Origin: Thermobifida cellulosilytica TB100 | GTDB taxonomy: Bacteria > Actinomycetota > Actinomycetes > Streptosporangiales > Streptosporangiaceae | DNA length: 64,000 nt | Assembly: GCF_001517975.1 (NCBI RefSeq) | Contig: NZ_KQ950183.1 | Location: forward strand, 83,282 to 147,281 | Reading direction: 5' to 3' | Part shown: positions 1 to 64,000 of the stretch, piece after piece | Numbering within the stretch: position 1 is the first letter of the stretch | How the letters are laid out: each line of letters opens with the position of its first letter | Position numbers and translations under genes: made by a program | Notes under the pieces: model-generated | Database searches by the model: none | The model's input: the letters and a program-made list of their open reading frames with translations, nothing else | What the model was told of the DNA's origin: nothing

Positions 1-2
1 TC

Positions 3-1079
3 CGGCTCACCCTCGACCTGGACTTGCAGTGGTACGCCCAGCAGGCCCTCACCGAGCGGGTCGAGCAACTGGACGCCGAGGCGGGCACGGTCGTCGTGAT
101 GACCCGCGACGGCCAGATCAGGGCGATGGCCAACTACCCCACCTACGACCAGGCCGACTTCGCCTCGGTCAGCGCCGAGCAGCGCCGCAACGGCGCGGTC
201 GCCGACGCCTTCGAGCCGGGCAGCACCAGCAAGGTCGTCACCGTCGCCGCGGCGCTGGAGGAGGACCTGGTCACCCCCGACACCGTCTTCACGGTCCCCA
301 GCTCCGTCCGCCGCTACGACCAGGTGTTCCGCGACTCCTCCCCGCACCCGACCCAGCGGCTCACCGTCAACGGGATCATGGCCACCTCCAGCAACGTCGG
401 GGCCATCCAGATCGGCGAGCAGGTGGGCGCCGAGCGGATGTACGACTACCTGCGCCGGTTCGGGTTCGGCCGCCCCACAGGGCTGGACCTGCCCGGCGAG
501 AACACGGGAATCCTCACCGAGCCGCAGGGGTGGTCCGGCACCGACCTGCCGTCCGTCTCCTTCGGCCACAGCCTCTCGGTCAACGCCGTGCAACTGGCCG
601 CCGCCTACGCCGCCATCGCCAACGACGGCGTCCGGGTGGAGCCCACGCTCGTGGCGGGCACGGTGGACGCCGACGGCGAGTTCGAGCCCGCGCCCCGGCC
701 CGCGAGCGAACGGGTGGTCAGCGCCGAGACCGCCGCCGAGATCCGGCTGATGCTGGAGGCCGTCACCGGCGACATGGGCACCGCCGGCCAGGCCCGCATC
801 GACGGCTACCGGGTCGGCGGCAAGACCGGCACCGCCAACCGGATCGACCCCGACACCGGCCGCTACGAGGGCGGCGGCTACGTCAGCTCCTTCGTCGGCC
901 TCGCCCCGGTCGACGACCCCGAGCTGGTCGTCCTGGTGGTGCTGCACGGCCCGCAGGACGAGTACTACGGCGGCGAGGCGGCCACCCCGGTCTTCACCGA
1001 CGTGATGTCGTTCGCGCTGAAGACCCTCCAGGTGCCGCCGACCGGCACCCGGCCGCCCGCGCTGCGCCTGGTGGAGTGA
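3..1079 (+). CDS. ftsI: Penicillin-binding protein (FtsI/PBP3 type), 5' end outside window
   Basis: This is the C-terminal transpeptidase part of a class B penicillin-binding protein, which cross-links septal peptidoglycan at the membrane. The three active-site motifs are visible in order: the nucleophile motif STSK within EPGSTSK, the SSN motif in TSSNVGAIQ, and KTGT in GGKTGTANR. The reading frame is open from base 3, so the N-terminal anchor and dimerisation domain lie upstream of the window. No PASTA domain follows the transpeptidase domain, which fits FtsI rather than PASTA-carrying PBPs. Its place directly before murE is the usual dcw order. The identification as the division-specific enzyme rests mainly on this position. 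Confidence 0.93.
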   Translation, partial: RLTLDLDLQWYAQQALTERVEQLDAEAGTVVVMTRDGQIRAMANYPTYDQADFASVSAEQRRNGAVADAFEPGSTSKVVTVAAALEEDLVTPDTVFTVPSSVRRYDQVFRDSSPHPTQRLTVNGIMATSSNVGAIQIGEQVGAERMYDYLRRFGFGRPTGLDLPGENTGILTEPQGWSGTDLPSVSFGHSLSVNAVQLAAAYAAIANDGVRVEPTLVAGTVDADGEFEPAPRPASERVVSAETAAEIRLMLEAVTGDMGTAGQARIDGYRVGGKTGTANRIDPDTGRYEGGGYVSSFVGLAPVDDPELVVLVVLHGPQDEYYGGEAATPVFTDVMSFALKTLQVPPTGTRPPALRLVE

Positions 1080-1318
1080 GCGGCGGGACGGCCGAACCGG
1101 TGCCGGACACACCGGCCGGGATCGCTTGCCAGGCGACGGCGCGGTGCCCGATGCTTGCGGACGTCCCCGACGCCTGACGCCGCCGGTCCCGGAGCGGAGC
1201 CGGCCGCACCGCGCCCGCGACGGACCGGGCGGGCACGGCGCTCCCCGAGCCGAACGTCTCCGCGGAGAATTGACCTCCACCAGCGGTGAACCGATAACCT
1301 CACGAGGTGTCACCCGTA

Positions 1319-2923
1319 ATGCGACCCGAACACGTCCAGCCCCGTCCGCTGTCCGAACTCGTCCCGCTGCTCGGCCCGGACGCCTTCGTCACCTGCGTCG
1401 ACCCCCTGGAGCCTCCGCTGGGCAGCGCGGCCGCCCCGCAGGCCGCGGAGCCGGAGCAGCCCCACGACGTCGCCTCCGTCCTCGTCAGCGGCATCACGCA
1501 CGACTCCCGCGCGGTGCGCCCCGGGGACCTCTACGCGGCCCTGCCGGGGCAGCGCGTCCACGGCGCCAAGTTCGCCGAGCAGGCCGCCCGGGCCGGGGCC
1601 GTGGCCGTGCTCACCGACCCCGCCGGCTACGACCGCGCCGCGGCCACCAGGCTGCCGGTGATCACCGTGCCCGACCCGCGGGCCCTGCTGGGGGACGTGG
1701 CCGCCTGGATCTACGGCCGCCCGGCCGGGGAGCTGCTGCTGATCGGCATCACCGGCACCAGCGGCAAGACCACGGTCAGCTACCTGGTGGAGTCGGGGCT
1801 GCGTGCCGCGGGCCTGCGCAGCGGCCTGGTGGGCACCGTGGAGATCCGGGTGGACGACGAGCGCGTCGCCTCCTCCCTCACCACCCCCGAGGCCACCGAC
1901 CTGCACGGGCTGTTCGCCCTCATGCGCGAACGCGAGGTCGACGGCGTGGCCATGGAGGTCTCCAGCCACGCCCTGGCGCTGGGCCGGGTCGACGGCGTGC
2001 GCTACGACGTCGCGGTGTTCACCAACCTCTCCCAGGACCACCTGGACTTCCACTCCGACCTGCGCGACTACTTCGACACCAAGGCGCGGCTGTTCACCCC
2101 CGAGTTCGCCAAGGTCGCCGTGGTCAACCGGGACGACACCTTCGGACGGGAGCTCGTCGACCGGATCACCGAACAGGGCGCGATCCCGGTCACCACGTTC
2201 TCCGCCGCGGGCGACGCCGAGGCGGACTGGTACGCCACCGACGTCGTGCTCGGACCGGAGGGCAGCCGGTTCCGGGTGGTCGGCCCCGGCGGGATGGAGA
2301 TGGACGCCTCGGTGCGGCTGCCCGGCCCGTTCAACGTCTCCAACGCCCTGGCCGCGATCGTCGCCCTCATCGAGGCGGGCGTGCAGTTGCCCACCGCCCT
2401 GGACGGGGTCGCGGCGGCGCCCGGCGTGCCCGGCCGCATGGAGCGGATCGACGAGGGGCAGAACTTCACCGCCGTCGTCGACTACTCGCACAAGCCCGGC
2501 GCCATCGAGGCGGTCCTCACCTCGCTGCGGTCGATCACCAAGGGGCGGCTGACCATCGTGGTGGGCTGCGGCGGGGACCGCGACCGGGGCAAGCGCCCGC
2601 TCATGGGGGAGGCGGCGGCCCGGCTCGCCGACGCGGTCGTCCTCACCGACGACAACCCCCGCAGCGAGGACCCGATCACCATCGTCACCAGCATGCTGGA
2701 GGGCGTGGCGAAGGTCCCCGTGGACCAGCGCGCCCGCATCACGGTCGAACCGGACCGGCGCACCGCGATCGAGCTGGCGGTGGAGCGCGCCAAGCCCGGA
2801 GACGTGCTCGTGGTGGCCGGCAAGGGGCACGAGCGCGGCCAGTACGTGGGCGACCGGGTGCTGCCCTTCGACGACCGCGAGGTGCTGCGCGAGGCGCTGC
2901 GCTGGCGGGTGGGCGGGGAGTGA
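1319..2923 (+). CDS. murE: UDP-N-acetylmuramoyl-tripeptide synthetase MurE
   Basis: Cytoplasmic Mur ligase that adds the third amino acid to UDP-MurNAc-dipeptide. The ATP-binding loop GITGTSGKTT lies near residue 145, and the motif DNPRSEDP near residue 445 is the signature of enzymes that add meso-diaminopimelate. At about 534 aa it is of normal family length. I chose the ATG at 1319 because the purine-rich ACGAGG ends 11 bases upstream. A GTG at 1307 in the same frame would place that sequence inside the start codon, but it cannot be excluded. A 240-base gap separates it from ftsI, so it may have its own promoter. Confidence 0.93.
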   Translation: MRPEHVQPRPLSELVPLLGPDAFVTCVDPLEPPLGSAAAPQAAEPEQPHDVASVLVSGITHDSRAVRPGDLYAALPGQRVHGAKFAEQAARAGAVAVLTDPAGYDRAAATRLPVITVPDPRALLGDVAAWIYGRPAGELLLIGITGTSGKTTVSYLVESGLRAAGLRSGLVGTVEIRVDDERVASSLTTPEATDLHGLFALMREREVDGVAMEVSSHALALGRVDGVRYDVAVFTNLSQDHLDFHSDLRDYFDTKARLFTPEFAKVAVVNRDDTFGRELVDRITEQGAIPVTTFSAAGDAEADWYATDVVLGPEGSRFRVVGPGGMEMDASVRLPGPFNVSNALAAIVALIEAGVQLPTALDGVAAAPGVPGRMERIDEGQNFTAVVDYSHKPGAIEAVLTSLRSITKGRLTIVVGCGGDRDRGKRPLMGEAAARLADAVVLTDDNPRSEDPITIVTSMLEGVAKVPVDQRARITVEPDRRTAIELAVERAKPGDVLVVAGKGHERGQYVGDRVLPFDDREVLREALRWRVGGE

Positions 2924-3285
2924 CCCGCCGCCCGGCGCCGCCCCGCGGAGGCCGGGCCCGCCCGCTCCCCGGGGCACGGCGGCCGCGGGACGGCGGTCCG
3001 GCCACCGGTCCGGGCTGGTAGGGGACAGGTGCATATCCATCGCCCGGAGGGCCGGTTTTCGGACATCGGGTCCACAACGGGTCTCACTCGTGCCACATTC
3101 GGGTCTGAGCGCAACCCGGGTCGTCGATCTTGTTCTAAGGTTAGGTGCGGCAATCTCAGCCCGGCACCGTGGCGTCCGCATGCCGCTTCGCGGCTTTTGT
3201 GCAGCATCCCCGTTTCTCGCACGCTGTTCACTGTCAATCACGACGCTTCGAGCGTGGTGGACCGGGCCCGACTTGAGGAGTGGAT
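2924..3285. other. Gap between murE and murF, no gene seen
   Basis: This 362-base stretch has no convincing reading frame, although long frames of the opposite strand run through it. The first 100 bases are very GC-rich. The second half is less GC-rich and contains a TAAGGT box at 3136-3141 that could be a -10 element for murF, but no good -35 is spaced from it. The break in an otherwise tightly packed cluster suggests an internal promoter here; this is inference. Confidence 0.4.
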
Positions 3286-4698
3286 TTGATCGCGCTGACG
3301 CTCGATCGGATCGCCGAGATCACCCGATCACGACTATGCGGATCGGCGCAGCCCGCAGCCATCGTCGACGGCCCGGTGGTGGTCGACTCGCGGCAGGCCG
3401 CTCCCGGTTCGCTGTTCGTCGCCCTGCGCGGCGCCCGGGTCGACGGCCACGACTTCGCCGAGGCCGCGGTCGCGGCCGGAGCGACAGCCGTCCTGTGCTC
3501 CCGCCCGGTGGACGTCCCCCACCTGCTGGTCGACGGCGGCGACGACGAGGTCGTGGCGGCGCTGGCCGAGCTGGCGCGCGCGGTCGTGGCGGAGCTCCCC
3601 GGCGCCGACGTCATCGGAGTCACCGGCTCGTCCGGGAAGACCACGACGAAGGACCTGCTGGCCCAGGTGCTGGGACGGATCGGCCCCACCGTCGCTCCCC
3701 CGGGGTCGTTCAACAACGAGATCGGCCATCCGCTCACCGTCCTGCGCGCGGACGAGACCACCCGCTTCATCGCGCTGGAGGTCGCCGCGCGCGGCGTGGG
3801 GCACATCGCGCACCTGTGCCGGATCGCGCCGCCGCGCATCGGCGTCGTGCTCAACGTCGGCAGCGCCCACATGGGCGAGTTCGGCGACCGCGAGACCATC
3901 GCCCGCGCCAAGGGCGAGCTCGTCGAGGCACTGCCCCCCGCCGAGCAGGGCGGCGTGGCCGTCCTCAACGCCGACGACGCCGCGGTGGCCGCCATGGCCG
4001 GGCGCACGGCGGCCCGGGTCGTCACCTACGGCCTGGCCGCGACCGCCGACGTCCGGGCCGAGGGAGTCGACCTGGACGAGACGGGGCGCCCCCGCTTCAC
4101 CCTCGTCGTCGGCGGCGCCTCCGCCCCGGTGCACCTGCGCCTGGTCGGCGCCCACCAGGTGCACAACGCCCTGGCCGCCGCCGCGGTCCTGCACGAACTG
4201 GGCAGGGACGCCGCCGACATCGCCGAGGCCCTGGGCGAGGCCGGGCCGGTGAGCCGCTGGCGCATGGAGGTCACCGAGCGGCCGGACGGGGTGACCGTCG
4301 TCAACGACGCCTACAACGCCAACCCCGAGTCCATGGCGGCGGCCCTGCGCACGCTGGCCGCGCTGGCCACGGGCCGCCGCTCCTTCGCGGTACTGGGCCA
4401 CATGGCCGAACTCGGCCCCGCGCACCGCACCGAGCACGAGCGGGTGGGACGCCTGGCGGCCGAGAGCGGAGTGGACGTCCTCGTCACCGTGGGCGACCAG
4501 GCGGCGGGCATCGCGGACGGGGCCGCCTCGGTCGCCGACTGGAAAGGGGAGACCGTGGCGGTCGCCGACGTGGCGGAGGCGGTCGCGGTGCTCGGGGAGC
4601 GTCTCAGACCCAAGGACATCGTCATGCTGAAGGGATCACGAGTGGCCGGTCTGGAACAGGTAGCCGAGCAGCTCATGGGTGTGGAGGCCGCCGAATGA
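3286..4698 (+). CDS. murF: UDP-N-acetylmuramoyl-tripeptide--D-Ala-D-Ala ligase MurF
   Basis: Cytoplasmic Mur ligase that attaches D-Ala-D-Ala to complete the UDP-MurNAc-pentapeptide. The P-loop GVTGSSGKTTTKDL lies near residue 110 and the conserved NDAYNANP motif near residue 340. I chose the TTG at 3286 as start: it gives the N-terminus MIALTLDRIAEI, typical of MurF, and GAGGAG sits 5 bases upstream. The GTG at 3280 overlaps that ribosome-binding site and is less likely. Length 470 aa is normal. The stop codon overlaps the mraY start by 4 bases (ATGA), so the two are probably translationally coupled. Confidence 0.92.
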   Translation: MIALTLDRIAEITRSRLCGSAQPAAIVDGPVVVDSRQAAPGSLFVALRGARVDGHDFAEAAVAAGATAVLCSRPVDVPHLLVDGGDDEVVAALAELARAVVAELPGADVIGVTGSSGKTTTKDLLAQVLGRIGPTVAPPGSFNNEIGHPLTVLRADETTRFIALEVAARGVGHIAHLCRIAPPRIGVVLNVGSAHMGEFGDRETIARAKGELVEALPPAEQGGVAVLNADDAAVAAMAGRTAARVVTYGLAATADVRAEGVDLDETGRPRFTLVVGGASAPVHLRLVGAHQVHNALAAAAVLHELGRDAADIAEALGEAGPVSRWRMEVTERPDGVTVVNDAYNANPESMAAALRTLAALATGRRSFAVLGHMAELGPAHRTEHERVGRLAAESGVDVLVTVGDQAAGIADGAASVADWKGETVAVADVAEAVAVLGERLRPKDIVMLKGSRVAGLEQVAEQLMGVEAAE

Positions 4699-5750
4699 CC
4701 GGTATCATCGCGGCCGCGGGGATCTCCCTGCTGGTCTCCTTCCTCCTCATGCCCCCGCTGATCAAGATCCTGTACCGCTTCAAGTTCGGGCAGGAGATCC
4801 GCGACGACGGCCCGCAGGGCCACAAGACCAAGCAGGGCACGCCCACCATGGGCGGCATCGCCATCATCTTCGGCTCGGTCGTCGGCTACTTCGGCGCGCA
4901 CGGGGTGACGATGACCCCGCCGACCGTCTCCGGCGTACTGGTGATCTTCCTGTTCGTCGGACTGGGCTGCGTCGGCTTCCTCGACGACTTCATCAAGATC
5001 TACAAGCGCCGCAGCCTGGGCCTGCGCAGCGGCGCGAAGATGCTCGGCCAGGTCATCGTGGGCGTGGGCTTCGCCGTCGGCGTCACGATGTTCCCCAACT
5101 CCTACACCTACACGCCGGGCTCCACCCACCTGTCGCTGCTGCGCGATTTCGGCCCGCCCATGGCGGTGTGGCTGTTCGTGATCTGGGCGCTGCTGCTGAT
5201 CGTGGCCACCTCCAACGCGGTCAACCTCACCGACGGCCTGGACGGACTGGCCACCGGGGCGACCATCCTCTCCCTCGTCGCCTACGTCATCATCGGCAAC
5301 TGGCAGTTGCGGCAGAGCTGCATCAACGCGCTGGAGCCCAACTGCTACACCGTGCGCGACCCCCTGGACCTGGCCGTCGTGGCCGCCGCCGCGCTGGGCG
5401 GCTGTATCGCGTTCCTCTGGTTCAACGCTCCCCCCGCCAAGATCTTCATGGGCGACACCGGGTCCCTGGCGCTGGGCGGCCTGCTGGTGGGCCTGGCCAT
5501 CACCACCCGCACCCAGTTGCTGCTGCTGGTCATCGGCGGCCTGTTCGTCCTGATCACCGCCTCGGTGATCATCCAGGTCGGCTCGTTCCGCCTCACCGGC
5601 AAGCGGGTGTTCCGCATGGCCCCCCTCCAGCACCACTTCGAGCTGAAGGGGTGGGCCGAGACCACCATCGTGATCCGCTTCTGGATCATCCAGGGGCTGT
5701 TCGTGGCCGCCGCGATCGCCCTGTTCTACCTGGAATGGATGCCACGGTAA
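4695..5750 (+). CDS. mraY: Phospho-N-acetylmuramoyl-pentapeptide-transferase MraY
   Basis: Integral membrane enzyme that transfers phospho-MurNAc-pentapeptide to undecaprenyl phosphate, making lipid I. The 351-aa protein has about ten hydrophobic segments. Family signatures are visible: DDFIKIYKRRSLGL with the catalytic aspartates near residue 98, the NLTDGLDGLATG block near residue 178, and HHFELKGW near the C-terminus. The start overlaps the murF stop by 4 bases, and the stop lies 3 bases before murD, so it is embedded in the same transcription unit. Confidence 0.95.
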   Translation: MTGIIAAAGISLLVSFLLMPPLIKILYRFKFGQEIRDDGPQGHKTKQGTPTMGGIAIIFGSVVGYFGAHGVTMTPPTVSGVLVIFLFVGLGCVGFLDDFIKIYKRRSLGLRSGAKMLGQVIVGVGFAVGVTMFPNSYTYTPGSTHLSLLRDFGPPMAVWLFVIWALLLIVATSNAVNLTDGLDGLATGATILSLVAYVIIGNWQLRQSCINALEPNCYTVRDPLDLAVVAAAALGGCIAFLWFNAPPAKIFMGDTGSLALGGLLVGLAITTRTQLLLLVIGGLFVLITASVIIQVGSFRLTGKRVFRMAPLQHHFELKGWAETTIVIRFWIIQGLFVAAAIALFYLEWMPR

Positions 5751-5753
5751 GCG

Positions 5754-7166
5754 ATGACTGACACCACGACGGAGCTGGGAGGACGTCGGGTCTGCGTGAC
5801 CGGGCTGGGGGTCTCCGGACCCCCGGTCGCCCGGGCGCTGCTGGAGCGGGGCGCCCGCGTCACGGTCGTGGAGGGCCGCGACGACGAGGCGAACCGGGAA
5901 CGCGCCCGGCAGTTGCGCGACCTCGGCGCCACCGTGGAACTCGGCGAGGTCGGCCTGCCCGAGGGCACCGAGCTCGTGGTCACCTCGCCCGGCTGGCGGC
6001 CCGACGCGCCCGTGCTGGCCGCGGCCGCCGACGCCGGGATCGAGGTGATCGGCGACGTCGAACTGGCCTGGCGGCTGCGCCCCGCCGACCAGGTCTGGCT
6101 CGCCGTGACCGGCACCAACGGCAAGACCACCACGGTCCGCATGCTGGAGGCGATGCTGCGCGCCGACGGGCGCCGCGCCCTGGCCGTCGGCAACGTCGGC
6201 ACCCCCGTCATCGAGGCGGTGCTCGCCACCGGCGAGGAGCGCTACGACGTGCTCGCCGTGGAACTGTCCAGCTTCCAGTTGCACTGGTCGTCCACGCTGC
6301 GCCCGCACGCCGCCGCGATCCTCAACATCGCCCCCGACCACCTGGACTGGCACGGCGGCATGGAGGCCTACGCCGCGGCCAAGGCCAGGATCTACGGTCC
6401 GGGGACCGTGCGCGTGGTCAACGCCGCCGACCCGCTCATCCGCACGCTCGCCGAGACCCACGGCGACCCCGCGGCCCCGCTGGTCGGCTTCGGCACGGGC
6501 GTGCCGCGCGCGGGCGAGCTCGGCCTGGTCGAGGACCTGCTGGTGGACCGCGCCTTCGTGCCCGACCCGCGCACCGGCGCGGTGGAGCTGGCCACGCTGG
6601 CCGACGTGGTCCCGGCCGCGCCGCACAACGTCGCCAACGCGCTGGCCGCCGCCGCGCTGGCCCGCTCGGCCGGAGCGGCCCCCGAGGCGGTCCGCGCGGG
6701 CCTGCACGCCTTCCGCCCCGAACCGCACCGCATCGCCCACGTGGCCACCGTCGACGGCGTCGACTACGTCGACGACTCCAAGGCCACCAACGCGCACGCC
6801 GCCGCCGCGTCCCTGGCCGCCTACCCCTCCGTGGTGTGGGTGGCCGGCGGGCTGCTCAAGGGCGCCGACGTCACCGACCTGGTGCGGGACGCGGCCGGGC
6901 GGCTGCGCGGCGTGGTGCTGCTGGGCGCGGACCGCGAGCAGTTGCGCGAGGCGCTGGAGAAGTACGCGCCGCACGTGCCCGTCGTGGACGTGGCGCGCAC
7001 CGACGAGGGCGCGATGGCCGAGGTGGTCGCCGCGGCGGCACGGCTCGCGCAGAAGGGCGACACGGTGCTGCTCGCCCCCGCGGCGGCCTCCATGGACATG
7101 TTCCCCAACTACTCCGAGCGCGGCAACGCGTTCGCCCGGGAGGTCCGCGCACTGGCCTCCTCCTGA
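5754..7166 (+). CDS. murD: UDP-N-acetylmuramoyl-L-alanine--D-glutamate ligase MurD
   Basis: Cytoplasmic Mur ligase that adds D-glutamate to UDP-MurNAc-L-Ala. The N-terminal Rossmann-like domain begins with VCVTGLGVSGPPVARALL, the ATP loop GTNGKTTTVRM is near residue 120, and the Mur-ligase central motifs NIAPDHLDWH and DSKATNAHA are present. Length 470 aa is normal. It starts 3 bases after mraY and ends 205 bases before ftsW, which makes it the last gene of the murF-mraY-murD block. Confidence 0.94.
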   Translation: MTDTTTELGGRRVCVTGLGVSGPPVARALLERGARVTVVEGRDDEANRERARQLRDLGATVELGEVGLPEGTELVVTSPGWRPDAPVLAAAADAGIEVIGDVELAWRLRPADQVWLAVTGTNGKTTTVRMLEAMLRADGRRALAVGNVGTPVIEAVLATGEERYDVLAVELSSFQLHWSSTLRPHAAAILNIAPDHLDWHGGMEAYAAAKARIYGPGTVRVVNAADPLIRTLAETHGDPAAPLVGFGTGVPRAGELGLVEDLLVDRAFVPDPRTGAVELATLADVVPAAPHNVANALAAAALARSAGAAPEAVRAGLHAFRPEPHRIAHVATVDGVDYVDDSKATNAHAAAASLAAYPSVVWVAGGLLKGADVTDLVRDAAGRLRGVVLLGADREQLREALEKYAPHVPVVDVARTDEGAMAEVVAAAARLAQKGDTVLLAPAAASMDMFPNYSERGNAFAREVRALASS

Positions 7167-7313
7167 ACCGGACCGCGACCGAATCGGTGCCGTATCGACG
7201 CCGGGGGCGCGTGAACCTTCTGGCGAGTTGCGCGTCCCCCGCCCGGTCCTGTCAGAAAAAACCCCAACACGCCGGTTATGTGCGCGTCCCCGCCGCCCTC
7301 AGCCGTCAGACTG

Positions 7314-7335
7314 GTGCACCGGGTGCACTGTGCAC
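7314..7335. promoter_or_regulatory. Three GTGCAC palindromes upstream of ftsW
   Basis: The palindrome GTGCAC occurs three times, at 7314-7319, 7323-7328 and 7330-7335, within the murD-ftsW gap and about 40 bases before the ftsW start. Such a cluster could be a binding site for a regulator or part of an RNA hairpin. No regulator is known to me for it; the assignment is inference. Confidence 0.3.
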
Positions 7336-7371
7336 CGAGGGTCACCAGCAGGCGTGGGCGGGAGGAAGTAC

Positions 7372-8748
7372 ATGGCGGCCACGACATCGGTCCCCCCTGC
7401 CGCCGGGGGCGGCGCAGCCCGGGCGCGGCGCGCGCCGCGGACCGGGACGGCCGACAGAGCCGTGCTCGGCCGCGCCCGCGAGTTCACCCGGCTCCTGGAC
7501 CGTCCGCTGACCTCCTACTACCTGCTGTTCGGCAGCGGCGCCCTGCTCATCGGGTTCGGCCTGGTCATGGTGCTGTCCTCCTCCATGGTCGACTCCTACA
7601 CCGAGACCGGGTCGGCGTTCTCCCTCTTCCTCAAGCAGGCGTTCGCCGCGCTCATCGGCATCCCGCTGATGCTGCTCGCCTCCCGCCTGCCGGTGCGGGC
7701 GCTGCGGCAACTGGGCGGGCCGCTGATGCTGGTCTCCGTCCTGCTGCTGGTCCTCACCGTCTTCCAGGGGGTCGAGTACTACGGCGCCAGCCGGTGGCTG
7801 GAGATCGGCGGGATCACCGTCCAGGCGTCCGAGCCCGCCAAGCTCGCCTTCGCGCTGTGGGGCGCCAACGTGCTCGCCCGCAAGGAGGAGCTGCGGGAGC
7901 TGAGCGAGTGGCGGCACCTGCTGGTGCCGCTGCTGCCCGGCTGCGGCGTCCTGGTGCTGCTCGTCCTCATGGGCAGCGACCTGGGCACCTCGTTCGTCCT
8001 CATGGCGGTGCTGGTGGCGCTGCTGTGGATCATCGGCGTGCCGGGACGCCTGTTCCTCGGCGTGGTCGGCCTGGTCGGGCTGCTGGTCGTCATCATGATC
8101 GCCGTCGAGCCCTACCGGCTCAAGCGCCTGACCGCCTTCCTCAACCCCGAGGCCGACCCGTTCAACAGCGGCTACCAACTGCTGCACGGCCTCTACGCGA
8201 TGGGCACCGGCGGACTGCTGGGGCTGGGCATCGGCGCGAGCCGGGAGAAGTGGGGGCACCTGCCGCACCCGGAGAGCGACTTCATCTTCGCGATCATCGG
8301 CGAGGAGTTCGGCCTGCTCGGCACTCTCCTGGTGATCGGGCTGTTCGGGGTGCTCGGCTACTCGGGGCTGCGCGTGGCCGCCCGGGCCGCCGACCCCTTC
8401 GTGCGGCTGACCGCGGTGGCGGTCACCACGTGGATCTGCGTCCAGGCGATGGTCAACATCGGCACCGTCATCGGAGTGCTCCCGGTCACCGGCATTCCGC
8501 TGCCCTTCGTCTCGGCCGGGGGCTCCGCCCTCATCCCCACGATGCTGGGCATGGGCGTGCTGCTGACGCTGGCCAGGAACGAGCCCGCCGCACGCCAGGC
8601 GTTGGCGGCTCGGGGTCCGACATATACGCAAAGGGCTCTAAGCTGGCTGGGCCTGGGTAACGGCGCGGGCCGTGAGTCCGCACGCGCCGACCGGGCTCCC
8701 AAGACACGCCCGACGCAGGTTCAAGCGAGGAGGAATCGGCGACGATGA
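7372..8748 (+). CDS. ftsW: Lipid II polymerase FtsW (SEDS family)
   Basis: Multi-pass membrane SEDS glycosyltransferase that polymerises lipid II at the septum, partnering the class B PBP encoded at the window start. The 458-aa protein has about ten membrane segments. The family region with LLHGLYAMGTGGLLGLGIG and HPESDFIFAIIGEEFGLLG is clear, as is LPFVSAGGSA near the end. A strong GGGAGGAAG ribosome-binding site lies just before ATG 7372. The N-terminal 50 residues are a proline- and arginine-rich cytoplasmic extension, common in actinobacteria. The stop overlaps the murG start (ATGA). Confidence 0.93.
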   Translation: MAATTSVPPAAGGGAARARRAPRTGTADRAVLGRAREFTRLLDRPLTSYYLLFGSGALLIGFGLVMVLSSSMVDSYTETGSAFSLFLKQAFAALIGIPLMLLASRLPVRALRQLGGPLMLVSVLLLVLTVFQGVEYYGASRWLEIGGITVQASEPAKLAFALWGANVLARKEELRELSEWRHLLVPLLPGCGVLVLLVLMGSDLGTSFVLMAVLVALLWIIGVPGRLFLGVVGLVGLLVVIMIAVEPYRLKRLTAFLNPEADPFNSGYQLLHGLYAMGTGGLLGLGIGASREKWGHLPHPESDFIFAIIGEEFGLLGTLLVIGLFGVLGYSGLRVAARAADPFVRLTAVAVTTWICVQAMVNIGTVIGVLPVTGIPLPFVSAGGSALIPTMLGMGVLLTLARNEPAARQALAARGPTYTQRALSWLGLGNGAGRESARADRAPKTRPTQVQARRNRRR

Positions 8749-9884
8749 GGGTAGTCCTCGCCGGAGGCGGCACGGCCGGACACGTGGAACCCGCACTGGC
8801 CCTGGCCGATGCACTGCGGCGCATCAACCCTGACACCCAGGTGCTGTGCCTGGGCACCGAGCGGGGACTGGAGCAGCGCCTCGTCCCCATGCGGGGCTAC
8901 GAACTGGCGCTGATCCCCGCGGTGCCGCTGCCCCGCAAGCTCACCCCCCAGTTGCTGTCGGTCCCCGGTCGGCTGGCCAACGCGATCAGCACCGCGGCCA
9001 AGCACCTGGAGCGCATCCAGGCCGACGTCCTCGTCGGCTTCGGCGGCTACGTGGCCACCCCCGGCTACCTGGCAGCGCGCAGCCGCCGCATCCCGATCGT
9101 GGTGCACGAGGCCAACCCGCTGCCCGGTCTGGCCAACCGGCTCGGCGCGCGGCTCACCCCGCACGTGTTCACCGGGCACCCCCACACCGAGATCCGCAAC
9201 GGCCGCTACATCGGCATCCCCCTGCGCACCCGGATCTCCACCCTGGACCGGCTGGCCGCGGGCGACCGGGCCCGCGCCAAGCTCGGCCTCCGCCCCGACC
9301 TGCCGACCCTGCTGATCTTCGGCGGCTCCCAGGGAGCCCAGGTCATCAACCAGACCGCCTTCGAGTGCGCCGAGGACTTCCACCAGGCCGGCATCCAGGT
9401 GCTGCACGTGGTCGGCCCCAAGAACGCCGACGGCCCCGAGGACCGCACCCGCGGCGGAGTCCCCTACGTGGTGGTGCCCTACGTCGACGAGATGGAGCTG
9501 GCCTACGCCGCCGCCGACGTGGCCATGTGCCGCTCCGGCGCGCTCACCTGCGCCGAGCTGACCGCGGTGGGCCTGCCCGGCGCGTTCGTCCCGCTGGCCA
9601 TCGGCAACGGCGAGCAGCGGCTCAACGCCGAGCCGATCGTGCAGGCCGGGGGCGGCATCATGGTGGCCAACTCGGAGCTGAGCCCGCAGTGGATCCGCGA
9701 GCAGCTGATCCCGCTGCTCCTCGACACCGACCGGCTCGTGGCGATGTCGGAGGCCGCGTCGCGGCTGGGCCGCCGCGACGCCGACATGGCGCTGGCCCGC
9801 GAGGTCATCGCGGTGGCCAACGGCGACCGGTCCGGGGTGGACATGCCCATCGACTACTCAGAGGAACCGGGAGACGCCCGATGA
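8745..9884 (+). CDS. murG: UDP-GlcNAc:lipid I N-acetylglucosaminyltransferase MurG
   Basis: Membrane-associated GT-B glycosyltransferase that converts lipid I to lipid II. The N-terminal GGGTAGHVEPALALADAL loop, the mid-protein IFGGSQGAQVIN and the donor-binding CRSGALTCAELTAVGLP block are all visible. Length 379 aa is normal. GAGGAGGA precedes the start by about ten bases. The gene overlaps ftsW by 4 bases at its start and murC by 4 bases at its stop. Confidence 0.94.
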   Translation: MRVVLAGGGTAGHVEPALALADALRRINPDTQVLCLGTERGLEQRLVPMRGYELALIPAVPLPRKLTPQLLSVPGRLANAISTAAKHLERIQADVLVGFGGYVATPGYLAARSRRIPIVVHEANPLPGLANRLGARLTPHVFTGHPHTEIRNGRYIGIPLRTRISTLDRLAAGDRARAKLGLRPDLPTLLIFGGSQGAQVINQTAFECAEDFHQAGIQVLHVVGPKNADGPEDRTRGGVPYVVVPYVDEMELAYAAADVAMCRSGALTCAELTAVGLPGAFVPLAIGNGEQRLNAEPIVQAGGGIMVANSELSPQWIREQLIPLLLDTDRLVAMSEAASRLGRRDADMALAREVIAVANGDRSGVDMPIDYSEEPGDAR

Positions 9885-11299
9885 GCCTGGTCGAACCGAC
9901 CGAGCCGGTCGAGGTCGACAAACTGGGACGGGTCCACTTCGTCGGGATCGGCGGGGCCGGCATGTCCGGGATCGCCCGCGTGCTGCTGCAACGCGGCGTC
10001 GAGGTGTCCGGCAGCGACGCGCGCGACAGCGCCCTGCTGCGCGAGCTGGAGGAGCTGGGCGCGACCGTGCACGTCGGCCACGCCGCCGAGCACGTGGGCA
10101 CCGCCGACACCGTGGTGGTCTCCTCCGCGGTCCGCGACACCAACCCGGAGCTGGTCGAGGCGCGCTCCCGCGGCCTGCGCGTGCTGCCGCGCGCCGCCGC
10201 GCTCGGCGCGCTGCTGCTGGACCGGCACGGGGTGGCGGTCGCGGGCACCCACGGCAAGACCACCACCACGTCCATGATCACCGTGGTGCTGCAACACCTG
10301 GGCGCCGAGCCCGGCTACGTCATCGGCGGGCAGTTGGTGACCACCGGGCTGGGCGCCGACGCGGGCGCGGGCGACGTCATCGTGGTGGAGGCCGACGAGA
10401 GCGACGGCTCCTTCCTCATGCTGTCGCCCAGGATCGCGGTGGTCACCAACGTCGAGGCCGACCACCTGGACAACTACGGCGGCCTGGAGGAGATCCACGC
10501 CAACTTCGCCGCGTTCGTCGACCGGGTCTCCGACACCCTCGTGGTGGGCGTGGACGACCCGGGGGCGCGCCGGGTCGCCGACGTCGCCCGCGAACGCGGC
10601 CGCAAGGTGCTCACCTACGGCGAGTCCGAGACCGCCGACTACCGGGTCTCCGACATCGCGGCCGCCGGGTTCACCACCGAGTTCACCCTGCACCCGCCCT
10701 CCGGCGACCCGGTGCACTGCACCCTCGCCGTGCCCGGGCGGCACAACGTGCTCAACGCCGCGGCGGCCGTCGCCGTCGCCGACGAGCTCGGCCACGACCC
10801 CGAGGTCGCGGTCGAAGGGCTCGCCGAGTTCGCGGGCACGGCGCGCCGCTTCGAGTTCAAGGGCGAGGCGGGCGGGGTGCGCGTCTACGACAGCTACGCC
10901 CACCACCCCACCGAGATCGCCGCGGACCTGGACGCCGCGCGCGCCGCACTCCGGTCGCGCGCCGCGGCCGGCGGCCCGGAGGGACGGGTCGTGGTGCTGT
11001 TCCAGCCCCACCTGTTCAGCCGCACCCGCATCTTCGCCGCCGAGTTCGCCGCGGCGCTCACCAAGGCCGACGAGGTCGTCGTCCTGGGGATCTACGCCGC
11101 CCGCGAGGACCCCGAGCCCGGGGTCACCTCCGAGCTGATCACCGACCGCGTCGGCCACGACCGGGTCTGCTACCAGCCCGACCGGGCGGAGGCCGTCCGG
11201 CGCGTGGCGTCGGTGGCGCGACCGGGCGACATCGTGCTGACGATGGGCGCCGGGGACGTCACCGAGCTCGGTCCGGAGATCGTCGCCGCACTGGGGTGA
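9881..11299 (+). CDS. murC: UDP-N-acetylmuramate--L-alanine ligase MurC
   Basis: Cytoplasmic Mur ligase that adds L-alanine to UDP-MurNAc, the first step of stem-peptide assembly. The start of the Rossmann domain VHFVGIGGAGMSGIARVLL and the P-loop GTHGKTTTTSM near residue 125 are typical of MurC. YDSYAHHPTEI near residue 340 is the MurC-specific ligand region. Length 472 aa is normal. ATG 9881 overlaps the murG stop. Confidence 0.95.
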   Translation: MSLVEPTEPVEVDKLGRVHFVGIGGAGMSGIARVLLQRGVEVSGSDARDSALLRELEELGATVHVGHAAEHVGTADTVVVSSAVRDTNPELVEARSRGLRVLPRAAALGALLLDRHGVAVAGTHGKTTTTSMITVVLQHLGAEPGYVIGGQLVTTGLGADAGAGDVIVVEADESDGSFLMLSPRIAVVTNVEADHLDNYGGLEEIHANFAAFVDRVSDTLVVGVDDPGARRVADVARERGRKVLTYGESETADYRVSDIAAAGFTTEFTLHPPSGDPVHCTLAVPGRHNVLNAAAAVAVADELGHDPEVAVEGLAEFAGTARRFEFKGEAGGVRVYDSYAHHPTEIAADLDAARAALRSRAAAGGPEGRVVVLFQPHLFSRTRIFAAEFAAALTKADEVVVLGIYAAREDPEPGVTSELITDRVGHDRVCYQPDRAEAVRRVASVARPGDIVLTMGAGDVTELGPEIVAALG

Positions 11300-11360
11300 G
11301 GCGGTGCGCCGCGGACGGCCTCGCGGTGCACCGCCGACCGCAGGCACCGGAAGGAGGAGG

Positions 11361-12089
11361 GTGACGGCCGAGGAGCAGCGGGAGACGGACGCCCCCGTCG
11401 CGCGCCGCCAGTCCGACCCCTGGCAGGTCGCCTTCGTCGTCCTGCTCCTGGCGGGCCTGGTCGGCGCCGTGCTCTGGCTGCTGTTCGGCTCGCGGCTGCT
11501 CGTCGTCCGCCAGATCGAGGTCAGCGGAGTGGAGCGGCTCACCGAGGCCGAGGTGGCGGCCGCGGCGGACGTGGCCACCGGCACCCCGCTGGCCCGGGTC
11601 GACACCGAGGAGGTCGCGGCGCGCGTGGCCGCACTGCGCCTGGTCGAGTCCGTGGAGGTCCACCGCGGCTGGCCCGCCACGCTCCGCCTGGAGGTGACCG
11701 AGCGCGTCCCCGTGCTCGGCATCGCGGTGGAGGGCGGCTACCTCCTGGTGGACCGCGAGGGGGTGCGGATCACGGAGTCCGACGCCCGCCCCGAGGACTA
11801 CCCCCTGGTCCGGGTCGCCGGAGAGGTCCACGGCAACCCCGCGGTCACGGAGAGCGCCGACATCGTCGGCCACCTGCCCCGGGAGCTGGCCGAGCGGGTC
11901 GACACCGTGGTGGCCACCGACCGCGCCCGCATCACCCTGGAGCTGGCCGACGGCACCACGGTGATGTGGGGCGACGCGGAGCGGGGCGCGGACAAGGCCC
12001 GGACGCTGGAGGTGCTCATGGCCCAGCACCCGCCCGAGCCGGGCCGCCACTACGACGTGAGCGCCGAGGGCGTCGCCGTCGTCCGGTAG
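11361..12089 (+). CDS. ftsQ: Cell division protein FtsQ
   Basis: Bitopic membrane protein that links early and late divisome parts. A short basic N-terminus is followed by one membrane segment (residues about 23-43, rich in L, V and A), then a POTRA-like domain starting at VRQIEVSGVERLTEAEV and the FtsQ domain. I chose GTG 11361 because AAGGAG lies 4 bases upstream. A GTG at 11304, right after murC, would add 19 residues and is the alternative. At 242 aa it is a typical actinobacterial FtsQ. Position between murC and ftsZ supports the call. Confidence 0.88.
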   Translation: MTAEEQRETDAPVARRQSDPWQVAFVVLLLAGLVGAVLWLLFGSRLLVVRQIEVSGVERLTEAEVAAAADVATGTPLARVDTEEVAARVAALRLVESVEVHRGWPATLRLEVTERVPVLGIAVEGGYLLVDREGVRITESDARPEDYPLVRVAGEVHGNPAVTESADIVGHLPRELAERVDTVVATDRARITLELADGTTVMWGDAERGADKARTLEVLMAQHPPEPGRHYDVSAEGVAVVR

Positions 12090-12441
12090 CCGCGCTGTTG
12101 CGGCGGTGCCTGGCATTCGGCCGTGCGACACGCCGATAGGCTGAGGACGGTGGTTAGTTGCCCCTCACCAGGGTGGCGGCTTACTGTCGGAAAGCACAGT
12201 CTTTAGTTGACATAACTACGAGTACTGCCGTGTCACCCTGTGGCACGGACGGGGAGCGGACGTGCCCGCACGGTCCGTCCCCCGGCCCCCGGACGCCTCC
12301 CCGGAGACGCCCGGAACCACCGAAGCAAGCAGAACCGGACAGCTTTCGCGTCGATCCGGTCCCGGGAGGGACGCCCCCCACGGTCGCTCTTCCCGGGGGA
12401 TCGGCGGAGTTGGCAAGAAGCGAGCGGAAAGGCCCCTCGTC
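12090..12441 (+). promoter_or_regulatory. ftsZ upstream region with probable promoters
   Basis: A 352-base non-coding stretch between ftsQ and ftsZ, where actinobacteria commonly carry several ftsZ promoters. Two candidate elements are seen: a TAGGCT box at 12137-12142 resembling a -10 element, and a perfect TTGACA at 12207-12212 in a locally AT-rich patch (12195-12225), though no good -10 is spaced from it. The palindrome AGTTGACATAACT around the TTGACA could be a regulator site. Promoter activity is inferred. Confidence 0.5.
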
Positions 12442-13809
12442 GTGGCAGCACCGCAGAACTACCTCGCGGTCATCAAAGTCGTCGGAATCGGCGGCGGCGG
12501 CGTCAACGCCGTCAACCGCATGATCGAAGAGGGTCTCAAGGGCGTCGAATTCATCGCCATCAACACCGACGCTCAGGCGCTGCTCATGAGCGACGCCGAC
12601 GTCAAGCTCGACGTCGGCCGCGAACTCACCCGCGGTCTGGGCGCGGGCGCCAACCCCGACGTGGGACGCAAGGCGGCCGAGGACCACCGCGAGGAGATCG
12701 AGGAGGTCCTCAAGGGCGCCGACATGGTCTTCGTGACCGCGGGCGAGGGCGGCGGCACGGGAACCGGGGGCGCCCCGGTGGTCGCCAACATCGCCCGCTC
12801 GCTGGGGGCGCTCACCATCGGCGTGGTCACCCGACCCTTCAGCTTCGAGGGCAAGCGGCGCGCCACCCAGGCCGAGTCGGGCATCGCGATGCTGCGTGAG
12901 GAGGTCGACACGCTCATCGTCATCCCCAACGACCGGCTCCTGTCGATCTCGGACCGCCAGGTCAGCGTCCTGGACGCGTTCAAGGCCGCCGACCAGGTGC
13001 TGCTGTCCGGTGTGCAGGGCATCACCGACCTGATCACCACTCCCGGCCTGATCAACCTCGACTTCGCCGACGTCAAGTCGGTCATGTCCGGCGCAGGGTC
13101 GGCGCTCATGGGGATCGGCTCGGCCCGGGGCGACGACCGCGCCGTCGCGGCGGCCGAGATGGCGATCTCCTCGCCGCTGCTGGAGGCCAGCATCGACGGC
13201 GCCCACGGGGTGCTGCTGTCCATCCAGGGCGGCTCCGACCTGGGCCTGTTCGAGATCAACGAAGCCGCCCAACTGGTGGCCAACTCCGCGGCCCCGGAGG
13301 CCAACATCATCTTCGGCGCGGTCATCGACGACGCGCTCGGCGACGAGGTGCGGGTCACGGTCATCGCGGCCGGGTTCGACGAGCCCCAGGTGGAGGCGCC
13401 GCCCCCGGCCCGCACGACGGCCGCGCCGACCCCGCCGCAGCCGGAGCGGCGGCCCGAACCGTCCGCCGCGGCCCGCACCGCGGAGCCTCCCCGGCCCGTG
13501 AAGCCCTCCCTGCCGGAGGCCGTGACGCGCCCCGATCCGGAACCGGGCCGCGAGGCCGGGGCCTCCGCCGAGACGCCGAAGACGGAGCAGGCCAAGTCCG
13601 AGGACCCGGCGTCCGGGGAGGCCAAGGAGTCCCGGGACGAGGACCGCCCCTACCGCCCGGGCGCCATCCACCCGGTGGGCGACAGCAGCTACAGCCGTCC
13701 CCGCCCCTCCGACAGCCCGTTCTCCCGAACCAGCGAGATCCCCACGCCGCGGCGCCGGGTGGTCTTCGACGAGGGCGACGATCTCGACGTCCCGGACTTC
13801 CTCAAGTAG
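12442..13809 (+). CDS. ftsZ: Cell division protein FtsZ
   Basis: Tubulin-like GTPase that forms the cytokinetic ring. The N-terminal [17 protein letters not shown], the T3 region, the tubulin signature [13 protein letters not shown] near residue 107 and the synergy loop region are intact. The globular domain ends near residue 315. It is followed by a proline- and acid-rich linker of about 130 residues and a C-terminal peptide ending DLDVPDFLK, which matches the tail that binds SepF and other partners. Start GTG 12442 gives the usual actinobacterial N-terminus [14 protein letters not shown]. Confidence 0.97.
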
Positions 13810-13877
13810 CCGTCCCCCTGGCCCCTCCGCCCGGAGCGGCCAGGCTGCCCCCCGAACGATGAGGAGGTGCTCGCGTC

Positions 13878-14600
13878 ATGGGCGCCGTGGTCGAGTTGGC
13901 CCCGGGTGTGCGCGCCGGGTTCACCGGGCGCGCCGGCGGGGTCAGCCGGGAGCCGTACGCGACCCTGAACCTGGGCGACCACGTCGGGGACGATCCCGAG
14001 GCGGTCGCCGAGAACCGAAGACGGGCCGCGGCCGGTTTCGGCCTCTCGCCGGACCGTGTGGTGTGGATGAACCAGGTCCACGGCGCCGACGCGGTGACCG
14101 TGACCGCTTCCGGCCGGGCCGGGGACGTCGACGCCGTGGTCACCACGGAGCCCGGGCTCGCCCTGGCGGTGCTGGTGGCCGACTGCCTGCCGCTGCTGGT
14201 GGCCGACCCCGAGGCCGGGGTCGTCGGCGCGGCCCACTCGGGCCGTCCGGGCATGGTGGCCGGGGTGGTGTCCTCCCTGCTCGCGGAGATGGAGCGCAAC
14301 GGCGCCCGCCCGGAGCGGTGCACCGCGCTGCTCGGCCCGGTGATCTGCGGACGCTGCTACGAGGTGCCCCGGCAGATGCAGGACGAGGTGGCCCGCGCCG
14401 TGCCGGAGGCGAGATGCACCACACAGGAGGGCACTCCGGGGGTGGACATCCGGGCGGGTGTCACGGCACAGTTGAAACGCCTGGGTGTGGCGAATGTCAC
14501 CCATGATGCTCGGTGCACCCGGGAGAGCCCCGACCTGTTCTCGTACCGTCGCGACTCGACCACCGGCCGGTTCGCCGGGTACATCTGGAGGCTCCCGTGA
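13878..14600 (+). CDS. pgeF: Peptidoglycan editing factor PgeF (YfiH/LACC1 family)
   Basis: Member of the multicopper-polyphenol-oxidase-like family that keeps wrong residues (such as serine) out of the peptidoglycan stem peptide; relatives act on purine nucleosides. The metal and catalytic positions are visible in NQVHGADAV, VADCLPLLV and AHSGRPGMVAG, and again in GPVICGRCYEVP. Length 240 aa is normal. A GAGGAGG site lies ten bases before ATG 13878. The stop overlaps the next gene by 4 bases (GTGA), the common actinobacterial arrangement ftsZ-pgeF-yggS-sepF. Confidence 0.88.
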   Translation: MGAVVELAPGVRAGFTGRAGGVSREPYATLNLGDHVGDDPEAVAENRRRAAAGFGLSPDRVVWMNQVHGADAVTVTASGRAGDVDAVVTTEPGLALAVLVADCLPLLVADPEAGVVGAAHSGRPGMVAGVVSSLLAEMERNGARPERCTALLGPVICGRCYEVPRQMQDEVARAVPEARCTTQEGTPGVDIRAGVTAQLKRLGVANVTHDARCTRESPDLFSYRRDSTTGRFAGYIWRLP

Positions 14601-15319
14601 GCGGGGACGCGCGGCGCGCCCAGCTCGCCGCGAACCTGGAACGGGTCCGGGAACGGGTGGCCGCCGCCTGCGCGGCGGCCGGGCGCGCGGTCGAGGAGGT
14701 CCGGGTGATCGCGGTGACGAAGCACTTTCCGGCCTCTGACGTGCGCATTCTCGCCGAGCTGGGCCTGCGCGACGTGGGCGAGAACCGGGACCAGGAGGCC
14801 GCCCCGAAGGCCGCCGAATGCCGTGATCTCGATCTCACCTGGCACTTCGTCGGACAGTTGCAGACCAACAAGGCCCGTTCGGTGGTGCGCTACGCCGACG
14901 TGGTCCACTCCGTGGACCGCGCCCGGCTGGTCACGGAGCTGGGCCGCAGGGTCCGCGCCGCGGGGCGCACCCTGACCTGCCTGGTGCAGGTCAACCTCGA
15001 TCCCGACTCCGAGAAGGGGGTGATCGGCCCCCGTGGCGGAGCCGACCCCGCGGACGTCCCGGCCCTGGCAGAGGCGGTCGAGGCGGAGGAGGGGCTCACT
15101 CTGGGCGGTGTGATGGCCGTCGCACCCCGCGAGGGGGATCCGAGAGCCGCGTTCGACCAGCTTAAAGCAGTCGCCGACGACCTTCGGGCTCGCTACCCTC
15201 ATGCCACGACGATCTCCGCCGGCATGAGCGGGGACCTGGAGGCCGCGGTGGAGCGGGGAACGACACATCTGAGAATAGGTGCGGCGTTGCTTGGCGATCG
15301 GAGGTTGATCGTGGGGTAA
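14597..15319 (+). CDS. yggS: PLP homeostasis protein, YggS/PROSC family
   Basis: Pyridoxal-phosphate-binding alanine-racemase-like barrel protein that buffers PLP and affects amino-acid balance. The PLP lysine lies in [13 protein letters not shown] near residue 38. [25 protein letters not shown] and the phosphate-binding [16 protein letters not shown] near residue 210 are family signatures. Length 240 aa is normal. GTG 14597 overlaps the pgeF stop. Confidence 0.9.
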
Positions 15320-15438
15320 TGTCCCCAGATGGACCCTGGGGGCACACGCTGTTCCCTCCGCTCAGGGGGTGGATGGGGACCGAATCCATCGACAAGTCAT
15401 CTGCGGTGAATCACCACAGGGACGACGGAGGACAAGAG

Positions 15439-15951
15439 ATGGCCGGCGCGATGCGCAAGATGGCGGTCTACCTCGGCCTCGTGGAGGACGACCGTTACGA
15501 TCACCGTTATGCCGACGACTACGATGACTTCGAGGACTTCGACGAGGCCGTCGACGAGCGGCCCGTCCGGAAGCGCGGTCCCCGTGACGAAGCCCGAGAC
15601 GACTCCGTAGCGGATTCGGTTGATCACCCCTCGTCGCGAAACGAGCGTCGTTCCGCCCCGGCCACCGCAGATCTCGCCCGAATCACGACACTCCATCCCC
15701 GGACCTACAACGAAGCGCGTACTATCGGAGAGCATTTCCGTGAAGGCATCCCGGTGATCATGAACCTCACCGAGATGGTTGACAGTGACGCCAAGCGGCT
15801 GGTCGACTTCGCGGCGGGGTTGATCTTCGGCCTCCACGGGAGCATCGAACGGGTGACCAACAAGGTGTTCCTGTTGTCTCCGGCTAATGTTGAGGTGACC
15901 GCTGAAGACAAAGCACGTATCGCTGAGCGAGGGTTCTTCAATCAGAGTTAG
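15439..15951 (+). CDS. sepF: Cell division protein SepF
   Basis: Membrane anchor and bundler of FtsZ filaments in bacteria without FtsA. The N-terminus [18 protein letters not shown] is the amphipathic membrane-binding segment. An acidic and basic linker follows, and the SepF core begins about residue 78 at [18 protein letters not shown] and ends with [13 protein letters not shown]. Length 170 aa is typical. ATG 15439 follows the purine-rich ACGGAGGAC. The first half has a lower GC content than its neighbours. Confidence 0.93.
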
Positions 15952-15990
15952 AGCAGCAGACACGTTGAGCGAGGCAGCCGGAGTACGGGA

Positions 15991-16296
15991 GTGAACATCG
16001 TCCAAGTCGTGCTCGGCAACGTTCTGATCTTCGTCCTATACCTCTTCCTGTTCGCGCTGATCGGACGGTTGGTGTTCGACCTGGTTCAGATGTATGCCAG
16101 ATCATGGCGGCCCGCCGGATTGGTCCTGGTTCTGGCCGAGACGACCTACACGATCACGGACCCGCCGCTCAAGTTCCTGCGTCGCTTCATCAAACCCATC
16201 AGGTTGGGGAGTGTCGCGCTCGACTTGAGCTTCATGATCCTGTTCCTTGTGGTGTCGATCCTCCTCCAGGTCGTGACGTCTGTCCTGACCATGTAG
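15991..16296 (+). CDS. YggT family membrane protein
   Basis: Small membrane protein of 101 aa with two hydrophobic segments, one at each end, joined by the conserved loop TDPPLKFLRRFIKPIRLG, the YggT-family signature. Its molecular role is not established; the family is conserved next to sepF and divIVA and has been linked to osmotic tolerance and cell division. It starts at GTG 15991, 39 bases after sepF. Confidence 0.88.
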   Translation: MNIVQVVLGNVLIFVLYLFLFALIGRLVFDLVQMYARSWRPAGLVLVLAETTYTITDPPLKFLRRFIKPIRLGSVALDLSFMILFLVVSILLQVVTSVLTM

Positions 16297-16345
16297 CGAG
16301 ACCCGAGACGGCAGAAAGGTAGGCTCCGGTTCCGATACATGAGTC

Positions 16346-16373
16346 TTGGTCATGATCTGGAGTGCCATAAGGT
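16346..16373 (+). promoter_or_regulatory. Probable divIVA promoter
   Basis: TTGGTC (16346-16351) and TAAGGT (16368-16373) are separated by 16 bases, close to the main vegetative promoter pattern, about 55 bases upstream of divIVA. A second -10-like TAGGCT lies at 16320-16325. Inference from sequence only. Confidence 0.5.
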
Positions 16374-16427
16374 CACGATCAGGTAGCGTCCCTACGGACG
16401 GAGTCCAAGCGCGCCAAGGAGACGAAC

Positions 16428-17279
16428 ATGCCGCTGACACCTGCGGATGTACGCAATAAACAGTTCAGTACGACCCGGTTGCGTCCGGGATACGACGAAG
16501 AAGAGGTCGACGCCTTCCTCGACGAGGTCGAAGCCGAGCTCGATCGTCTGATCCAGGAGAACGAGGAGCTGCGCGGCAAGCTCGCAGAGTGCCTGCGCGG
16601 CAAGGTTCCCCCCGCGGGAATGAACGACTTCCAGCCCCAGGAGCCCCCCGTTCCCCAGGAAGCCCCCAAGGCCGAGATGCCCATGCGGCAGCCCGAGCCG
16701 ATGCGTCCGCCCGAGCCGGCCCCCGCTCCCACCATGGGACTGCCCGGCGGCGAGGACAACATGGACACCGCCGCCCGGGTGCTGGCCCTCGCCCAGCAGA
16801 CCGCCGACCAGGCCATCTCCGACGCCCGTCGCGAGGCCGACGAGACGCTGGGCCGCGCCCGCCACGAGGCCGAGGACATCCTCGGCAAGGCGCGCCGCCA
16901 GGCCGAGCAGATCATCAACGAGGCCCGTGCCCGGTCGGAGAACCTGGACCGCGACGCCCAGGAGCGGCACCGCCAGGTCATGGGGTCGCTCGTGCAGCAG
17001 CGCGACGAGCTGGAGCACAAGGTCGCCGCTCTCAAGGACTTCGAGCGCGAGTACCGCAGCCGTCTCAAGGACTACTTCGAGCGCCAACTGCGTGAGCTCA
17101 ACGAGGGAGCGCCCGACTACGGCAACCCGAACACCACGGGTGGCTTCCAGACCATGTCGCCTCCCACCGGGGGCAGCCCGTCGCTCCAGCACACCAGCCC
17201 GGGGACCCCGAACCCGTTCGCTTCGCCCGAGCCGGCGCCGCACGGCTACCACCCGGGTGATCCGCACGACCGTCACTGA
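16428..17279 (+). CDS. divIVA: DivIVA/Wag31 polar growth protein
   Basis: Coiled-coil protein that marks poles and, in actinobacteria, organises tip growth. The N-terminal lipid-binding domain begins MPLTPADVRNKQFSTTRLR and continues with GYDEEEVDAFLDEVEAELDR. A proline-rich insert (residues about 60-105) precedes a long coiled coil at about 110-230, rich in A, E, R and Q, and a flexible tail. Length 283 aa fits the family. It is the last clearly division-related gene of the cluster. Confidence 0.94.
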   Translation: MPLTPADVRNKQFSTTRLRPGYDEEEVDAFLDEVEAELDRLIQENEELRGKLAECLRGKVPPAGMNDFQPQEPPVPQEAPKAEMPMRQPEPMRPPEPAPAPTMGLPGGEDNMDTAARVLALAQQTADQAISDARREADETLGRARHEAEDILGKARRQAEQIINEARARSENLDRDAQERHRQVMGSLVQQRDELEHKVAALKDFEREYRSRLKDYFERQLRELNEGAPDYGNPNTTGGFQTMSPPTGGSPSLQHTSPGTPNPFASPEPAPHGYHPGDPHDRH

Positions 17280-17341
17280 GCGGACGGTCCGCAGAACACA
17301 CGGTCCAACTCGCCCCTGAACCCTGAGAAGGCATTCACCCG

Positions 17342-18715
17342 GTGATCATCGTCTGCCTGGTGCTGGTCGTAGCGGCCTTCGTCGTGATCGGCGTGGCACT
17401 GGCGCTCGCAGAGCTGACTCTGGTCAACATCGCGCTGGCGCTCGGCGGCCTGTCCGCCGTGCTGCTCGCGGTGGAGTTCGTCCGCAACAGGAAGACCCTG
17501 TTCGGGCCGGGCCGTGCAGCGGCACTGCCCGATCACCGGAATGCCCGACTCCACGGGGCCATGACGGGACAGGCACGGACGGACGGTTTGGGGAAGGCGT
17601 CCGTCCCGCCTCCGAGCATGGTGGCGGCCACCGGCCAGGTGGCTCCGGTCGCCGACGTCGGCGGCCTCCCCGTGGCGGTCCAGGGGACCGGGGACCCCGA
17701 CACCACCGTCCCCGCGCCGGTCGCCGAACCGGTGCGGGAGGCGTTCTCCCCGGCCTCTCCCGGGGCCTCCGGCGCGGTCGGGTCCGATGCGGCGGAGCCG
17801 CACGGATCGACCGCGGCCGACGGCCCCGAGGCCGACCACTCCGACGACGCCATTCCGCAGCGCACCGCGGCCGCGGCCGAGGACGCCGGAACCGACGGCT
17901 CCGGTGCGCCCGACGAGGCCGCGGAGCACTCCCGGGACGGGGACGTCGACGACACGGGCGCCGCGGAGGCGGACACCGAGGCCGAGGAGGCCGCGGACGA
18001 CGACGCGGATCCCGACGCCACGATGACGATGCCGGTTCCCGTGGGCCTGCACGGGGCCACCGCCGTCAGGACCGAGGAGGCCGCGGACGACGAGGCCGCG
18101 GAGGCCGCCGCGGAACCGGACGGCGGCGCGGACACCGCGCCCTCCGCCGACACCGGCTCCTCCGAGGCGGACCGCCCCGACGGCTCCGACGGCGACAGCG
18201 GGGCCGCGCGCGACTCTGCCGACACCGACTCTGCCGACACCGACTCTGCCGACGAGGGCTCCAACGACACGGGCGCCGCGGAGGCGGACACCGGGGCCGA
18301 GGAGGCCGCGGACGACGACGCGGATCCCGACGCCACGATGACGATGCCGGTTCCCGTGGGCCTGCACGGGGCCACCGCCGTCGACGCCGACGAGACCGCC
18401 TCCGCAGACGACGACACCGACCCCGGCAGCTCCGACGACGCGGAGGACCTCGGCGAGATCACCTTCCGGGAACCCGCCGAGTGGAGCCCGCCCTTCGCCC
18501 TGCCCACCCGGGAGCAGAGCGAGAGCAAGAACGTCTCCGCCGCGGCGATCGCCGCGCTCGCCGCCCGCTGGACCCCCACCGGCGCGGACCTGGACTCCCC
18601 CGGCACGGACGCCGACGCGGCCGAGGAGCCCGACGGCGGCCGGCCCACCGGCTCCGCCGGGACCGACACCTCCCGCGACGGCACCGCGGCCAAGGACCCC
18701 GACGCCGCGGACTGA
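17342..18715 (+). CDS. Acidic membrane-anchored protein of unknown function
   Basis: I do not recognise a family. The first 60 residues form two hydrophobic segments (about 1-25 and 30-48), followed by a short basic stretch. The remaining 400 residues are low-complexity, rich in A, D, E, S, T and P, and probably disordered. Residues about 204-242 and 309-347 are near-identical copies that include MTMPVPVGLHGATAV. Near residue 290 the unit TDSAD is repeated three times. GAGAAGG precedes the GTG start. The short gap after divIVA suggests co-transcription and a possible envelope or polarity role, which is inference. Skewed composition makes database identification unreliable. Confidence 0.7.
   Translation: MIIVCLVLVVAAFVVIGVALALAELTLVNIALALGGLSAVLLAVEFVRNRKTLFGPGRAAALPDHRNARLHGAMTGQARTDGLGKASVPPPSMVAATGQVAPVADVGGLPVAVQGTGDPDTTVPAPVAEPVREAFSPASPGASGAVGSDAAEPHGSTAADGPEADHSDDAIPQRTAAAAEDAGTDGSGAPDEAAEHSRDGDVDDTGAAEADTEAEEAADDDADPDATMTMPVPVGLHGATAVRTEEAADDEAAEAAAEPDGGADTAPSADTGSSEADRPDGSDGDSGAARDSADTDSADTDSADEGSNDTGAAEADTGAEEAADDDADPDATMTMPVPVGLHGATAVDADETASADDDTDPGSSDDAEDLGEITFREPAEWSPPFALPTREQSESKNVSAAAIAALAARWTPTGADLDSPGTDADAAEEPDGGRPTGSAGTDTSRDGTAAKDPDAAD
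17951..18382 (+). repeat. 117-bp direct repeat inside the acidic protein gene
   Basis: Bases 17951-18067 and 18266-18382 are identical except for one base (A versus G in the codon of a Glu/Gly difference). Between them lie three tandem copies of a 15-base unit starting at 18211. The repeats keep the reading frame and encode a 39-residue module twice. Confidence 0.9.
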
Positions 18716-18958
18716 CGACGCCCGCGCGCCCCGCCCGCTTCCCAGGGCGCAGCATCCGCCCCTCACGGGGGCGTCCCGGCCCCCTCCTCGCGCCGCCGCA
18801 CGCCCGCCGCTGCGGGCGGACCCGCGGGACGCACCAGCCGCCGTGTCCCGCACCCCGGGCGCGGCCCGACGGCCGCAGACCACCCCCGGAACCGTCCTGC
18901 TGTCCTCCGGACCGGGCCCCGCAGCGGCTCCGCCGTCCCGGACAGCCCGACAACAGCG

Positions 18959-18994
18959 GCGGGGCCGCGGACCGGTCCCGGTCCGCGGCCCCGC
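18959..18994. terminator. Bidirectional hairpin between the acidic-protein gene and ileS
   Basis: A perfect 15-bp inverted repeat (18959-18973 and 18980-18994) with a 6-base loop sits just after the 3' end of ileS (- strand), and also downstream of the + strand cluster. There is no T-run, as is usual in high-GC actinobacteria. Confidence 0.7.
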
Positions 18995-19004
18995 TCCGGT
19001 CGGA

Positions 19005-22000
19005 TCAGGCCTTGCGCAGCCGCAGGGTGATGCCGAACTCCTCCGAGACCACCTCGTAGGCGTCGTCGGCGCCGGGACCCTCGGTGAGGGAGACCGCCAG
19101 CACCTCGCCGCCGATCGTCTCGGCGTGCTCGGCCATCGCCTGCGCCACCGTCTCGTCGGCGGACGACCACCACAGCTCGATGCGGTCGGAGATGTCCAGC
19201 CCGCTGGACTTGCGGGCGTCCTGCACCAGGCGGACGACCTCGCGGGCCAGCCCGGCGCGGCGCAGCTCCGGCGTCAGCTCCAGGTCCAGCGCCACCGTCT
19301 CACCGGACTCCGAGGCCACCGCCCAGCCCTCCCGGGGCTGCTCGGTGACCAGCACCTCGTCGGCGGAGAGCACGACCTGCTCGCCGTCGACCTCCACGGT
19401 CGCCGAGCCCTCGGCGCGCAGCCGCTCCACCAGCGCCTTGGCGTCGGCGCCCTGGATGGCCTGGGCGACCCGCGGGGTGCCCTTGCCGAACCGCTTGCCC
19501 AGCGCGCGGAAGTTCGGCTTGACCGAGTAGTCCACCAGGTCGCCGACCACCGACAGCGGGTCGAGCTGCACCACGTTCAGCTCTTCGGAGATCTGCGCCC
19601 GCAACTGCTCCGGCAGCGCCTCGAAGCCCCTGGCGCCCACGAGCGCCCGCGCCAGCGGCTGGCGGACCCGCTGTCCGGAGTCCACGCGGGCGGCCCGCCC
19701 CAGCTCCACCAGGCGGCGCACCAGCGCCATCTGCTCCGACAGCTCCGGGTCGATCAGCGACTCGTCGGCCTTCGGCCAGGAGGCCAGGTGCACCGACTCC
19801 GGGGCGTCGGGGCGGCGCAGCGCCTGCCAGACGTGGTCGGTGATGAACGGCACGATCGGAGCCATCAGCAGGGTGAGGGTCTCCAGGCACTCGAACAGCG
19901 TCGCGAACGCCGACGCCCCCTCGGGGGTGTCGGGGCCCGCCCAGAAGCGGCGGCGCGACCGGCGCACGTACCAGTTCGACAGGTCGTCGATGAACGCGGT
20001 GAGCGCGCGGCCCGCGATCGCCGGGTCGAACCGCTCCAGCGCGTCGTCGACCGTCTTGACCAGCGAGTTCAGCTCCGACAGCAGCCAGCGGTCCAGCAGC
20101 GGCCGGTCCTTGGGGGCGGGGGCGTCGGCGAGCCGGTCGTGGCTCCACCCCTGGCCCGCGCCCGCGTACAGGGTGAAGAAGGACGCCGAGTTGTAGTAGG
20201 TCAGCAGGACCTTGCGGACGATCTCCTCCAGCACGGTGTGCCCGACCCGGCGCGGCATCCACGGGGAGCCGCTGGCCGCCATGAACCAGCGCAGGGCGTC
20301 GGCGCCGTGCCGGTCCATCACCGGGATCGGCTCCAGGATGTTGCCCAGGTGCTTGCTCATCTTGCGGCCGTCCTCGGCGAGGATGTGGCCCAGGCAGACC
20401 ACGTTCTCGTAGGAGGACCTGCCGAACACCAGGGTGCTGACCGCCATCAGCGAGTAGAACCAGCCGCGGGTCTGGTCGATGGCCTCGCAGATGTACTGGG
20501 CGGGGAAGTTCGCCTCGAACTTCTCCTGGTTGCGGTGCGGGGCGCCCCACTGCGCGAACGGCATCGCGCCCGAGTCGAACCACACGTCGATGACCTCCGG
20601 CACCCGGCGGGCCACCCGCTGCTCCAGCGGCAGCGACGGGTCGGCGTCGGGGTCGGGGATGACGATGTCGTCCACGTAGGGGCGGTGCGGGTCCAGGTCG
20701 GACAGGTCCTGCCCGCTCAGCTCGCTCAGCTCCTTGAGGGAGCCCACGCAGATCCGCCGCCCGTCGGGGAACTCCCAGATCGGCAGCGGGGTGCCCCAGT
20801 AGCGGCTGCGCGACAGCGCCCAGTCGACGTTGTTGCGCAGCCACTCGCCGTAGCGGCCGTCCTTGACGTTGCCGGGCACCCAGTTCGTCTTCTCGTTCTC
20901 GGCGAGCAACTGGTCCTTGATCGCGGTGGTCCGGATGTACCAGGACGGCACCGCGTAGTACAGCAGCGGCGTGTGGCAGCGCCAGCAGTGCGGGTAGCTG
21001 TGCTCGTAGGCCAGGTGCGCGAAGAGCAGGCCGCGCTCCTTCAGGTCGGCGACGAGCGCCTTGTCCGCGGTCTTGAAGAACACGCCGCCCACGAGGTCCA
21101 GGTGCTCCTCGAAGGTGCCGTCGGCGCGCACCGGGTTGACCACGGGCAGCCCGTAGGCGCGGCAGACCTGCATGTCGTCGGCGCCGAAGGCGGGCGCCTG
21201 GTGGACCAGGCCGGTGCCGTCCTCGACGGTGACGTAGTCGCCGAGCACCACGAAGTGCGCGGGCGTGTCGAACTCCACCAGCTCGAAGGGGCGCCGGTAG
21301 GTCCAGCGCTCCATCTCGGCGCCGGTGAACCGCTGCCCGGTGGGCTCCCAGCCCTCGCCGAGCGCGGCGCCCAGCAGCGGCTCGGCCACGACCAGCCGCT
21401 CGGAGCCGTCGGTGGCCACCACGTACTCCACCTCCGGGTGCACCGCCACGGCGGTGTTGGACACCAGCGTCCACGGGGTGGTGGTCCACACCAGCAGCGC
21501 CGCCTCGCCGGCCAGCGGGCCGGAGGTCAGCGGGAAGCGCACGTACACCGACGGGTCGGTGACGGTCTCGTAGCCCTGCGCCAGCTCGTGGTCGGACAGC
21601 GTGGTGCCGCAGCGCGGGCAGTAGGGGCTGATCCGGTAGTCCTGCACCAGCAGGCCCTTGTCCCAGATCTGCTTGAGCGCCCACCACACCGACTCCACGT
21701 ACTCGCGGTCCATGGTGCGGTAGGCCTCGTCCATGTTCACCCAGTAGCCCATGCGCCGCGTCATCTCGGTGAACGCGTCCACGTTGCGCAGCACCGACTC
21801 GCGGCAGCGGGCGTTGAACTCGGCGACGCCGAAAGCCTCGATGTCCTTCTTGCCGGAGAGCCCCAGCTCCTTCTCCACGGCGACCTCGACGGGCAGGCCG
21901 TGGCAGTCCCACCCGGCCTTGCGGTCGACGTGGAAGCCCTTCATCGTCTTGAAGCGGGGAAAGACGTCCTTGAACACGCGCGCCTCGACGTGGTGCACGC

Positions 22001-22184
22001 CGGGGGTGCCGTTCGCGGTGGGGGGACCCTCGTAGAACACCCAGCTCGGGCCGCCCTGTGTCTGCTCCAGGGACCGTTCGAAGATCTTCTGCTCCGTCCA
22101 GCGCCGCAGCACCTCGTGCTCCATCGAGGGCAGGTCGATCTGGGCGGGCAGCGCGGGGAACGGTCGGGTCGACTCCTTCGACAC
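19005..22184 (-). CDS. ileS: Isoleucyl-tRNA synthetase, type 2 (eukaryote-like)
   Basis: Charges tRNA-Ile with isoleucine. The class I signature appears as PPTANGTPGVHHVEARVFKD near residue 50 (HIGH-equivalent GVHH), the tRNA-loop motif as DGRKMSKHLGN near residue 600, and an editing domain lies between. GVHH in place of the bacterial HxGH and the C-terminal layout place it with eukaryote-like type 2 enzymes, a group usual in actinobacteria and, in other bacteria, linked to mupirocin insensitivity. Length 1059 aa is normal. I chose GTG 22184, with GGAAAGG about 8 bases upstream. Expression is probably controlled by the T-box leader. Confidence 0.95.
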   Translation of the reverse strand: MSKESTRPFPALPAQIDLPSMEHEVLRRWTEQKIFERSLEQTQGGPSWVFYEGPPTANGTPGVHHVEARVFKDVFPRFKTMKGFHVDRKAGWDCHGLPVEVAVEKELGLSGKKDIEAFGVAEFNARCRESVLRNVDAFTEMTRRMGYWVNMDEAYRTMDREYVESVWWALKQIWDKGLLVQDYRISPYCPRCGTTLSDHELAQGYETVTDPSVYVRFPLTSGPLAGEAALLVWTTTPWTLVSNTAVAVHPEVEYVVATDGSERLVVAEPLLGAALGEGWEPTGQRFTGAEMERWTYRRPFELVEFDTPAHFVVLGDYVTVEDGTGLVHQAPAFGADDMQVCRAYGLPVVNPVRADGTFEEHLDLVGGVFFKTADKALVADLKERGLLFAHLAYEHSYPHCWRCHTPLLYYAVPSWYIRTTAIKDQLLAENEKTNWVPGNVKDGRYGEWLRNNVDWALSRSRYWGTPLPIWEFPDGRRICVGSLKELSELSGQDLSDLDPHRPYVDDIVIPDPDADPSLPLEQRVARRVPEVIDVWFDSGAMPFAQWGAPHRNQEKFEANFPAQYICEAIDQTRGWFYSLMAVSTLVFGRSSYENVVCLGHILAEDGRKMSKHLGNILEPIPVMDRHGADALRWFMAASGSPWMPRRVGHTVLEEIVRKVLLTYYNSASFFTLYAGAGQGWSHDRLADAPAPKDRPLLDRWLLSELNSLVKTVDDALERFDPAIAGRALTAFIDDLSNWYVRRSRRRFWAGPDTPEGASAFATLFECLETLTLLMAPIVPFITDHVWQALRRPDAPESVHLASWPKADESLIDPELSEQMALVRRLVELGRAARVDSGQRVRQPLARALVGARGFEALPEQLRAQISEELNVVQLDPLSVVGDLVDYSVKPNFRALGKRFGKGTPRVAQAIQGADAKALVERLRAEGSATVEVDGEQVVLSADEVLVTEQPREGWAVASESGETVALDLELTPELRRAGLAREVVRLVQDARKSSGLDISDRIELWWSSADETVAQAMAEHAETIGGEVLAVSLTEGPGADDAYEVVSEEFGITLRLRKA

Positions 22185-22451
22185 GTGGCGTACCTTTCCA
22201 TCAGGGGTGTCGGTCACCTGACGGAGGGACGAGGCGGCAGGCCCCGCGGTACCACCCTCCTTGGCCGCGCGGCCGGGCGCCGCGCGTCCCACTTCGTTCC
22301 TGACGCTGCCGGTTCTACTGGGCGCCTTCGGGCGCCGTTCTTCCGGCGGCTCCGGGGTGATCTTCCCGTGCGGGCATACCCCCGGGCTTCCACCGTCCCC
22401 GGGTCGCTCACGGCTGTGTCCGCCGGTACTCGTCCCCATCAACGCCTTGCT
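22185..22451 (-). promoter_or_regulatory. T-box riboswitch leader of ileS
   Basis: The conserved T-box sequence AGGGTGGTACCGCG lies on the - strand at 22258-22245, followed by the downstream pairing region and the ileS ribosome-binding site. Upstream, GGGACGAGTA at about 22436-22427 resembles the start of stem I, and an ATC triplet at 22361-22359 is a plausible isoleucine specifier codon. A TATCCT -10 box is at 22463-22458. The T-box lies close to the start codon with no separate terminator, fitting the translational T-boxes known for actinobacterial ileS. Uncharged tRNA-Ile would open the ribosome-binding site. Confidence 0.92.
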
Positions 22452-22556
22452 GGCTCGAGGATAACCCACCCCGGGAGGGCCGCCCGCGCCGTTTTCCGAC
22501 CGTGACGCGGCCGGTGCATACTGACGCGGAAACCCACGAGACCGAGGAGGAAACAG

Positions 22557-22823
22557 GTGACACGAGCGTCCCACGAGGGGGCCGTGCTGGTGACGCTGGC
22601 GGAGCGCGACGCCGCCGAGGAGCTGGCCGGCCAACTGCTGGAGCAGGGCTACGCGCCGTGCACGGTGCACCGGGACATGTACGCGGGCGAGGACGACGCC
22701 GAGGACGTCGACTGGGTGGTGGAGGTCCGCACCGGGCCGGGCGGCGCCCCCGCGGCCCTGGACGAGGACGGCCTGGCCGCGCTGGCCGAGGAGTACGGCG
22801 GGTTCGCGCACGTCGAGCGGTAG
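22557..22823 (+). CDS. Small acidic protein of unknown function
   Basis: An 88-aa protein with no family I can name. It is soluble, acidic (net negative) and has the layout of a short alpha/beta domain: a strand GAVLVTLAERD, a helix AAEELAGQLLEQ, and two further strands around VDWVVEVRT. The GTG start at 22557 is supported by GAGGAGG seven bases upstream and a CATACT -10-like box at 22517-22522. It is transcribed away from ileS. A conserved regulatory or binding protein is possible, but no function can be assigned. Confidence 0.75.
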   Translation: MTRASHEGAVLVTLAERDAAEELAGQLLEQGYAPCTVHRDMYAGEDDAEDVDWVVEVRTGPGGAPAALDEDGLAALAEEYGGFAHVER

Positions 22824-22962
22824 CGGGCGGCGCGCGGCCCCGCAGGGGGCGGGCGCGCGGGTGCATACAATGAGGCAGGCCCGCACGCCGTGCGGACGGA
22901 CCGACAACGGCCGCGAGAGTACGGGAGCGGCGCCGCACCGCACCCCACGTTGAGGAGTTCCG

Positions 22963-23622
22963 CTGAGCGACGTCGACCCCGCCCGGGGCACCCAGGACAC
23001 CCAGGACGTTTCCCCGCCGGTCCGGCCGCGCCGGATCGGCCTGCTGCTGGCCGTGGCGGCCCTCCCCCTGGTCGCCGACTTCGCCACCAAGGAGCTGGCG
23101 CTGGCGTACTTCTCGCCGCAGGACCCGGTGGTGCTGCTGGGCGGCCTGCTCAAGCTGACCCTGGTGTTCAACCCCGGCGCGGCGTTCTCCATCGGCACCG
23201 GCATGACCTGGGTGTTCAGCCTGATCATGGTGGGCGTCATCGGCTACATCCTGTGGACGGCGCCCCGGCTGCGCAGCGTCGGCTGGGCGGTGGCGCTCGG
23301 ACTGATCCTCAGCGGCGCCGCCGGCAACTTCATCGACCGCGTGTGGCGGCCCGCCACCCGCGAGATCCCCTCGGCGCTGGTGGGACCGGACGCGCCGGGC
23401 ACGTGGGCGGAGCGGCTGTTCCAGCCGCCGTCCCCGCTCCACGGCCACGTGGTGGACTGGATCCAACTGCCCTACTGGCCGGTGTTCAACATCGCCGACT
23501 CGGCGATCGTCTGCGGCGGCGTGCTCGCCGTGCTGCTGGCCTTCCGCGGGGTCAACATCGACGGCACCCGCGAGACGAAGGCCGACCGGACGGAGAACAC
23601 CGAGCGAGGAGGGGGAGCGTGA
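22963..23622 (+). CDS. lspA: Lipoprotein signal peptidase LspA with apparent CTG start
   Basis: Membrane aspartyl peptidase that removes signal peptides from diacylated prolipoproteins. The signatures [20 protein letters not shown] and [11 protein letters not shown] are present, with four membrane segments. An in-frame TGA lies at 22951. The first GTG (23053) would cut away the start of membrane segment 1. A CTG at 22963 sits 5 bases after a good GAGGAG and gives a normal charged N-terminus of about 30 residues, so I take CTG as the start (219 aa). DFATKELAL replaces the usual DQxTK motif at the first conserved aspartate. The stop overlaps the rluD gene start by 4 bases. Confidence 0.87.
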
Positions 23623-24548
23623 GCGACCACCGGAGCATGCCGGTGCCCGACGGGCTGGAGGGCGAGCGGCTGGACGCGGCGATCGCCCGCCTGTTCGGCC
23701 TGTCGCGCACCCGCGCCGCCGACCTGATCGCCGAGGGCAACGTGCTGGTCGACGGCGCGACCGCCGCCAAGTCCGACCGGGTGAGCGCGGGCGCGTGGCT
23801 GGACGTCACGCTGCCCCCGCCGCCCAGCGCGCCCGCGCCGCGCCCCGAGCCGGTGCCGGGCATGACCCTCGTGTACGAGGACGCCGACATCGTCGTGGTG
23901 GACAAGCCGACCGGCGTGGTCGCCCACCCCACGGTCGGCTGGACCGGGCCGACCGTGCTGGACGGCCTGCTGGCGGCCGGCGTCACGGTCGCCACCAGCG
24001 GCGCGGCCGAGCGGCAGGGCATCGTGCACCGCCTGGACGCCAACACCACCGGGCTGATGGTGGTGGCCAAGAGCGAGGTGGCCTACAGCGTCCTCAAGCG
24101 CGCCTTCAAGGAGCGCACGGTGCACAAGACCTACCACGCGCTGGTGCAGGGGCACCCCGACCCGCTGCGCGGCACGATCGACGCGCCCATCGACCGGCAC
24201 CCCTCCGGCGACGGCCGCTTCGCGGTGGTGTCGGGCGGGCGCCCGTCGGTGACCCACTACGACACGCTGGAGGCGTTCCGCGCGGCCAGCCTGCTGGAGA
24301 TCGACCTGGAGACGGGCCGCACCCACCAGATCCGGGTGCACATGTCGGCGATCCGCCACCCGTGCGTGGGCGACCTGCTGTACGGCGCCGACCCCACCCT
24401 GGCGCAGCGCCTGGGGGTGCGCCGCCAGTGGCTGCACGCGGTCCGGCTGTCCTTCGAGCACCCCACCGAGCACCGCCCGGTGGAGTTCGAGAGCCCCTAC
24501 CCGGAGGACCTGGACAAGGCGCTGGAGATCCTGCGCGCCGAGACCTGA
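23619..24548 (+). CDS. rluD: RluD-family 23S rRNA pseudouridine synthase
   Basis: RluA/RluD-type enzyme that isomerises uridines in 23S rRNA. An S4 RNA-binding domain (residues about 15-75, [20 protein letters not shown]) precedes the catalytic domain, whose active-site motif is [11 protein letters not shown] near residue 138; the aspartate is the catalytic residue. [10 protein letters not shown] near residue 233 is also conserved. Length 309 aa is normal. GTG 23619 overlaps the lspA stop (GTGA), and lspA-rluD is a common bacterial pair. The exact uridine targets cannot be read from the sequence. Confidence 0.92.
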
Positions 24549-24617
24549 CGGCGGCTGCGCCTCCCCGCGCGTGGCCGACGGGGAGGCGGCGGCGCCGCGG
24601 CCGCTGGAAAAAAATAT

Positions 24618-24631
24618 GTAGATTGGTCTAC
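24618..24631. promoter_or_regulatory. TetR operator upstream of its own gene
   Basis: GTAGATTGGTCTAC is an inverted repeat (arms GTAGA and TCTAC, 4-base spacer) just 9 bases before the tetR start. The larger sequence AATATGTAGATYGGTCTAC recurs at 25265-25283, before the next gene. The matching pair around one TetR gene makes autoregulation and control of the neighbour likely. Confidence 0.75.
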
Positions 24632-24640
24632 TGTTTCGGC

Positions 24641-25216
24641 GTGGGCACCAAGGGAGCGGCGACACGGGAGCGCCTCGTCGACGGCGCTCGGGAGCTGATC
24701 GAGACGCACGGCTACTCGGGTACGGGACTCAACCAGGTCCTCGCGGTCAGCGGGGCGCCGCGCGGGTCCCTGTACTTCCACTTCCCCGGCGGCAAGGACG
24801 AGCTCGTCGCCGCCGCGCTGGAGAAGGCGGCCGAGGAGACGGCCGCGCTGCTGCGGGAGCTGTCGCAGCAGCGCGCGGACCTGGCCGACTACGCCCGCAG
24901 CCTAGTCGGGGCCTTCGCGGCCCGGATGGAGGAGTCGCGCTTCACCAAGGGCTGCCCGCTGGCCACCGTGGCGCTCGACGTCGCGGCCACTAACGACCGC
25001 GTCCACGCCGTCTGCCGGAAGGGCTACCGCTCCTGGCAGGCGGTCGTCGCCGAACGCCTGCTGGCCGAGGGGTGGGAGCCCGCCCGGGCCGAGGCCGACG
25101 CGTGGTCGGTGCTCTCCCTGGTGGAGGGGGCGCTGCTGCTGGCGCGCGCCACCCGCAGCAGGGAGCCGCTGGACCGGGCGGGCGAAGCGGTCGTGCGGCT
25201 GCTGGAGCGCCCCTGA
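24641..25216 (+). CDS. TetR family transcriptional regulator
   Basis: DNA-binding repressor of 191 aa. The N-terminal helix-turn-helix spans residues about 5-52, with GYSGTGLNQVLAVSGAPRGS and SLYFHFPGGKDELV, typical of the TetR subfamily found next to oxidoreductases. The C-terminal ligand-binding domain resembles the TetR_C group with CPLATVALDVA. No ribosome-binding site is seen before GTG 24641, so it may be translated from a leaderless transcript. Two matching operators, one before this gene and one before the fused enzyme gene, indicate that it controls both. Confidence 0.9.
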   Translation: MGTKGAATRERLVDGARELIETHGYSGTGLNQVLAVSGAPRGSLYFHFPGGKDELVAAALEKAAEETAALLRELSQQRADLADYARSLVGAFAARMEESRFTKGCPLATVALDVAATNDRVHAVCRKGYRSWQAVVAERLLAEGWEPARAEADAWSVLSLVEGALLLARATRSREPLDRAGEAVVRLLERP

Positions 25217-25269
25217 CCCGGGACCGGGACGGCCGCGTCCGGTCCCGGCTGTTCGTCACCACAGAATAT

Positions 25270-25283
25270 GTAGATCGGTCTAC
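25270..25283. promoter_or_regulatory. Second TetR operator, before the fused reductase/hydrolase gene
   Basis: GTAGATCGGTCTAC, one base different from the site before tetR, with the same preceding AATAT. It lies 12 bases before the ATG at 25296, overlapping the likely promoter, so repressor binding would block transcription. Confidence 0.75.
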
Positions 25284-25295
25284 CGAGGAGGAAGC

Positions 25296-27098
25296 ATGTC
25301 CCCACCCCCCGACAGCCTCGTGCTCGGCGCGACCGGGTTCATCGGCCGCTGGCTGCTCGCCGAACTGCTGCGGCGTGGCCACAGCGTCGCAGCCGGGGTA
25401 CGCGGCGGCCCGGACCGCGAGCCGTACCTGCGCGACTGGCTGCGCGCCCACGACGCCCCCGTGGACCGCCTCAGCGTCGTCCACGTCGACATCACCCGCC
25501 CCGGCCTCGACCTCGACGGCGCCGCCGCGCGCCACCTGGCGCAGGTGCGCGACGTCCACAACTGCGCCTCGCTGTTCCGCTTCGGCCTGGCCCGCCAGGA
25601 GGCGCGGGCCGTCAACGTCGACGGCGCACGCAACGTGCTCGCCTGGGCGGCCGGGCTGTCCGGCCTGCGGCGCGTGGTCCACATCACCGGCTACCGGGTG
25701 GCGGCACACCCCGGGGACCCGGCCGGGATCGCCCGCCTCTACCGCAAGGCCGGCGCCTACGAGGCGTCCAAGGTCGAGGCCGACGCGACGGTCCGCGCCC
25801 TCGCCGAACGGGACGGCCTGCCGCTGAGCATCGTCAACCCCAGCACGGTCATCGGCCACTCCGCCACCGGGGAGGCCGGACAGTACCTCGGCCTGGCCGA
25901 GACCGTCCGGACCCTGTGGCAGGGCAGGCTGCGGCTGCTGCCCGGCGGGGAGGCGACCTTCGTGCCGGTGGTGGCCGTCGACCACCTCGCCCGCTTCCTC
26001 GCCGAGGTGCCCGGCCGCGACACCGGGGGCGTGCGCGCCCACTGGGTGCTCGACGAGACCACCCCCAACCTGCCCGAACTCGTCGCCCACCTCGCCGACC
26101 ACCTGGGCGTGCCCGCGCCGCGCCGCAGCGTCCCGACCGCGCTGCTGCGCCGCCTGCCCCGCGCGGTGACCCGCGTCGAACCCGAGACCCTGCCCTTCCT
26201 GGCCGCCGACCGCTACGACACCGCCTCCGCCCACGCCCTGGCCCGCACGGCGGGTCTGCGGCACCCGCCGGTGCGCGACGCCCTGTCCCGGTGGGCGGAC
26301 CGGCTCGTCGCCGACGGCTTCGGCGCGCTGCCCCCGGGCCGCCCCGGAGGGCTGCACCCGGTCGCCGGGAGCCGCACCTACCTGGTGGGGGAGCGGGCCG
26401 CGCCCGACTACGTGCTGCTGCACGGACTGCCCCTGGACGGGGAGTCCTGGCAGGACGTGGCCGACCGGCTCGACGGGAGCACCCTGGTGCCCGACCTCCC
26501 CGGGCTGGGCCGCTCGGCGCCCGCGCGCGTGCCCGCCGAGGTGTGGCTGGCCGAGCTGCTCGCCCCGGCGGCGACCCGGCCGGTCCTGGTGGGGCACTCG
26601 GCGGGGTGCGCCCCGGCACTGCGCCACGCCCACGCCCACCCCGACCGGGTCGCCGCGCTCGTACTGGTGGCCCCGGCGTTCCTCCAGCCGCACGCCTCCC
26701 CGCTCCTGCGGATACGGCCCCTGGCCCGCAGGGCGCTGGCGCGCATGACACCCGGGCGGCTCGCCGCGTTCACCGGGCTGGGCGAGGAGGCCGCCGGGCA
26801 CCGGGCCGTGGCCAGCGCGGCGCTGAACCTGCGCCGCTCCGGCGCCGCGGCACGCGCCGCGGCGCACCTGGCCGCCGCCCGCCGTCCGGCGGAGCGCGCC
26901 GCGCTGCGCAACCTGCTCGCCGCCTGCCCGGTCCCGGTCACCCTCGTGGTGGGGGAGCACGACCCGGTGGACGCCTCCGGGCTGGACGTCCCCGTGGTCA
27001 CGGTCCCCGCAGCCGGGCACTACCCCCAGCTCACCGCGGCGCAGGCGGTCGCCGAGCAGATCACGCGCGCCGCCGCGGAGGCGCGCGCGGCGGCCTGA
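25296..27098 (+). CDS. Fused NAD(P)-dependent epimerase/reductase and alpha/beta hydrolase
   Basis: A 600-aa two-domain protein. Residues about 1-345 form an extended short-chain dehydrogenase: the Rossmann start LVLGATGFIGRWLLAELLRRG, then VDGARNVLAWAA, and the YEASK catalytic Tyr-Lys near residue 151. Residues about 365-598 form an alpha/beta hydrolase with the oxyanion block LLHGLPLDGESWQDVA, nucleophile motif GHSAG near residue 433, a late acid in GEHDPVD and a histidine in PAAGHYPQ. Both catalytic sets look complete. The substrate is unknown. GAGGAGG precedes ATG 25296. The TetR operator upstream suggests induction by a small hydrophobic compound, which is inference. Confidence 0.85.
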   Translation: MSPPPDSLVLGATGFIGRWLLAELLRRGHSVAAGVRGGPDREPYLRDWLRAHDAPVDRLSVVHVDITRPGLDLDGAAARHLAQVRDVHNCASLFRFGLARQEARAVNVDGARNVLAWAAGLSGLRRVVHITGYRVAAHPGDPAGIARLYRKAGAYEASKVEADATVRALAERDGLPLSIVNPSTVIGHSATGEAGQYLGLAETVRTLWQGRLRLLPGGEATFVPVVAVDHLARFLAEVPGRDTGGVRAHWVLDETTPNLPELVAHLADHLGVPAPRRSVPTALLRRLPRAVTRVEPETLPFLAADRYDTASAHALARTAGLRHPPVRDALSRWADRLVADGFGALPPGRPGGLHPVAGSRTYLVGERAAPDYVLLHGLPLDGESWQDVADRLDGSTLVPDLPGLGRSAPARVPAEVWLAELLAPAATRPVLVGHSAGCAPALRHAHAHPDRVAALVLVAPAFLQPHASPLLRIRPLARRALARMTPGRLAAFTGLGEEAAGHRAVASAALNLRRSGAAARAAAHLAAARRPAERAALRNLLAACPVPVTLVVGEHDPVDASGLDVPVVTVPAAGHYPQLTAAQAVAEQITRAAAEARAAA

Positions 27099-27115
27099 CC
27101 GGCGGCGGAGCGACG

Positions 27116-27149
27116 GCGTCCCGCGGGGCGGCCTCCGCCCGCGGGACGC
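27116..27149. terminator. Bidirectional terminator hairpin
   Basis: A perfect 12-bp inverted repeat (27116-27127 and 27138-27149) with a 10-base loop lies in the 67-base gap between two convergent genes. Confidence 0.8.
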
Positions 27150-27165
27150 CGGGCGGCTCGGCGCC

Positions 27166-30100
27166 TCAGACGAGCAGGCGCAGCGCCTCCAGGGCCTTGC
27201 CGCGCACCAGCAGCTCGTGCCGGGTCTGGTTGCGGTAGGTGCGCAGGCAGCCGTAGCAGGACGTCTCCTCGCCGCAGTCGCAGTTCTCCAGCCGCTTCAC
27301 CGCCGCCAGCAGCACCTCGGAGAAGTGCTCGGTGATCCGGGTGCCCCCGCCCGCACCGCCGGGCACCGTGTCGAACAGCACCAGGCTGGTGCCGCGCTCG
27401 CGGCGGTGGTACAGGGTGCCGTCGATGTCGTCGCGACTGATCTCCAGCGCGGCCGAGGCCCCCTCCAACAGCGCGTACAGCAGCGAGTAGCGGGTCTCGG
27501 GCGAGATGTCGTCGCGGTCGAGCTGGAAGCTGCCGGTGAAGGTGATGTCCACGAGGTCGGTCTCGTACTGGTGGGCGAGCGCGAGGCGCTTCAGCGGTCC
27601 GGCGCAGGTGCGGTCCCGTAGCGGGGAGGAATGCTTGCTGGGTTTGCGCGAGGCGAAGCGGTCGCCCCAGCCGCACTGCTCACAGATCCAGAATCCCTGA
27701 CCGCCCGGCCCTTCGGAGAGCGCCACCAGTTGGCCGCGGCTTCCCGCCCGGCAGAGCATCTCGCCTCCCGGATATGAATAGCTACGCTGTGTGGTTAGCT
27801 CGGCGGCCAGGCGCAGCACGTGGGTGGTGCCGTGCCAGGAGCGCTGCGGGGGGACCAGGCCGGCCGCAGCGGTTTGGGGATCGGCCACGAAACCGAACTC
27901 CGGAACGCAGTACCTGGCAGGGGTGCGGGAGTTCTTGGCCGGTTCTTCCCCGCAGGACGAGCAGACCGGGGGGAGGGGAGCCTTGTCCTCCTCGTAGTAC
28001 CTGCAGTTGTCGCACACCCGGTAGTAGGAGAGGGGCAGCCTTCGCTTGGGCAGCAGGTACACGCCGCGCGACGTCCACTTCCTGCCGCCCGCGACGACCT
28101 CGCTGCCCGGCGCGTACTCGTAGATCGCGGAGGTGAGGTCGCGGGACAGTTCCAGGTGCCTGCCCACCGAGTCCTCGGCGTGGCTGGTGCGCAGCTCCAC
28201 GGTGTCCACCGGGAAGCCGTACTTGGGGAGCACGTTGCGGGTGGCCAGGAAGCCGATCAGGGAGCGGTGCTTGATGGTGTTGATGGTTCTCTCGAAGTGT
28301 TCGGCCTTGCGGTACTGGCGTTGCTCGGAGGCTTCCTGGCGGCGGCGCTCGAAGTAGGCCACGTCCTCGGCGACCTCTTCGTGAAGCTTCTCCAGGCGCT
28401 GGCACAGCTTCGCGGCCCACCGGCCGTCGTCCACGCCGAGCTCGCCAGCTATCCGATCGGGAAGGATGCGCCGCAGCGCCGCGCTGATCTCCTCGGGGAC
28501 CGGGGTGAGGAAGGCGGGGACCCGGGTGACCGGCGCGGGGGAGCCGTCGTCGCCGGGCAGGAAGAACGCGCCGACGGTGCGCCAGATCTCCCGGGAATCG
28601 CGGTCCGTGGAGGAGGTCTCCCCGGTGGCGCGGTGCCAGTGCCGGAAGAACGCGGCCAGCGCCACCGAGTGGGCGTGGCGGCGGGCGATACGCTCGTTGT
28701 CCAGCGGCACGTAGGGAGCGCGCACCTGTCCGGCGATCATCTGCTCGGGCTCCTGGTAGCGGGACAGGTCGTGGGAGCGGCGCTGGGCGTACGTGACCAC
28801 CAGGGCGGCCGAGTCGGTGCGCCGTCCGGCGCGTCCGGCGCGCTGCACGTAGTTGGCGGTGGTGGGCGGCATGTTGCGCAGCAGCACCGCCTGGAGTTCG
28901 CCCACGTCCACGCCGAGTTCGAAGGTGGTGGAGCAGGACAGCACGTTGACTTGGCCCTCGATGAAGTTCTCCTGGACGCGGGAGGCTTCCTCGGTGGACC
29001 ACTGCGCGGTGTGCTCCCTGGCGTGCAGCACCACCGGGTTGAGGCTGCGGTAGAGGCGCCGGTAGTGGTCGTCGTCCTCCTCGGGGGCGGGCGGCGTGAA
29101 CGGGTGGAGCGTGCCCGGGCAGTTGAGGGTGGGGCACACCCCGCGCACCGACACCGGGTGCAGGCGGCGGCAACTGTCGCACTGGTAGAGCCGGGTGGCA
29201 GGCGTGACCGGACTCAGTGACAGGAAAGTGTGGTCGACCTGCCAGAGCACGCCGAGGGAACGGTCGGAGACGGGGACCAGCCAGCTTTCCGAGTCGCGGT
29301 GGTGGGCCGCGTCGGTGAGCAGTTGCCACACTCCGCGCAGGATCTTCTCGCCGCGGTGTTTCCGCTCGGTGGCGTCGAGCGTGGGGTCCATTCTGCCGAG
29401 CAGCCTGTCCAGGTAGTTGAGACGGCGGTTGTTCCCCTGGCCGGGCAGCCAGGAGATGACTTTGCGCTTGCGGTCGGGGCCGCTGAGACGTACGTAGATC
29501 GGTCCACGGCGGGGCGCGAACGCCTCGTCGTCGGGGGCCACCCTCTCGGGCATGGTCAGCGCGCCCTGCTGGCGCAGGCTGCGCACGAGTTCGCCGAGCA
29601 GGTCCCACACCTCGTCCTCGTCCAGGCCGAGCTCTCGGGGCAGCGCCGGGGGCAGCCGCGTGCCCTCGGGGCGTTCCATGCGGACGTGCAGCAGGCCGCG
29701 CCCCTCCAGGGACTGCCGGTCGTCGGTGGCGACGAGCTCCCGCATCACCCACAGGCCGGCGGCGTGCTCCCGGCGCTGGCGGGAGACGCGCCGCTCGAAG
29801 TTCCCGGCGCGCGCGGCCCGCTGCGCGGTGTGGCCGATCAGGTCGTCGACCCAGAAGTCGTCGTCGGGGACGTAGCCGTGCTCCAGCCCTTCGAGGATGA
29901 GCCGCCGCTGCTGCAGCAGCGAGTAGCTGTGCTCCAGGTAGGGCGCGAAGAACGCGGCGGCCTGGCGGCTGTCGCTGAACGTGAGGAGTTTGCGGCCCCC
30001 GCCGGGGCGGTCGGCGCGCTGGGCGTCGGGGTCCTCGGGCAGCGCCTGGTAGAGCGCGGTCGCCACCACGGCCGCCGCGGCCTCGTTGCCGCTCTCCAGG

Positions 30101-31902
30101 CGGCGCACCGTGTCAGGGCCGCGTGCCCCGCACGACAGGCAGCCGCTGGGGCGGCCGTTGTTGCTACGCAGCTCCTGCACCGCGCGCGCGGCGCGGCCCG
30201 GACAGCCGGGCAGGCAGGCGCGCGCCGCGGTGCCGAGCGCGCCGCAGCCGACGCACAGGTGGTTGCCCTTTGCGGTGGGCTGTGCGGCGGGCTCCTCCAG
30301 GGTGTCGTCATCCTCGTCGACGGTGATCGGGGTGTTGCCCAGGTGCAGCCACAGGATCTGGTCCTGGGTGCGGCGCTGGGGCAGGAAGCGGACCGCGCCG
30401 TCCTCAGCCGCCGTGGTGCCCACCAGGTAGGTGTCGCCGCAGCGTTTGCAGGCGGCGAGCTCGAAGGCGGGCGCGTGGCAGTCGGGGCAGTGCTCGTGGC
30501 GGGAGAGCCAGACGTGCGGCCCCTTCTCGGACAGGCAGGTGAACGCGCCCTCGGTGGCGCGGGTGAACAGGTGGTAGCGCGCGGAGAGCAGTGGGCTGCC
30601 GTCGGGGTCGCGCACCCGGCTGCCCAGGGCGACCATGGCGGCCAGCGCGGCGGGCTGTACCGCGCCGTCGTCCTCTTCGGTGAAGATTCGCGCGGCCAGG
30701 TCCTCCAGCGGCTGCGGGCCGCCGTCGGCGAGCAGGGTGCGCAGCGTGCGCATGCGCTGTTCGGTGGCGAGCAGCCGGTAGGCGCCGCCGTCGGGGACGC
30801 CGTGCCGCCGGGCCGCGGCACGGAGCTCGGTCTCCGGGGCGGCGGCGTTGCCGATCGCCGCGTAGTCGGCGGCCGACAGCGGCCCCCACGGTTGCCCCGG
30901 AGGATCGGTGCGGTGGGTGGCGGTCACCAGGCCCTGCCGGTCGGGGTCGGTCGCGTCCCACTCGAAGTCCGACTTGAAGAACAGCCGGGACGCGAACTCC
31001 GTGACCTTCTTCGGGTCGTCGCCGACGGTGGCGCTGGTGGCGATGTACTGCAGGCGGCGGCCGGGGGCGACCCGGTCGCGCAGGCGGCGCAGCAGCATCG
31101 CCAGTTCGGCGGCTTTGGCCCCGTCGTAGACGTGCGCCTCGTCCAGGGCGACGAACCGCCAGTGCCCGGCGTGCTCGCCCTCGAACAGGTCGAGGTCGTC
31201 GGGGCGCAGCAGCAGGTACTCCAGCATCGCGTAGTTGGTGAGCAGCAGGTGCGGCGGCCTGCGCTGCATCTGCTCGCGGCTGATGAGCTCGTTGGGCAGC
31301 GGGTCGCGTCGGTGCAGGGTACGGAAGAGTTCCCGGGCATCCCGCTCGCTCTCCTTGGTCTCGCCGGTGTAGCGGCCGAAGGTGATGTGCGGGCTGCCGG
31401 AGAGCAGTTCCCGCAGCCGTTTGAGCTGGTCGTTGGCGAGCGCGTTCATCGGGTACAGCAGCAGCGCCCGCACGCCCGGCCCGAGCTCGCCGCGCCGGTG
31501 CTGCTCCTCCAGCTCGTTGAGGACGGGCAGCAGGAAGCTCTCGGTCTTGCCCGACCCGGTGCCGGTGGCCACCACCAGGTCGCGTCCGGCGCGGGCCTTG
31601 CGGATCGCCTGCTCCTGGTGCAGGTAGAGGGGCCGGTCCAGGTGGATCGCGGGGCCGCCGGGCGCGGCGAAGGAGGGCGACAGCACGCCTTCGGCGACCA
31701 GTTGGCGCGGGGTGGCGCCGGTCCGGTAGGGCGGGGTGGCCTCCAGCAGCGGCCCCTTGGTCAGCAGCGGGCTGGTGCGGATCTGCCGGTCCAGGGCGTC
31801 GGCGAGTCCGCGGTCGCGCAGCGGCAGCAGGGAGCGCAGGTAGCGGCGGTAGCTGTCGCTGATCAGGGCGCTGACGCCGAGGGGGTCCAGGGTGGTGGTC
31901 AC
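27166..31902 (-). CDS. Large DEAH-box helicase with DUF1998-type zinc domain (candidate antiviral DruE-like)
   Basis: A 1578-aa superfamily 2 helicase. Near the N-terminus, VATGTGSGKTESFLLP (Walker A, about 111-126), LLYPMNALANDQL, LLTNYAMLEYLLLRP, DEAH (254-257) and SATV (290-293) are intact. The second RecA domain has FSDSRQAAAFFAPYLE and motif VI as QRAGRAGRR. Between them are cysteine clusters of zinc-finger type (CPDCHAPAFELAACKRCG, CVGCGAL, CLSCGARG). Later come CDNCRYY and CSSCGEEP. The C-terminus NCDCGEETSCYGCLRTYRNQ is a DUF1998/MrfA-type zinc site. GTG 31902 overlaps the upstream gene by 4 bases. Helicases of this build occur in Druantia (DruE), DISARM and the MrfA repair helicases; the large partner protein favours defence. 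Confidence 0.85.
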   Translation of the reverse strand: MTTTLDPLGVSALISDSYRRYLRSLLPLRDRGLADALDRQIRTSPLLTKGPLLEATPPYRTGATPRQLVAEGVLSPSFAAPGGPAIHLDRPLYLHQEQAIRKARAGRDLVVATGTGSGKTESFLLPVLNELEEQHRRGELGPGVRALLLYPMNALANDQLKRLRELLSGSPHITFGRYTGETKESERDARELFRTLHRRDPLPNELISREQMQRRPPHLLLTNYAMLEYLLLRPDDLDLFEGEHAGHWRFVALDEAHVYDGAKAAELAMLLRRLRDRVAPGRRLQYIATSATVGDDPKKVTEFASRLFFKSDFEWDATDPDRQGLVTATHRTDPPGQPWGPLSAADYAAIGNAAAPETELRAAARRHGVPDGGAYRLLATEQRMRTLRTLLADGGPQPLEDLAARIFTEEDDGAVQPAALAAMVALGSRVRDPDGSPLLSARYHLFTRATEGAFTCLSEKGPHVWLSRHEHCPDCHAPAFELAACKRCGDTYLVGTTAAEDGAVRFLPQRRTQDQILWLHLGNTPITVDEDDDTLEEPAAQPTAKGNHLCVGCGALGTAARACLPGCPGRAARAVQELRSNNGRPSGCLSCGARGPDTVRRLESGNEAAAAVVATALYQALPEDPDAQRADRPGGGRKLLTFSDSRQAAAFFAPYLEHSYSLLQQRRLILEGLEHGYVPDDDFWVDDLIGHTAQRAARAGNFERRVSRQRREHAAGLWVMRELVATDDRQSLEGRGLLHVRMERPEGTRLPPALPRELGLDEDEVWDLLGELVRSLRQQGALTMPERVAPDDEAFAPRRGPIYVRLSGPDRKRKVISWLPGQGNNRRLNYLDRLLGRMDPTLDATERKHRGEKILRGVWQLLTDAAHHRDSESWLVPVSDRSLGVLWQVDHTFLSLSPVTPATRLYQCDSCRRLHPVSVRGVCPTLNCPGTLHPFTPPAPEEDDDHYRRLYRSLNPVVLHAREHTAQWSTEEASRVQENFIEGQVNVLSCSTTFELGVDVGELQAVLLRNMPPTTANYVQRAGRAGRRTDSAALVVTYAQRRSHDLSRYQEPEQMIAGQVRAPYVPLDNERIARRHAHSVALAAFFRHWHRATGETSSTDRDSREIWRTVGAFFLPGDDGSPAPVTRVPAFLTPVPEEISAALRRILPDRIAGELGVDDGRWAAKLCQRLEKLHEEVAEDVAYFERRRQEASEQRQYRKAEHFERTINTIKHRSLIGFLATRNVLPKYGFPVDTVELRTSHAEDSVGRHLELSRDLTSAIYEYAPGSEVVAGGRKWTSRGVYLLPKRRLPLSYYRVCDNCRYYEEDKAPLPPVCSSCGEEPAKNSRTPARYCVPEFGFVADPQTAAAGLVPPQRSWHGTTHVLRLAAELTTQRSYSYPGGEMLCRAGSRGQLVALSEGPGGQGFWICEQCGWGDRFASRKPSKHSSPLRDRTCAGPLKRLALAHQYETDLVDITFTGSFQLDRDDISPETRYSLLYALLEGASAALEISRDDIDGTLYHRRERGTSLVLFDTVPGGAGGGTRITEHFSEVLLAAVKRLENCDCGEETSCYGCLRTYRNQTRHELLVRGKALEALRLLV

Positions 31903-34900
31903 GCGGTCGGCTCCTTGAACAGTCGGGCGCGTTCGATTCCGGCGAGGGTGAGTTCGGCGAGGACGAGGTCGACGGCGGCGAGGTCGGGGGCCGCGGCGGC
32001 CAGTTCCGCCCACTCCCGCTGGTAGCGGTCCACCAGCCGTCGGCAGTCGTCCACGTTCCGGGCGGCCAGGCGGGCGGCGGCGGCCAGCGCGACGGACAGG
32101 GCGGGCAGGTCGCGCCAGGACCCGGGTCGGTCGGGGCGGCGGCTGTCGATCAGGGCGCGTGCCGCCGTCCGGTAGGCGTCGGGGAGCCGGTCGCACACCG
32201 CGGCGGTCAGCTTCAGGACGGTGGCCGCCTGGGAGCGCACCCCGTGCAGCGCGGTGCTGTTGCGCACTTTGAACAGGTCGAGGACGGCCTGGGAGCGGCT
32301 GTCGGCGTCCAGCAGCGCCCGGGGCATCACCCGGGCGGCCCGCCACACGGCCCTGAACTGCGCCTCGGGCATGCGGGCGAGGTGTTCGGCGGAGGCGCCG
32401 AAGCGGCCGACGCGGGCGTGCGGGTCGTCCCGGCCCGCCAGCAGCTCCGCGGCGGCGGTCCCGCAACTGTGCTCCAGCTCCTCCAGCAGTTCGGCGTGCT
32501 CGGGCGGCTGCCGGGCTGGGTCGGTGGGGATGCGGGGCAGCAGGTCGCTGGTGGCCAGGGCGGCCGCGGCGGGCAGCCGCTGCCACAGCCGGACCGCCTC
32601 GTCCACGGTGACTCTGTCGTGCTGGGGTGCGGCGGCCAGGCCGCTGGCGATGAGGGCGCGGACGCTGTCGGCGGGGGCCAGCCCGGCGGAGCCGTGGGCG
32701 AGCAGCGCGGTGACGGGGTGTTCGCCGAGGACGCGGGCGCAGGCGTCGACGGCGGCGGGGTCCACGCCGACGGCGGTGAGCCGGTCGGCCAGGCCCACGA
32801 CCCGCCACAGCCGGGCCGCGGTCTCGTCGGTGACGCGCAGCCGGGCGGCGTCGGCCTCTCCGGCGAGGACCCGGGAGAGCAGTTCCTCGTCGGGGTCGTC
32901 GGAGGCGGGGACGCCGGGCGCGGGGCAGGTGAGCCGGTTGGCGTCGCGCCGGTCGGGCCAGTCGGGCCACTCCGCCGCCGACCACGGGTCGTCCACGGCC
33001 AGCAGCACCTCCAGCGGGCCGCCGTCGCGCAGGTCCTCGGGCAGTTCGACCCGGCCGTCCTCGGACACCGGCACGACCCGGGGCGTCCGCCACGGCGCCC
33101 GGTGCGGGTAGAGGGCGGCGTCGATTCCGGGCAGGCCGGGGAAGTCCGCCAGGACGACGGCGCCGTCCTCCTGGTGCGCCCCGGTGGCCAGGCGGCGCGG
33201 GCTGACCACGGCGACGGGCAGGACCCGGCCCCGGTAGGGGGCGACGATCCGCAGGTGCCGGTGGACGGCGGCGGTGTCGCCGATCTGGGCGATCGGGTAG
33301 CGGACGGTGGCACCGCCCCGGTAGGCGGCGGGTTCGACCCGCTGCACCGGCTCCTCGCCGGAGAGCACGGTCAGCGGCCCGGGCAGCTCCCCGCCCTCCT
33401 CGCCCTCGGGGAGGCGCAGCAGCAGGTCGCCGATCTCGGTCACGGTCTCGGTGGCCAGCCGCAGCGGCTGGGGGCGCCACTGGGGGCTGGGGTCGCCGGT
33501 GCACAGCACGGCCAGGTGGGGCGGGCGGACGGCGACGGCCAGCTCGGCGGCGGCGGTGCGCAGTTGCGCCGCCAGCACGGCCTCGCCGAACCCGAGCCGC
33601 TGCGCCTCCGGTTCGACGTCCATCCCGTCGGGGCCGGACAGGACGGCGTCGGCCGGTTCCAGCCCGGCGGGGGCGAGTGCCCGGAAGGCGGGGTCGTAGC
33701 GGACGGCGAGCCCTTCGGCGACGGTGAGGTGGCGGCGCAGCCCGCGGCCGAGGGGGCCGCGCACGGTGAGCAGGAACGAGCCGAGCACGGGGCGGGGCAG
33801 GCCCTCCAGCGGGCTGACGCGCTGCCCGCTGCGGCCGGTGGTGCCGGCCAGCAGCTTCCCGGTGTCGGCGTGCAGCACGTCGATCCGCCAGTCCACGGCC
33901 TCGCCCTCGGCCTCGGGCAGCACCACGACGGGCAGGTCGGCGTGGACGGGCGAGCCCGCCGCGGTGGTCACGCCCCGCACGGGGGCGGACTGGTCGAGGT
34001 GGGGGCGGGCGCGGCCGTGCACGGGGCGTTCGGGGCAGCCCTCCAGGCCGATCCGGTCGCCGCGGCGCAGGGTCACCCGCAGCAGCGTCCACCCCTCCCA
34101 CCCGTAGGGGGTGTCGCCGGGCACGTCCTCGTCGGTGCCGCCGTCGGGGCGCAGCAGCGCGCGGTCGGCGGGGTGCAGCAGCCACAGGCGGCCGGGCGGC
34201 AGGGCGAGCCGCGGGTCGAGCAGGTCGCCGTCGTCGGTGAAGACGAGCAGCGGGTCCTCGGGGTCGACCAGCGGCAGGAGCTCGGTGAACCCGGTGTCGC
34301 CGAGGGTCACGCGCACGGTGCGGCTGGGCTCGGGCAGCGGGAACAGGGTGGGGGAGGCGGCGCCCGTGGCGGCGGCCCACCGGCCGTGGCCGCGCACCTG
34401 GTGGGTCCCGTGGTCGGTGGTGATGTGCCAGCGCACGATCTGGTCGTCGCTGTCGCCGATGACGGGCAGGACGACGTGGACGCCGTGCGCGTGGGGGTCG
34501 AGGCGCAGCCGGGGCCGGGCGGGCTGCTGCCGCCGGGGGCCGCCGGCGCGGCGGGCGGGGGCCACGCCCCTGGCGGCGGCCTGTTCCAGGGCCTCGCGGG
34601 CGGGGGCGAGGAAGCGCGCGGGCAGGCCCACGGAGCGGCAGTCGGTGTCGGGGTCGTCGCGGAGCCGGTCGAGCAGGTCAAGGCAGCGGTCGACGACCTC
34701 CAGGGCGTAGTCGCCGCCCTGGGCGATGAACCGGCGCGCGGGCACGTCGAGGCTGTTGAGGCGGTGCCGCCCGGACACGGCCCAGTGGTGGAAGGCGGGC
34801 GCGTCCAGTCCGGGGGTGCGTGCGCTGCGCTCCAGCAGCAGCGCGAACACGTCGCGCAGGCAGTAGGTGGGGATGCCCGCGTGCATGAGGATCGGCGTGA

Positions 34901-35303
34901 CGTAGGGCAGGTGCTCGTCGGGGAAGGCGTCCAGGCCGAGGTCGTGCAGGGCGTCCAGGAAGGCCCGGCCCCAGGCGGCGTAGTCCTGCCGGGGCGCGGG
35001 CACCTGGGCGGTCTCCCACAGGGCGGGCCAGAACGCGCCGTGGGAGTAGCGGGCGGTGGCGACGCCCGCGGTGACGGCGGCCATGCAGGCGGGCCAGCGG
35101 GACAGGTTGGGGGCGCGTCCCCGGTCCAGGGCCCTGGTGAAGAGGCGGCCGAGCGCGACCGCGGCCTGGTCCAGGTGTTTCTGGGGCAGCACGGCCTCGC
35201 TGACGAGGGAGCGCGACTCCAGGCGGGGCCGCCACTCGGCTTCGCGGATGTCGAGCAGTTCGGTGGGGGTGACCTGGCGGGGCTTTCGGTCAGGGGAGGG
35301 CAT
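31899..35303 (-). CDS. 1134-aa protein of unknown family, partner of the DEAH helicase
   Basis: I cannot name a domain. Residues about 1-240 are helical (TPTELLDIREAEWRPRLESR onward). The middle (about 260-800) alternates beta-rich segments with proline-rich turns, as in a repeated sandwich fold. The last 300 residues are again helical and leucine/alanine rich. There is no signal peptide, membrane segment, nuclease or ATPase motif that I can see. ATG 35303 has TTGGAG five bases upstream, and a consensus promoter lies about 85 bases upstream. The GTGA overlap with the helicase means the two are made together. By size and order it corresponds to DruH of Druantia type III, but homology is untested. 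Confidence 0.75.
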   Translation of the reverse strand: MPSPDRKPRQVTPTELLDIREAEWRPRLESRSLVSEAVLPQKHLDQAAVALGRLFTRALDRGRAPNLSRWPACMAAVTAGVATARYSHGAFWPALWETAQVPAPRQDYAAWGRAFLDALHDLGLDAFPDEHLPYVTPILMHAGIPTYCLRDVFALLLERSARTPGLDAPAFHHWAVSGRHRLNSLDVPARRFIAQGGDYALEVVDRCLDLLDRLRDDPDTDCRSVGLPARFLAPAREALEQAAARGVAPARRAGGPRRQQPARPRLRLDPHAHGVHVVLPVIGDSDDQIVRWHITTDHGTHQVRGHGRWAAATGAASPTLFPLPEPSRTVRVTLGDTGFTELLPLVDPEDPLLVFTDDGDLLDPRLALPPGRLWLLHPADRALLRPDGGTDEDVPGDTPYGWEGWTLLRVTLRRGDRIGLEGCPERPVHGRARPHLDQSAPVRGVTTAAGSPVHADLPVVVLPEAEGEAVDWRIDVLHADTGKLLAGTTGRSGQRVSPLEGLPRPVLGSFLLTVRGPLGRGLRRHLTVAEGLAVRYDPAFRALAPAGLEPADAVLSGPDGMDVEPEAQRLGFGEAVLAAQLRTAAAELAVAVRPPHLAVLCTGDPSPQWRPQPLRLATETVTEIGDLLLRLPEGEEGGELPGPLTVLSGEEPVQRVEPAAYRGGATVRYPIAQIGDTAAVHRHLRIVAPYRGRVLPVAVVSPRRLATGAHQEDGAVVLADFPGLPGIDAALYPHRAPWRTPRVVPVSEDGRVELPEDLRDGGPLEVLLAVDDPWSAAEWPDWPDRRDANRLTCPAPGVPASDDPDEELLSRVLAGEADAARLRVTDETAARLWRVVGLADRLTAVGVDPAAVDACARVLGEHPVTALLAHGSAGLAPADSVRALIASGLAAAPQHDRVTVDEAVRLWQRLPAAAALATSDLLPRIPTDPARQPPEHAELLEELEHSCGTAAAELLAGRDDPHARVGRFGASAEHLARMPEAQFRAVWRAARVMPRALLDADSRSQAVLDLFKVRNSTALHGVRSQAATVLKLTAAVCDRLPDAYRTAARALIDSRRPDRPGSWRDLPALSVALAAAARLAARNVDDCRRLVDRYQREWAELAAAAPDLAAVDLVLAELTLAGIERARLFKEPTA

Positions 35304-35388
35304 GGGGGCTCCAACACGCGGGGGGCGGACGCGAGCGGGGGCGGGGCCGGAACGGGGGAGTTGCGGAGGGGGCGTTCCGTTGCTGCGA

Positions 35389-35417
35389 ACTTAGATGATG
35401 TACGAAAACTATGTCAA
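35389..35417 (-). promoter_or_regulatory. Consensus vegetative promoter of the helicase operon
   Basis: On the - strand, TTGACA (35417-35412) and CTAAGT (35394-35389) are separated by exactly 17 bases, in an AT-rich patch within very GC-rich DNA. The expected leader before ATG 35303 is about 80 bases. This is one of the best promoter matches in the window. Confidence 0.75.
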
Positions 35418-35518
35418 TCCCCTTCTGCTCCGTCTGTTGTTGTTTGGCGCTCGGTGTACACGGACCGGCTGGAACGTGCCGCCGTGTCCGGTTCTCCGAG
35501 GTCGCGGAGGAAGAACAC

Positions 35519-35549
35519 CGCCGGGCCGGGAGGGCGTCCCGGCCCGGCG
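35519..35549. terminator. Hairpin terminator after the 110-aa protein gene
   Basis: A perfect 13-bp inverted repeat (35519-35531 and 35537-35549) with a 5-base loop lies 27 bases downstream of the - strand gene ending at 35576. It would insulate the helicase operon promoter from upstream transcription. Confidence 0.7.
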
Positions 35550-35575
35550 GCGTACTCTCCGCTCCCCGCCCCTGT

Positions 35576-35908
35576 TCACAGGGGGCAGACGGAGACGGTC
35601 ACGGCGAGGCAGGCGTACCCGCCGAGGAGCGCGCCGAGCAGCGCGGCCAGCACGATCAGCTCCCGCTGCTCTGCAGAGCACTCTCGGACACGCCGGTGCC
35701 GGGCGTGCCGGCCGCGGGACCGCCGCGGCCGGACCGGCTCCGACTGCGGGGGAGCGTCGGGGCGGACCACGCGGTGCGGCGGGTGCGGCTCCCGGCAGGC
35801 GTACATCCAGGCGGGCAGCACGGTCTCGGGCGGGTCGTCGGGCACCCAGGGGCGCGGCGGGCGCATCCGGGGGCGGGGCGGCGGCGACGGCGGAACGGAC
35901 ACGGGCAT
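35576..35908 (-). CDS. Small proline-rich tail-anchored membrane protein, unknown
   Basis: A 110-aa protein without a recognised family. Residues 1-60 are proline-rich and basic, residues 60-80 are strongly basic (RPRRSRGRHARHRR), and residues about 84-108 form a single membrane segment (ELIVLAALLGALLGGYACLA) at the very C-terminus. CACGGAG lies about 9 bases before ATG 35908, and a terminator follows the stop. It could be the last gene of the small - strand group upstream. Composition alone could create such a frame, so confidence is moderate. Confidence 0.5.
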   Translation of the reverse strand: MPVSVPPSPPPRPRMRPPRPWVPDDPPETVLPAWMYACREPHPPHRVVRPDAPPQSEPVRPRRSRGRHARHRRVRECSAEQRELIVLAALLGALLGGYACLAVTVSVCPL

Positions 35909-35978
35909 GGTGCGGCTCCGTGGGGGTCGGGACGGCCGGGCGGCCGTCGGGCGGAAAGAAGGTCGTGGTGTGCCCGGG

Positions 35979-36305
35979 TCAGGTCGGGGGGTTGCGGGTG
36001 ACCTGGCGAGGGCGGGCGATGGTGTGGCCGGACAGGCGCAGCGAGGGCGGAAGGCCCGGGGAGTCGGTGTAGCCGGTGACGGTGCGGGGCGTCGGGTCGC
36101 CTCTCAGCCACACCCGGGTGCCGACGGGGTAGGCGGCGCGCAGTTCGGCCTCGCGGCGGGCGCGGGCCACGGCGGCCAGGCGGGCGGCCAGGGCCTCGAT
36201 GCGGCGGGTGGACAGCTCGGCGCCGTCGCGCCAGACCCGCTGGCCGCGCACCCGGTAGACCTCGTCGGTCTCCTGCCCGTCCGGGGTCTTGGGGGTGGGG
36301 GTCAT
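35979..36305 (-). CDS. Small hypothetical protein, coupled to the gene upstream
   Basis: A 108-aa soluble protein of unknown function. The start overlaps the stop of the preceding gene by 4 bases (ATGA), which argues that it is real. Visible features are an EVYRVRGQRVWRDGAELS strand pair, a helix rich in A and R (IEALAARLAAVARARREAE), and a beta segment YPVGTRVWLRGDPTPRTVTG that resembles small SH3-like barrels. I do not recognise a family. Confidence 0.6.
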   Translation of the reverse strand: MTPTPKTPDGQETDEVYRVRGQRVWRDGAELSTRRIEALAARLAAVARARREAELRAAYPVGTRVWLRGDPTPRTVTGYTDSPGLPPSLRLSGHTIARPRQVTRNPPT

Positions 36306-36553
36306 GCGGGCTCCTCGGGCTGGTCGGTGGACTGGTCGGGGGCGGCCGGCAGGTGCGGGGTGGCGTAGACCCAGCGGCCGTCGACCTCCTGGTAGAGGCC
36401 GGTGACGCCGCGGTTGGTCAGCAGGCAGTAGCGTTCGCTGCCGTGGTCCTGGGCCATGCGGTCCAGGTGGGCGGCGGTGAGCACCAGGCCGTCCAGCGGC
36501 CCGGCGTACAGGGTCACGAACCCCTCGCCGGAGGGGGTGGTGTCGTGGTCCAT
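36302..36553 (-). CDS. Small hypothetical protein
   Basis: An 83-aa protein with the pattern VTLYAGPLDGLVLTAAHL and TGLYQEVDGRWVYA, reminiscent of small single-domain proteins common in actinobacterial accessory regions next to DUF397 regulators. No function can be assigned. The stop overlaps the start of the next gene, so the two form a small - strand operon. A weak GGAG lies about 11 bases before ATG 36553. Confidence 0.6.
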   Translation of the reverse strand: MDHDTTPSGEGFVTLYAGPLDGLVLTAAHLDRMAQDHGSERYCLLTNRGVTGLYQEVDGRWVYATPHLPAAPDQSTDQPEEPA

Positions 36554-36770
36554 GGGTGCGGTTTCTCCACTGGTCGGGCGCCGCGCAGGGGGTGGTCCCC
36601 TGCGGTCAGCGCGGCGGACAGGTGAGTGCGGGTCGGGCGCTGCGAGGGGCGGGCTGGCCGGGGGACAGCCCGAGGGCAGCGCTGCGGGTGAGTGAGTGCG
36701 GATCGGGTGCCGTGTGAGGGGCGGCCCCCGGGGGGCAACCCCCCGGAGGGTCCAGCGCTGCGGGGACGAC

Positions 36771-36821
36771 CCCTCCGGCAGGAGAGCGGTCCTGGAGGCT
36801 GCCGGGCCTTCCGGCCGAAGC
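36771..36821 (+). repeat. Palindromic repeat element, copy A
   Basis: A 51-base element ending in the 25-base core at 36797-36821 (begins GGCTGCCGGGCCTTCC). Bases 36771-36796 match the corresponding part of copy D (40100-40125) with a few changes. The core is perfectly inverted in copy B, 69 bases downstream, so A and B could fold as a 25-bp stem. Confidence 0.8.
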
Positions 36822-36890
36822 CGACCGGCCGCTTGCCTGCCTTGGCCCCGGTGGGTGCGGGGCTGGTGTGGGATTCCGCCGCCTCGGTCT

Positions 36891-36915
36891 GCTTCGGCCG
36901 GAAGGCCCGGCAGCC
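36891..36915 (-). repeat. Palindromic repeat element, copy B
   Basis: Exact reverse complement of the copy A core. The following 40 bases (to about 36955) resemble those after copy C, including GAGGGGTTG. Confidence 0.8.
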
Positions 36916-37099
36916 TTGACCGCCCCCGGGGGTGCGGGAGGGGTTGGTGCGTGCGGGTGGGCTGCGGGCCGGGGCCGGGGAAGGAGCGGCCCTGGCCCGC
37001 AGGTCCGGGCAGGCCGCCGACAGCGCGTCGGCCATGCCCCCAGTGCCGTCACGGCGGCCGGGCATGGCCCTGGGGGCATGGCCGTCGGCGGCCCTGCGG

Positions 37100-37528
37100 T
37101 CAGGGTGCGGGCCGCAGGCCGTCGCGGGCCAGGTGGAAGTAGACGCCCTCGGACCAGGGGGCCAGGGTGCCCCACGCGGTGGCCAGCCGGTCGACCAGCA
37201 GCAGGCCGCGGCCGTGCTCGGCCCACGGGTCCCGGCAGGAAACGGCCCGGGGCACGGAGTGCCCGTGGCGCGGGGCCAGGGTGTGCACCTGGACGTGCAG
37301 GCCGCGCGCGTCGGTGTACACGTGGACCCGGAAGGTCTGGCCGGGCTCGCCGGAGCGGGTGTGGCGGATGGCGTTGGTGGCCAGCTCGGAGACGATCAGC
37401 TCGGCCCGGTCCACCATCTCCTCGGTGGCGTCGGCCTGCGGGCAGGCCCGCAGCACCCCGGCGACGAACCGGCGGGCGGCGGCCACGCTGTCGGGCGTAC
37501 CGGGAAAGGACGTGAGCGAGAGCGTCAC
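37100..37528 (-). CDS. ATP-binding protein, RsbW/anti-sigma type
   Basis: A 142-aa protein with a GHKL (HATPase_c_2) fold: the N-box ELIVSELATNAIRHT near residue 50 and the G-box EHGRGLLLVDRLA near residue 113. Such small kinases are numerous in actinobacteria and often lie near DUF5753/DUF397 genes; some act as anti-sigma factors. The substrate or sigma partner is unknown. I chose GTG 37528 because AGGAGG lies about 7 bases upstream; a longer frame to 37591 has no such site. Confidence 0.85.
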   Translation of the reverse strand: MTLSLTSFPGTPDSVAAARRFVAGVLRACPQADATEEMVDRAELIVSELATNAIRHTRSGEPGQTFRVHVYTDARGLHVQVHTLAPRHGHSVPRAVSCRDPWAEHGRGLLLVDRLATAWGTLAPWSEGVYFHLARDGLRPAP

Positions 37529-37697
37529 CGGGCCGCCTCCTGTCCCCAAGGGTGGAGCGGTTCGCCGGGGTAGTGGCCGCAACCTCCGCATCCCAATAGG
37601 CTTCTCAATGTCGGCACTCCCTTGCAGTGCTCGGCCACGCTCCCGGACCGTTGCCGCGGTCGCGGGAGCTTTTAGCTACCCATCGATGTTACAAGAC

Positions 37698-37717
37698 GTC
37701 ACATGACTTCATGTGAC
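37698..37717. promoter_or_regulatory. Palindromic operator between the ATPase and GntR genes
   Basis: GTCACATGA and TCATGTGAC form a perfect 9-bp inverted repeat with a 2-base spacer, 35 bases before the GntR start, in an AT-rich divergent region. A GntR-type dimer could bind here and repress its own gene and perhaps the ATPase gene. Confidence 0.6.
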
Positions 37718-37752
37718 AACAGATAAACACGCACGTCAACCACTATGAACAC

Positions 37753-37998
37753 ATGGTGATTGACCTAGACGGACCGGAGTTTCTCCGGGATCAGGTTGCT
37801 GCGGTGCTGCGAGAGCGCATTGCTCGCGGCGAGTACCAGCCAAATCGGCGCATTCCACCCGAAACAGACCTGATCGAGGAGTTCAACGTCTCCCGTCCCA
37901 CGGTTCGTGCAGCGCTGTCGATTCTTGAACAAGAGGGATTGATCATCACCCTTCGAGGCAAGGGGCGCTACGTCAAAGCTCGGGAAGAGTCCGACTAG
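37753..37998 (+). CDS. Short GntR-type DNA-binding protein
   Basis: An 81-aa protein that consists only of a GntR winged helix-turn-helix: FLRDQVAAVLRERIARGEYQ, RIPPETDLIEEFNVSRPTVR and ALSILEQEGLIITLRGKGRY. There is no effector domain, which makes it a minimal regulator of the kind linked to plasmids and mobile elements in actinobacteria. A TATGAA box at 37744-37749 lies so close that translation may start leaderless at ATG 37753 or GTG 37756. Probable target: the palindrome at 37698-37717. Confidence 0.85.
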   Translation: MVIDLDGPEFLRDQVAAVLRERIARGEYQPNRRIPPETDLIEEFNVSRPTVRAALSILEQEGLIITLRGKGRYVKAREESD

Positions 37999-38407
37999 CG
38001 CGCCCTGTCCCGGACATCTCGCGGTTTGCGCACAACAGATCGCACTACTCGGGAAGCCCAAGGGGGACCTCGTGGGGCTGACCTCATCTGGTTCAAGCCC
38101 AGCCACAGCAACCAGACCGGCAGGGCGCGTACTCGGGGAGCCGGGCGAGGTGGGGGTGTGGGGCGGGCAGCAGCCTTGGGCATGAGTCCTCGACCTGCTT
38201 TCTCCAGGTTGGGGGCTAAGGCCCTGTTCGGTGTGCCAGCACCGGGCAGGGCCGCTTGCATGTGAGAGACAGAAGCGCGGCCAGCTCTGTACTCTCGATG
38301 TACACCCTGACAACACCTAGATTTCCCCGCTACTCCTTTGACTTTAATCCACAGAAAAGTCGATTCCGGTGGTAGAGGGAGCACACTCTGTGCTCAACTG
38401 AGGAAGT
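37999..38407. other. 409-base gap before the DUF5753 regulator
   Basis: No convincing gene is seen; a short GC-rich frame at 38026-38265 lacks a ribosome-binding site. The last 130 bases are AT-rich and hold a TTGACT box at 38338-38343, an inverted repeat TGTAC/GTACA at 38288-38304 and the operator candidate at 38379-38395, so the promoter of the following gene lies here. Confidence 0.5.
38379..38395. promoter_or_regulatory. Operator candidate before the DUF5753 regulator
   Basis: GAGCAC and GTGCTC form a perfect inverted repeat with a 5-base spacer, ending 12 bases before ATG 38408 and adjoining the ribosome-binding site. Likely autoregulatory site of the helix-turn-helix protein; inference. 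Confidence 0.45.
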
Positions 38408-39217
38408 ATGGCGCACACAGTCAAAGGACGCTGGGTCAAAATTGGCCGTCAGATCAAAGGCTGCCGGGAACGAGCAGGACTCTCGCAACGAGAGTTGGCG
38501 CGAAGGGTGGCACTGTCGCCCACCATGTTCAGTGCCATGGAGCGCGGAGCACGGGGGATCAAAAGGGAACACTTGGAACGAATCGACAAGGTGCTCGGCA
38601 CCGGCGGTGTGCTCGTGGACGCCTGGGACCGTTCCTCCGACTCAGGACTTCCTGAGTGGTATCAGGACGGCGCGGAACGCGAGCGAATGGCCTTCGAGAT
38701 CCGCCAGTACCATCCGCTGGTCGTGCCGGGACTGCTCCAGACCGAAGAGTACGCGCGCACACTGCTGCGCGTGGGACTGCCGCACAGCACCCCCGCCGAG
38801 ATCGAAGACCTGGTACGCTGCCGAATGGATCGGCAGGCCATTCTCACTTCGGACCGACCCCCGCGACTACTGGTGGTGGTTGACGAAGGTGTGCTCCGCC
38901 GACCACTGGGAGGCCGTGGGATTATGAAGCGACAGCTCGCCCGACTCCTGGAGGCATCCGACGAACAGCACATCTCCATCCAGGTGGTTCCCTACGACAC
39001 CGAGCACCACCCTGGCCTGTCCAATGCGTTCACCCTGTACGAGATCTCTGGCCGGGGAAGCGTGCTGTACGTGGAGACACGAGGCTCGGGTACGGCTACG
39101 GACGACACCGAGAAGGTGAATGACCACATACGGCTGTTCGGGGACCTCCTCGGGGTCGCACTGCCCCCAGTCGCTTCCCGGAAGCTGATCGAGCAGATCC
39201 TAGGAGAATTCTCATGA
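38408..39217 (+). CDS. XRE-type regulator with DUF5753 (Scr1 family)
   Basis: A 269-aa protein with an N-terminal helix-turn-helix (residues about 8-62, CRERAGLSQRELARRVALSP) and a C-terminal DUF5753 domain starting around PEWYQDGAERERMAFEIR and QYHPLVVPGLLQTEEYARTL. In Streptomyces such proteins pair with a small DUF397 protein and an anti-sigma-type ATPase to regulate development or secondary metabolism. The stop overlaps the DUF397 gene by 4 bases. Codon use is less GC-extreme than in core genes. Confidence 0.92.
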   Translation: MAHTVKGRWVKIGRQIKGCRERAGLSQRELARRVALSPTMFSAMERGARGIKREHLERIDKVLGTGGVLVDAWDRSSDSGLPEWYQDGAERERMAFEIRQYHPLVVPGLLQTEEYARTLLRVGLPHSTPAEIEDLVRCRMDRQAILTSDRPPRLLVVVDEGVLRRPLGGRGIMKRQLARLLEASDEQHISIQVVPYDTEHHPGLSNAFTLYEISGRGSVLYVETRGSGTATDDTEKVNDHIRLFGDLLGVALPPVASRKLIEQILGEFS

Positions 39218-39405
39218 CCGTCCGAGATCTGAACTGGCGCAAGTCCAGCTACAGCAATGACACCGGCGGTGAATGCGTCGAGGTCGCTGAGACCCCCTCC
39301 GCTGTCTTGGTTCGTGACACCCAGAACCGTCACCTCGGCCACTTGGACTTCGCTCCGGCTGAGTGGGTGGCGTTCCTGGCTGACCTGAGGGCGGGGCGGT
39401 TGTAG
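39214..39405 (+). CDS. DUF397 protein, partner of the DUF5753 regulator
   Basis: A 63-aa DUF397 protein with the signature LNWRKSSYSNDTGGECVEVA and VLVRDTQNRHLGHLDF. ATG 39214 overlaps the regulator stop codon (ATGA). Known DUF397 proteins bind or modulate the XRE/DUF5753 partner. Its DNA is closely related to that of the next gene. Confidence 0.92.
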   Translation: MTVRDLNWRKSSYSNDTGGECVEVAETPSAVLVRDTQNRHLGHLDFAPAEWVAFLADLRAGRL

Positions 39406-39499
39406 TCAGTAGGTTCTCACCGGTTTGGCCGTCAGGGTGCGTTCGTTTGCGGGCATGACTCTGGCGGCCTAGTCGTCGAAGCGGTGAGGAGAGCTACCG

Positions 39500-39748
39500 G
39501 TGAGTGGTCTCGAAGAAACTTGGCGTAAGTCCAGCTACAGCGGTAACGCAGGGAACTGCGTCGAGGTTGCCGTCTCTTGGCGCAAGTCCAGCTACAGCAA
39601 CGACACAGGAGGCGAGTGCGTCGAGGTTGCCGAGACCCCCTCCGCTGTCCTGGTTCGTGACACCCAAAACCGTCACCTCGGCCACTTGGGCTTCTCCCCG
39701 GGCGAGTGGACGGCGTTCCTCTCCAGTCTCAAGAACGACCGGCTGTAG
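39500..39748 (+). CDS. Tandem DUF397 protein with truncated first domain
   Basis: An 82-aa protein made of a broken DUF397 start (residues 1-24, ETWRKSSYSGNAGNCVEVA) joined to a full DUF397 domain (residues 26-82) that is almost identical to the preceding gene's product. The two genes differ at few bases over about 120. The arrangement looks like duplication with unequal crossing-over inside the WRKSSYS repeat. GAGGAGAG precedes the GTG start. Whether the fused copy works is unknown. Confidence 0.8.
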   Translation: MSGLEETWRKSSYSGNAGNCVEVAVSWRKSSYSNDTGGECVEVAETPSAVLVRDTQNRHLGHLGFSPGEWTAFLSSLKNDRL

Positions 39749-39805
39749 CTGGACGGCAGGGCGCCCGTGGGGCTGGGGTGCGGCGTGTGTTCTGCCTGGC
39801 GGTTT

Positions 39806-39830
39806 GCTTCGGCCGGGAGGCCCGGCAGCC
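39806..39830 (-). repeat. Palindromic repeat element, copy C
   Basis: Matches the reverse of the copy A core at 24 of 25 positions. The next 40 bases resemble those after copy B. Confidence 0.8.
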
Positions 39831-40099
39831 TTGAGGTCTGCTTTGGTGCTTGAGGGGTTGTTGGCTTTCCGTAGCGCTTCGCGTCCGGGTGCTGGTCCTT
39901 GCTGGTCTGCTGCCTGCCCCTGCCGGTCTGCTCCCTGCCGGGTTCTCCGGTGTGTGGTCGGTGGTGGGGGTGGTGGGTGTCCTGGCTGAAGCACGTGCCC
40001 GTGCCAGGGCTTGGCTTGTCTGTCTGAATCGGTGCTCGACCTGAAAGGGACGCCCGTCTTGCGGAGGGCTCAGCGTCCGGGAACCTGTCACCTGACAAT

Positions 40100-40150
40100 C
40101 CCTCCGACAGGGGAGCGGGCCTGAAGGCTGCCGGGCCTTCCGGCCGAAGC
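40100..40150 (+). repeat. Palindromic repeat element, copy D
   Basis: Same orientation and layout as copy A, with the 25-base core at 40126-40150 identical to it. Confidence 0.8.
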
Positions 40151-40263
40151 AGACCTGGGGTTTGACGCCTCGGCCCGCCCAAGGCCCGTCCCCAGCATCC
40201 AGGAAGGCTCAGAGCACACAGACGAGCGCGGACTGAGGACAACGTCACTGTTTTGTGAAAACC

Positions 40264-40292
40264 TTGTCAACACCAACATGGTGTGCTGTAAT
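40264..40292 (+). promoter_or_regulatory. hsdM promoter with palindrome in the spacer
   Basis: TTGTCA (40264-40269) and TGTAAT (40287-40292) are spaced by 17 bases. The spacer contains a perfect inverted repeat, ACACCA and TGGTGT with a 3-base centre (40270-40284), placed ideally for a repressor of the restriction-modification operon. The leader to GTG 40445 is about 145 bases. Confidence 0.7.
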
Positions 40293-40444
40293 TCTCTCGC
40301 CCCTGAGGCGTGGGCGTTCCCGGACCGGCCTCAACTCAGGCCGTTCGATTCGGTGATTCTCCCGCAAGGCAGTGCCCGTTCTGCCAGAATCGCCCCATCC
40401 TCGAACCCCTCAGCCAGACCGCCTGACCGGCGTGGAAGGACACC

Positions 40445-42448
40445 GTGGACAACAGCAAGCACCAAGAGCTGGTGAGCTTCATCTGGTCGGTCGCCGACCT
40501 GCTGCGCGGCGACTACAAGCAGTCCGAGTACGGCAAGGTCATCCTGCCGTTCACGGTGCTGCGACGCCTGGACTGCGTCCTGGAGCCGACCAAGGAAGCG
40601 GTCCGCGAGGCCCACGAGAAGTGGAAGGACAAGCCCGTCCACCACAGGATGCTGCTGAAGGCCGCGGGGCAGAGCTTCTACAACACCAGCCCGCTCACCC
40701 TGGAACGGATTGCCGCCGACCCCTCCCAAGTCGCCAAGAACCTCACCACCTACATCGGCTCCTTCTCCGCCAACGCCGCCGAGGTGCTGGAGAAGTACGA
40801 CTTCCTCAACCAGATCAAGCGGCTGGACGAGGCCGGGCTCCTCTACCAGGTGGTGGGCAGGTTCGCCGAGCTGGACCTGCACCCCGACCGGGTGTCCAAC
40901 CTCCAGATGGGCTACGCCTTCGAGGAGCTGATCCGCAGGTTCTCCGAGATCTCCAACGAGACCGCCGGTGAGCACTTCACCCCGCGCGAAGTCATCCGCC
41001 TCATGGTGAACCTGCTGCTCGCCCCCGACGAGGAACGTCTGAGCAGGCCGGGCATCGTCCGCAGAGTCCTCGACCCGGCCTGCGGCACCGGCGGCATGCT
41101 CACCGAGGCCCACGACCACATCCGCGCCCACAACCCGCAGGCCAACGTGGAGGTGTTCGGGCAGGAGCTCAATGCCGAGTCCTGGGCGATCTGCCGTTCC
41201 GACCTCATGATCAAGGGGCAGGACCCGGAGAACATCGGGTTCGGCAACTCCTTCAGCCACGACCGGCACTACGGCAAGTTCTTCGACTACATGCTTGCCA
41301 ACCCGCCGTTCGGCGTGGAGTGGAAGAAGGTCAAGGCAGAGGTGGAGGACGAGCACGAACGCCTCGGCTACTCCGGCCGCTTCGGTGCCGGGCTGCCGCG
41401 CATCAACGACGGGTCGCTGCTGTTCCTCCAGCACATGATTGCCAAAATGAAGCCGGTCCAGACGGACGCGGACGGGCAGACCGACGGCGGCAGCCGCATC
41501 GCGATCGTCTTCAACGGCTCGCCGCTGTTCACCGGGGCCGCCGGATCGGGCGAGTCGAACATCCGCCAGTGGATTCTGGAGAACGACTGGCTGGAGGCGA
41601 TCGTCGCCCTCCCCGACCAGTTGTTCTACAACACCGGCATCTCCACCTACTTCTGGATTCTCACCAACCGCAAGGACGCGGCGCACAGGGGCAAGGTCGT
41701 GCTGATCGACGCCCGCGAGCACTTCGTGAAGATGCGCAAGTCCCTCGGTGAGAAGCGCAAGGAGATCTCCGCCGAGCAGATCGAGGAGCTGACCCGCCTC
41801 TACGCGGACGCGCTCGCCGTCGCCGAAGACCCCGAACACCCGCTGCACGACAAGGTCAAGGTGTTCGACAACGAGGACTTCGGCTACCAGCGCATCACCG
41901 TGGAACGGCCGCTGAGGCTGCGGTTCGAGGTCACCGAAGAGGCACTGGACGCGCTCAAGGCGGCCAAGCCGCTGGCGAAGTACGACTACCGAGACCAGTT
42001 GATCGAGGCGCTTCGCCCGCTGGTCGGCCAGGAGCCGTGCTACGCCAAGGCCGAGTTCGCCAACCGGCTCCGCGGGGCGCTCGCCGAGGGAGGCGTGCCC
42101 AAGCCTCCGGCGAGCGTGGACAAGGCGATCTGGGCCGCGGTTTCTGTCCGAGACCCCAAGGGTGAGGTGCAGACCAAGCGCGGGGGAGCGATCGAGCCCG
42201 ACCCGGAGCTGCGGGACTACGAGAACGTGCCGCTCAAGGAAGACGTCGACGCCTATATGGAGCGTGAAGTCCTGCCGCACGTCCCGGACGCCTGGGTGGA
42301 CCACGACAAGACCAAGATCGGCTACGAGATCCCGTTCACCCGGTACTTCTACAGGTACGTTCCGCCGAGGCCGCTTGAGGAGATCGACGCCGAGTTGGAC
42401 GCGCTTGAGACAGAGGTTCAGGACCTGCTGCGGAAGGTGAAGAAGTGA
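40445..42448 (+). CDS. hsdM: Type I restriction-modification DNA methyltransferase subunit HsdM
   Basis: N6-adenine methyltransferase subunit of a type I restriction-modification complex. The N-terminal HsdM helical domain covers residues about 1-170, the SAM-binding motif DPACGTGGML is near 215-224 and the catalytic NPPF is near residue 285. At 667 aa it is longer than the usual 500-550 aa, with an extra C-terminal region containing a DALETEVQDLLRKVKK coiled coil that probably contacts HsdS. GGAAGGA precedes GTG 40445. The stop overlaps hsdS by 4 bases. Confidence 0.95.
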   Translation: MDNSKHQELVSFIWSVADLLRGDYKQSEYGKVILPFTVLRRLDCVLEPTKEAVREAHEKWKDKPVHHRMLLKAAGQSFYNTSPLTLERIAADPSQVAKNLTTYIGSFSANAAEVLEKYDFLNQIKRLDEAGLLYQVVGRFAELDLHPDRVSNLQMGYAFEELIRRFSEISNETAGEHFTPREVIRLMVNLLLAPDEERLSRPGIVRRVLDPACGTGGMLTEAHDHIRAHNPQANVEVFGQELNAESWAICRSDLMIKGQDPENIGFGNSFSHDRHYGKFFDYMLANPPFGVEWKKVKAEVEDEHERLGYSGRFGAGLPRINDGSLLFLQHMIAKMKPVQTDADGQTDGGSRIAIVFNGSPLFTGAAGSGESNIRQWILENDWLEAIVALPDQLFYNTGISTYFWILTNRKDAAHRGKVVLIDAREHFVKMRKSLGEKRKEISAEQIEELTRLYADALAVAEDPEHPLHDKVKVFDNEDFGYQRITVERPLRLRFEVTEEALDALKAAKPLAKYDYRDQLIEALRPLVGQEPCYAKAEFANRLRGALAEGGVPKPPASVDKAIWAAVSVRDPKGEVQTKRGGAIEPDPELRDYENVPLKEDVDAYMEREVLPHVPDAWVDHDKTKIGYEIPFTRYFYRYVPPRPLEEIDAELDALETEVQDLLRKVKK

Positions 42449-43668
42449 ACTGGCCCAGGATCCCTTTGCGTAGGTTGTTTCGGGTTGTCAACGGAGGGAC
42501 ACCGACCTCTGATCCTGAAAACTGGAACGGCAGCATCCCGTGGGCCACGCCAGTCGACTTGGGATCGGTTTCGGGGAAGCTGAACTCTACAAGGCGTACA
42601 ATCACAGAGAAAGGGGCCAGGACGGGATCTACGGTCGTTCCTGCTGGCTCGATCCTGATTTCGACAAGGGCACCCATAGGATATACGGCTATTACTGGTG
42701 TCCCTCTGGCGTTTAACCAGGGTTGTAGAGCGCTTGTTCCGACTGGTGAAGTTGATGCCAGGTTCTTTTGTTATCAGTTGGAAAGTATGAAAAATGCTCT
42801 GCAATCGCAGGGTTTGGGTTCCACTTTCTTGGAGCTCTCCTCGGAGGCTTTGGCGGCGCTTCCTATTGTTAATCCTCCGCTGGATGTTCAGGGGAATATT
42901 GCTAATTTTCTTGATTCTGAGACAAGGGGTATCGATCGTCTTAGTGGCCTGATATCTCGTCAGCTTGATCTGCTCGAAGAGCGGAGACAGTGGACGCTTG
43001 ACGAAGTTTGGCGTCGTGCTGGTAGGGCTCAGTGGAAAAAGCTTGGATATGCAACTCTTCTGGTTACAAGCGGACCTCGTGGCTGGGGTGGATATCTTGA
43101 TGATGATGGGGAGATTTTCTTCCGCAGTGCTAATCTGAATAGAAGGTCCCTTGTGCCTGATCTGTCTGATGTGGCTTATGTCCGACTTCCTGCTGAGGCC
43201 AGAGTTGAGGCTGTCAGGTCGAGAATATCTTCCGGTGATGTTCTTGTGGGTATCACCGGGGCAAACTCCGGATGGGTTGCCTTGGCCGATGCATCGGTCT
43301 CTGGTGGTTATGTGAGTCAACATGTCAGCCTGGTCAGGCCCGACTCCAGGATTCTTGACGGTCGCTGGCTCGGCTACATGATTGCGTCCTCCGTGGTTCA
43401 GAGTGAACTCATGGGAAGCCAGTATGGGGGAACTAAAACCCAGTTGTCGCTTCCAGACATCCGCAACATCAGGATTCCCGATATTCCTCTGGAAGAACAG
43501 AGGAGGCTGGTACGTGAGGTTGAACGAACAGAAGAACTGATTAACCGGCAGAAGAGCCTGCGTAAGAAACAACTCTCCCTCCTCGCCGAACGCCGCCAGG
43601 CCCTCATCACCGCCGCCGTCACCGGTCAGATCGACGTCACCACCGCCCGGGGAGCCGACCTGTCATGA
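42445..43668 (+). CDS. hsdS: Type I restriction-modification specificity subunit HsdS
   Basis: DNA sequence recognition subunit, 407 aa, with two target-recognition domains. The central spacer helix runs around GIDRLSGLISRQLDLLEERR (near residues 160-180), and the second around EEQRRLVREVERTEELINRQ with LLAERRQALITAAVTGQIDV at the end. Bases about 42600-43550 are far poorer in GC than the flanking genes, while the first 100 and last 130 bases are GC-rich. This mosaic suggests the recognition domains were swapped in from elsewhere. The overlaps with hsdM (GTGA) and hsdR (ATGA) are intact. Confidence 0.93.
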   Translation: MNWPRIPLRRLFRVVNGGTPTSDPENWNGSIPWATPVDLGSVSGKLNSTRRTITEKGARTGSTVVPAGSILISTRAPIGYTAITGVPLAFNQGCRALVPTGEVDARFFCYQLESMKNALQSQGLGSTFLELSSEALAALPIVNPPLDVQGNIANFLDSETRGIDRLSGLISRQLDLLEERRQWTLDEVWRRAGRAQWKKLGYATLLVTSGPRGWGGYLDDDGEIFFRSANLNRRSLVPDLSDVAYVRLPAEARVEAVRSRISSGDVLVGITGANSGWVALADASVSGGYVSQHVSLVRPDSRILDGRWLGYMIASSVVQSELMGSQYGGTKTQLSLPDIRNIRIPDIPLEEQRRLVREVERTEELINRQKSLRKKQLSLLAERRQALITAAVTGQIDVTTARGADLS

Positions 43669-46600
43669 GTCCTGTCCACGATGAACGCTCTTTCGAGGAG
43701 GCCGTCGTCGCCGCGATGACCGCCTCCGGTGGCTGGCGGCTGGGGTCCGCCGCCCACTACGACGCCGAGCTTGCGCTCGACACCGCCGAACTGTTCGCGT
43801 TCATCGGGGACACCCAGGGCGACGCCTGGGAGCGCCTCGTCCCCTACTACGGCGGCGACCAGGCCGCCGCCCAGCAGGGCTTCCTCAAGCAGCTCACCAA
43901 GGAGGTCGACCGGCGCGGCACGCTGTCCGTGCTCCGCGAGGGGTTCAAGGACCGGGGGGTGCGGTTCCGGCTCGCCTACTTCAAGCCGTCGCTGGCCGCC
44001 GCCGCGGACTCCTTCGCCGAGTACGACGCCAACCGGCTCACCGTGGTCCGGCAGCTCCGCTACTCCGCGGACGGCTCCGACCGGGGCAACGCGCTCGACC
44101 TCGTGCTGTTCGTCAACGGGCTGCCGGTGGCCACCGCCGAACTGAAGAACCCGATGACCGGGCAGACCGTCGAGGACGCCAAACGACAGTACCGCTTCGA
44201 CCGCAACCCGATGGAGGCGCTGTTCGCCCGCCGCGCCTTCGTCCACTTCGCCGTCGACCCCGACCAGGTGTTCCTCACCACCCAGTTGCGCGGCAGGGAC
44301 ACCCGCTTCCTGCCGTTCAACACCGGCTCGGCCGGGCCCGGCCGGCCCGGCGGTGCGGGCAACCCGCCCGCCCCCGACGGCGGCTACCGCACCTCCTACC
44401 TGTGGGAGCGGGTGTGGCGGCGCGACGAGTGGCTGGACCTCCTCGAACGGTTCCTGCACGTCGAGGAGAAGAAGACCGACCGGGGCCGCACCTCCCGGAC
44501 GCTGATCTTCCCCCGGTTCCACCAGTGGGACGCGGTGCGGCGGGTGACCGCGCACGCCGCCCGGTACGGCGCCGGGCACAACTACCTCGTCATGCACTCG
44601 GCCGGGTCCGGCAAGTCCAACACCATCGCCTGGCTGGCGCACCGGCTGTCGTCCCTGCACACCCCCGCCGACCCCGCCGAGCTCGACCCGGAGGCCCGCG
44701 CGCGCGGCCTGGAGCCCAACACGCCCGTCTTCGACAAGACGATCATCATCACCGACCGGACCGTCCTGGACCGCCAGCTCCAGGACACCGTGGGCGGCTT
44801 CCAGCAGACCGAGGGCCTGGTGGTGCGGGTCGACGGCCGCCACGGCTCCAAGTCCGAACAGCTCGCCCGGGCGCTGTCCGGCCGCACCGGGCGCATCGTC
44901 GTGGTCACCCTCCAGACGTTCCCCGCCCTCCTCGACTACCTGCGGCGCGAGCCCGCCGAGATCCGCGGCGGCCGGTTCGCGGTCATCGTGGACGAGGCGC
45001 ACTCCTCCCAGTCCGGCGACGCCGCCGCCGACGTCAAACGGGTGCTGCGCGGCCTCGGCCTGGACGCCGACGACGACACCGACATCGCCGAGGGCGCCGA
45101 CCCCACCGAGCGGGCGCTCACCGAGTCCGCGAAGGCGCGGGGCCGCAGCCGCAACCTGTCCTACTTCGCGTTCACCGCCACCCCCAAGCACAAGACCCTG
45201 GAACTGTTCGGGGAGTGGGACGCCGAGGCACAGCAGTACCGGCCGTTCCACACCTACTCGATGCGCCAGGCCATCGAGGAGGGCTTCATCCTCGACCCGC
45301 TGCGCAACTACGTCACCTACAAGTCCTACTTCCGGTTGGTGCGCCAGGACCCCCACGACCCCGAGGTGGACCCGGACAAGGCGAGCTCGCTGCTGGCCCG
45401 CTTCGCCTACCTCAACCCGGCCATGCTTGCCCAGCACGCCGAGATCATCGTGGAGCACTTCCGCGCGCACACCGCCGGGCTGCTGGGCGGGCGCGCCAAG
45501 GCCATGGTCGTCACCCGGTCCCGGGAGAACGCGGTGCGGCTGTACCGGGCGCTGCGTAGCTACATCGCCGACCGCGGCTACCCCGACCCGGGCGTGCTCG
45601 TCGCGTTCTCCGGCTCCCTGAAGCTCGCGGGCGAGGCCGAGGAGCTCACCGAGTCCGCGGTCAACGGGTTCCCCGAGGGGGAGCTGCCCGGACGGTTCGC
45701 CTACACCGCCGCCGACGACCGCAACGCCGCCGCGCGCCGCGCCGCCGGGAAGCGCGAGTACCGCATCCTCGTGGTGGCCGAGAAGTACCAGACCGGCTTC
45801 GACCAGCCGCTGCTCACCACCATGTACGTGGAGAAGCCGCTCAAGGGCATCGCGGCCGTGCAGACCCTGTCCCGGCTCAACCGCACCCACCCCCTCAAGG
45901 CGCAGGAGGACCTGTTCGTCCTCGACTTCGTCAACGAGGCCGAGGACATCCAGGCCGCGTTCCGCCCCTTCCACGAGGAGGCGGTCACCGCCGGCACCGA
46001 CCCCAACCTGCTCTACGAGGCGCAGGGCCGGGTCATGGAGCCGCCGATCCTGCTGCCCGGGGAGATGGCCGAGTTCGCCGCCGCCTACCTGGACGCGCGC
46101 CGGGAGGACGGGCGCTCCGGGAAGCACGCCGAGCTGCACACCCTCACCACCCCGGCGGTGGAGCGCTACTGGGAGCTGTACCACGGCGACGAGGCCGACC
46201 GGGCCACGGCCGAGCGGTTCCGCGCCGACCTGACCGACTACATCCGCAAGTACGGGTTCCTCGCCCAGGTCGTGCCCTACACCGACCCCGAACTGGAACA
46301 GCTCTACCTGTTCGCCAAGCACCTCGCGCCCCGGTTGCGCGGCAGCGGTGACGGGAGCGTGGACATCGGCGAGGTCGACCTGAGCCACCTGCGGGTCACC
46401 AAGACCGGCGAGCACAACCTCAGCCTGGACGCCGAGGGCGAGCAGGCGCTGCCCGGATTCTCCGACCAGGCCGGGGCGGGACCCGACGAGCCGGAGAAGA
46501 TGCTGCTGTCGGAGATCATCGCCGCGCTCAACGAGCGCTTCGGCCAGTGCCTCTCGGAGGCCGACCGGCTCATGGTCGAGGAGCGGCTGGCCGCCGCCAT

Positions 46601-46829
46601 GGGCAACCCCGACGTGCAGTTGGCGGCCGTCGCCAACTCCGACGAGGAGGCGTTCGCGCACGTCTTCGACCCGGTGATGGAAGACGTGATGCTGGAGCGC
46701 GCCGAGGCCAACAGCACGTTCACCGACCGCTACTTCGGCGACGACGAGTTCCGCAGCTCCCTCAACAACAGCATGCGCCGCGCCGCGTTCCGCCTGCTGC
46801 GCCGCCAGCACGGCGTCACCGACCGCTAG
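43665..46829 (+). CDS. hsdR: Type I restriction endonuclease subunit HsdR
   Basis: Motor and nuclease subunit, 1054 aa. The PD-(D/E)xK nuclease core is seen as GLPVATAELKNP near residue 160. The helicase motifs are HSAGSGKSNTIAWLAHRL (Walker A, about 310), TDRTVLDRQLQ, DEAHSSQSG (about 441), FTATPKHKTLELF and QTLSRLNRTHP. The C-terminal helical domain ends the protein. All key residues look intact, so together with hsdM and hsdS this is a complete system. ATG 43665 overlaps the hsdS stop. Confidence 0.95.
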   Translation: MSPVHDERSFEEAVVAAMTASGGWRLGSAAHYDAELALDTAELFAFIGDTQGDAWERLVPYYGGDQAAAQQGFLKQLTKEVDRRGTLSVLREGFKDRGVRFRLAYFKPSLAAAADSFAEYDANRLTVVRQLRYSADGSDRGNALDLVLFVNGLPVATAELKNPMTGQTVEDAKRQYRFDRNPMEALFARRAFVHFAVDPDQVFLTTQLRGRDTRFLPFNTGSAGPGRPGGAGNPPAPDGGYRTSYLWERVWRRDEWLDLLERFLHVEEKKTDRGRTSRTLIFPRFHQWDAVRRVTAHAARYGAGHNYLVMHSAGSGKSNTIAWLAHRLSSLHTPADPAELDPEARARGLEPNTPVFDKTIIITDRTVLDRQLQDTVGGFQQTEGLVVRVDGRHGSKSEQLARALSGRTGRIVVVTLQTFPALLDYLRREPAEIRGGRFAVIVDEAHSSQSGDAAADVKRVLRGLGLDADDDTDIAEGADPTERALTESAKARGRSRNLSYFAFTATPKHKTLELFGEWDAEAQQYRPFHTYSMRQAIEEGFILDPLRNYVTYKSYFRLVRQDPHDPEVDPDKASSLLARFAYLNPAMLAQHAEIIVEHFRAHTAGLLGGRAKAMVVTRSRENAVRLYRALRSYIADRGYPDPGVLVAFSGSLKLAGEAEELTESAVNGFPEGELPGRFAYTAADDRNAAARRAAGKREYRILVVAEKYQTGFDQPLLTTMYVEKPLKGIAAVQTLSRLNRTHPLKAQEDLFVLDFVNEAEDIQAAFRPFHEEAVTAGTDPNLLYEAQGRVMEPPILLPGEMAEFAAAYLDARREDGRSGKHAELHTLTTPAVERYWELYHGDEADRATAERFRADLTDYIRKYGFLAQVVPYTDPELEQLYLFAKHLAPRLRGSGDGSVDIGEVDLSHLRVTKTGEHNLSLDAEGEQALPGFSDQAGAGPDEPEKMLLSEIIAALNERFGQCLSEADRLMVEERLAAAMGNPDVQLAAVANSDEEAFAHVFDPVMEDVMLERAEANSTFTDRYFGDDEFRSSLNNSMRRAAFRLLRRQHGVTDR

Positions 46830-46874
46830 CCCGCCGGGCGCGACTCCGCCCGGCCCCGGTGCCACGGCCGCCGC

Positions 46875-46896
46875 CTGCCGGTGCCGGGACCGGCAG
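46875..46896. terminator. Hairpin between hsdR and the Nudix gene
   Basis: CTGCCGGT and ACCGGCAG form a perfect 8-bp stem with a 6-base loop in the 84-base gap between convergent genes. Confidence 0.6.
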
Positions 46897-46913
46897 ACGA
46901 CGGGGAGGCCGGG

Positions 46914-47468
46914 TCAGCCGGTGGCCGCCGCGAGTCTGGCGGCCAGTCGCGGTGCGGGAAGCTCCGCCGGGCTGCGCCACGCGTGGCCGGTGACCTCCTC
47001 CGTCTGGAGGTGCACCCCGTGGGCGGAGGCCCGGTGCAGGTAGCGGAAGTCGAAGTGCCAGTGTTCGGGCTCGCCCCTGGCCGGGTTGGCGGGAATCCGG
47101 TGGATGTCGAGGTCGATGGGGGCCGGGTCTGTTCCGTCGTGGGGGTGGACGTGTTGGGGGTGCAGGCCGGTCTCCTCGGCCAGTTCGCGCAGGGAGGCGG
47201 CGAGCAGGTCGGTGTCTTCGGGCTCCAGGTGGCCGCCGGGCAGCAGCCAGGCGTTCAGTGCTCTGTGGCGGATCAGCAGCACCCGGTTGTCGGGGTCGAC
47301 CACCACCGCTCCGGCGGTGGCGTGGCCGATGCGGAACTCCGTGCGCGAGGACAGGTCGTGGCCCTCGGCGAGGGCCTGCTCCAGCAGTCCGACCCGGTCG
47401 CGCTCATCGGGGAAGCGGGCGAGGTAGCGGTCCAGGGCGGCGCGGATCTGCGCGTTGGTGACGGTCAT
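46914..47468 (-). CDS. Nudix hydrolase, copy 1
   Basis: A 184-aa Nudix-fold hydrolase, expected to cleave a nucleoside diphosphate linked to another group. The Nudix-box region is GGHLEPEDTDLLAASLRELA followed by EETG near residues 78-102; the first conserved glutamate position is shifted or replaced, so metal binding should be checked. Its start overlaps the stop of the SAH-hydrolase-like gene (ATGA), so the two are co-translated. A near-identical copy lies at 50104-50682; the proteins differ mainly in the last residues. Confidence 0.88.
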   Translation of the reverse strand: MTVTNAQIRAALDRYLARFPDERDRVGLLEQALAEGHDLSSRTEFRIGHATAGAVVVDPDNRVLLIRHRALNAWLLPGGHLEPEDTDLLAASLRELAEETGLHPQHVHPHDGTDPAPIDLDIHRIPANPARGEPEHWHFDFRYLHRASAHGVHLQTEEVTGHAWRSPAELPAPRLAARLAAATG

Positions 47469-47476
47469 GGTGCTCC
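46927..47476 (-). repeat. 550-bp direct repeat, copy 1 (Nudix gene)
   Basis: Identical to 50141-50690 except for three bases, at a constant offset of 3214. Both copies have the same orientation. It covers nearly the whole Nudix gene and 8 bases upstream of its start. Confidence 0.95.
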
Positions 47477-48595
47477 AGTGAAGTGGTCCAGCCAGGTGGC
47501 CGCAATCGATTCGCGGATATCTGCGGGAAGTTCGTGGTGTCCGGGCTCGTGTTCCTGGTCGGCCAGCAACGCGACAGCAGCGAGTATTTCGGCCTGGACC
47601 AGGAAGATGAAGGCACCCACGCTGGCTCCGTGCAGGAAGTTGACGGCATTGCCGTCGTTGAGGACGTAGAAGTAGTGACCGGTGCGGGAGTAGCGGGTGA
47701 CATGGGGGGCGACGTGCTCGCTGGTGTAGCTCCGGTGGAGTACGTCGAGCTCGAGTTCGTCGTCGGACGAGGTGACCGATGCGATGTAGGCCCCGTTGGC
47801 GACACGGTCGAAATCCCCCTGCCTGAGCGCCAGGTTGCCGGTCGCGCATACGATGATGCCCGCGTCGGTGAGGGCTTCACGCAGGGAACAGGTTGTGCGG
47901 AACCCCTGGGCGAGTGCGTGGGTGCGTTTGACTGGATCGGTATCGAATACCGTTACTTGTACGTTTCTGGTGTGCAGCATGTGAGCCACCGAGGAACCCA
48001 GTTTCCCGAACCCGATCACTGTTGCGCCGCGGCCGTAGAGGATTTCCCCCCGGGAACGGATCAGCGCTTCGGTGGAGAACACGACTGACTGGCCCACGAG
48101 ATAGTCCTCGGGGGTTTTGAGCGGGGAACGGGCCACGCTGTACACCGGGCACGGTGGTTTGTCGTAGGCCAGGTAACGACGGTGCCCGTTCTCGGTGTCC
48201 TCGACCAACCCCAGGATCTGTCCGGAGAACCTGTCGCAGATCTGCGGGAGAGCTGGAGCAAAGTACCCGCCGACGTCCAGCAGCACCAGACGTTGCCCGG
48301 GGGCGCGATTCTCCAGGTAGGACAGGGCTTGTTCGGGGCAGGCGAAGCGGTTCCGGTCGAGTTGGTCGCATCTCCAGTGCTGGGAGGCTTCCTGGTGCGC
48401 TGTGGGGTCGATGCTCTTGGGCTTGGGAAGCAGGGCGCACACCTGCGTCAGTTGAGCGAGTGCGTGAAGGAAGAGCGGGCGTTCTGCGAGCAAGTGGGTG
48501 ACCGCGATGGAGGACACACGTCGAGTGGGGGCGAACGGGCTTGTGACCTTGGTGAAGTAAGCAGTGATCCGGTCGCGTTCGAAGTCTTCCAGCAC
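47465..48595 (-). CDS. S-adenosylhomocysteine hydrolase-like NAD-binding protein
   Basis: A 376-aa protein related to S-adenosylhomocysteine hydrolase. The NAD-binding Rossmann domain is clear in GRGATVIGFGKLGSSVAHML and VTVFDTDPVKRTHAL. DAGIIVCATGNLAL and YVLNDGNAVNFLHG correspond to late motifs of that family. The N-terminal substrate half is divergent and I cannot identify the catalytic lysine and histidines of true enzymes. A different oxidoreductase-type reaction or a sensor role is possible. GTG 48595 has AGGAG six bases upstream; TTG 48625 would add 10 residues. It is followed directly by the Nudix gene. Confidence 0.75.
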   Translation of the reverse strand: MLEDFERDRITAYFTKVTSPFAPTRRVSSIAVTHLLAERPLFLHALAQLTQVCALLPKPKSIDPTAHQEASQHWRCDQLDRNRFACPEQALSYLENRAPGQRLVLLDVGGYFAPALPQICDRFSGQILGLVEDTENGHRRYLAYDKPPCPVYSVARSPLKTPEDYLVGQSVVFSTEALIRSRGEILYGRGATVIGFGKLGSSVAHMLHTRNVQVTVFDTDPVKRTHALAQGFRTTCSLREALTDAGIIVCATGNLALRQGDFDRVANGAYIASVTSSDDELELDVLHRSYTSEHVAPHVTRYSRTGHYFYVLNDGNAVNFLHGASVGAFIFLVQAEILAAVALLADQEHEPGHHELPADIRESIAATWLDHFTGAP

Positions 48596-48622
48596 GGAGG
48601 GCTCCTGGCTGCGAGGAGGGGT

Positions 48623-48664
48623 CAAAGCATCACAACCTTAATGCTTTGATGATTGATGCATCAA
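48623..48664 (-). promoter_or_regulatory. Promoter with two operators before the SAH-hydrolase-like gene
   Basis: CAAAGCAT (48623-48630) and ATGCTTTG (48641-48648) are a perfect 8-bp inverted repeat with a 10-base spacer, and TTGATGCATCAA (48653-48664) is a perfect 12-bp palindrome. On the - strand, TTGATG and TTAAGG spaced by 17 bases would be the -35 and -10 elements, so the palindromes cover both. The GntR/UTRA protein encoded just upstream is the obvious candidate to bind. Confidence 0.65.
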
Positions 48665-48707
48665 GGTAATAGCTGTGATTCCTCTCTGAGGCACAGGTGT
48701 CCCGCAG

Positions 48708-49469
48708 TTACCCGATGACGTCCCGGTACAGAAGTTCGTACCGGTGGGCGCCCTTGACCAGGATGGAAACCTCAATGGGGCGGGACTGGTCGGTGTAGAC
48801 GGTGCGCAGGGTGCGCAGCACGGGGACGTCGTCGGGTAGCTCCAATGCTTCGAACTCCTCGGTGGTGGCCAGCCGGGCCGATACCCGGTCGACGTGCTCA
48901 CGCGCCGGATACCCGAGGTCAGCGAGAAGACGCGGGGAGCCTCCGCGGATTTTCTTCTTTTCCAGGAGGGGGGTGCCGCGCGCGATCTCCATCGGAAAGT
49001 AGTTCCACACCAGTTCAGCGGGTTCGTCGTCCAGAAGCAGCATCTGGTGGCGCAGTGCCGCACTCTGCCCCGCTTCGAGCCCCAGTTCCCGGGCCACCTC
49101 GGGCGGAGGAACCGTCTCCCCCACGGTGATCAGGCGTGCGGAGCCTCGCTGGGAGCGGCGCTTCGCCTCACTGATCCACCGGTAGGGCTGCTGCTCTGCG
49201 GCTGGGGGAAAGTAGGAGGCAGGTTGAAGAGCCAGAGGCGTCTCGTTCCGCACGTACACTCCGACTCCGGCCCGGCCGATGACGAATCCCTCTTCTTTGA
49301 GGACCTTCAGTGTGCGTTGTACGGTCTGGCCGGTCACCTGGTAGCGCGATGCCAATTCCTGGGTGGTGGGCAACTGCTGGCCGGGGGCCAGCTCTCCGGA
49401 CATGATGGCGGCGCGCAGTTCGGCCGCGATCTGCTGGTGTCGGGGACGGGAGTCTTTCTTGTGCGCCAC
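48708..49469 (-). CDS. GntR/HutC-type regulator with UTRA domain
   Basis: A 253-aa transcription factor. The winged helix is at residues about 8-75 (HQQIAAELRAAIMSGELAPG, LPTTQELASRYQVTGQTVQR) and the UTRA effector domain at about 100-248, ending GAHRYELLYRDVIG. UTRA domains bind small metabolites. It lies 3 bases after the UTRA-only gene and 80 bases before the operator region of the SAH-hydrolase-like gene, so it probably controls that gene and the Nudix gene in response to a metabolite. Confidence 0.9.
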   Translation of the reverse strand: MAHKKDSRPRHQQIAAELRAAIMSGELAPGQQLPTTQELASRYQVTGQTVQRTLKVLKEEGFVIGRAGVGVYVRNETPLALQPASYFPPAAEQQPYRWISEAKRRSQRGSARLITVGETVPPPEVARELGLEAGQSAALRHQMLLLDDEPAELVWNYFPMEIARGTPLLEKKKIRGGSPRLLADLGYPAREHVDRVSARLATTEEFEALELPDDVPVLRTLRTVYTDQSRPIEVSILVKGAHRYELLYRDVIG

Positions 49470-49472
49470 CGC

Positions 49473-50006
49473 TCAGCCCACCATGATCCGGTAACGCAGG
49501 TGGCGGCCTTCCGGGCGCATGATCATCATCGACGCCTCGAACGCCGTGCCGTCAAAGGCGCGGGTGACCCGAAACAGGACGAGTACGGGGTGCCCTTCCG
49601 TGATCTCCAGTTCGGCAGCCTCGACAGCGGTGGCTTGGCGGACGCTGATGTCCTCGACCACCTCGTGGGGTGGGTATCCCAGTCGGGCCAGCAGTGTGGG
49701 TGCGCCTCCGGGGATCTTGCGTGGTTCTGCCAACTCGGTACCTGACGCGATCGGTGTCGGGTAGTAGGAGTGGGTCAACTCCACCGGCCGACCGTCGAAC
49801 AGCATGATCCGGCGGCGCAGTACGACTGGGCTGCCCTCCGCGAGAGCGAACGCCTCGGCCACCGGTTCGGGAGCGGGCACCTCGGCCACCTCGACCAGGC
49901 GCTGTGAAGTCCTTCCACCACCCTGCGCAGACCACGGGTCGGGCACTCCCGCGGCACGGGGCGTCACGTAGTCCACGGAGTCGTCGTTCACGCGCGGTAG
50001 ATCCAC
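49473..50006 (-). CDS. UTRA domain protein lacking a DNA-binding domain
   Basis: A 177-aa protein that matches the UTRA effector domain of GntR/HutC regulators (RRRIMLFDGRPVELTHSYYP, FRVTRAFDGTAFEASMMIMR, RYRIMVG at the end) and is clearly paralogous to the effector part of the next gene's product. The first 40 residues contain no winged helix. GGGGAGGA precedes GTG 50006, so this is a complete gene rather than a truncated one. It may form mixed dimers with the neighbouring regulator or act as a ligand sensor. Confidence 0.82.
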   Translation of the reverse strand: MDLPRVNDDSVDYVTPRAAGVPDPWSAQGGGRTSQRLVEVAEVPAPEPVAEAFALAEGSPVVLRRRIMLFDGRPVELTHSYYPTPIASGTELAEPRKIPGGAPTLLARLGYPPHEVVEDISVRQATAVEAAELEITEGHPVLVLFRVTRAFDGTAFEASMMIMRPEGRHLRYRIMVG

Positions 50007-50103
50007 GTTTCCTCCCCGGTGTGATGGTTGTGGTGGCACAGTAGCAAGCACCGCCTTCACCCTACGTCCGGCTTGGAGTGCCGGAATTTGGACGGCCCCG
50101 GTG

Positions 50104-50682
50104 TCACGGCCGCCGGGCGCCGTCGGGCTCTCCGAGGACGGCCGCGAGTCTGGCGGCCAGTCGCGGTGCGGGAAGCTCCGCCGGGCTGCGCCACGCGTGG
50201 CCGGTGACCTCCTCCGTCTGGAGGTGCACCCCGTGGGCGGAGGCCCGGTGCAGGTAGCGGAAGTCGAAGTGCCAGTGTTCGGGCTCGCCCCTGGCCGGGT
50301 TGGCGGGAATCCGGTGGATGTCGAGGTCGATGGGGGCCGGGTCTGTTCCGTCGTGGGGGTGGACGTGTTGGGGGTGCAGGCCGGTCTCCTCGGCCAGTTC
50401 GCGCAGGGAGGCGGCGAGCAGGTCGGTGTCTTCGGGCTCCAGGTGGCCGCCGGGCAGCAGCCAGGCGTTCAGTGCTCTGTGGCGGATCAGCAGCACCCGG
50501 TTGTCGGGGTCGACCACCACCGCTCCGGCGGTGGCGTGGCCGATGCGGAACTCTTTGCGCGAGGACAGGTCGTGGCCCTCGGCGAGGGCCTGCTCCAGCA
50601 GTCCGACCCGGTCGCGCTCGTCGGGGAAGCGGGCGAGGTAGCGGTCCAGGGCGGCGCGGATCTGCGCGTTGGTGACGGTCAT
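50104..50682 (-). CDS. Nudix hydrolase, copy 2
   Basis: A 192-aa Nudix hydrolase whose first 180 residues are almost identical to copy 1 at 46914-47468 (for example FRIGHATAGAVVVDPDNRVL), with one Thr/Lys change near residue 42. The C-terminus differs, ending GEPDGARRP. The 45 bases before its start still resemble the 3' end of the SAH-hydrolase-like gene (shared GCAATCGATTCGCG), so the original duplication took in the end of that gene, which has since decayed here. It has no own upstream operon partner. Confidence 0.88.
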   Translation of the reverse strand: MTVTNAQIRAALDRYLARFPDERDRVGLLEQALAEGHDLSSRKEFRIGHATAGAVVVDPDNRVLLIRHRALNAWLLPGGHLEPEDTDLLAASLRELAEETGLHPQHVHPHDGTDPAPIDLDIHRIPANPARGEPEHWHFDFRYLHRASAHGVHLQTEEVTGHAWRSPAELPAPRLAARLAAVLGEPDGARRP

Positions 50683-50690
50683 GGTGCTCC
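50141..50690 (-). repeat. 550-bp direct repeat, copy 2 (Nudix gene)
   Basis: Partner of 46927-47476, with three mismatches. The 2.66 kb between the copies carries the SAH-hydrolase-like, GntR and UTRA-only genes, which could be deleted or amplified by recombination. Confidence 0.95.
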
Positions 50691-50764
50691 GGTCAACCGG
50701 CCCGGCCGGGGGCCCGCAATCGATTCGCGCACACCGGAGGACACCCATGAAGATGACGTTAAGT

Positions 50765-50806
50765 AGCGAAAGCGTCACCCATTTCGCTGATGTGTGATGT
50801 AATCAC
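50765..50806. promoter_or_regulatory. Two inverted repeats between Nudix copy 2 and a small gene
   Basis: AGCGAAA and TTTCGCT (50765-50788, 10-base spacer) and GTGAT and ATCAC (50794-50806, 3-base spacer) lie in an AT-rich divergent region. TGTAAT at 50798-50803 could be a -10 box for the small + strand gene. Regulator unknown. Confidence 0.4.
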
Positions 50807-50889
50807 TTCAGCGTCCCCCGAGACTCGCACCTCAGGGTGAGACGTCTCCCCGGCCCCCGCCGCGCCGTCCCTCGATTCTGAGGAGAGCC

Positions 50890-51090
50890 ATGCTCTGTCA
50901 CTGCGGTGAGCCCGTCTCTGTCAGCTACGACCACTACCCCAGCCCGTTCTGCGGCAATTGCAGTCTCGTCAGCGCGTCGCGGGACTCGGCGTCCAGCTCT
51001 TCCGGCGGGGCCGTCTGGCTGATGCTCTACGGAGCGCTCGGCCTGGGCCTGGCCGTGCTGCTGGCGTTCGAGCTCCTCACAGGCTGGTAG
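50890..51090 (+). CDS. Small zinc-ribbon membrane protein, unknown
   Basis: A 66-aa protein that starts MLCHCGEPVSVSYDHYPSPF and continues CGNC, giving a CxC and CxxC pair that could hold zinc. A single membrane segment covers residues about 42-63 (VWLMLYGALGLGLAVLLAFE). GAGGAG precedes ATG 50890. No family is recognised; the cysteines, ribosome-binding site and membrane segment make a real gene likely. Confidence 0.65.
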   Translation: MLCHCGEPVSVSYDHYPSPFCGNCSLVSASRDSASSSSGGAVWLMLYGALGLGLAVLLAFELLTGW

Positions 51091-51269
51091 GACCGCCAGC
51101 CCGGTCCGCCGGCGGTCCCGCGCCCGATCGGGGGGAGGCGCGGGGCCGTGCGGCCGCCCTCGTCGGTGAGGGGGAGGGCAGAGGCGGTCGCCGCCCCGGA
51201 GACGGCTGCCGCCTCCGGCCCGGTGCCCGCGGGCCGCGACGGCCGCGCCCGGCCGTCGCGGCGACCGGG

Positions 51270-51569
51270 TCAGTAGACGCGGGTGACCGTGGTCTTCTCG
51301 GTGGAGAGGAGGTAGTCCTCGGGGTCGAGGTTCATCGCCGCGCGCCTGGGGGAGGCCCAGTAGCGGCGGTTGGCCTCGGCGAAGCCCTCGGGGCCGTCGT
51401 AGCCGAGGGTCCAGATGAACCTGTTGTTCTCGCGGTCGATCCACGCGCCTTCGATGGTGAACCCGAGTTCCAGGCGCAGCGGGACGATCTCCTCGCGCCA
51501 ACGCCGCACCCACTCGTCCAGCAGTCCCTCGCGGACCGTGTAGACGCGGTGCTCGACGGTACCGGCCAT
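51270..51569 (-). CDS. NIPSNAP family protein
   Basis: A 99-aa protein of the dimeric alpha/beta barrel NIPSNAP family, with EHRVYTVREGLLDEWVRRW at the start, ENNRFIWTLGYDGPEGF in the middle and the conserved late tyrosine region. Biological role in bacteria is unknown; some relatives modify small molecules. The gene starts at ATG 51569 and is transcribed away from the methyltransferase gene. Confidence 0.85.
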   Translation of the reverse strand: MAGTVEHRVYTVREGLLDEWVRRWREEIVPLRLELGFTIEGAWIDRENNRFIWTLGYDGPEGFAEANRRYWASPRRAAMNLDPEDYLLSTEKTTVTRVY

Positions 51570-51970
51570 GCAACCTGCTCCAATCCTCGGTCGGGGGCGT
51601 CGGCGGGCGACACACACACGGTAGTGTGCCCCGAGCCGCCGGAACAGCCGACACGGAACGTGCTTCCCGTCCGCTGTCGAGAGGCGGACCCGAAATGGCC
51701 GGATCCGGCCACGGCGGTCGGTGGCGCCGGTGGGAGGCGGCACGGCCGCTCCGGCGCGGCTCCCCTCCCGGCGGGCCGCTCACGTGGGCCCTGTCCGAAT
51801 TTCCCGCCGGGGAGGAACCGCCGTTCTCCCCGTGGTGGCCGGGGGCGCGTCCGCAGCGAACGGCACCGGGCCCGGGAGGATTCCGGCGAAAACCCCGTGA
51901 GGATTTTCCGTGGAGATTAGTATCGTCGCGGACGCGATCGGTATACGGCCCAGCAAGGAGTGTGCGCCAG
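51570..51970. other. 401-base divergent gap
   Basis: No gene is seen. Promoters of the NIPSNAP gene (- strand) and the methyltransferase gene (+ strand) should lie here. For the latter, TAGTAT at 51918-51923 and TATACG at 51942-51947 resemble -10 boxes. Confidence 0.45.
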
Positions 51971-52822
51971 GTGTCTTCCCCGGCTTCGTCCCAGATCCCG
52001 GAGATCCGTACCGACCAGCCCACGGTCGCGCGTGTCTACGACTACGGAATGGGCGGCAAGGACAATTTCGAGGTCGACCGCCAGGCGGCGCTCGCTCTGG
52101 TCCAGGTCTCGCCCGAAATGCTCGACGTCGCGCGGGAGAACCGCCTCTTCCTCTACCGCGCGGTGCGCTACCTGGCGCGCGAGGCCGGAATCCGCCAGTT
52201 CATCGACATGGGCAGCGGAATGCCCACCCGCAACAACGTGCACCAGGTGGCCCAGGAGTTCCAGCCGGAGGCCCGTGTCGTCTACATCGACATCGACCCG
52301 ATCGTGCTGGCGCACGGGCGCGCGCTCCTCGCCGACGACCACAGCACCACGGTGATCACGGCGGACATGGCCCAGCCCGAGCAGATCCTCGCCAACGAGG
52401 ACCTGAGGGCCCTCATCGACTTCGACCAGCCGGTCGGTCTGCTGTACTTCTCCGTCCTGCACTGCCTGCCGGACAGCGCCGACCCCGCGGGCGCGCTGCG
52501 GACCATGCTCGACGCGGTGCCGTCCGGCAGCTACCTCGCCATCTCCCACCTGTGCAGCGACGACGTGGAGGCGGGCGACGCCTTCACCGAGGAGATGCTC
52601 GCCCTGGGGCCGTGGGGGCGGGTGCGCCGCCCCGCGGAGCTGCACGAGTTCGTCGCCGGTCTGGAGCCCGTCGAGCCCGGCATCGTCGACGTCTCCCAGT
52701 GGCGGCCCGACCCGAACCAGCCGTCGCTCGGCCCCGTCCCCGAGCCGCTGCGCCCCTACGTCGGCCGCTCCTCCGAGACCAAGAAGATCTGGGAGCTCGG
52801 CGGCGTCCTGCGCAAGCCCTGA
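51971..52822 (+). CDS. S-adenosyl methyltransferase, DUF574 family
   Basis: A 283-aa SAM-dependent methyltransferase of the actinobacterial DUF574 (PF04672) group. Typical blocks are ARVYDYGMGGKDNFEVDRQA near residue 22, FIDMGSGMPTRNNVH (the SAM-binding glycine motif) and VVYIDIDPIVLAHGRALL. YFSVLHCLPD and ISHLCSD follow. These proteins are abundant in actinobacteria and their substrates are mostly unknown. AAGGAG lies 10 bases before GTG 51971. Confidence 0.9.
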   Translation: MSSPASSQIPEIRTDQPTVARVYDYGMGGKDNFEVDRQAALALVQVSPEMLDVARENRLFLYRAVRYLAREAGIRQFIDMGSGMPTRNNVHQVAQEFQPEARVVYIDIDPIVLAHGRALLADDHSTTVITADMAQPEQILANEDLRALIDFDQPVGLLYFSVLHCLPDSADPAGALRTMLDAVPSGSYLAISHLCSDDVEAGDAFTEEMLALGPWGRVRRPAELHEFVAGLEPVEPGIVDVSQWRPDPNQPSLGPVPEPLRPYVGRSSETKKIWELGGVLRKP

Positions 52823-52827
52823 CCCGT

Positions 52828-52847
52828 CCGCCCGGTCCTCCGGGCGG
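52828..52847. terminator. Hairpin between convergent genes
   Basis: CCGCCCGG and CCGGGCGG form a perfect 8-bp stem with a 4-base loop in the 27-base gap between the methyltransferase and HNH genes. Confidence 0.65.
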
Positions 52848-52849
52848 GC

Positions 52850-53566
52850 TCACCGCCGGTCCGCTCCGCGTTCCTCGCCCCACTGCCGCGCGGCGACCGC
52901 CGCGCGCTCGACGGCCCGCGGAGGCGGGGCCAGCCGGACACCGGCGTCGGTGAGCATGCTCAGGTCCAGCGTCCACGCCACCCGCGACCGCGCCTCCCAC
53001 ACGGCGAACGCCTCGTCGACGTGGCGGCGGGCCTGGGCCTCGGTCATCCCCGTGACCTCGCGCAGGTGGGCGAAGGCCCGTCCGGCCAGGCCGCGCACCT
53101 GCGCGAGGCCGAAGTGGGTGACGGTGTGGCAGTCGGTGCACAGGCAGATCAGGCGGCGCAGCGCCTGCACGCGGGTCCGCTCGTCGTAGACCCAGCGTTC
53201 GTGCACCTCCAGCCACCGCCGGGCCGCGCGGTCCTCCGCCGCGCCGCAGACCTCGCAGCGCCGTCCCGCCCGGCGGGTGACCATCCGCCGCAGCCGCTCC
53301 CAGTCGCGGGCGTCCACGCACGAGCGGACGTTGGTGAACCAGCACGTGCTGGGCACCAGGTCGACGAACAGCCCCGAGCCCAACGACCGGTCCTCGCCGG
53401 GCAGCAGGTCGGGAACCTCGGGAGCGGCGGCCCACCGCGCCAGCGCGTCCATGCCCGGCCGGGGCGCGTACCACCGCTTCTCGGCCGGGTCCCAGCGCGC
53501 GCCCGCTGCCTTGGCCTCGTCCTTCTCCGCGAACGGCACGTCCAGCCAGATCCGTCGGCCCGTCAT
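52850..53566 (-). CDS. DUF5710 and HNH-like zinc protein
   Basis: A 238-aa protein. The N-terminus (WLDVPFAEKDEAKAAGARWD and PAEKRWYAP) is a DUF5710 module, often found at the end of primases and helicases, where it may bind nucleic acid. The middle (residues about 100-150) has CEVCGA, LEVHERWVYD and CLCTDCHTVTHFG, the cysteine and histidine pattern of an HNH nuclease. If active it would be a DNA nickase or nuclease. No partner gene is evident; the DinB gene upstream is separated by a terminator. Confidence 0.75.
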   Translation of the reverse strand: MTGRRIWLDVPFAEKDEAKAAGARWDPAEKRWYAPRPGMDALARWAAAPEVPDLLPGEDRSLGSGLFVDLVPSTCWFTNVRSCVDARDWERLRRMVTRRAGRRCEVCGAAEDRAARRWLEVHERWVYDERTRVQALRRLICLCTDCHTVTHFGLAQVRGLAGRAFAHLREVTGMTEAQARRHVDEAFAVWEARSRVAWTLDLSMLTDAGVRLAPPPRAVERAAVAARQWGEERGADRR

Positions 53567-53627
53567 GGGCGTCCTCCTCCACCTCGGCGGGGACCATTCT
53601 CCCCTCCCGGCGCAGCGGAGGAACCGG

Positions 53628-53663
53628 CCGGCCCGGCGGCGGGCGCGCCCGCCGCCGGGCCGG
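53628..53663. terminator. Long perfect palindrome after the DinB gene
   Basis: An 18-bp perfect inverted repeat without a spacer (53628-53645 and 53646-53663), GC-only, lies 19 bases downstream of the DinB stop (- strand). Confidence 0.7.
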
Positions 53664-53681
53664 TCCGCGGGGTGCGGAGGG

Positions 53682-54188
53682 CTAGCGTCCCACCGCGCCG
53701 TCGATCTGCTCCCGCAGGATGTCGGCGTGGCCGGCGTGGCGGGCGGTCTCCTCCACCATGTGGACCAGCACCCAGCGCAGCGACGGCGCGGGCTCGTGCT
53801 CCCGCAGCGACCGCACGCCCGGGCGGTCCAGGTCGTCGCAGGCCAGCGCGATCTCGTTGGAGCGCTGTGCCGCCTCCCGGTAGGCGGCCAGCACGCTCTC
53901 CACGGTGTCCTCCTCGGCGGGCCGCAGCCGGTAGTCGCGGAACGGGCCCGGGTCCCCGGCGTAGGCCCAGGCGAACCAGTCGTACTCCACCGCCGCCAGG
54001 TGCTTGACCAGCCACAGCAGGCTGGTGCCCGAGGGCACTCCGGGGGTGCGGGCCTGCTCGTCGGTCAGCCCCGACAGCTTCGCGGCCACCGACTCGCGCA
54101 GGTAGTCGAGGAAGGTGAGCAGGGTAGTCTTCTCGTCGGCGTTGATCTTCGGAGGGCGCACGTCGCCGCGCGGTCGGGAGTTCGTCAC
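53682..54188 (-). CDS. DinB family (DUF664) protein
   Basis: A 168-aa four-helix-bundle protein of the DinB/YfiT superfamily. The metal-binding histidines are visible in WLVKHLAAVEYDWFA, in the second helix, and in VHMVEETARHAGHADILREQ near the C-terminus. Relatives include mycothiol- and bacillithiol-dependent transferases, so a thiol-linked detoxification role is possible. Substrate unknown. Confidence 0.85.
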   Translation of the reverse strand: MTNSRPRGDVRPPKINADEKTTLLTFLDYLRESVAAKLSGLTDEQARTPGVPSGTSLLWLVKHLAAVEYDWFAWAYAGDPGPFRDYRLRPAEEDTVESVLAAYREAAQRSNEIALACDDLDRPGVRSLREHEPAPSLRWVLVHMVEETARHAGHADILREQIDGAVGR

Positions 54189-54393
54189 GCCGCGACACTA
54201 CTCCCGCACGCCCGGACAGAAGAGTGCGGGGGTCGCGGTGGGGGAGCGCGCGCCGCCGGGGCGGATGTCCGCTGCCGCCGAATCCGGCCGACCGAATGGG
54301 TGGAAAAGGGGGCAAAGCATCCCGCTGTGGGGTTGAATGCCGGTGAGCGCGCCCGTCGAACGTCGTCCGCAGCACCGAGGAGGCCAGCACGCC

Positions 54394-55992
54394 GTGCCGA
54401 CGCAGGGAGACCGCATCCGGGGACGGTACGAACTCACCAGGCCGATCAGCAGCGGCGGCATGGGGCAGGTGTGGCAGGGCTACGACATCGTGCTCGACCG
54501 GCAGGTGGCGGTCAAGGTCATCCGCCCCGGCGTCGCCGCCGACCGGCTGGAGGCCGAGGAGCTGGCCGCCCGGTTCCGCCGCGAGGCCAGGATCACCGCG
54601 CGGATCGAGCACCCGGGCGTGCCCGCCGTCTTCGACGCCGACATCGACGGCGACCACGAACAGCTCTACCTCGTCATGCAACTGGTGCGCGGCGTGCCGC
54701 TGGGCGACCTCATCGAGGAGGAGGGGCCGCTGCCCGTGGCGACCGCGGTGGCCGTCGCCGCGCAGATCTGCACGGTGCTGTCCTACGCCCACGCGGTGCC
54801 CGTCATCCACCGCGACCTCAAACCCGGCAACGTCATGGTCGCCGAGGACGGCTCCGTCAAGGTCCTCGACTTCGGCATCGCCGCGGTGCTGCGCACCGAC
54901 ACCACCCGGCTCACCGCCACCGGCAGACGCCTCGGCACCTGCGCCTACATGCCGCCCGAACAGGTGCGCGGCGGCGTCGCCGGACCCGCCAGCGACCTGT
55001 ACTCGCTCGGCTGCATGCTCTACGAGCTGCTCACCGGGCACCGGGTGTTCCCCGGCGACAGCGACTACGAGGTCATGGACCACCACGTCCGCACCGCGCC
55101 CCAGCCGGTACGGGACCTGCGCCCCGACGTGCCCGCCGCACTCGACGACCTGGTGCTGCACCTGCTGGCCAAGAACCCCGAGGAGCGCCCGGCCGGCGCC
55201 CAGGACGTCCACGACCGCCTCGTGCCCTTCCTGCCCGCCCCCGATCCCGCCGCCGCGGACGCCCTTCCGCCCCCCGGGGGCCTGCCCGACCCCACCCGCC
55301 CCTACCGGCGTCCCCTGGCCCCGCGGCCCCGGCCGGACGGCGCCGCACCCCGCCGCCCCGCGCCCGCCCGGCCCGCGCAGCCCGACCACCAGGCCCCGTC
55401 GCTGCCCACCCTCCCCTCCGTCGAGGAGCTGGAGGACGAGCTCGCCGAGGTCGCCGAGCACGTCGAGATCCTCATCGAGGAGGAGCGCTACGCCCAGGCC
55501 GCCGGAGTGCTCGACGAGGTCCTCGACCGGGCCGTGCCCTGCCTGGGCGCCGCCCACCGGGACGTGGTGGAGCTGCGGCTGAGCCGCGCCGTCGCGCTCA
55601 GCCTCGGCGGCGACCACCGGCGCGCCCTGCCCGAGTACCGGGAGCTGGCCGACCACTTCGCCGCAGCAGAGGGGCCGGACAGCGAACGCGCCCTGCTCTG
55701 CCGCCAGCAGGCCGCCCTGTGCCGGGCGCAACTGGGCGAGTCCACGGTCGCGCTGCGCGAGTTCCAGGAGCTCCTCACCCGCGTCGCGCCGGTGCGCGGC
55801 GACCGCGACCAGATGGCCCTGGAACTGCGCCTGGAGATCGGCAGGCTGCTGCTGTACACCGGGCGCGTCGCCGAGGCCCGCCGCCGTCTCGGCGCGGTGC
55901 ACGCCGACCTGGCCGCGGCCCTCGGCCCCGGCGACCCCCTCACCCGGGAGGCCGCCGACCTGCTGGCCCGGCTCGGCCGCGACCGCGCCTGA
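54394..55992 (+). CDS. Soluble Ser/Thr protein kinase with TPR-like C-terminal domain
   Basis: A 532-aa Hanks-type kinase. The glycine loop ISSGGMGQVWQG, lysine in QVAVKVI (near 42), catalytic HRDLKPGNV (near 139), DFG (near 160) and GTCAYMPPEQ are intact, so activity is expected. A proline-rich linker (about 285-350) leads to a helical C-terminal domain (about 355-530) built of TPR-like repeats. No membrane segment is present, unlike PknB-type kinases. GAGGAGG precedes GTG 54394; ATG 54337 is an alternative start. Confidence 0.88.
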   Translation: MPTQGDRIRGRYELTRPISSGGMGQVWQGYDIVLDRQVAVKVIRPGVAADRLEAEELAARFRREARITARIEHPGVPAVFDADIDGDHEQLYLVMQLVRGVPLGDLIEEEGPLPVATAVAVAAQICTVLSYAHAVPVIHRDLKPGNVMVAEDGSVKVLDFGIAAVLRTDTTRLTATGRRLGTCAYMPPEQVRGGVAGPASDLYSLGCMLYELLTGHRVFPGDSDYEVMDHHVRTAPQPVRDLRPDVPAALDDLVLHLLAKNPEERPAGAQDVHDRLVPFLPAPDPAAADALPPPGGLPDPTRPYRRPLAPRPRPDGAAPRRPAPARPAQPDHQAPSLPTLPSVEELEDELAEVAEHVEILIEEERYAQAAGVLDEVLDRAVPCLGAAHRDVVELRLSRAVALSLGGDHRRALPEYRELADHFAAAEGPDSERALLCRQQAALCRAQLGESTVALREFQELLTRVAPVRGDRDQMALELRLEIGRLLLYTGRVAEARRRLGAVHADLAAALGPGDPLTREAADLLARLGRDRA

Positions 55993-56097
55993 CCCCCTCC
56001 CCAGGAGGACGGCCCCAGTAGCCGGGCCGCGCCGACATCACCGCCGTCGACTTCCAGGCCGACCGGGGCCCCACCGGGGCACGGGAGGGCGCGGGCC

Positions 56098-56575
56098 GCG
56101 CTTCCTCGACGGCTCCGAGGAACAGCAGCGCCGGGAGGAGGCCGCCGAACGGTCCGCGCTTCCGGGAGCGGACGGTTCCTGGGCCAGGAGCAGGCACGTC
56201 GTCGACGAGGCCCGGGACCTGCGCCCGGCCCGGTGGCGCCTGCTGCGCGCGGCCGTGCCGGTCGCCCCGACGGCCGCTTCGCCGTCGCAGACCCGCACCA
56301 GTGAATCTACGACATAAAGGCGGCGCTGCGGGCACTGGGCCGACCGGTGGGAGGCGTCGCCCGGCTGCACCGCAACCACCGCAGCGCCCAGGAGATCCTC
56401 TCCCGGGCGGGAGGACTGCCGGACGGGCAGTCCGCGGCGAGGGCCGGGCCGCGGGGAGGTCAGCGCGCTCACCGGGTGCCGCTCCGCGCTCCACGGCGAG
56501 CCTTCCGAGACCCGCGCGGCCGCCGACCGGGAGGCGGAGACCGGGGAGCGCGTTCCTGGTGGAGGCGGACATCGC
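56098..56575 (+). pseudogene. Remnant of a UvrD/Rep-type DNA helicase
   Basis: Three reading frames together give a recognisable piece of a superfamily 1 helicase. One frame reads HVVDEARDLRPARWRLLRAA (motif II region, usually DEAQDL). The frame then shifts near 56268 to DGRFAVADPHQ, which is cut by a TGA at 56302-56304 and continues IYDIKAALRALGRP and LHRNHRSAQEIL. A second shift gives LTGCRSALHGEP. The start and end of the gene are absent. The stop and shifts show it is dead. It accounts for most of the 854-base gap after the kinase gene. Confidence 0.75.
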
Positions 56576-56806
56576 GTGAGCCCGGCCCCGCTCCCGATCC
56601 GCGGGGGAGGGGGCATACCGAATGGTCGGCAGTCTGCGGGGACGCCTGTCGGGTCGGACTGGTTGACACCGCAACCGGAACTGCTGTCGCGCCAGGGCTG
56701 CCCCGGAGGGCTTTGTCCAGGTCAGGAAAGTGGTCTGAAGACTGCTGAAAATGTCACATTCGATACAGGCTCGATTGCGCAGTGTTTCCAACTGGAGTGG
56801 TCTAGA

Positions 56807-56826
56807 TTTTGGGAGCGCTCCCAAAA
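56807..56826. promoter_or_regulatory. CelR-type operator (cellulose regulon)
   Basis: TTTTGGGAGCGCTCCCAAAA is a perfect 20-base palindrome whose 14-base core (56810-56823) is exactly the published binding site TGGGAGCGCTCCCA of CelR, the LacI-family cellulase regulator of Thermobifida fusca, released by cellobiose. It ends 20 bases before ATG 56847, and a TAGATT -10-like box overlaps its left edge, so binding would block the downstream gene. Confidence 0.85.
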
Positions 56827-56846
56827 CGTCGGATTGGACTGCATCC

Positions 56847-57809
56847 ATGACCGCTCCCCTGTCCGCATCCTCCGCCGAAGCCGACCGCTCGGACCGTCCT
56901 CCGGTGTCGGGGCAGCGCCGGGCGCTGGGCGCGCTGCTGTTCGCCGTCTGCTCTGCGGTGCTGGCGGCGGCGGCACTGGCGGTCGTCTCCGCCCCGATCA
57001 GCCTGCTGCTGCCGAGCGAGGCCAGCATGCTGGCCCCCGGCGCCGTCGCGACCCTCGGACTGGCCGGGCTCCTGGTCCTGCTGTCCCTGTGGGCGTTGCT
57101 GGGCCGTGTCCTGCGCGGCCTCGGCGTCCAGAACCCCCTCGCGACCGCCTCGCTCGCCCTGATCGTCCCGGTGGGGTACGCGATCTCGCGGGTCGGCTGG
57201 TACGGACCGGTCGACGCCCTGTGGTGGGCGTCGGGCCTCTCCGCGCTCGCCGGCCTGCTGGTCTGCGTGGCGGCCACCGGTCGGCGCGGCAGCTACCGCA
57301 AGCCCGTGCTCGCCGTCACCGCCGCCCTCGTCGTGCTCGTGGGGGGCGTGCTGACCGAGAACGAGGTGATCCGGCTCGCCCCGCGCTCCGAGTTCGACCG
57401 GCACCCCGCCATCCCGGTGCTGCGCCACCCCGACTGGGACCTGGAGGACGTCGAGGCCTCCCCGGAGCGGGCCGAGGTGCTCGTGGAGTACCGCAACATC
57501 AAGCGCGAGGACGCGGAACCGCTCTACCTCCACGTCTACCGCCGCGAGGCGGAGAACTGGGAGTCGCTGAGTCTCGTGGAGGGCACGCAGGGGCAGGAGG
57601 TCGTCAAGCGCGACGGGACCACCGTGGTGCTCGACGTCTCCAACGGTCCGAGCCTCTACCTCAACCTCGACCTGGGGACCCGGGTCCGGGTCGTCTGGGC
57701 CAGCGGCACCGACGAGGAGCTGCTCTCCCTGGCCGGGTACATCGGTGCCGCCACCGGCGTCGAACGGGCCGAGCTGCGCAGCAAGATCAGCCCGTTCAGC
57801 CACGGCTAG
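56847..57809 (+). CDS. Membrane protein of unknown function behind a CelR-type operator
   Basis: A 320-aa protein with four hydrophobic segments in the first half (about residues 30-52, 64-90, 97-115 and 127-160) and a soluble C-terminal domain of about 150 residues (from ENEVIRLAPRSEFDRHPAIP) that looks like a mixed alpha/beta extracytoplasmic or cytoplasmic domain. There is no known transporter or enzyme signature. No good ribosome-binding site precedes ATG 56847, though the CelR-type operator does. Membership of a cellulose-induced regulon is inferred from that site alone. Confidence 0.75.
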   Translation: MTAPLSASSAEADRSDRPPVSGQRRALGALLFAVCSAVLAAAALAVVSAPISLLLPSEASMLAPGAVATLGLAGLLVLLSLWALLGRVLRGLGVQNPLATASLALIVPVGYAISRVGWYGPVDALWWASGLSALAGLLVCVAATGRRGSYRKPVLAVTAALVVLVGGVLTENEVIRLAPRSEFDRHPAIPVLRHPDWDLEDVEASPERAEVLVEYRNIKREDAEPLYLHVYRREAENWESLSLVEGTQGQEVVKRDGTTVVLDVSNGPSLYLNLDLGTRVRVVWASGTDEELLSLAGYIGAATGVERAELRSKISPFSHG

Positions 57810-58046
57810 GATCCGGTCCGGAAAGCGGCGTGCCCGCGGCGGGCACGCCGCCCCGCCCTCCGGGGGAACGGGGGAGAAGCCCGCGGGAATCCGCGTACTC
57901 GGTCCGGAAAAAAAGTGTTTTCCTCCGGTTGTGTGCGGGAAAGGGAATGACGATCCCGTCCATTCTTCTGCGTTGTCGCCGACCACGGGCGGTGCTAGCC
58001 TCCGAATGTTTCTCCCCTGGGGAATGTGAGACCGGAACGAGGACCG

Positions 58047-58268
58047 ATGAAGCTCACCATGCTTGCCAAAGACGACAAATCGGGCAACAGGGGATGTCCA
58101 GCCGTCTACCTCGCCGACACCGGGGAACTGGTCGTCCAGGGTGCCCGGTTGGCAGACTCCGATCTGGGCGAACTGGAGAATTTGCTGCCCGGGGAGACCG
58201 CGGTGCGCATCGCGCCCGAGACGGTGCTCCGGGCGGTCGAGCGCTACCGGGAGAGCCGACAGTCGTGA
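58047..58268 (+). CDS. Small protein, first gene of the DUF6879/NB-ARC operon
   Basis: A 73-aa protein of unknown function. Its second half (LLPGETAVRIAPETVLRAVE) matches the end of the 70-aa protein at 61227-61439, so the two are paralogues. ACGAGGA precedes ATG 58047. The stop overlaps the next gene (GTGA). A TAGCCT -10-like box lies at 57999-58004 and the leader resembles that of its paralogue. Its conserved position suggests it is a partner or signal for the large protein two genes downstream. Confidence 0.78.
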   Translation: MKLTMLAKDDKSGNRGCPAVYLADTGELVVQGARLADSDLGELENLLPGETAVRIAPETVLRAVERYRESRQS

Positions 58269-58837
58269 CCTCTGCCGGAACCGAACGGTCCCGGCCGGTC
58301 GACGAGGCGGAGTTCGACCAGCTCTTCACCGGCTTCCGCTACACCGCCTTCCGGCTGGAGACCCTCCAGCGCTACGACGTCGACTACGAGAAGGAGCCGT
58401 TCCGCAGGTTCCTCGCGGGCGAGCCGTGGTTCTTCCCCGACCAGGAGGAGTGGGCCGAGGAGCTGCGCGACGGGATCCGCCGGGGCCGCACCTACCGCAG
58501 GGTCCACGTGGTCACCGAACCGCTCACCGACTACGTCCGCTTCGAGTGCGCCTGGGCCTACCGCCCCAACGTCGCGGCGGGCGAGGACGTGCGCATCCTC
58601 CCGGTCGCCGAGGGCGACTGGCCCGAGGGGCTGCCGCGCTTCGACTACTGGCTGTTCGACTCCTCCCGGCTGCTGCGGATGAACTACGCCCCCGACGGCT
58701 CGATGCTGACCCCCGAGCTCGTCGAGGACCCCGAACAGATCGTGCTCGCCAACCTCTGGCGTGACCGGGCGCTCCACCTGTCCGTGCCGTTCCGCGAGTA
58801 CGCGGCCCGCTTCGACTCGGCCATGCGCCCGCTGTGA
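58265..58837 (+). CDS. DUF6879 family protein
   Basis: A 190-aa soluble protein of the DUF6879 type, with FRYTAFRLETLQRYDVDYEK and PFRRFLAGEP near the start, RVHVVTEPLTDYVRFE in the middle and FDYWLFDSSRLLRMNY near the end. Such proteins are widespread in actinobacteria next to helix-turn-helix regulators; function unknown. Here it lies between a small protein and an NB-ARC protein with 4-base overlaps at both ends, so the three are made in step. Confidence 0.85.
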   Translation: MTSAGTERSRPVDEAEFDQLFTGFRYTAFRLETLQRYDVDYEKEPFRRFLAGEPWFFPDQEEWAEELRDGIRRGRTYRRVHVVTEPLTDYVRFECAWAYRPNVAAGEDVRILPVAEGDWPEGLPRFDYWLFDSSRLLRMNYAPDGSMLTPELVEDPEQIVLANLWRDRALHLSVPFREYAARFDSAMRPL

Positions 58838-60990
58838 CTGGCGACCGCCACCCCGCCACGGCCAACACGGTGCACGGCGACTCCGGAGCGGTCGTGCAGG
58901 CCGCAGCGGTCCACGGCGACGTGTACGTCACCGGTGCGGCAGCCTCCCAGGAGCCAGCGCCGCGCCAGCTCCCCATGGCGGTGACGGGTTTTGTCAACCG
59001 CGAGGCGCAGCTTGCCTACCTGGACAGCCTGCTCCGTGCGGGAACGGAGGCACCGTACCGCGACAGCGGCGGCGCCGTGGTGATCTCCGCGATCGGTGGT
59101 GCTCCCGGTGTCGGCAAGACCGCCTTGGCGGTGTACTGGGCGCACCGAGTGCGCTCCCACTACGTCGACGGCGATCTCTACGTCAACCTGCGCGGCCACG
59201 GCCCGGGACCGGCGATGGGCGCGGCCCAGGCGCTCGACGTGCTGCTGCGCTCCCTCGGCGTGCCACCCGAGCGCATCCCCGACGACCTGGACGGCAAGGC
59301 CGCCCTGTACCGGTCCAGGCTCGCCCGGAAACGGATGCTGATCGTCATCGACGACGCCGTCAGCGCAGACCAGGTGCGCCCCCTGCTGCCCGCCTCCTCC
59401 ACCTGTCTGGTCCTGGTGACCAGCCGCAGGGCGCTGTCCGGCCTCGTGGCAAGGGAAGGAGCCGAGCGAGTGACTCTGGATGTGCTCTCCACGGAGGAGG
59501 CGGTCGACCTCCTCCGGAGGACCGTGGGGGAGCGGCGCGTCGACGCGGAGGCCGGGGCGGCACGGGCGCTGGCGGCGCACTGCGCCCACCTGCCGCTGGC
59601 CCTGCGCATCCTGGCGGAACGCATCATCAGCAGGCCCGACACCCCGCTGGCGGAGTTCGCCGCCGAACTCGCGGCGGAGGACGAGCGGCTCGACGCGCTG
59701 GGGGCCGAGGACGACGAGCTGAGCGACGTGCGCGCGGTCTTCAGCACTTCCTACCGGGCGTTGGACGCCGAGTCGGCTCGCGTGTTCCGCCTGCTGGGCG
59801 TGCACCCCGGAGCGGAGTTCGGGGTGCACGCCGCCGCGGCGCTGGCCGGGCTGGCGGCGGCGCGCACCAGACGGGTGCTGGACCGCCTGGTCGGGGTCCA
59901 CCTGGTCCACCGCGTGCGCGACCGCCGCTACCGGCTGCACGACCTGCTGCGCCTGTACGCGGCGGAACGCCTCCGGCAGGAGGAGAGCGAGGAGGAGCAG
60001 ACCGCGGCGCTGCGCCGACTGGCGGGCTGGTACCTGCGCGCCGTCGACAACGCGCGCGCCGTCACCCATCCGCACTTCCGTGCGGTGGCCGTCCCGCAGG
60101 ACGTCGAACCGGCGGAAGTGCCGGTCTTCGACTCCACCGAGGAGGCCATCGCCTGGTTCGACGAGGAGTACGCCAACCTGCTCGACGTCCTGGGACTGGC
60201 GGCCGAGCGGGGCCAGCACGACCTGGCCTGGCGGCTTCCCGTGCTGAGTTATCCCCTGCTCGAACTGCGCGGCCACTGGCGGCACTGGCGCGAGGCGCAC
60301 CTGAGGGGAGTGGAGTCGGCCCGGCGGGCGGGGGACGGCCACGGACTGGCCCGCAACCTCCTCGGACTGGGTGACGCCGAGTGGGTGCTGGGCCGCAACC
60401 GCGAGGCCCTGGAGCGCTACCGGGCGGCGCTCGACGCCCTTCCGGAGGAGGGGGACGGGTGGATCGAGGGGTTCGCGCTGCGCCAGATCGGCCTCGTCAA
60501 CTGGCAGGAGGAGCCCTCCGAGGAGGCTGTCGCGCTGATCGAGAGGGCTGTCGCGGTCTTCCGCCGCGTCGGTGAGCGCAGGGGCGAGGGCATGGGGCTG
60601 CTCAGCCTCGCCGAGTGCGCGCGTGACCGCGGCAGGACCGGCACGGCCCTGGAGTACTGCCGTGCCGCCCTGGAGGCCCTCGACGGGATCGGCGACACCT
60701 GGAGTGTTGCGTGGGGACGCTGTTCGCTGGCGTCCGTGCTGGACTCCGCCGGGCGGCGGGGCGAGGCCCTGGCCGAGTACCGGGCGGCCGCCGAGGTCTT
60801 CCGCGGCTTCGCCGACCACGCCAGCGAGGCGATGGCGCTGACCCGGATCGGGGAGATCCACGAGGCGTCGGGGGAGGCGGACCGGGCCCGGTCCGCCTTC
60901 GCCGCGGCGGCGGAGCTGCTCGGCCGGAACGGGGACCCGGAGGCGGAGCGGCTCCGGGAACGCGCCGAACGTCTCGGCGCGCACGGCTGA
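58834..60990 (+). CDS. NB-ARC ATPase with TPR repeats and N-terminal amyloid-like motif
   Basis: A 718-aa STAND-type protein. Residues about 11-32 carry HGDSGAVVQAAAVHGDVYV, close to short amyloid signalling motifs described at the ends of bacterial NLR-like proteins. The NB-ARC ATPase follows: GREB-like entry VTGFVNREAQLAYLDSLL, Walker A GGAPGVGKTALAVYWAH (about 88-104), kinase-2 LIVIDDAVSADQV and the HCAHLPLALRILAERI region. A winged-helix segment and then TPR-like repeats (about 430-710) complete it. No SARP-type DNA-binding domain is present at the N-terminus. Signalling or defence is the likely role; the effector is not evident. Confidence 0.85.
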   Translation: MTGDRHPATANTVHGDSGAVVQAAAVHGDVYVTGAAASQEPAPRQLPMAVTGFVNREAQLAYLDSLLRAGTEAPYRDSGGAVVISAIGGAPGVGKTALAVYWAHRVRSHYVDGDLYVNLRGHGPGPAMGAAQALDVLLRSLGVPPERIPDDLDGKAALYRSRLARKRMLIVIDDAVSADQVRPLLPASSTCLVLVTSRRALSGLVAREGAERVTLDVLSTEEAVDLLRRTVGERRVDAEAGAARALAAHCAHLPLALRILAERIISRPDTPLAEFAAELAAEDERLDALGAEDDELSDVRAVFSTSYRALDAESARVFRLLGVHPGAEFGVHAAAALAGLAAARTRRVLDRLVGVHLVHRVRDRRYRLHDLLRLYAAERLRQEESEEEQTAALRRLAGWYLRAVDNARAVTHPHFRAVAVPQDVEPAEVPVFDSTEEAIAWFDEEYANLLDVLGLAAERGQHDLAWRLPVLSYPLLELRGHWRHWREAHLRGVESARRAGDGHGLARNLLGLGDAEWVLGRNREALERYRAALDALPEEGDGWIEGFALRQIGLVNWQEEPSEEAVALIERAVAVFRRVGERRGEGMGLLSLAECARDRGRTGTALEYCRAALEALDGIGDTWSVAWGRCSLASVLDSAGRRGEALAEYRAAAEVFRGFADHASEAMALTRIGEIHEASGEADRARSAFAAAAELLGRNGDPEAERLRERAERLGAHG

Positions 60991-61226
60991 CCCCGGCCGC
61001 CCGGCCTTCCCGCAGCCCCGCGGCCGGTCCCGGAACCGGACGGGGGGACGGAGTCCTCGCCGGGGAAATGCATTCTGCGCATCGCATACATCTGGCGGGA
61101 TAAAAGGCAGAAAAAGGGACGCCATTCGCGTTCGGGTGTTGTCTCGCCGGTGGTGCGCTGTTACTCTCGGAAAAATTTTTGTTTCTCTGGGGAGAATCGC
61201 CGAGACGGAAAGCGGTAGAACTCACG

Positions 61227-61439
61227 ATGAGTGACAAAGACGAGGGAACCGGTGAGGGCGGCGGCGACCAGCCCGTCCGTTTCGTCGAGAGCAGCGAGGC
61301 GGTGGAGGGGGACCTGCTGACCTCCGTCGACGTGGAGGAGAGCCTGGACGGTCTGCTGGAGGGCGAGACCGAGGAGCACGCCGCCCCGGAGGCGGTGCTC
61401 CGGGCCTTCGAGCTCTACCAGGAGAAGCAGCTCGGGTGA
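61227..61439 (+). CDS. Small acidic protein, paralogue of the first operon gene
   Basis: A 70-aa acidic protein. Its C-terminal half (LDGLLEGETEEHAAPEAVLR, AFELYQ) aligns with that of the 73-aa protein at 58047-58268. The upstream sequences also look alike (TGTTTCTC, CTGGGG and the GTTGTC block further up), so a whole promoter-gene unit seems to have been duplicated to either side of the NB-ARC gene. An in-frame start 48 bases upstream is possible. A ribosome-binding site is weak. Confidence 0.65.
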   Translation: MSDKDEGTGEGGGDQPVRFVESSEAVEGDLLTSVDVEESLDGLLEGETEEHAAPEAVLRAFELYQEKQLG

Positions 61440-61457
61440 GGGCCGCCGGGCGCCGGA

Positions 61458-61772
61458 TCAGCCCGCACCGAGCGCCCGCAGGACCGCCGTGGTGGCCGCG
61501 GCCACCACGAGCACCAGGAGGAAGGGGGCGCGCAGCAGCAGGGCCGCCACCGCGGCGGCCATGCCGCCCAGCCGGGGCAGGTCGAGGACCAGCCGGTTCC
61601 CGTCGGCCACGGTCTGCAACGCGATGAGCGCGGCCAGCAGCGCGACCGGCACCGCCAGCGCGAAGCGGCGCACCAGCGGGTGCTCCAGCAGGGCGCGCGG
61701 GGCGGACAGTCCCGCGTACTTGAGCAGGTAGCAGCCGACTCCGGTGACCAGGACGGCGGCCCACAGCGTCAT
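61458..61772 (-). CDS. azlD: Branched-chain amino acid exporter small subunit AzlD
   Basis: A 104-aa membrane protein with about three or four hydrophobic segments (VLVTGVGCYLLKYAGLS, FALAVPVALLAALIALQTVA). It forms the small subunit of an AzlCD exporter for branched-chain amino acids or related compounds. ATG 61772 overlaps the azlC stop by 4 bases. Confidence 0.88.
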   Translation of the reverse strand: MTLWAAVLVTGVGCYLLKYAGLSAPRALLEHPLVRRFALAVPVALLAALIALQTVADGNRLVLDLPRLGGMAAAVAALLLRAPFLLVLVVAAATTAVLRALGAG

Positions 61773-62491
61773 CGTGCGCTCCTCTCCGAGGCGGTCGGCT
61801 CCCCGTCGTCGCCCAGCGCGACCAGGGCCGCGATCGAGGCGAGCAGTACCGGCGCGCCTGGCGGCAGCAGCGGGGTGGCGGCCAGGGCGATCGCCGCGCC
61901 CAGCAGCGCCACGACCAGGGTGCGGCCGCCCTCCTTCAGCCGCGGCCACAGCAGGGCCAGGAACGTCGCCGGGCCGACCGCGTCCAGCCCGAAGACGTCG
62001 GGGTCGCCGATGCTCTCGGTGGCGACCGCGCCGACCAGCGTGGTGGCGTTCCACAGGGTGAACAGGGTGGCGAAGGTGGCGGTGAAACCGGCGCGGACGT
62101 CCGCACGCCCCCGCTGGGCCAGTGCCACCGCCGTGGTCTCGTCGATCACCCCGTGCGCGGCGAGCGCCCGCCGGGGGCCGTGCCAGTCGAGCAGTTCGCT
62201 CAGCCGCAGCCCGTAGAGGGTGTTGCGGAAGCCCAACAGCAGCGCGCCCACCGCCCCCGCGACCAGGTTGCCGCCGCCCGCGACCACGCCGACCAGCGCG
62301 AACTGGGAGGCCCCGGTGAACGTCAGCAGGCTGAGCACGCACGCCTGGAGCACCGACAGGCCGGAGGCGACCGCGGTGGTGCCGAAGGCGAGCCCGGAGA
62401 ATCCGACGGCGAGGCCCACGCCGAACCCGTCGCGGACGGGAGGTCGGCGGGCCAGGGCGGTGAGAGCGGAGAGCGGGACTGGACGGTTCAC
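61769..62491 (-). CDS. azlC: Branched-chain amino acid exporter large subunit AzlC
   Basis: A 240-aa protein with about seven membrane segments. The AzlC pattern FGVGLAVGFSGLAFGTTAVA and FTGASQFALVGVVAGGGNLV near the start is clear. It pairs with azlD, which overlaps its stop. The gene starts at GTG 62491 and lies divergent from the acetyltransferase gene. Exported substrate is inferred from the family. Confidence 0.9.
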   Translation of the reverse strand: MNRPVPLSALTALARRPPVRDGFGVGLAVGFSGLAFGTTAVASGLSVLQACVLSLLTFTGASQFALVGVVAGGGNLVAGAVGALLLGFRNTLYGLRLSELLDWHGPRRALAAHGVIDETTAVALAQRGRADVRAGFTATFATLFTLWNATTLVGAVATESIGDPDVFGLDAVGPATFLALLWPRLKEGGRTLVVALLGAAIALAATPLLPPGAPVLLASIAALVALGDDGEPTASERSAR

Positions 62492-62552
62492 GTCAGCGAA
62501 CCTAGCCCACCCGCCTGCCCGGCCGGGAACCAGCCCGGACTATCGTCGTGGC

Positions 62553-63005
62553 GTGCTGGACATCGTGGTGGCCCGCGGCGAGCGGGAGCGTGCGGCGGTC
62601 TTCGTCCTGCGGGGCGCGGTCTTCGTCGCCGAGCAGAACGTGCCGATCGAGGAGGAGTGGGACGAGCGCGACGCCTCGGCCGAGCACTTCCTGGCGCTGC
62701 GCAACGGCGTCCCGGTGGGCACCGGCCGGCTGGTCGTCCAGGGTGACGAGGGGCTGCTGGGACGGCTGGCGGTGCTGCGCCGGGAGCGGGGCAGGGGCGT
62801 GGGCGCGGCGCTGGTGGCCGCCATCGAGGAGCGCGCCGCGCAGCGCGGCCTGGCCGCGGTGGAGCTGCACGCCCAGGTCCACGCGCTCGGCTTCTACGAG
62901 CGGCTGGGCTACACCGCCTACGGGCCGGAGTTCGAGGAGGCGGGCATCGCGCACCAGAGCATGCGCAAGGAGCTGCCCCGCCGGGGCGGCGGCCCACTTG
63001 ACTAG
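62553..63005 (+). CDS. GNAT family N-acetyltransferase
   Basis: A 150-aa acetyltransferase of the ElaA/PhnO-like type. The acetyl-CoA loop lies in RRERGRGVGAALVAAIEERA near residue 80, and FYERLGYTAYGPEFEEAGIA near residue 120 is the usual C-terminal motif. A TATCGT box at 62541-62546 lies only a few bases before GTG 62553, so the transcript may be leaderless. Substrate unknown. Confidence 0.87.
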   Translation: MLDIVVARGERERAAVFVLRGAVFVAEQNVPIEEEWDERDASAEHFLALRNGVPVGTGRLVVQGDEGLLGRLAVLRRERGRGVGAALVAAIEERAAQRGLAAVELHAQVHALGFYERLGYTAYGPEFEEAGIAHQSMRKELPRRGGGPLD

Positions 63006-63046
63006 AATCACGTTCTGTTTTGTGGCTCCACGGCGCCCCGCGAGTC

Positions 63047-63058
63047 TACTCGCGAGTA
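63047..63058. promoter_or_regulatory. Perfect palindrome before the thioesterase gene
   Basis: TACTCGCGAGTA is a perfect 12-base palindrome preceded by a partial copy (GCGAGTC), about 65 bases before the thioesterase start. It resembles TetR-family operators seen before acyl-CoA metabolism genes; no regulator for it is in the window. Confidence 0.45.
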
Positions 63059-63123
63059 ACATTTGGTGTGGTCACGGCGATCCGCGCCGGACTGACTGTG
63101 ACTGAAGGGCTGACGACACTGCC

Positions 63124-63786
63124 ATGACGGTCGATGCACACCCGATCGCGGACCTGCCCAACCCGGCCGACTACGGGTTCACCGTGGTCGACCGCCAGGA
63201 GCTCCCCGCCGAGCTGACGGCCCTGGCCGACCAGGTGCGCCGACTGATCGACGCGGTCGCGCACACCGACGCGGACCCCTCCGAACTGGCCGCCGTCAAC
63301 CGCGCGGTCGGCGAACTCACCGAACGGCTCAACACCCGCCGCCGCCCGGCCAGCACCATGGTGCGCCAGACCTGGGACGGCGGGCGGGTCGACTACAACA
63401 CCATCGCCAACGCGGTGAGCGGCCCGGCCAACCCGGTCGCGCCGCTGCGCAACCTGCGCGTCACCGAGGACGGCCTGTACGGCGAGACCACCCTCGACAG
63501 CTTCTACGAGGGGCCGCCCGGATGCGTGCACGGCGGCTGGGTCGCCGCCCTGCTCGACCAGGTGCTCGGCGAGGCCACCGCGGTCTTCGGCCGCGTCTGC
63601 CTGACCGCCAACCTCACCGTCGACTACCGCCGCCCCACCCCCCTCAACACCCCGCTGGCCGTCTCCTCCCGCATCACCGGCGTGGAGCGGCGCAAGGTGT
63701 TCGTCTCCGGGGAGATCCGCTGCAACGGCGAGGTCACCGCGGAGGGCACCGCGATCATGGTGCAACTGGCGGCCCCTCCGGCCTGA
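63124..63786 (+). CDS. PaaI-type hotdog-fold thioesterase
   Basis: A 220-aa protein with a hotdog-fold thioesterase domain in its second half: GPPGCVHGGWVAALLDQVLG (substrate-binding and catalytic region near residue 140) and LTANLTVDYRRPTPLNTPLA. The first 100 residues are a helical extension. It is expected to hydrolyse acyl-CoA or aryl-CoA thioesters; the substrate is unknown. The palindrome upstream suggests regulated lipid or aromatic metabolism. Confidence 0.87.
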   Translation: MTVDAHPIADLPNPADYGFTVVDRQELPAELTALADQVRRLIDAVAHTDADPSELAAVNRAVGELTERLNTRRRPASTMVRQTWDGGRVDYNTIANAVSGPANPVAPLRNLRVTEDGLYGETTLDSFYEGPPGCVHGGWVAALLDQVLGEATAVFGRVCLTANLTVDYRRPTPLNTPLAVSSRITGVERRKVFVSGEIRCNGEVTAEGTAIMVQLAAPPA

Positions 63787-63814
63787 CCGGGCGCCCGGCC
63801 CGCCGACCCCGGGG

Positions 63815-64000
63815 TCAGCCGCGGCTGACCGGGTAGCGCAGGATGGTGCGCAGCCGCTCCGGAGCGGTCCGCGCCGGGTTCGACAGGTAGATCTCGTGGT
63901 GCCTGCCCGAGATCCGGTACCCGTGCTCCTCGGCGAAGGACAGCAGCCGCCGGACCGCGGGTCCCTCCTCGGCGTAGGGGCCGGTGTGCAGGAGCTGGAC
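63815..64000 (-). CDS. GyrI-like domain protein, 5' end outside window
   Basis: The last 61 codons of a - strand gene, translated as HTGPYAEEGPAVRRLLSFAE, HGYRISGRHHEIYLSNPART and PERLRTILRYPV. This is the end of a GyrI-like (SOUL/AraC-effector) small-molecule-binding domain, and the HHEIYLSNP motif is typical of the family in actinobacteria. The rest lies beyond base 64000. Confidence 0.85.
   Translation of the reverse strand, partial: VQLLHTGPYAEEGPAVRRLLSFAEEHGYRISGRHHEIYLSNPARTAPERLRTILRYPVSRG

What the first reader, a model, noticed from the sequence alone, without database searches (positions are those of the whole stretch)
27166..35303. Candidate two-gene antiviral system: unknown 1134-aa protein plus 1578-aa DEAH helicase
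The pair is transcribed from a consensus promoter and overlaps by 4 bases. The helicase has intact ATPase motifs, several cysteine pairs and a DUF1998-type C-terminus; the large partner has no domain I can recognise. Size, order and helicase build resemble Druantia type III (DruH-DruE), and parts recall DISARM and MrfA repair helicases. It lies 5 kb from a complete type I restriction system, as in a defence island. The partner may be a new family or a far relative of DruH.
Basis: partly seen in the sequence, partly recalled or inferred. Interest (0 to 1): 0.75.

Follow-up and report, generated by a model that had tools for sequence, protein, structure and literature searches.

The report
Nuclease-less Druantia III-like antiphage pair
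Two neighbouring genes in a Thermobifida-like bacterium encode a large DNA helicase and a partner that is very probably a distant form of the known antiphage sensor DruH, so the pair is most likely an ordinary member of the Druantia III defence systems, while its relatives show the partner losing a domain where the pair becomes joined to another defence system, Wadjet.

Summary
The two genes are real: on the minus strand, 1134 aa then 1578 aa, overlapping by 4 bases. The helicase is a DruE-type YprA-family helicase with intact motifs that ends at its DUF1998 zinc domain, so it lacks the C-terminal PLD nucleases of E. coli DruE. The partner matches no PADLOC, Pfam or NCBIfam model, but profile-profile alignment links it collinearly to DruH/YjiT (score 55.2; best of 60 shuffles 27.2), and its AlphaFold model has the DruH layout. 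The genes share strand and order at 58 of 58 loci examined that show both. Actinobacterial Druantia III is antiphage in Mycolicibacterium smegmatis (PMC13316683) and a mostly nuclease-less Druantia III-like branch is in print (PMC12458937), so the window pair is a new member of a known kind. The surprise lies in relatives. In one well-supported clade the partner has lost its C-terminal helical domain, and JetA2-JetB2-JetC2 (Wadjet II) follow DruE directly in 9 of 9 intact loci where this can be seen (9 of 10 with one damaged locus), against 0 of 42 loci with the full-length partner. The searches made found no description of this arrangement in the papers held.

The parts
31899..35303 (-). DruH-like partner, 1134 aa, first gene of the pair
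   Evidence: ORF; no PADLOC/Pfam/NCBIfam model; remote collinear homology to DruH/YjiT; AlphaFold2 model pLDDT 84, pTM 0.61
34572..35303 (-). partner residues 1-244, N-terminal helical region; its first part (1-146) is found in the medium and short forms too
34851..34883 (-). partner residues 141-151, motif HAGIPTYCLRD; H141, G143, P145, L149 and D151 invariant in 29 family members; faces EGGLP of DruH in the alignment
32904..34520 (-). partner residues 262-800, array of Ig/FnIII-like beta sandwiches
31914..32903 (-). partner residues 801-1130, C-terminal helical domain; lost in the sister clade that carries Wadjet II
27166..31902 (-). DruE-type YprA-family SF2 helicase, 1578 aa, no C-terminal nuclease domain seen
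31543..31557 (-). Walker A GSGKT (residue 116), identical in 59 of 59 aligned DruE
31132..31143 (-). DEAH box (residue 254), identical in 59 of 59
28822..28845 (-). motif VI QRAGRAGR (residue 1020); GRAGR in 58 of 59
27244..27477 (-). DUF1998/MrfA zinc-binding domain (residues 1476-1553); the protein ends 25 residues later
31899..31902 (-). 4-base overlap of partner stop and helicase start
40445..46829 (+). type I restriction-modification operon hsdM-hsdS-hsdR; neighbour, not part of the pair; hsdM and hsdR homologues lie beside the pair in Nocardiopsis, none matched in the fetched stretches of three Thermobifida relatives

Best explanation
A two-gene Druantia III-like antiphage operon, most probably of the mostly nuclease-less branch that I take to be Druantia III-B. 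The first protein is a divergent DruH: a helical N-terminal region, an Ig-like array and a helical C-terminal domain. It senses infection, probably by binding a phage virion or tail protein. It then licenses the second protein, a DruE helicase that loads on 3' single-stranded tails of phage DNA and blocks circularisation or replication, ending in phage loss or cell death. This DruE has no nuclease domain of its own, so DNA damage would have to come from DruH, from host nucleases, or from unwinding alone. Shown here: both ORFs, the DruE identity, intact motifs, absence of a recognisable nuclease domain, the remote DruH homology and layout, conserved pairing, and defence genes nearby. Inferred from published systems: sensing, activation, DNA target and outcome.
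For: PADLOC DruE models 378-622 bits, the next system 97. PDB relatives 9tu7_Y (E 1.7e-88) and 9wae_A, of which 9tu7 is full-length kin of E. coli DruE. Partner family against eight proteobacterial DruH/YjiT: score 55.2, collinear, far above controls. AlphaFold2 layout agrees with the published DruH description (PMC13192584, section 13 read). Same strand and order in 58 of 58 loci, counting the window: 49 adjacent by aligned ends, 6 more adjacent by ORF coordinates, 3 split by a three-gene insert. Of 15 close DruE homologues in 246 Actinomycetes genomes, 14 have the partner; the fifteenth lies at a contig end. The partner diverges faster than DruE: 32-53% against 50-64% in 24 other actinobacterial full-length loci, 25-34% against 47-50% in 16 of a second genus, as published for DruH (PMC13192584). 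Type I methylase, PglW, HmaC and type IV restriction models match proteins beside such pairs. M. smegmatis DruH 1132 aa + DruE 1667 aa is experimentally antiphage (PMC13316683, section 6 read).
Against: None of 29 partner-family members matches any PADLOC model even at E 10, although E. coli YjiT matches 12 DruH models. hhalign probability is only 50-65%, and with a single YjiT it is not convincing (E 0.59 and 0.023). The solved DruH (9tud) could not be compared by fold. MSMEG_1253 itself was not found. In Thermobifida the pair is in 4 of 4 genomes and holds its chromosomal place in at least two of the three relatives, which is also what a housekeeping pair would show.
Confidence: 0.82

Rival explanations
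1. A housekeeping DNA-repair helicase of the MrfA/SftH type, with a chance or accessory neighbour.
For: DUF1998/MrfA zinc domain; present in 4 of 4 genomes of the genus at a shared chromosomal place in at least two of the three relatives; SftH (MSMEG_6160) can stand in for DruE in M. smegmatis (PMC13316683).
Against: PADLOC DruE scores far exceed all others. The solved YprA chain 6znp matches at E 1.2e-19 against 1.7e-88 for 9tu7. The partner is patchy (27 of 150 family genomes, 20 of 394 class genomes) and the two genes stay together in 58 of 58 loci examined.
Confidence: 0.07
2. A new defence system whose helicase is DruE-like but whose partner is not related to DruH; the resemblance is convergent multi-Ig architecture.
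For: No DruH model matches; PDB and viral fold hits are generic Ig/FnIII arrays.
Against: The profile-profile match is collinear from residue 40 through both the helical N-terminus and the Ig region, and scores twice the best of 60 shuffles. Gene order and size equal DruH-DruE.
Confidence: 0.11
3. Same operon, but defence is mainly against plasmids or other incoming DNA rather than phages.
For: The sister clade is joined to Wadjet II; that Wadjet acts on plasmids is recalled.
Against: Published Druantia III assays show phage defence (PMC13316683, PMC13192584); no Wadjet II gene was matched in the window.
Confidence: 0.15

Closest known systems
Druantia III-like/III-B branch (PMC12458937, sections 5, 7, 26 and passages read; representative GIH50614.1)
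   Same: YprA-family DruE, most frequently without a nuclease domain.
   Different: That the mostly nuclease-less branch of the text and the 'III-B' of the legend are the same is my reading. The representative could not be fetched, so placement of the window there is inferred. The text read does not describe the DruH partner; the words Wadjet, Hsp70, SMC and DruH do not occur in its main text.
Druantia III of Mycolicibacterium smegmatis, MSMEG_1253/1254 (PMC13316683, sections 6 and 15 read)
   Same: Two genes, DruH 1132 aa then DruE 1667 aa with DEAD, Helicase_C and DUF1998, no canonical nuclease. Partner-family homologues occur in 16 of 248 genomes of a genus that looks like Mycobacterium, each beside a DruE in the 16 loci fetched.
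   Different: MSMEG_1253 was not found among the genomes held, so its membership in the partner family is likely but not tested. Mycobacterium-like partners are 24-33% identical to the window protein.
E. coli Druantia III, DruH(YjiT)-DruE (PMC13192584, sections 5, 9, 13 read; PDB 9tu7, 9tud)
   Same: Gene order, DruE helicase core, N/C helical + Ig-like layout of DruH.
   Different: E. coli DruE carries two C-terminal PLD domains (2114 aa in L052); the window DruE ends at DUF1998. DruH similarity is seen only profile to profile.
ARMADA, DISARM, Dpd YprA-family helicases
   Same: Helicase core and DUF1998 (lost in canonical Dpd, PMC12458937).
   Different: DpdJ and DrmA models score far lower; no ARMADA model was available to test; none of their partner genes was recognised in the two-gene operon.

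Membership tests
Druantia III (broad: DruE + DruH pair) | DruE: YprA-family SF2 helicase with DEAH, Helicase_C and DUF1998 | tested here: met
Druantia III (broad: DruE + DruH pair) | DruH homologue of about 1100 aa directly upstream on the same strand | tested here: met
   position; homology by profile-profile only, (distant)
Druantia III (PADLOC models) | match to a DruH3 profile | tested here: not met
   0 of 29 family members at E<=10; positive control YjiT matches 12 models. So it is called Druantia III-like, not a PADLOC Druantia III
Druantia III-A (E. coli type) | two C-terminal PLD domains in DruE | tested here: not met
   protein ends 25 aa after the zinc domain; no HxK(x4)D motif
Druantia III-B | separate helicase branch, mostly without nuclease | tested here: inconclusive
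   no nuclease domain seen; the branch representative was not available for a tree
Druantia III (broad: DruE + DruH pair) | DruH fold | tested here: inconclusive
   same domain layout (against PMC13192584); solved DruH 9tud did not appear in the fold search, library up to 2026-04-08
Druantia III (broad: DruE + DruH pair) | antiphage activity needing both genes | not testable with these tools
   shown for M. smegmatis in PMC13316683
MrfA/SftH repair helicase | YprA-type core without conserved defence partner | tested here: not met
   partner beside it in 58 of 58 loci examined

The most novel reading that the evidence does not exclude
Nuclease-less Druantia III-like systems are a portable sensor-helicase core that swaps effectors. 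In the window the DruH-like partner keeps its C-terminal domain and works as a two-gene system. In one monophyletic sister group the partner has lost that domain (496-728 aa) and the pair has become the front of a co-directional operon with Wadjet II, DruH(short)-DruE-JetA2-JetB2-JetC2. JetD2 follows in 5 of 5 genomes of one family; in another family no JetD2 was found after JetC2 in 3 of 3 genomes with enough DNA beyond it. The Druantia pair would then act as a phage-triggered DNA-loading front end for the Wadjet SMC motor, giving one system against phages and plasmids.
Probability: 0.45. Interest if true: 0.78.

Novelty: new member of a known kind. Interest (0 to 1): 0.5.

Why it matters
PADLOC's DruH models miss all 29 members of this partner family that were tested, so Druantia III is probably undercounted in Actinomycetota, and a DruE called there without DruH may well be a complete system. 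The natural loss of the DruH C-terminal domain, tied to gain of Wadjet II, makes an open question directly testable: which part of DruH senses, which part cuts, and how a DruE without a nuclease defends the cell.

Tried and rejected
Looked for the partner on viral contigs with the single protein and with A2: no relatives. YjiT on viral contigs: none. Fold searches of the partner against PDB by Foldseek, VIA-align (best Z 7.5, not above the level the tool calls common) and the viral library gave generic Ig/FnIII/macroglobulin-type arrays with low TM-scores; solved DruH did not appear among the rows shown. Profile search of A2 in PDB sequences: best E 0.087, judged chance. Comparing published M. 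smegmatis mutant positions with Mycobacterium-like homologues gave a suggestive but weak match (best case L109: DruE 1668 aa, 5 of 8 residues at offset 0; DruH 5 of 11 at offset -21, including D1108 = window D1112, D in 26 of 29). I do not rest a claim on it. M. smegmatis itself was not recognisable among 19 hits of 396 genomes. PF09983 was first used for JetD and is not the type II family; PF09664 was then used; that DUF2398 and DUF2399 are JetB2 and JetD2 is recalled, while PADLOC itself labels DUF2397 as JetA2. The context survey is qualitative: it lists the first 25 of 112 and of 65 families, not distinct genes; the control is 124 of 155 called proteins from 15 of 18 random regions (cut to stay under the size limit); the gene calls are mechanical. 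Its JetA2/JetC2 hits come from L048 and L114, two loci of the Wadjet-linked clade, so they are not independent support. Not every hit was fetched: 6 of 27 family hits (G005, G032, G055, G076, G087, G097; several are fragments) and 7 of 19 were not examined for a DruE neighbour. One of the 20 class hits (G279, E 8.8e-4, 56 residues) has no DruE in 20 kb. L071 has its partner in three frames, so that copy may be broken.
Full report
What is there. On the minus strand the window holds two overlapping genes, a 1134-aa protein (31899-35303) followed by a 1578-aa helicase (27166-31902), sharing 4 bases. The genus is Thermobifida by inference: the partner of a same-genus genome lies on a contig of 44,686 bases, the length and match of the record titled Thermobifida fusca NBRC 14071.

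The helicase. PADLOC places it with DruE (DruE3 622 bits, DruE1 610 bits); DpdJ (97), BrxHI/BrxHII (95) and DrmA (53) are far below. Pfam finds DEAD, Helicase_C and the MrfA zinc-binding domain. GSGKT and DEAH are identical in 59 of 59 aligned DruE, and GRAGR of motif VI in 58 of 59. The zinc domain ends 25 residues before the C-terminus and there is no HxK(x4)D motif. E. coli DruE continues for two PLD domains (PMC13192584, section 9 read; PMC12458937, passages of section 8 seen). Of 61 DruE entries aligned to past query residue 1500 (some genomes counted twice), none continues more than 115 residues beyond the alignment, too little, in my judgement, for the two PLD domains.

The partner. PADLOC, Pfam and NCBIfam (E<=1) and PDB sequence search (E<=10) give nothing. 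Relatives occur in 4 of 4 genomes of the genus, 27 of 150 of the family, some as fragments, 20 of 394 of the class, one of them a weak fragment, and 16 of 248 of a second genus that looks like Mycobacterium (name inferred), plus two Chloroflexi/Anaerolineae metagenome contigs at 26%. None of 29 aligned members matches PADLOC even at E 10, whereas E. coli YjiT matches 12 DruH3 models and NCBIfam YjiT_fam. Eight proteobacterial DruH proteins from named records form profile A3. Against the partner profile A2, hhalign gives score 55.2, E 5.9e-5, probability 65.5%, collinear 41-645 against 40-656; the opposite direction gives 51.2 and 49.6%. Reversed profiles give 20.6-22.3 and the best of 60 block shuffles 27.2. 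Against this: with a single YjiT the 15-row profile A1 gave E 0.59 and A2 gave E 0.023.

Fold. AlphaFold2 on A1 gives mean pLDDT 84 and pTM 0.61: helices 13-244, beta sandwiches 262-800, helices 800-1130. Foldseek and VIA-align find Ig/FnIII-type arrays over the middle, and the viral library likewise. PMC13192584 (section 13) describes DruH as helical N- and C-terminal regions around alpha/beta domains, with three Ig-like domains. The layout agrees; the direct comparison with 9tud was not possible.

Pairing. Among loci that I examined and that show both genes, strand and order are the same in 58 of 58, the window counted. Aligned ends show 49 directly adjacent; six more (L072, L073, L110, L111, L148, L153) are adjacent by ORF coordinates; three (L037, L039, L064) hold an insert. 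Seven duplicate entries were dropped before this count. Not every hit was fetched (see Tried and rejected). Of 18 class genomes with a DruE-like hit at E<=1e-40, 15 hits are close; 14 of these genomes have the partner and the fifteenth ends with its contig 44 bases upstream of DruE. The other three, and a second helicase of the window's own genome, are distant YprA homologues without the partner. DruE is 50-64% identical to the window's and the full-length partner 32-53% in 24 other actinobacterial loci; in 16 loci of the second genus the values are 47-50% and 25-34%.

Surroundings. Nucleotide alignment shows the pair at a shared chromosomal place in Thermobifida, with left-flank matches in L031 and L032 and right-flank matches in L031, L032 and L033. 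No match to the restriction operon appears in those three stretches; in L032 only 82 bases separate the blocks that flank it (window 39826 and 46862). In Nocardiopsis L034, L035 and L055 a homologous hsdM and hsdR lie next to the pair. The neighbour survey of 142 proteins at 18 loci gave, among the first 25 families, type I methylase, Wadjet JetA1, JetA2 and JetC2, PglW, type IV restriction and HmaC. The control (124 of 155 proteins, from 15 of 18 random regions of the same genomes) gave mostly Orf5, WYL, PD-T4-6, HEC-06 and GlgB-type models, with single type II methylase and JetC2 hits. The JetA2/JetC2 hits come from two loci of the Wadjet-linked clade below.

Size classes and Wadjet II. Besides full-length partners there are medium (714-728 aa, no C-terminal helical domain) and short (496-667 aa, matching residues 1-146 and 348-703) forms. 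The C-terminal domain was not found anywhere in 12 loci searched. Downstream of DruE in these loci lie DUF2397 (JetA2), DUF2398 (JetB2) and an SbcC-like JetC2. JetA2-B2-C2 follow DruE on the same strand, with 56-151 bases between aligned ends, in 9 of 9 intact loci where the contig goes on; L045 and L116 end inside DruE. L112, a damaged locus (partial DruE, first partner segment not found), has no JetA2 in the 3.5 kb beyond; counting it makes 9 of 10. None of 42 distinct full-length loci with at least 1.5 kb visible downstream has JetA2 (47 distinct entries, 1 without DruE and 4 with too little downstream DNA). One of the dropped duplicates, L069, has a partial JetC2-like stretch 4.7 kb away on the other strand. 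The ten short/medium DruE are one clade with support 1.0, so this is one evolutionary event, not nine.

JetD2 and Wadjet I. JetD2 (PF09664) follows JetC2 in 5 of 5 genomes of the window's family. In the four genomes of the other family no JetD2 homologue was found beside JetC2; one of these contigs (G281) ends 0.4 kb after JetC2, so 3 of 3 can be judged. Two of the four carry PF09664 elsewhere in the genome. As a check I searched Wadjet type I JetA (PF11855) in 35 genomes, 33 of them with full-length partners: 18 have it, and it lies near the pair in two, G546 (L151) and G620 (L158), upstream and on the opposite strand, not behind DruE. So Wadjet I can be a neighbour, but the joined operon was seen only with Wadjet II and the shortened partner.

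A second insert. In L037, L039 and L064 three genes lie between partner and DruE: an unknown 487-556-aa protein, a 272-297-aa protein, and an Hsp70 fused to a Zc3h12a-like NYN RNase. The same three genes occur without the pair in L191-L193; L040 has two of them divergently beside the pair, and L059 also holds matches to two. They look like a separate module that nests here. In 150 family genomes the first gene occurs in 6, 3 of them at the Druantia locus.

How it works, with likelihoods. Sensor-activated helicase: DruH-like partner detects infection, DruE engages 3'-tailed phage DNA. In M. smegmatis a minor tail protein activates DruH-DruE and phage DNA fails to circularise (PMC13316683). In E. 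coli DruE prefers 3'-overhangs and forks, and dimeric DruH nicks DNA (PMC13192584). I put 0.82 on a Druantia III-like identity and about 0.6 on sensing by the partner's Ig region. The source of DNA cleavage, if any, is open.

Known or new. The two-gene actinobacterial Druantia III and a mostly nuclease-less Druantia III-like branch are in print, so the window pair is a new member of a known kind. A DruH subfamily outside the models and the Druantia-Wadjet operon were not found in the papers held: searches, and word searches inside two papers. The survey papers listed were seen as listings, not read, so they could hold it.

Noticed in passing
L046-L050, L113-L115, L117 (extended in L223-L231): Wadjet II genes JetA2-B2-C2 directly downstream of DruE in intact loci where the DruH-like partner lacks its C-terminal domain; JetD2 present in one family (5 of 5) and not found in another (3 of 3 with enough DNA).
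   Followed up: yes
L037:8066-12605, L039:4386-8804, L064:13398-17933; also L191-L193, L040, L059: Three-gene module of an unknown protein, a 272-297-aa protein and an Hsp70-NYN RNase fusion, nested between DruH-like partner and DruE in three loci and free-standing in three others. One paper search listed one paper, not read.
   Followed up: partly
window 39827-46861 and L032:14503-14585: The type I restriction operon is a presence/absence segment between Thermobifida genomes, yet homologous hsdM and hsdR lie beside the pair in Nocardiopsis.
   Followed up: partly
L119:8910-17528 (own genome, contig C1): A second YprA-family helicase (1790 aa, about 30% identical to the window DruE) followed by a 1076-aa gene on the same strand, possibly another defence system.
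   Followed up: no
L044:1-3233, L110:2-4777, L111:3-4409, L153:13828-16998: Further open frames with similarity to the helicase within several kilobases of the pair, suggesting several helicase genes in one island.
   Followed up: no
L151, L158: Wadjet type I JetA (DUF3375) lies upstream of the pair on the opposite strand in two Mycobacterium-like genomes; in one a second, broken piece is present.
   Followed up: partly
L071:9905-13381: The partner homologue of Nocardiopsis halotolerans lies in three overlapping frames, so this copy may be broken or mis-sequenced.
   Followed up: no
L068: A partner-family gene on a contig labelled as a Bifidobacterium breve metagenome bin, most likely mis-binned.
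   Followed up: no
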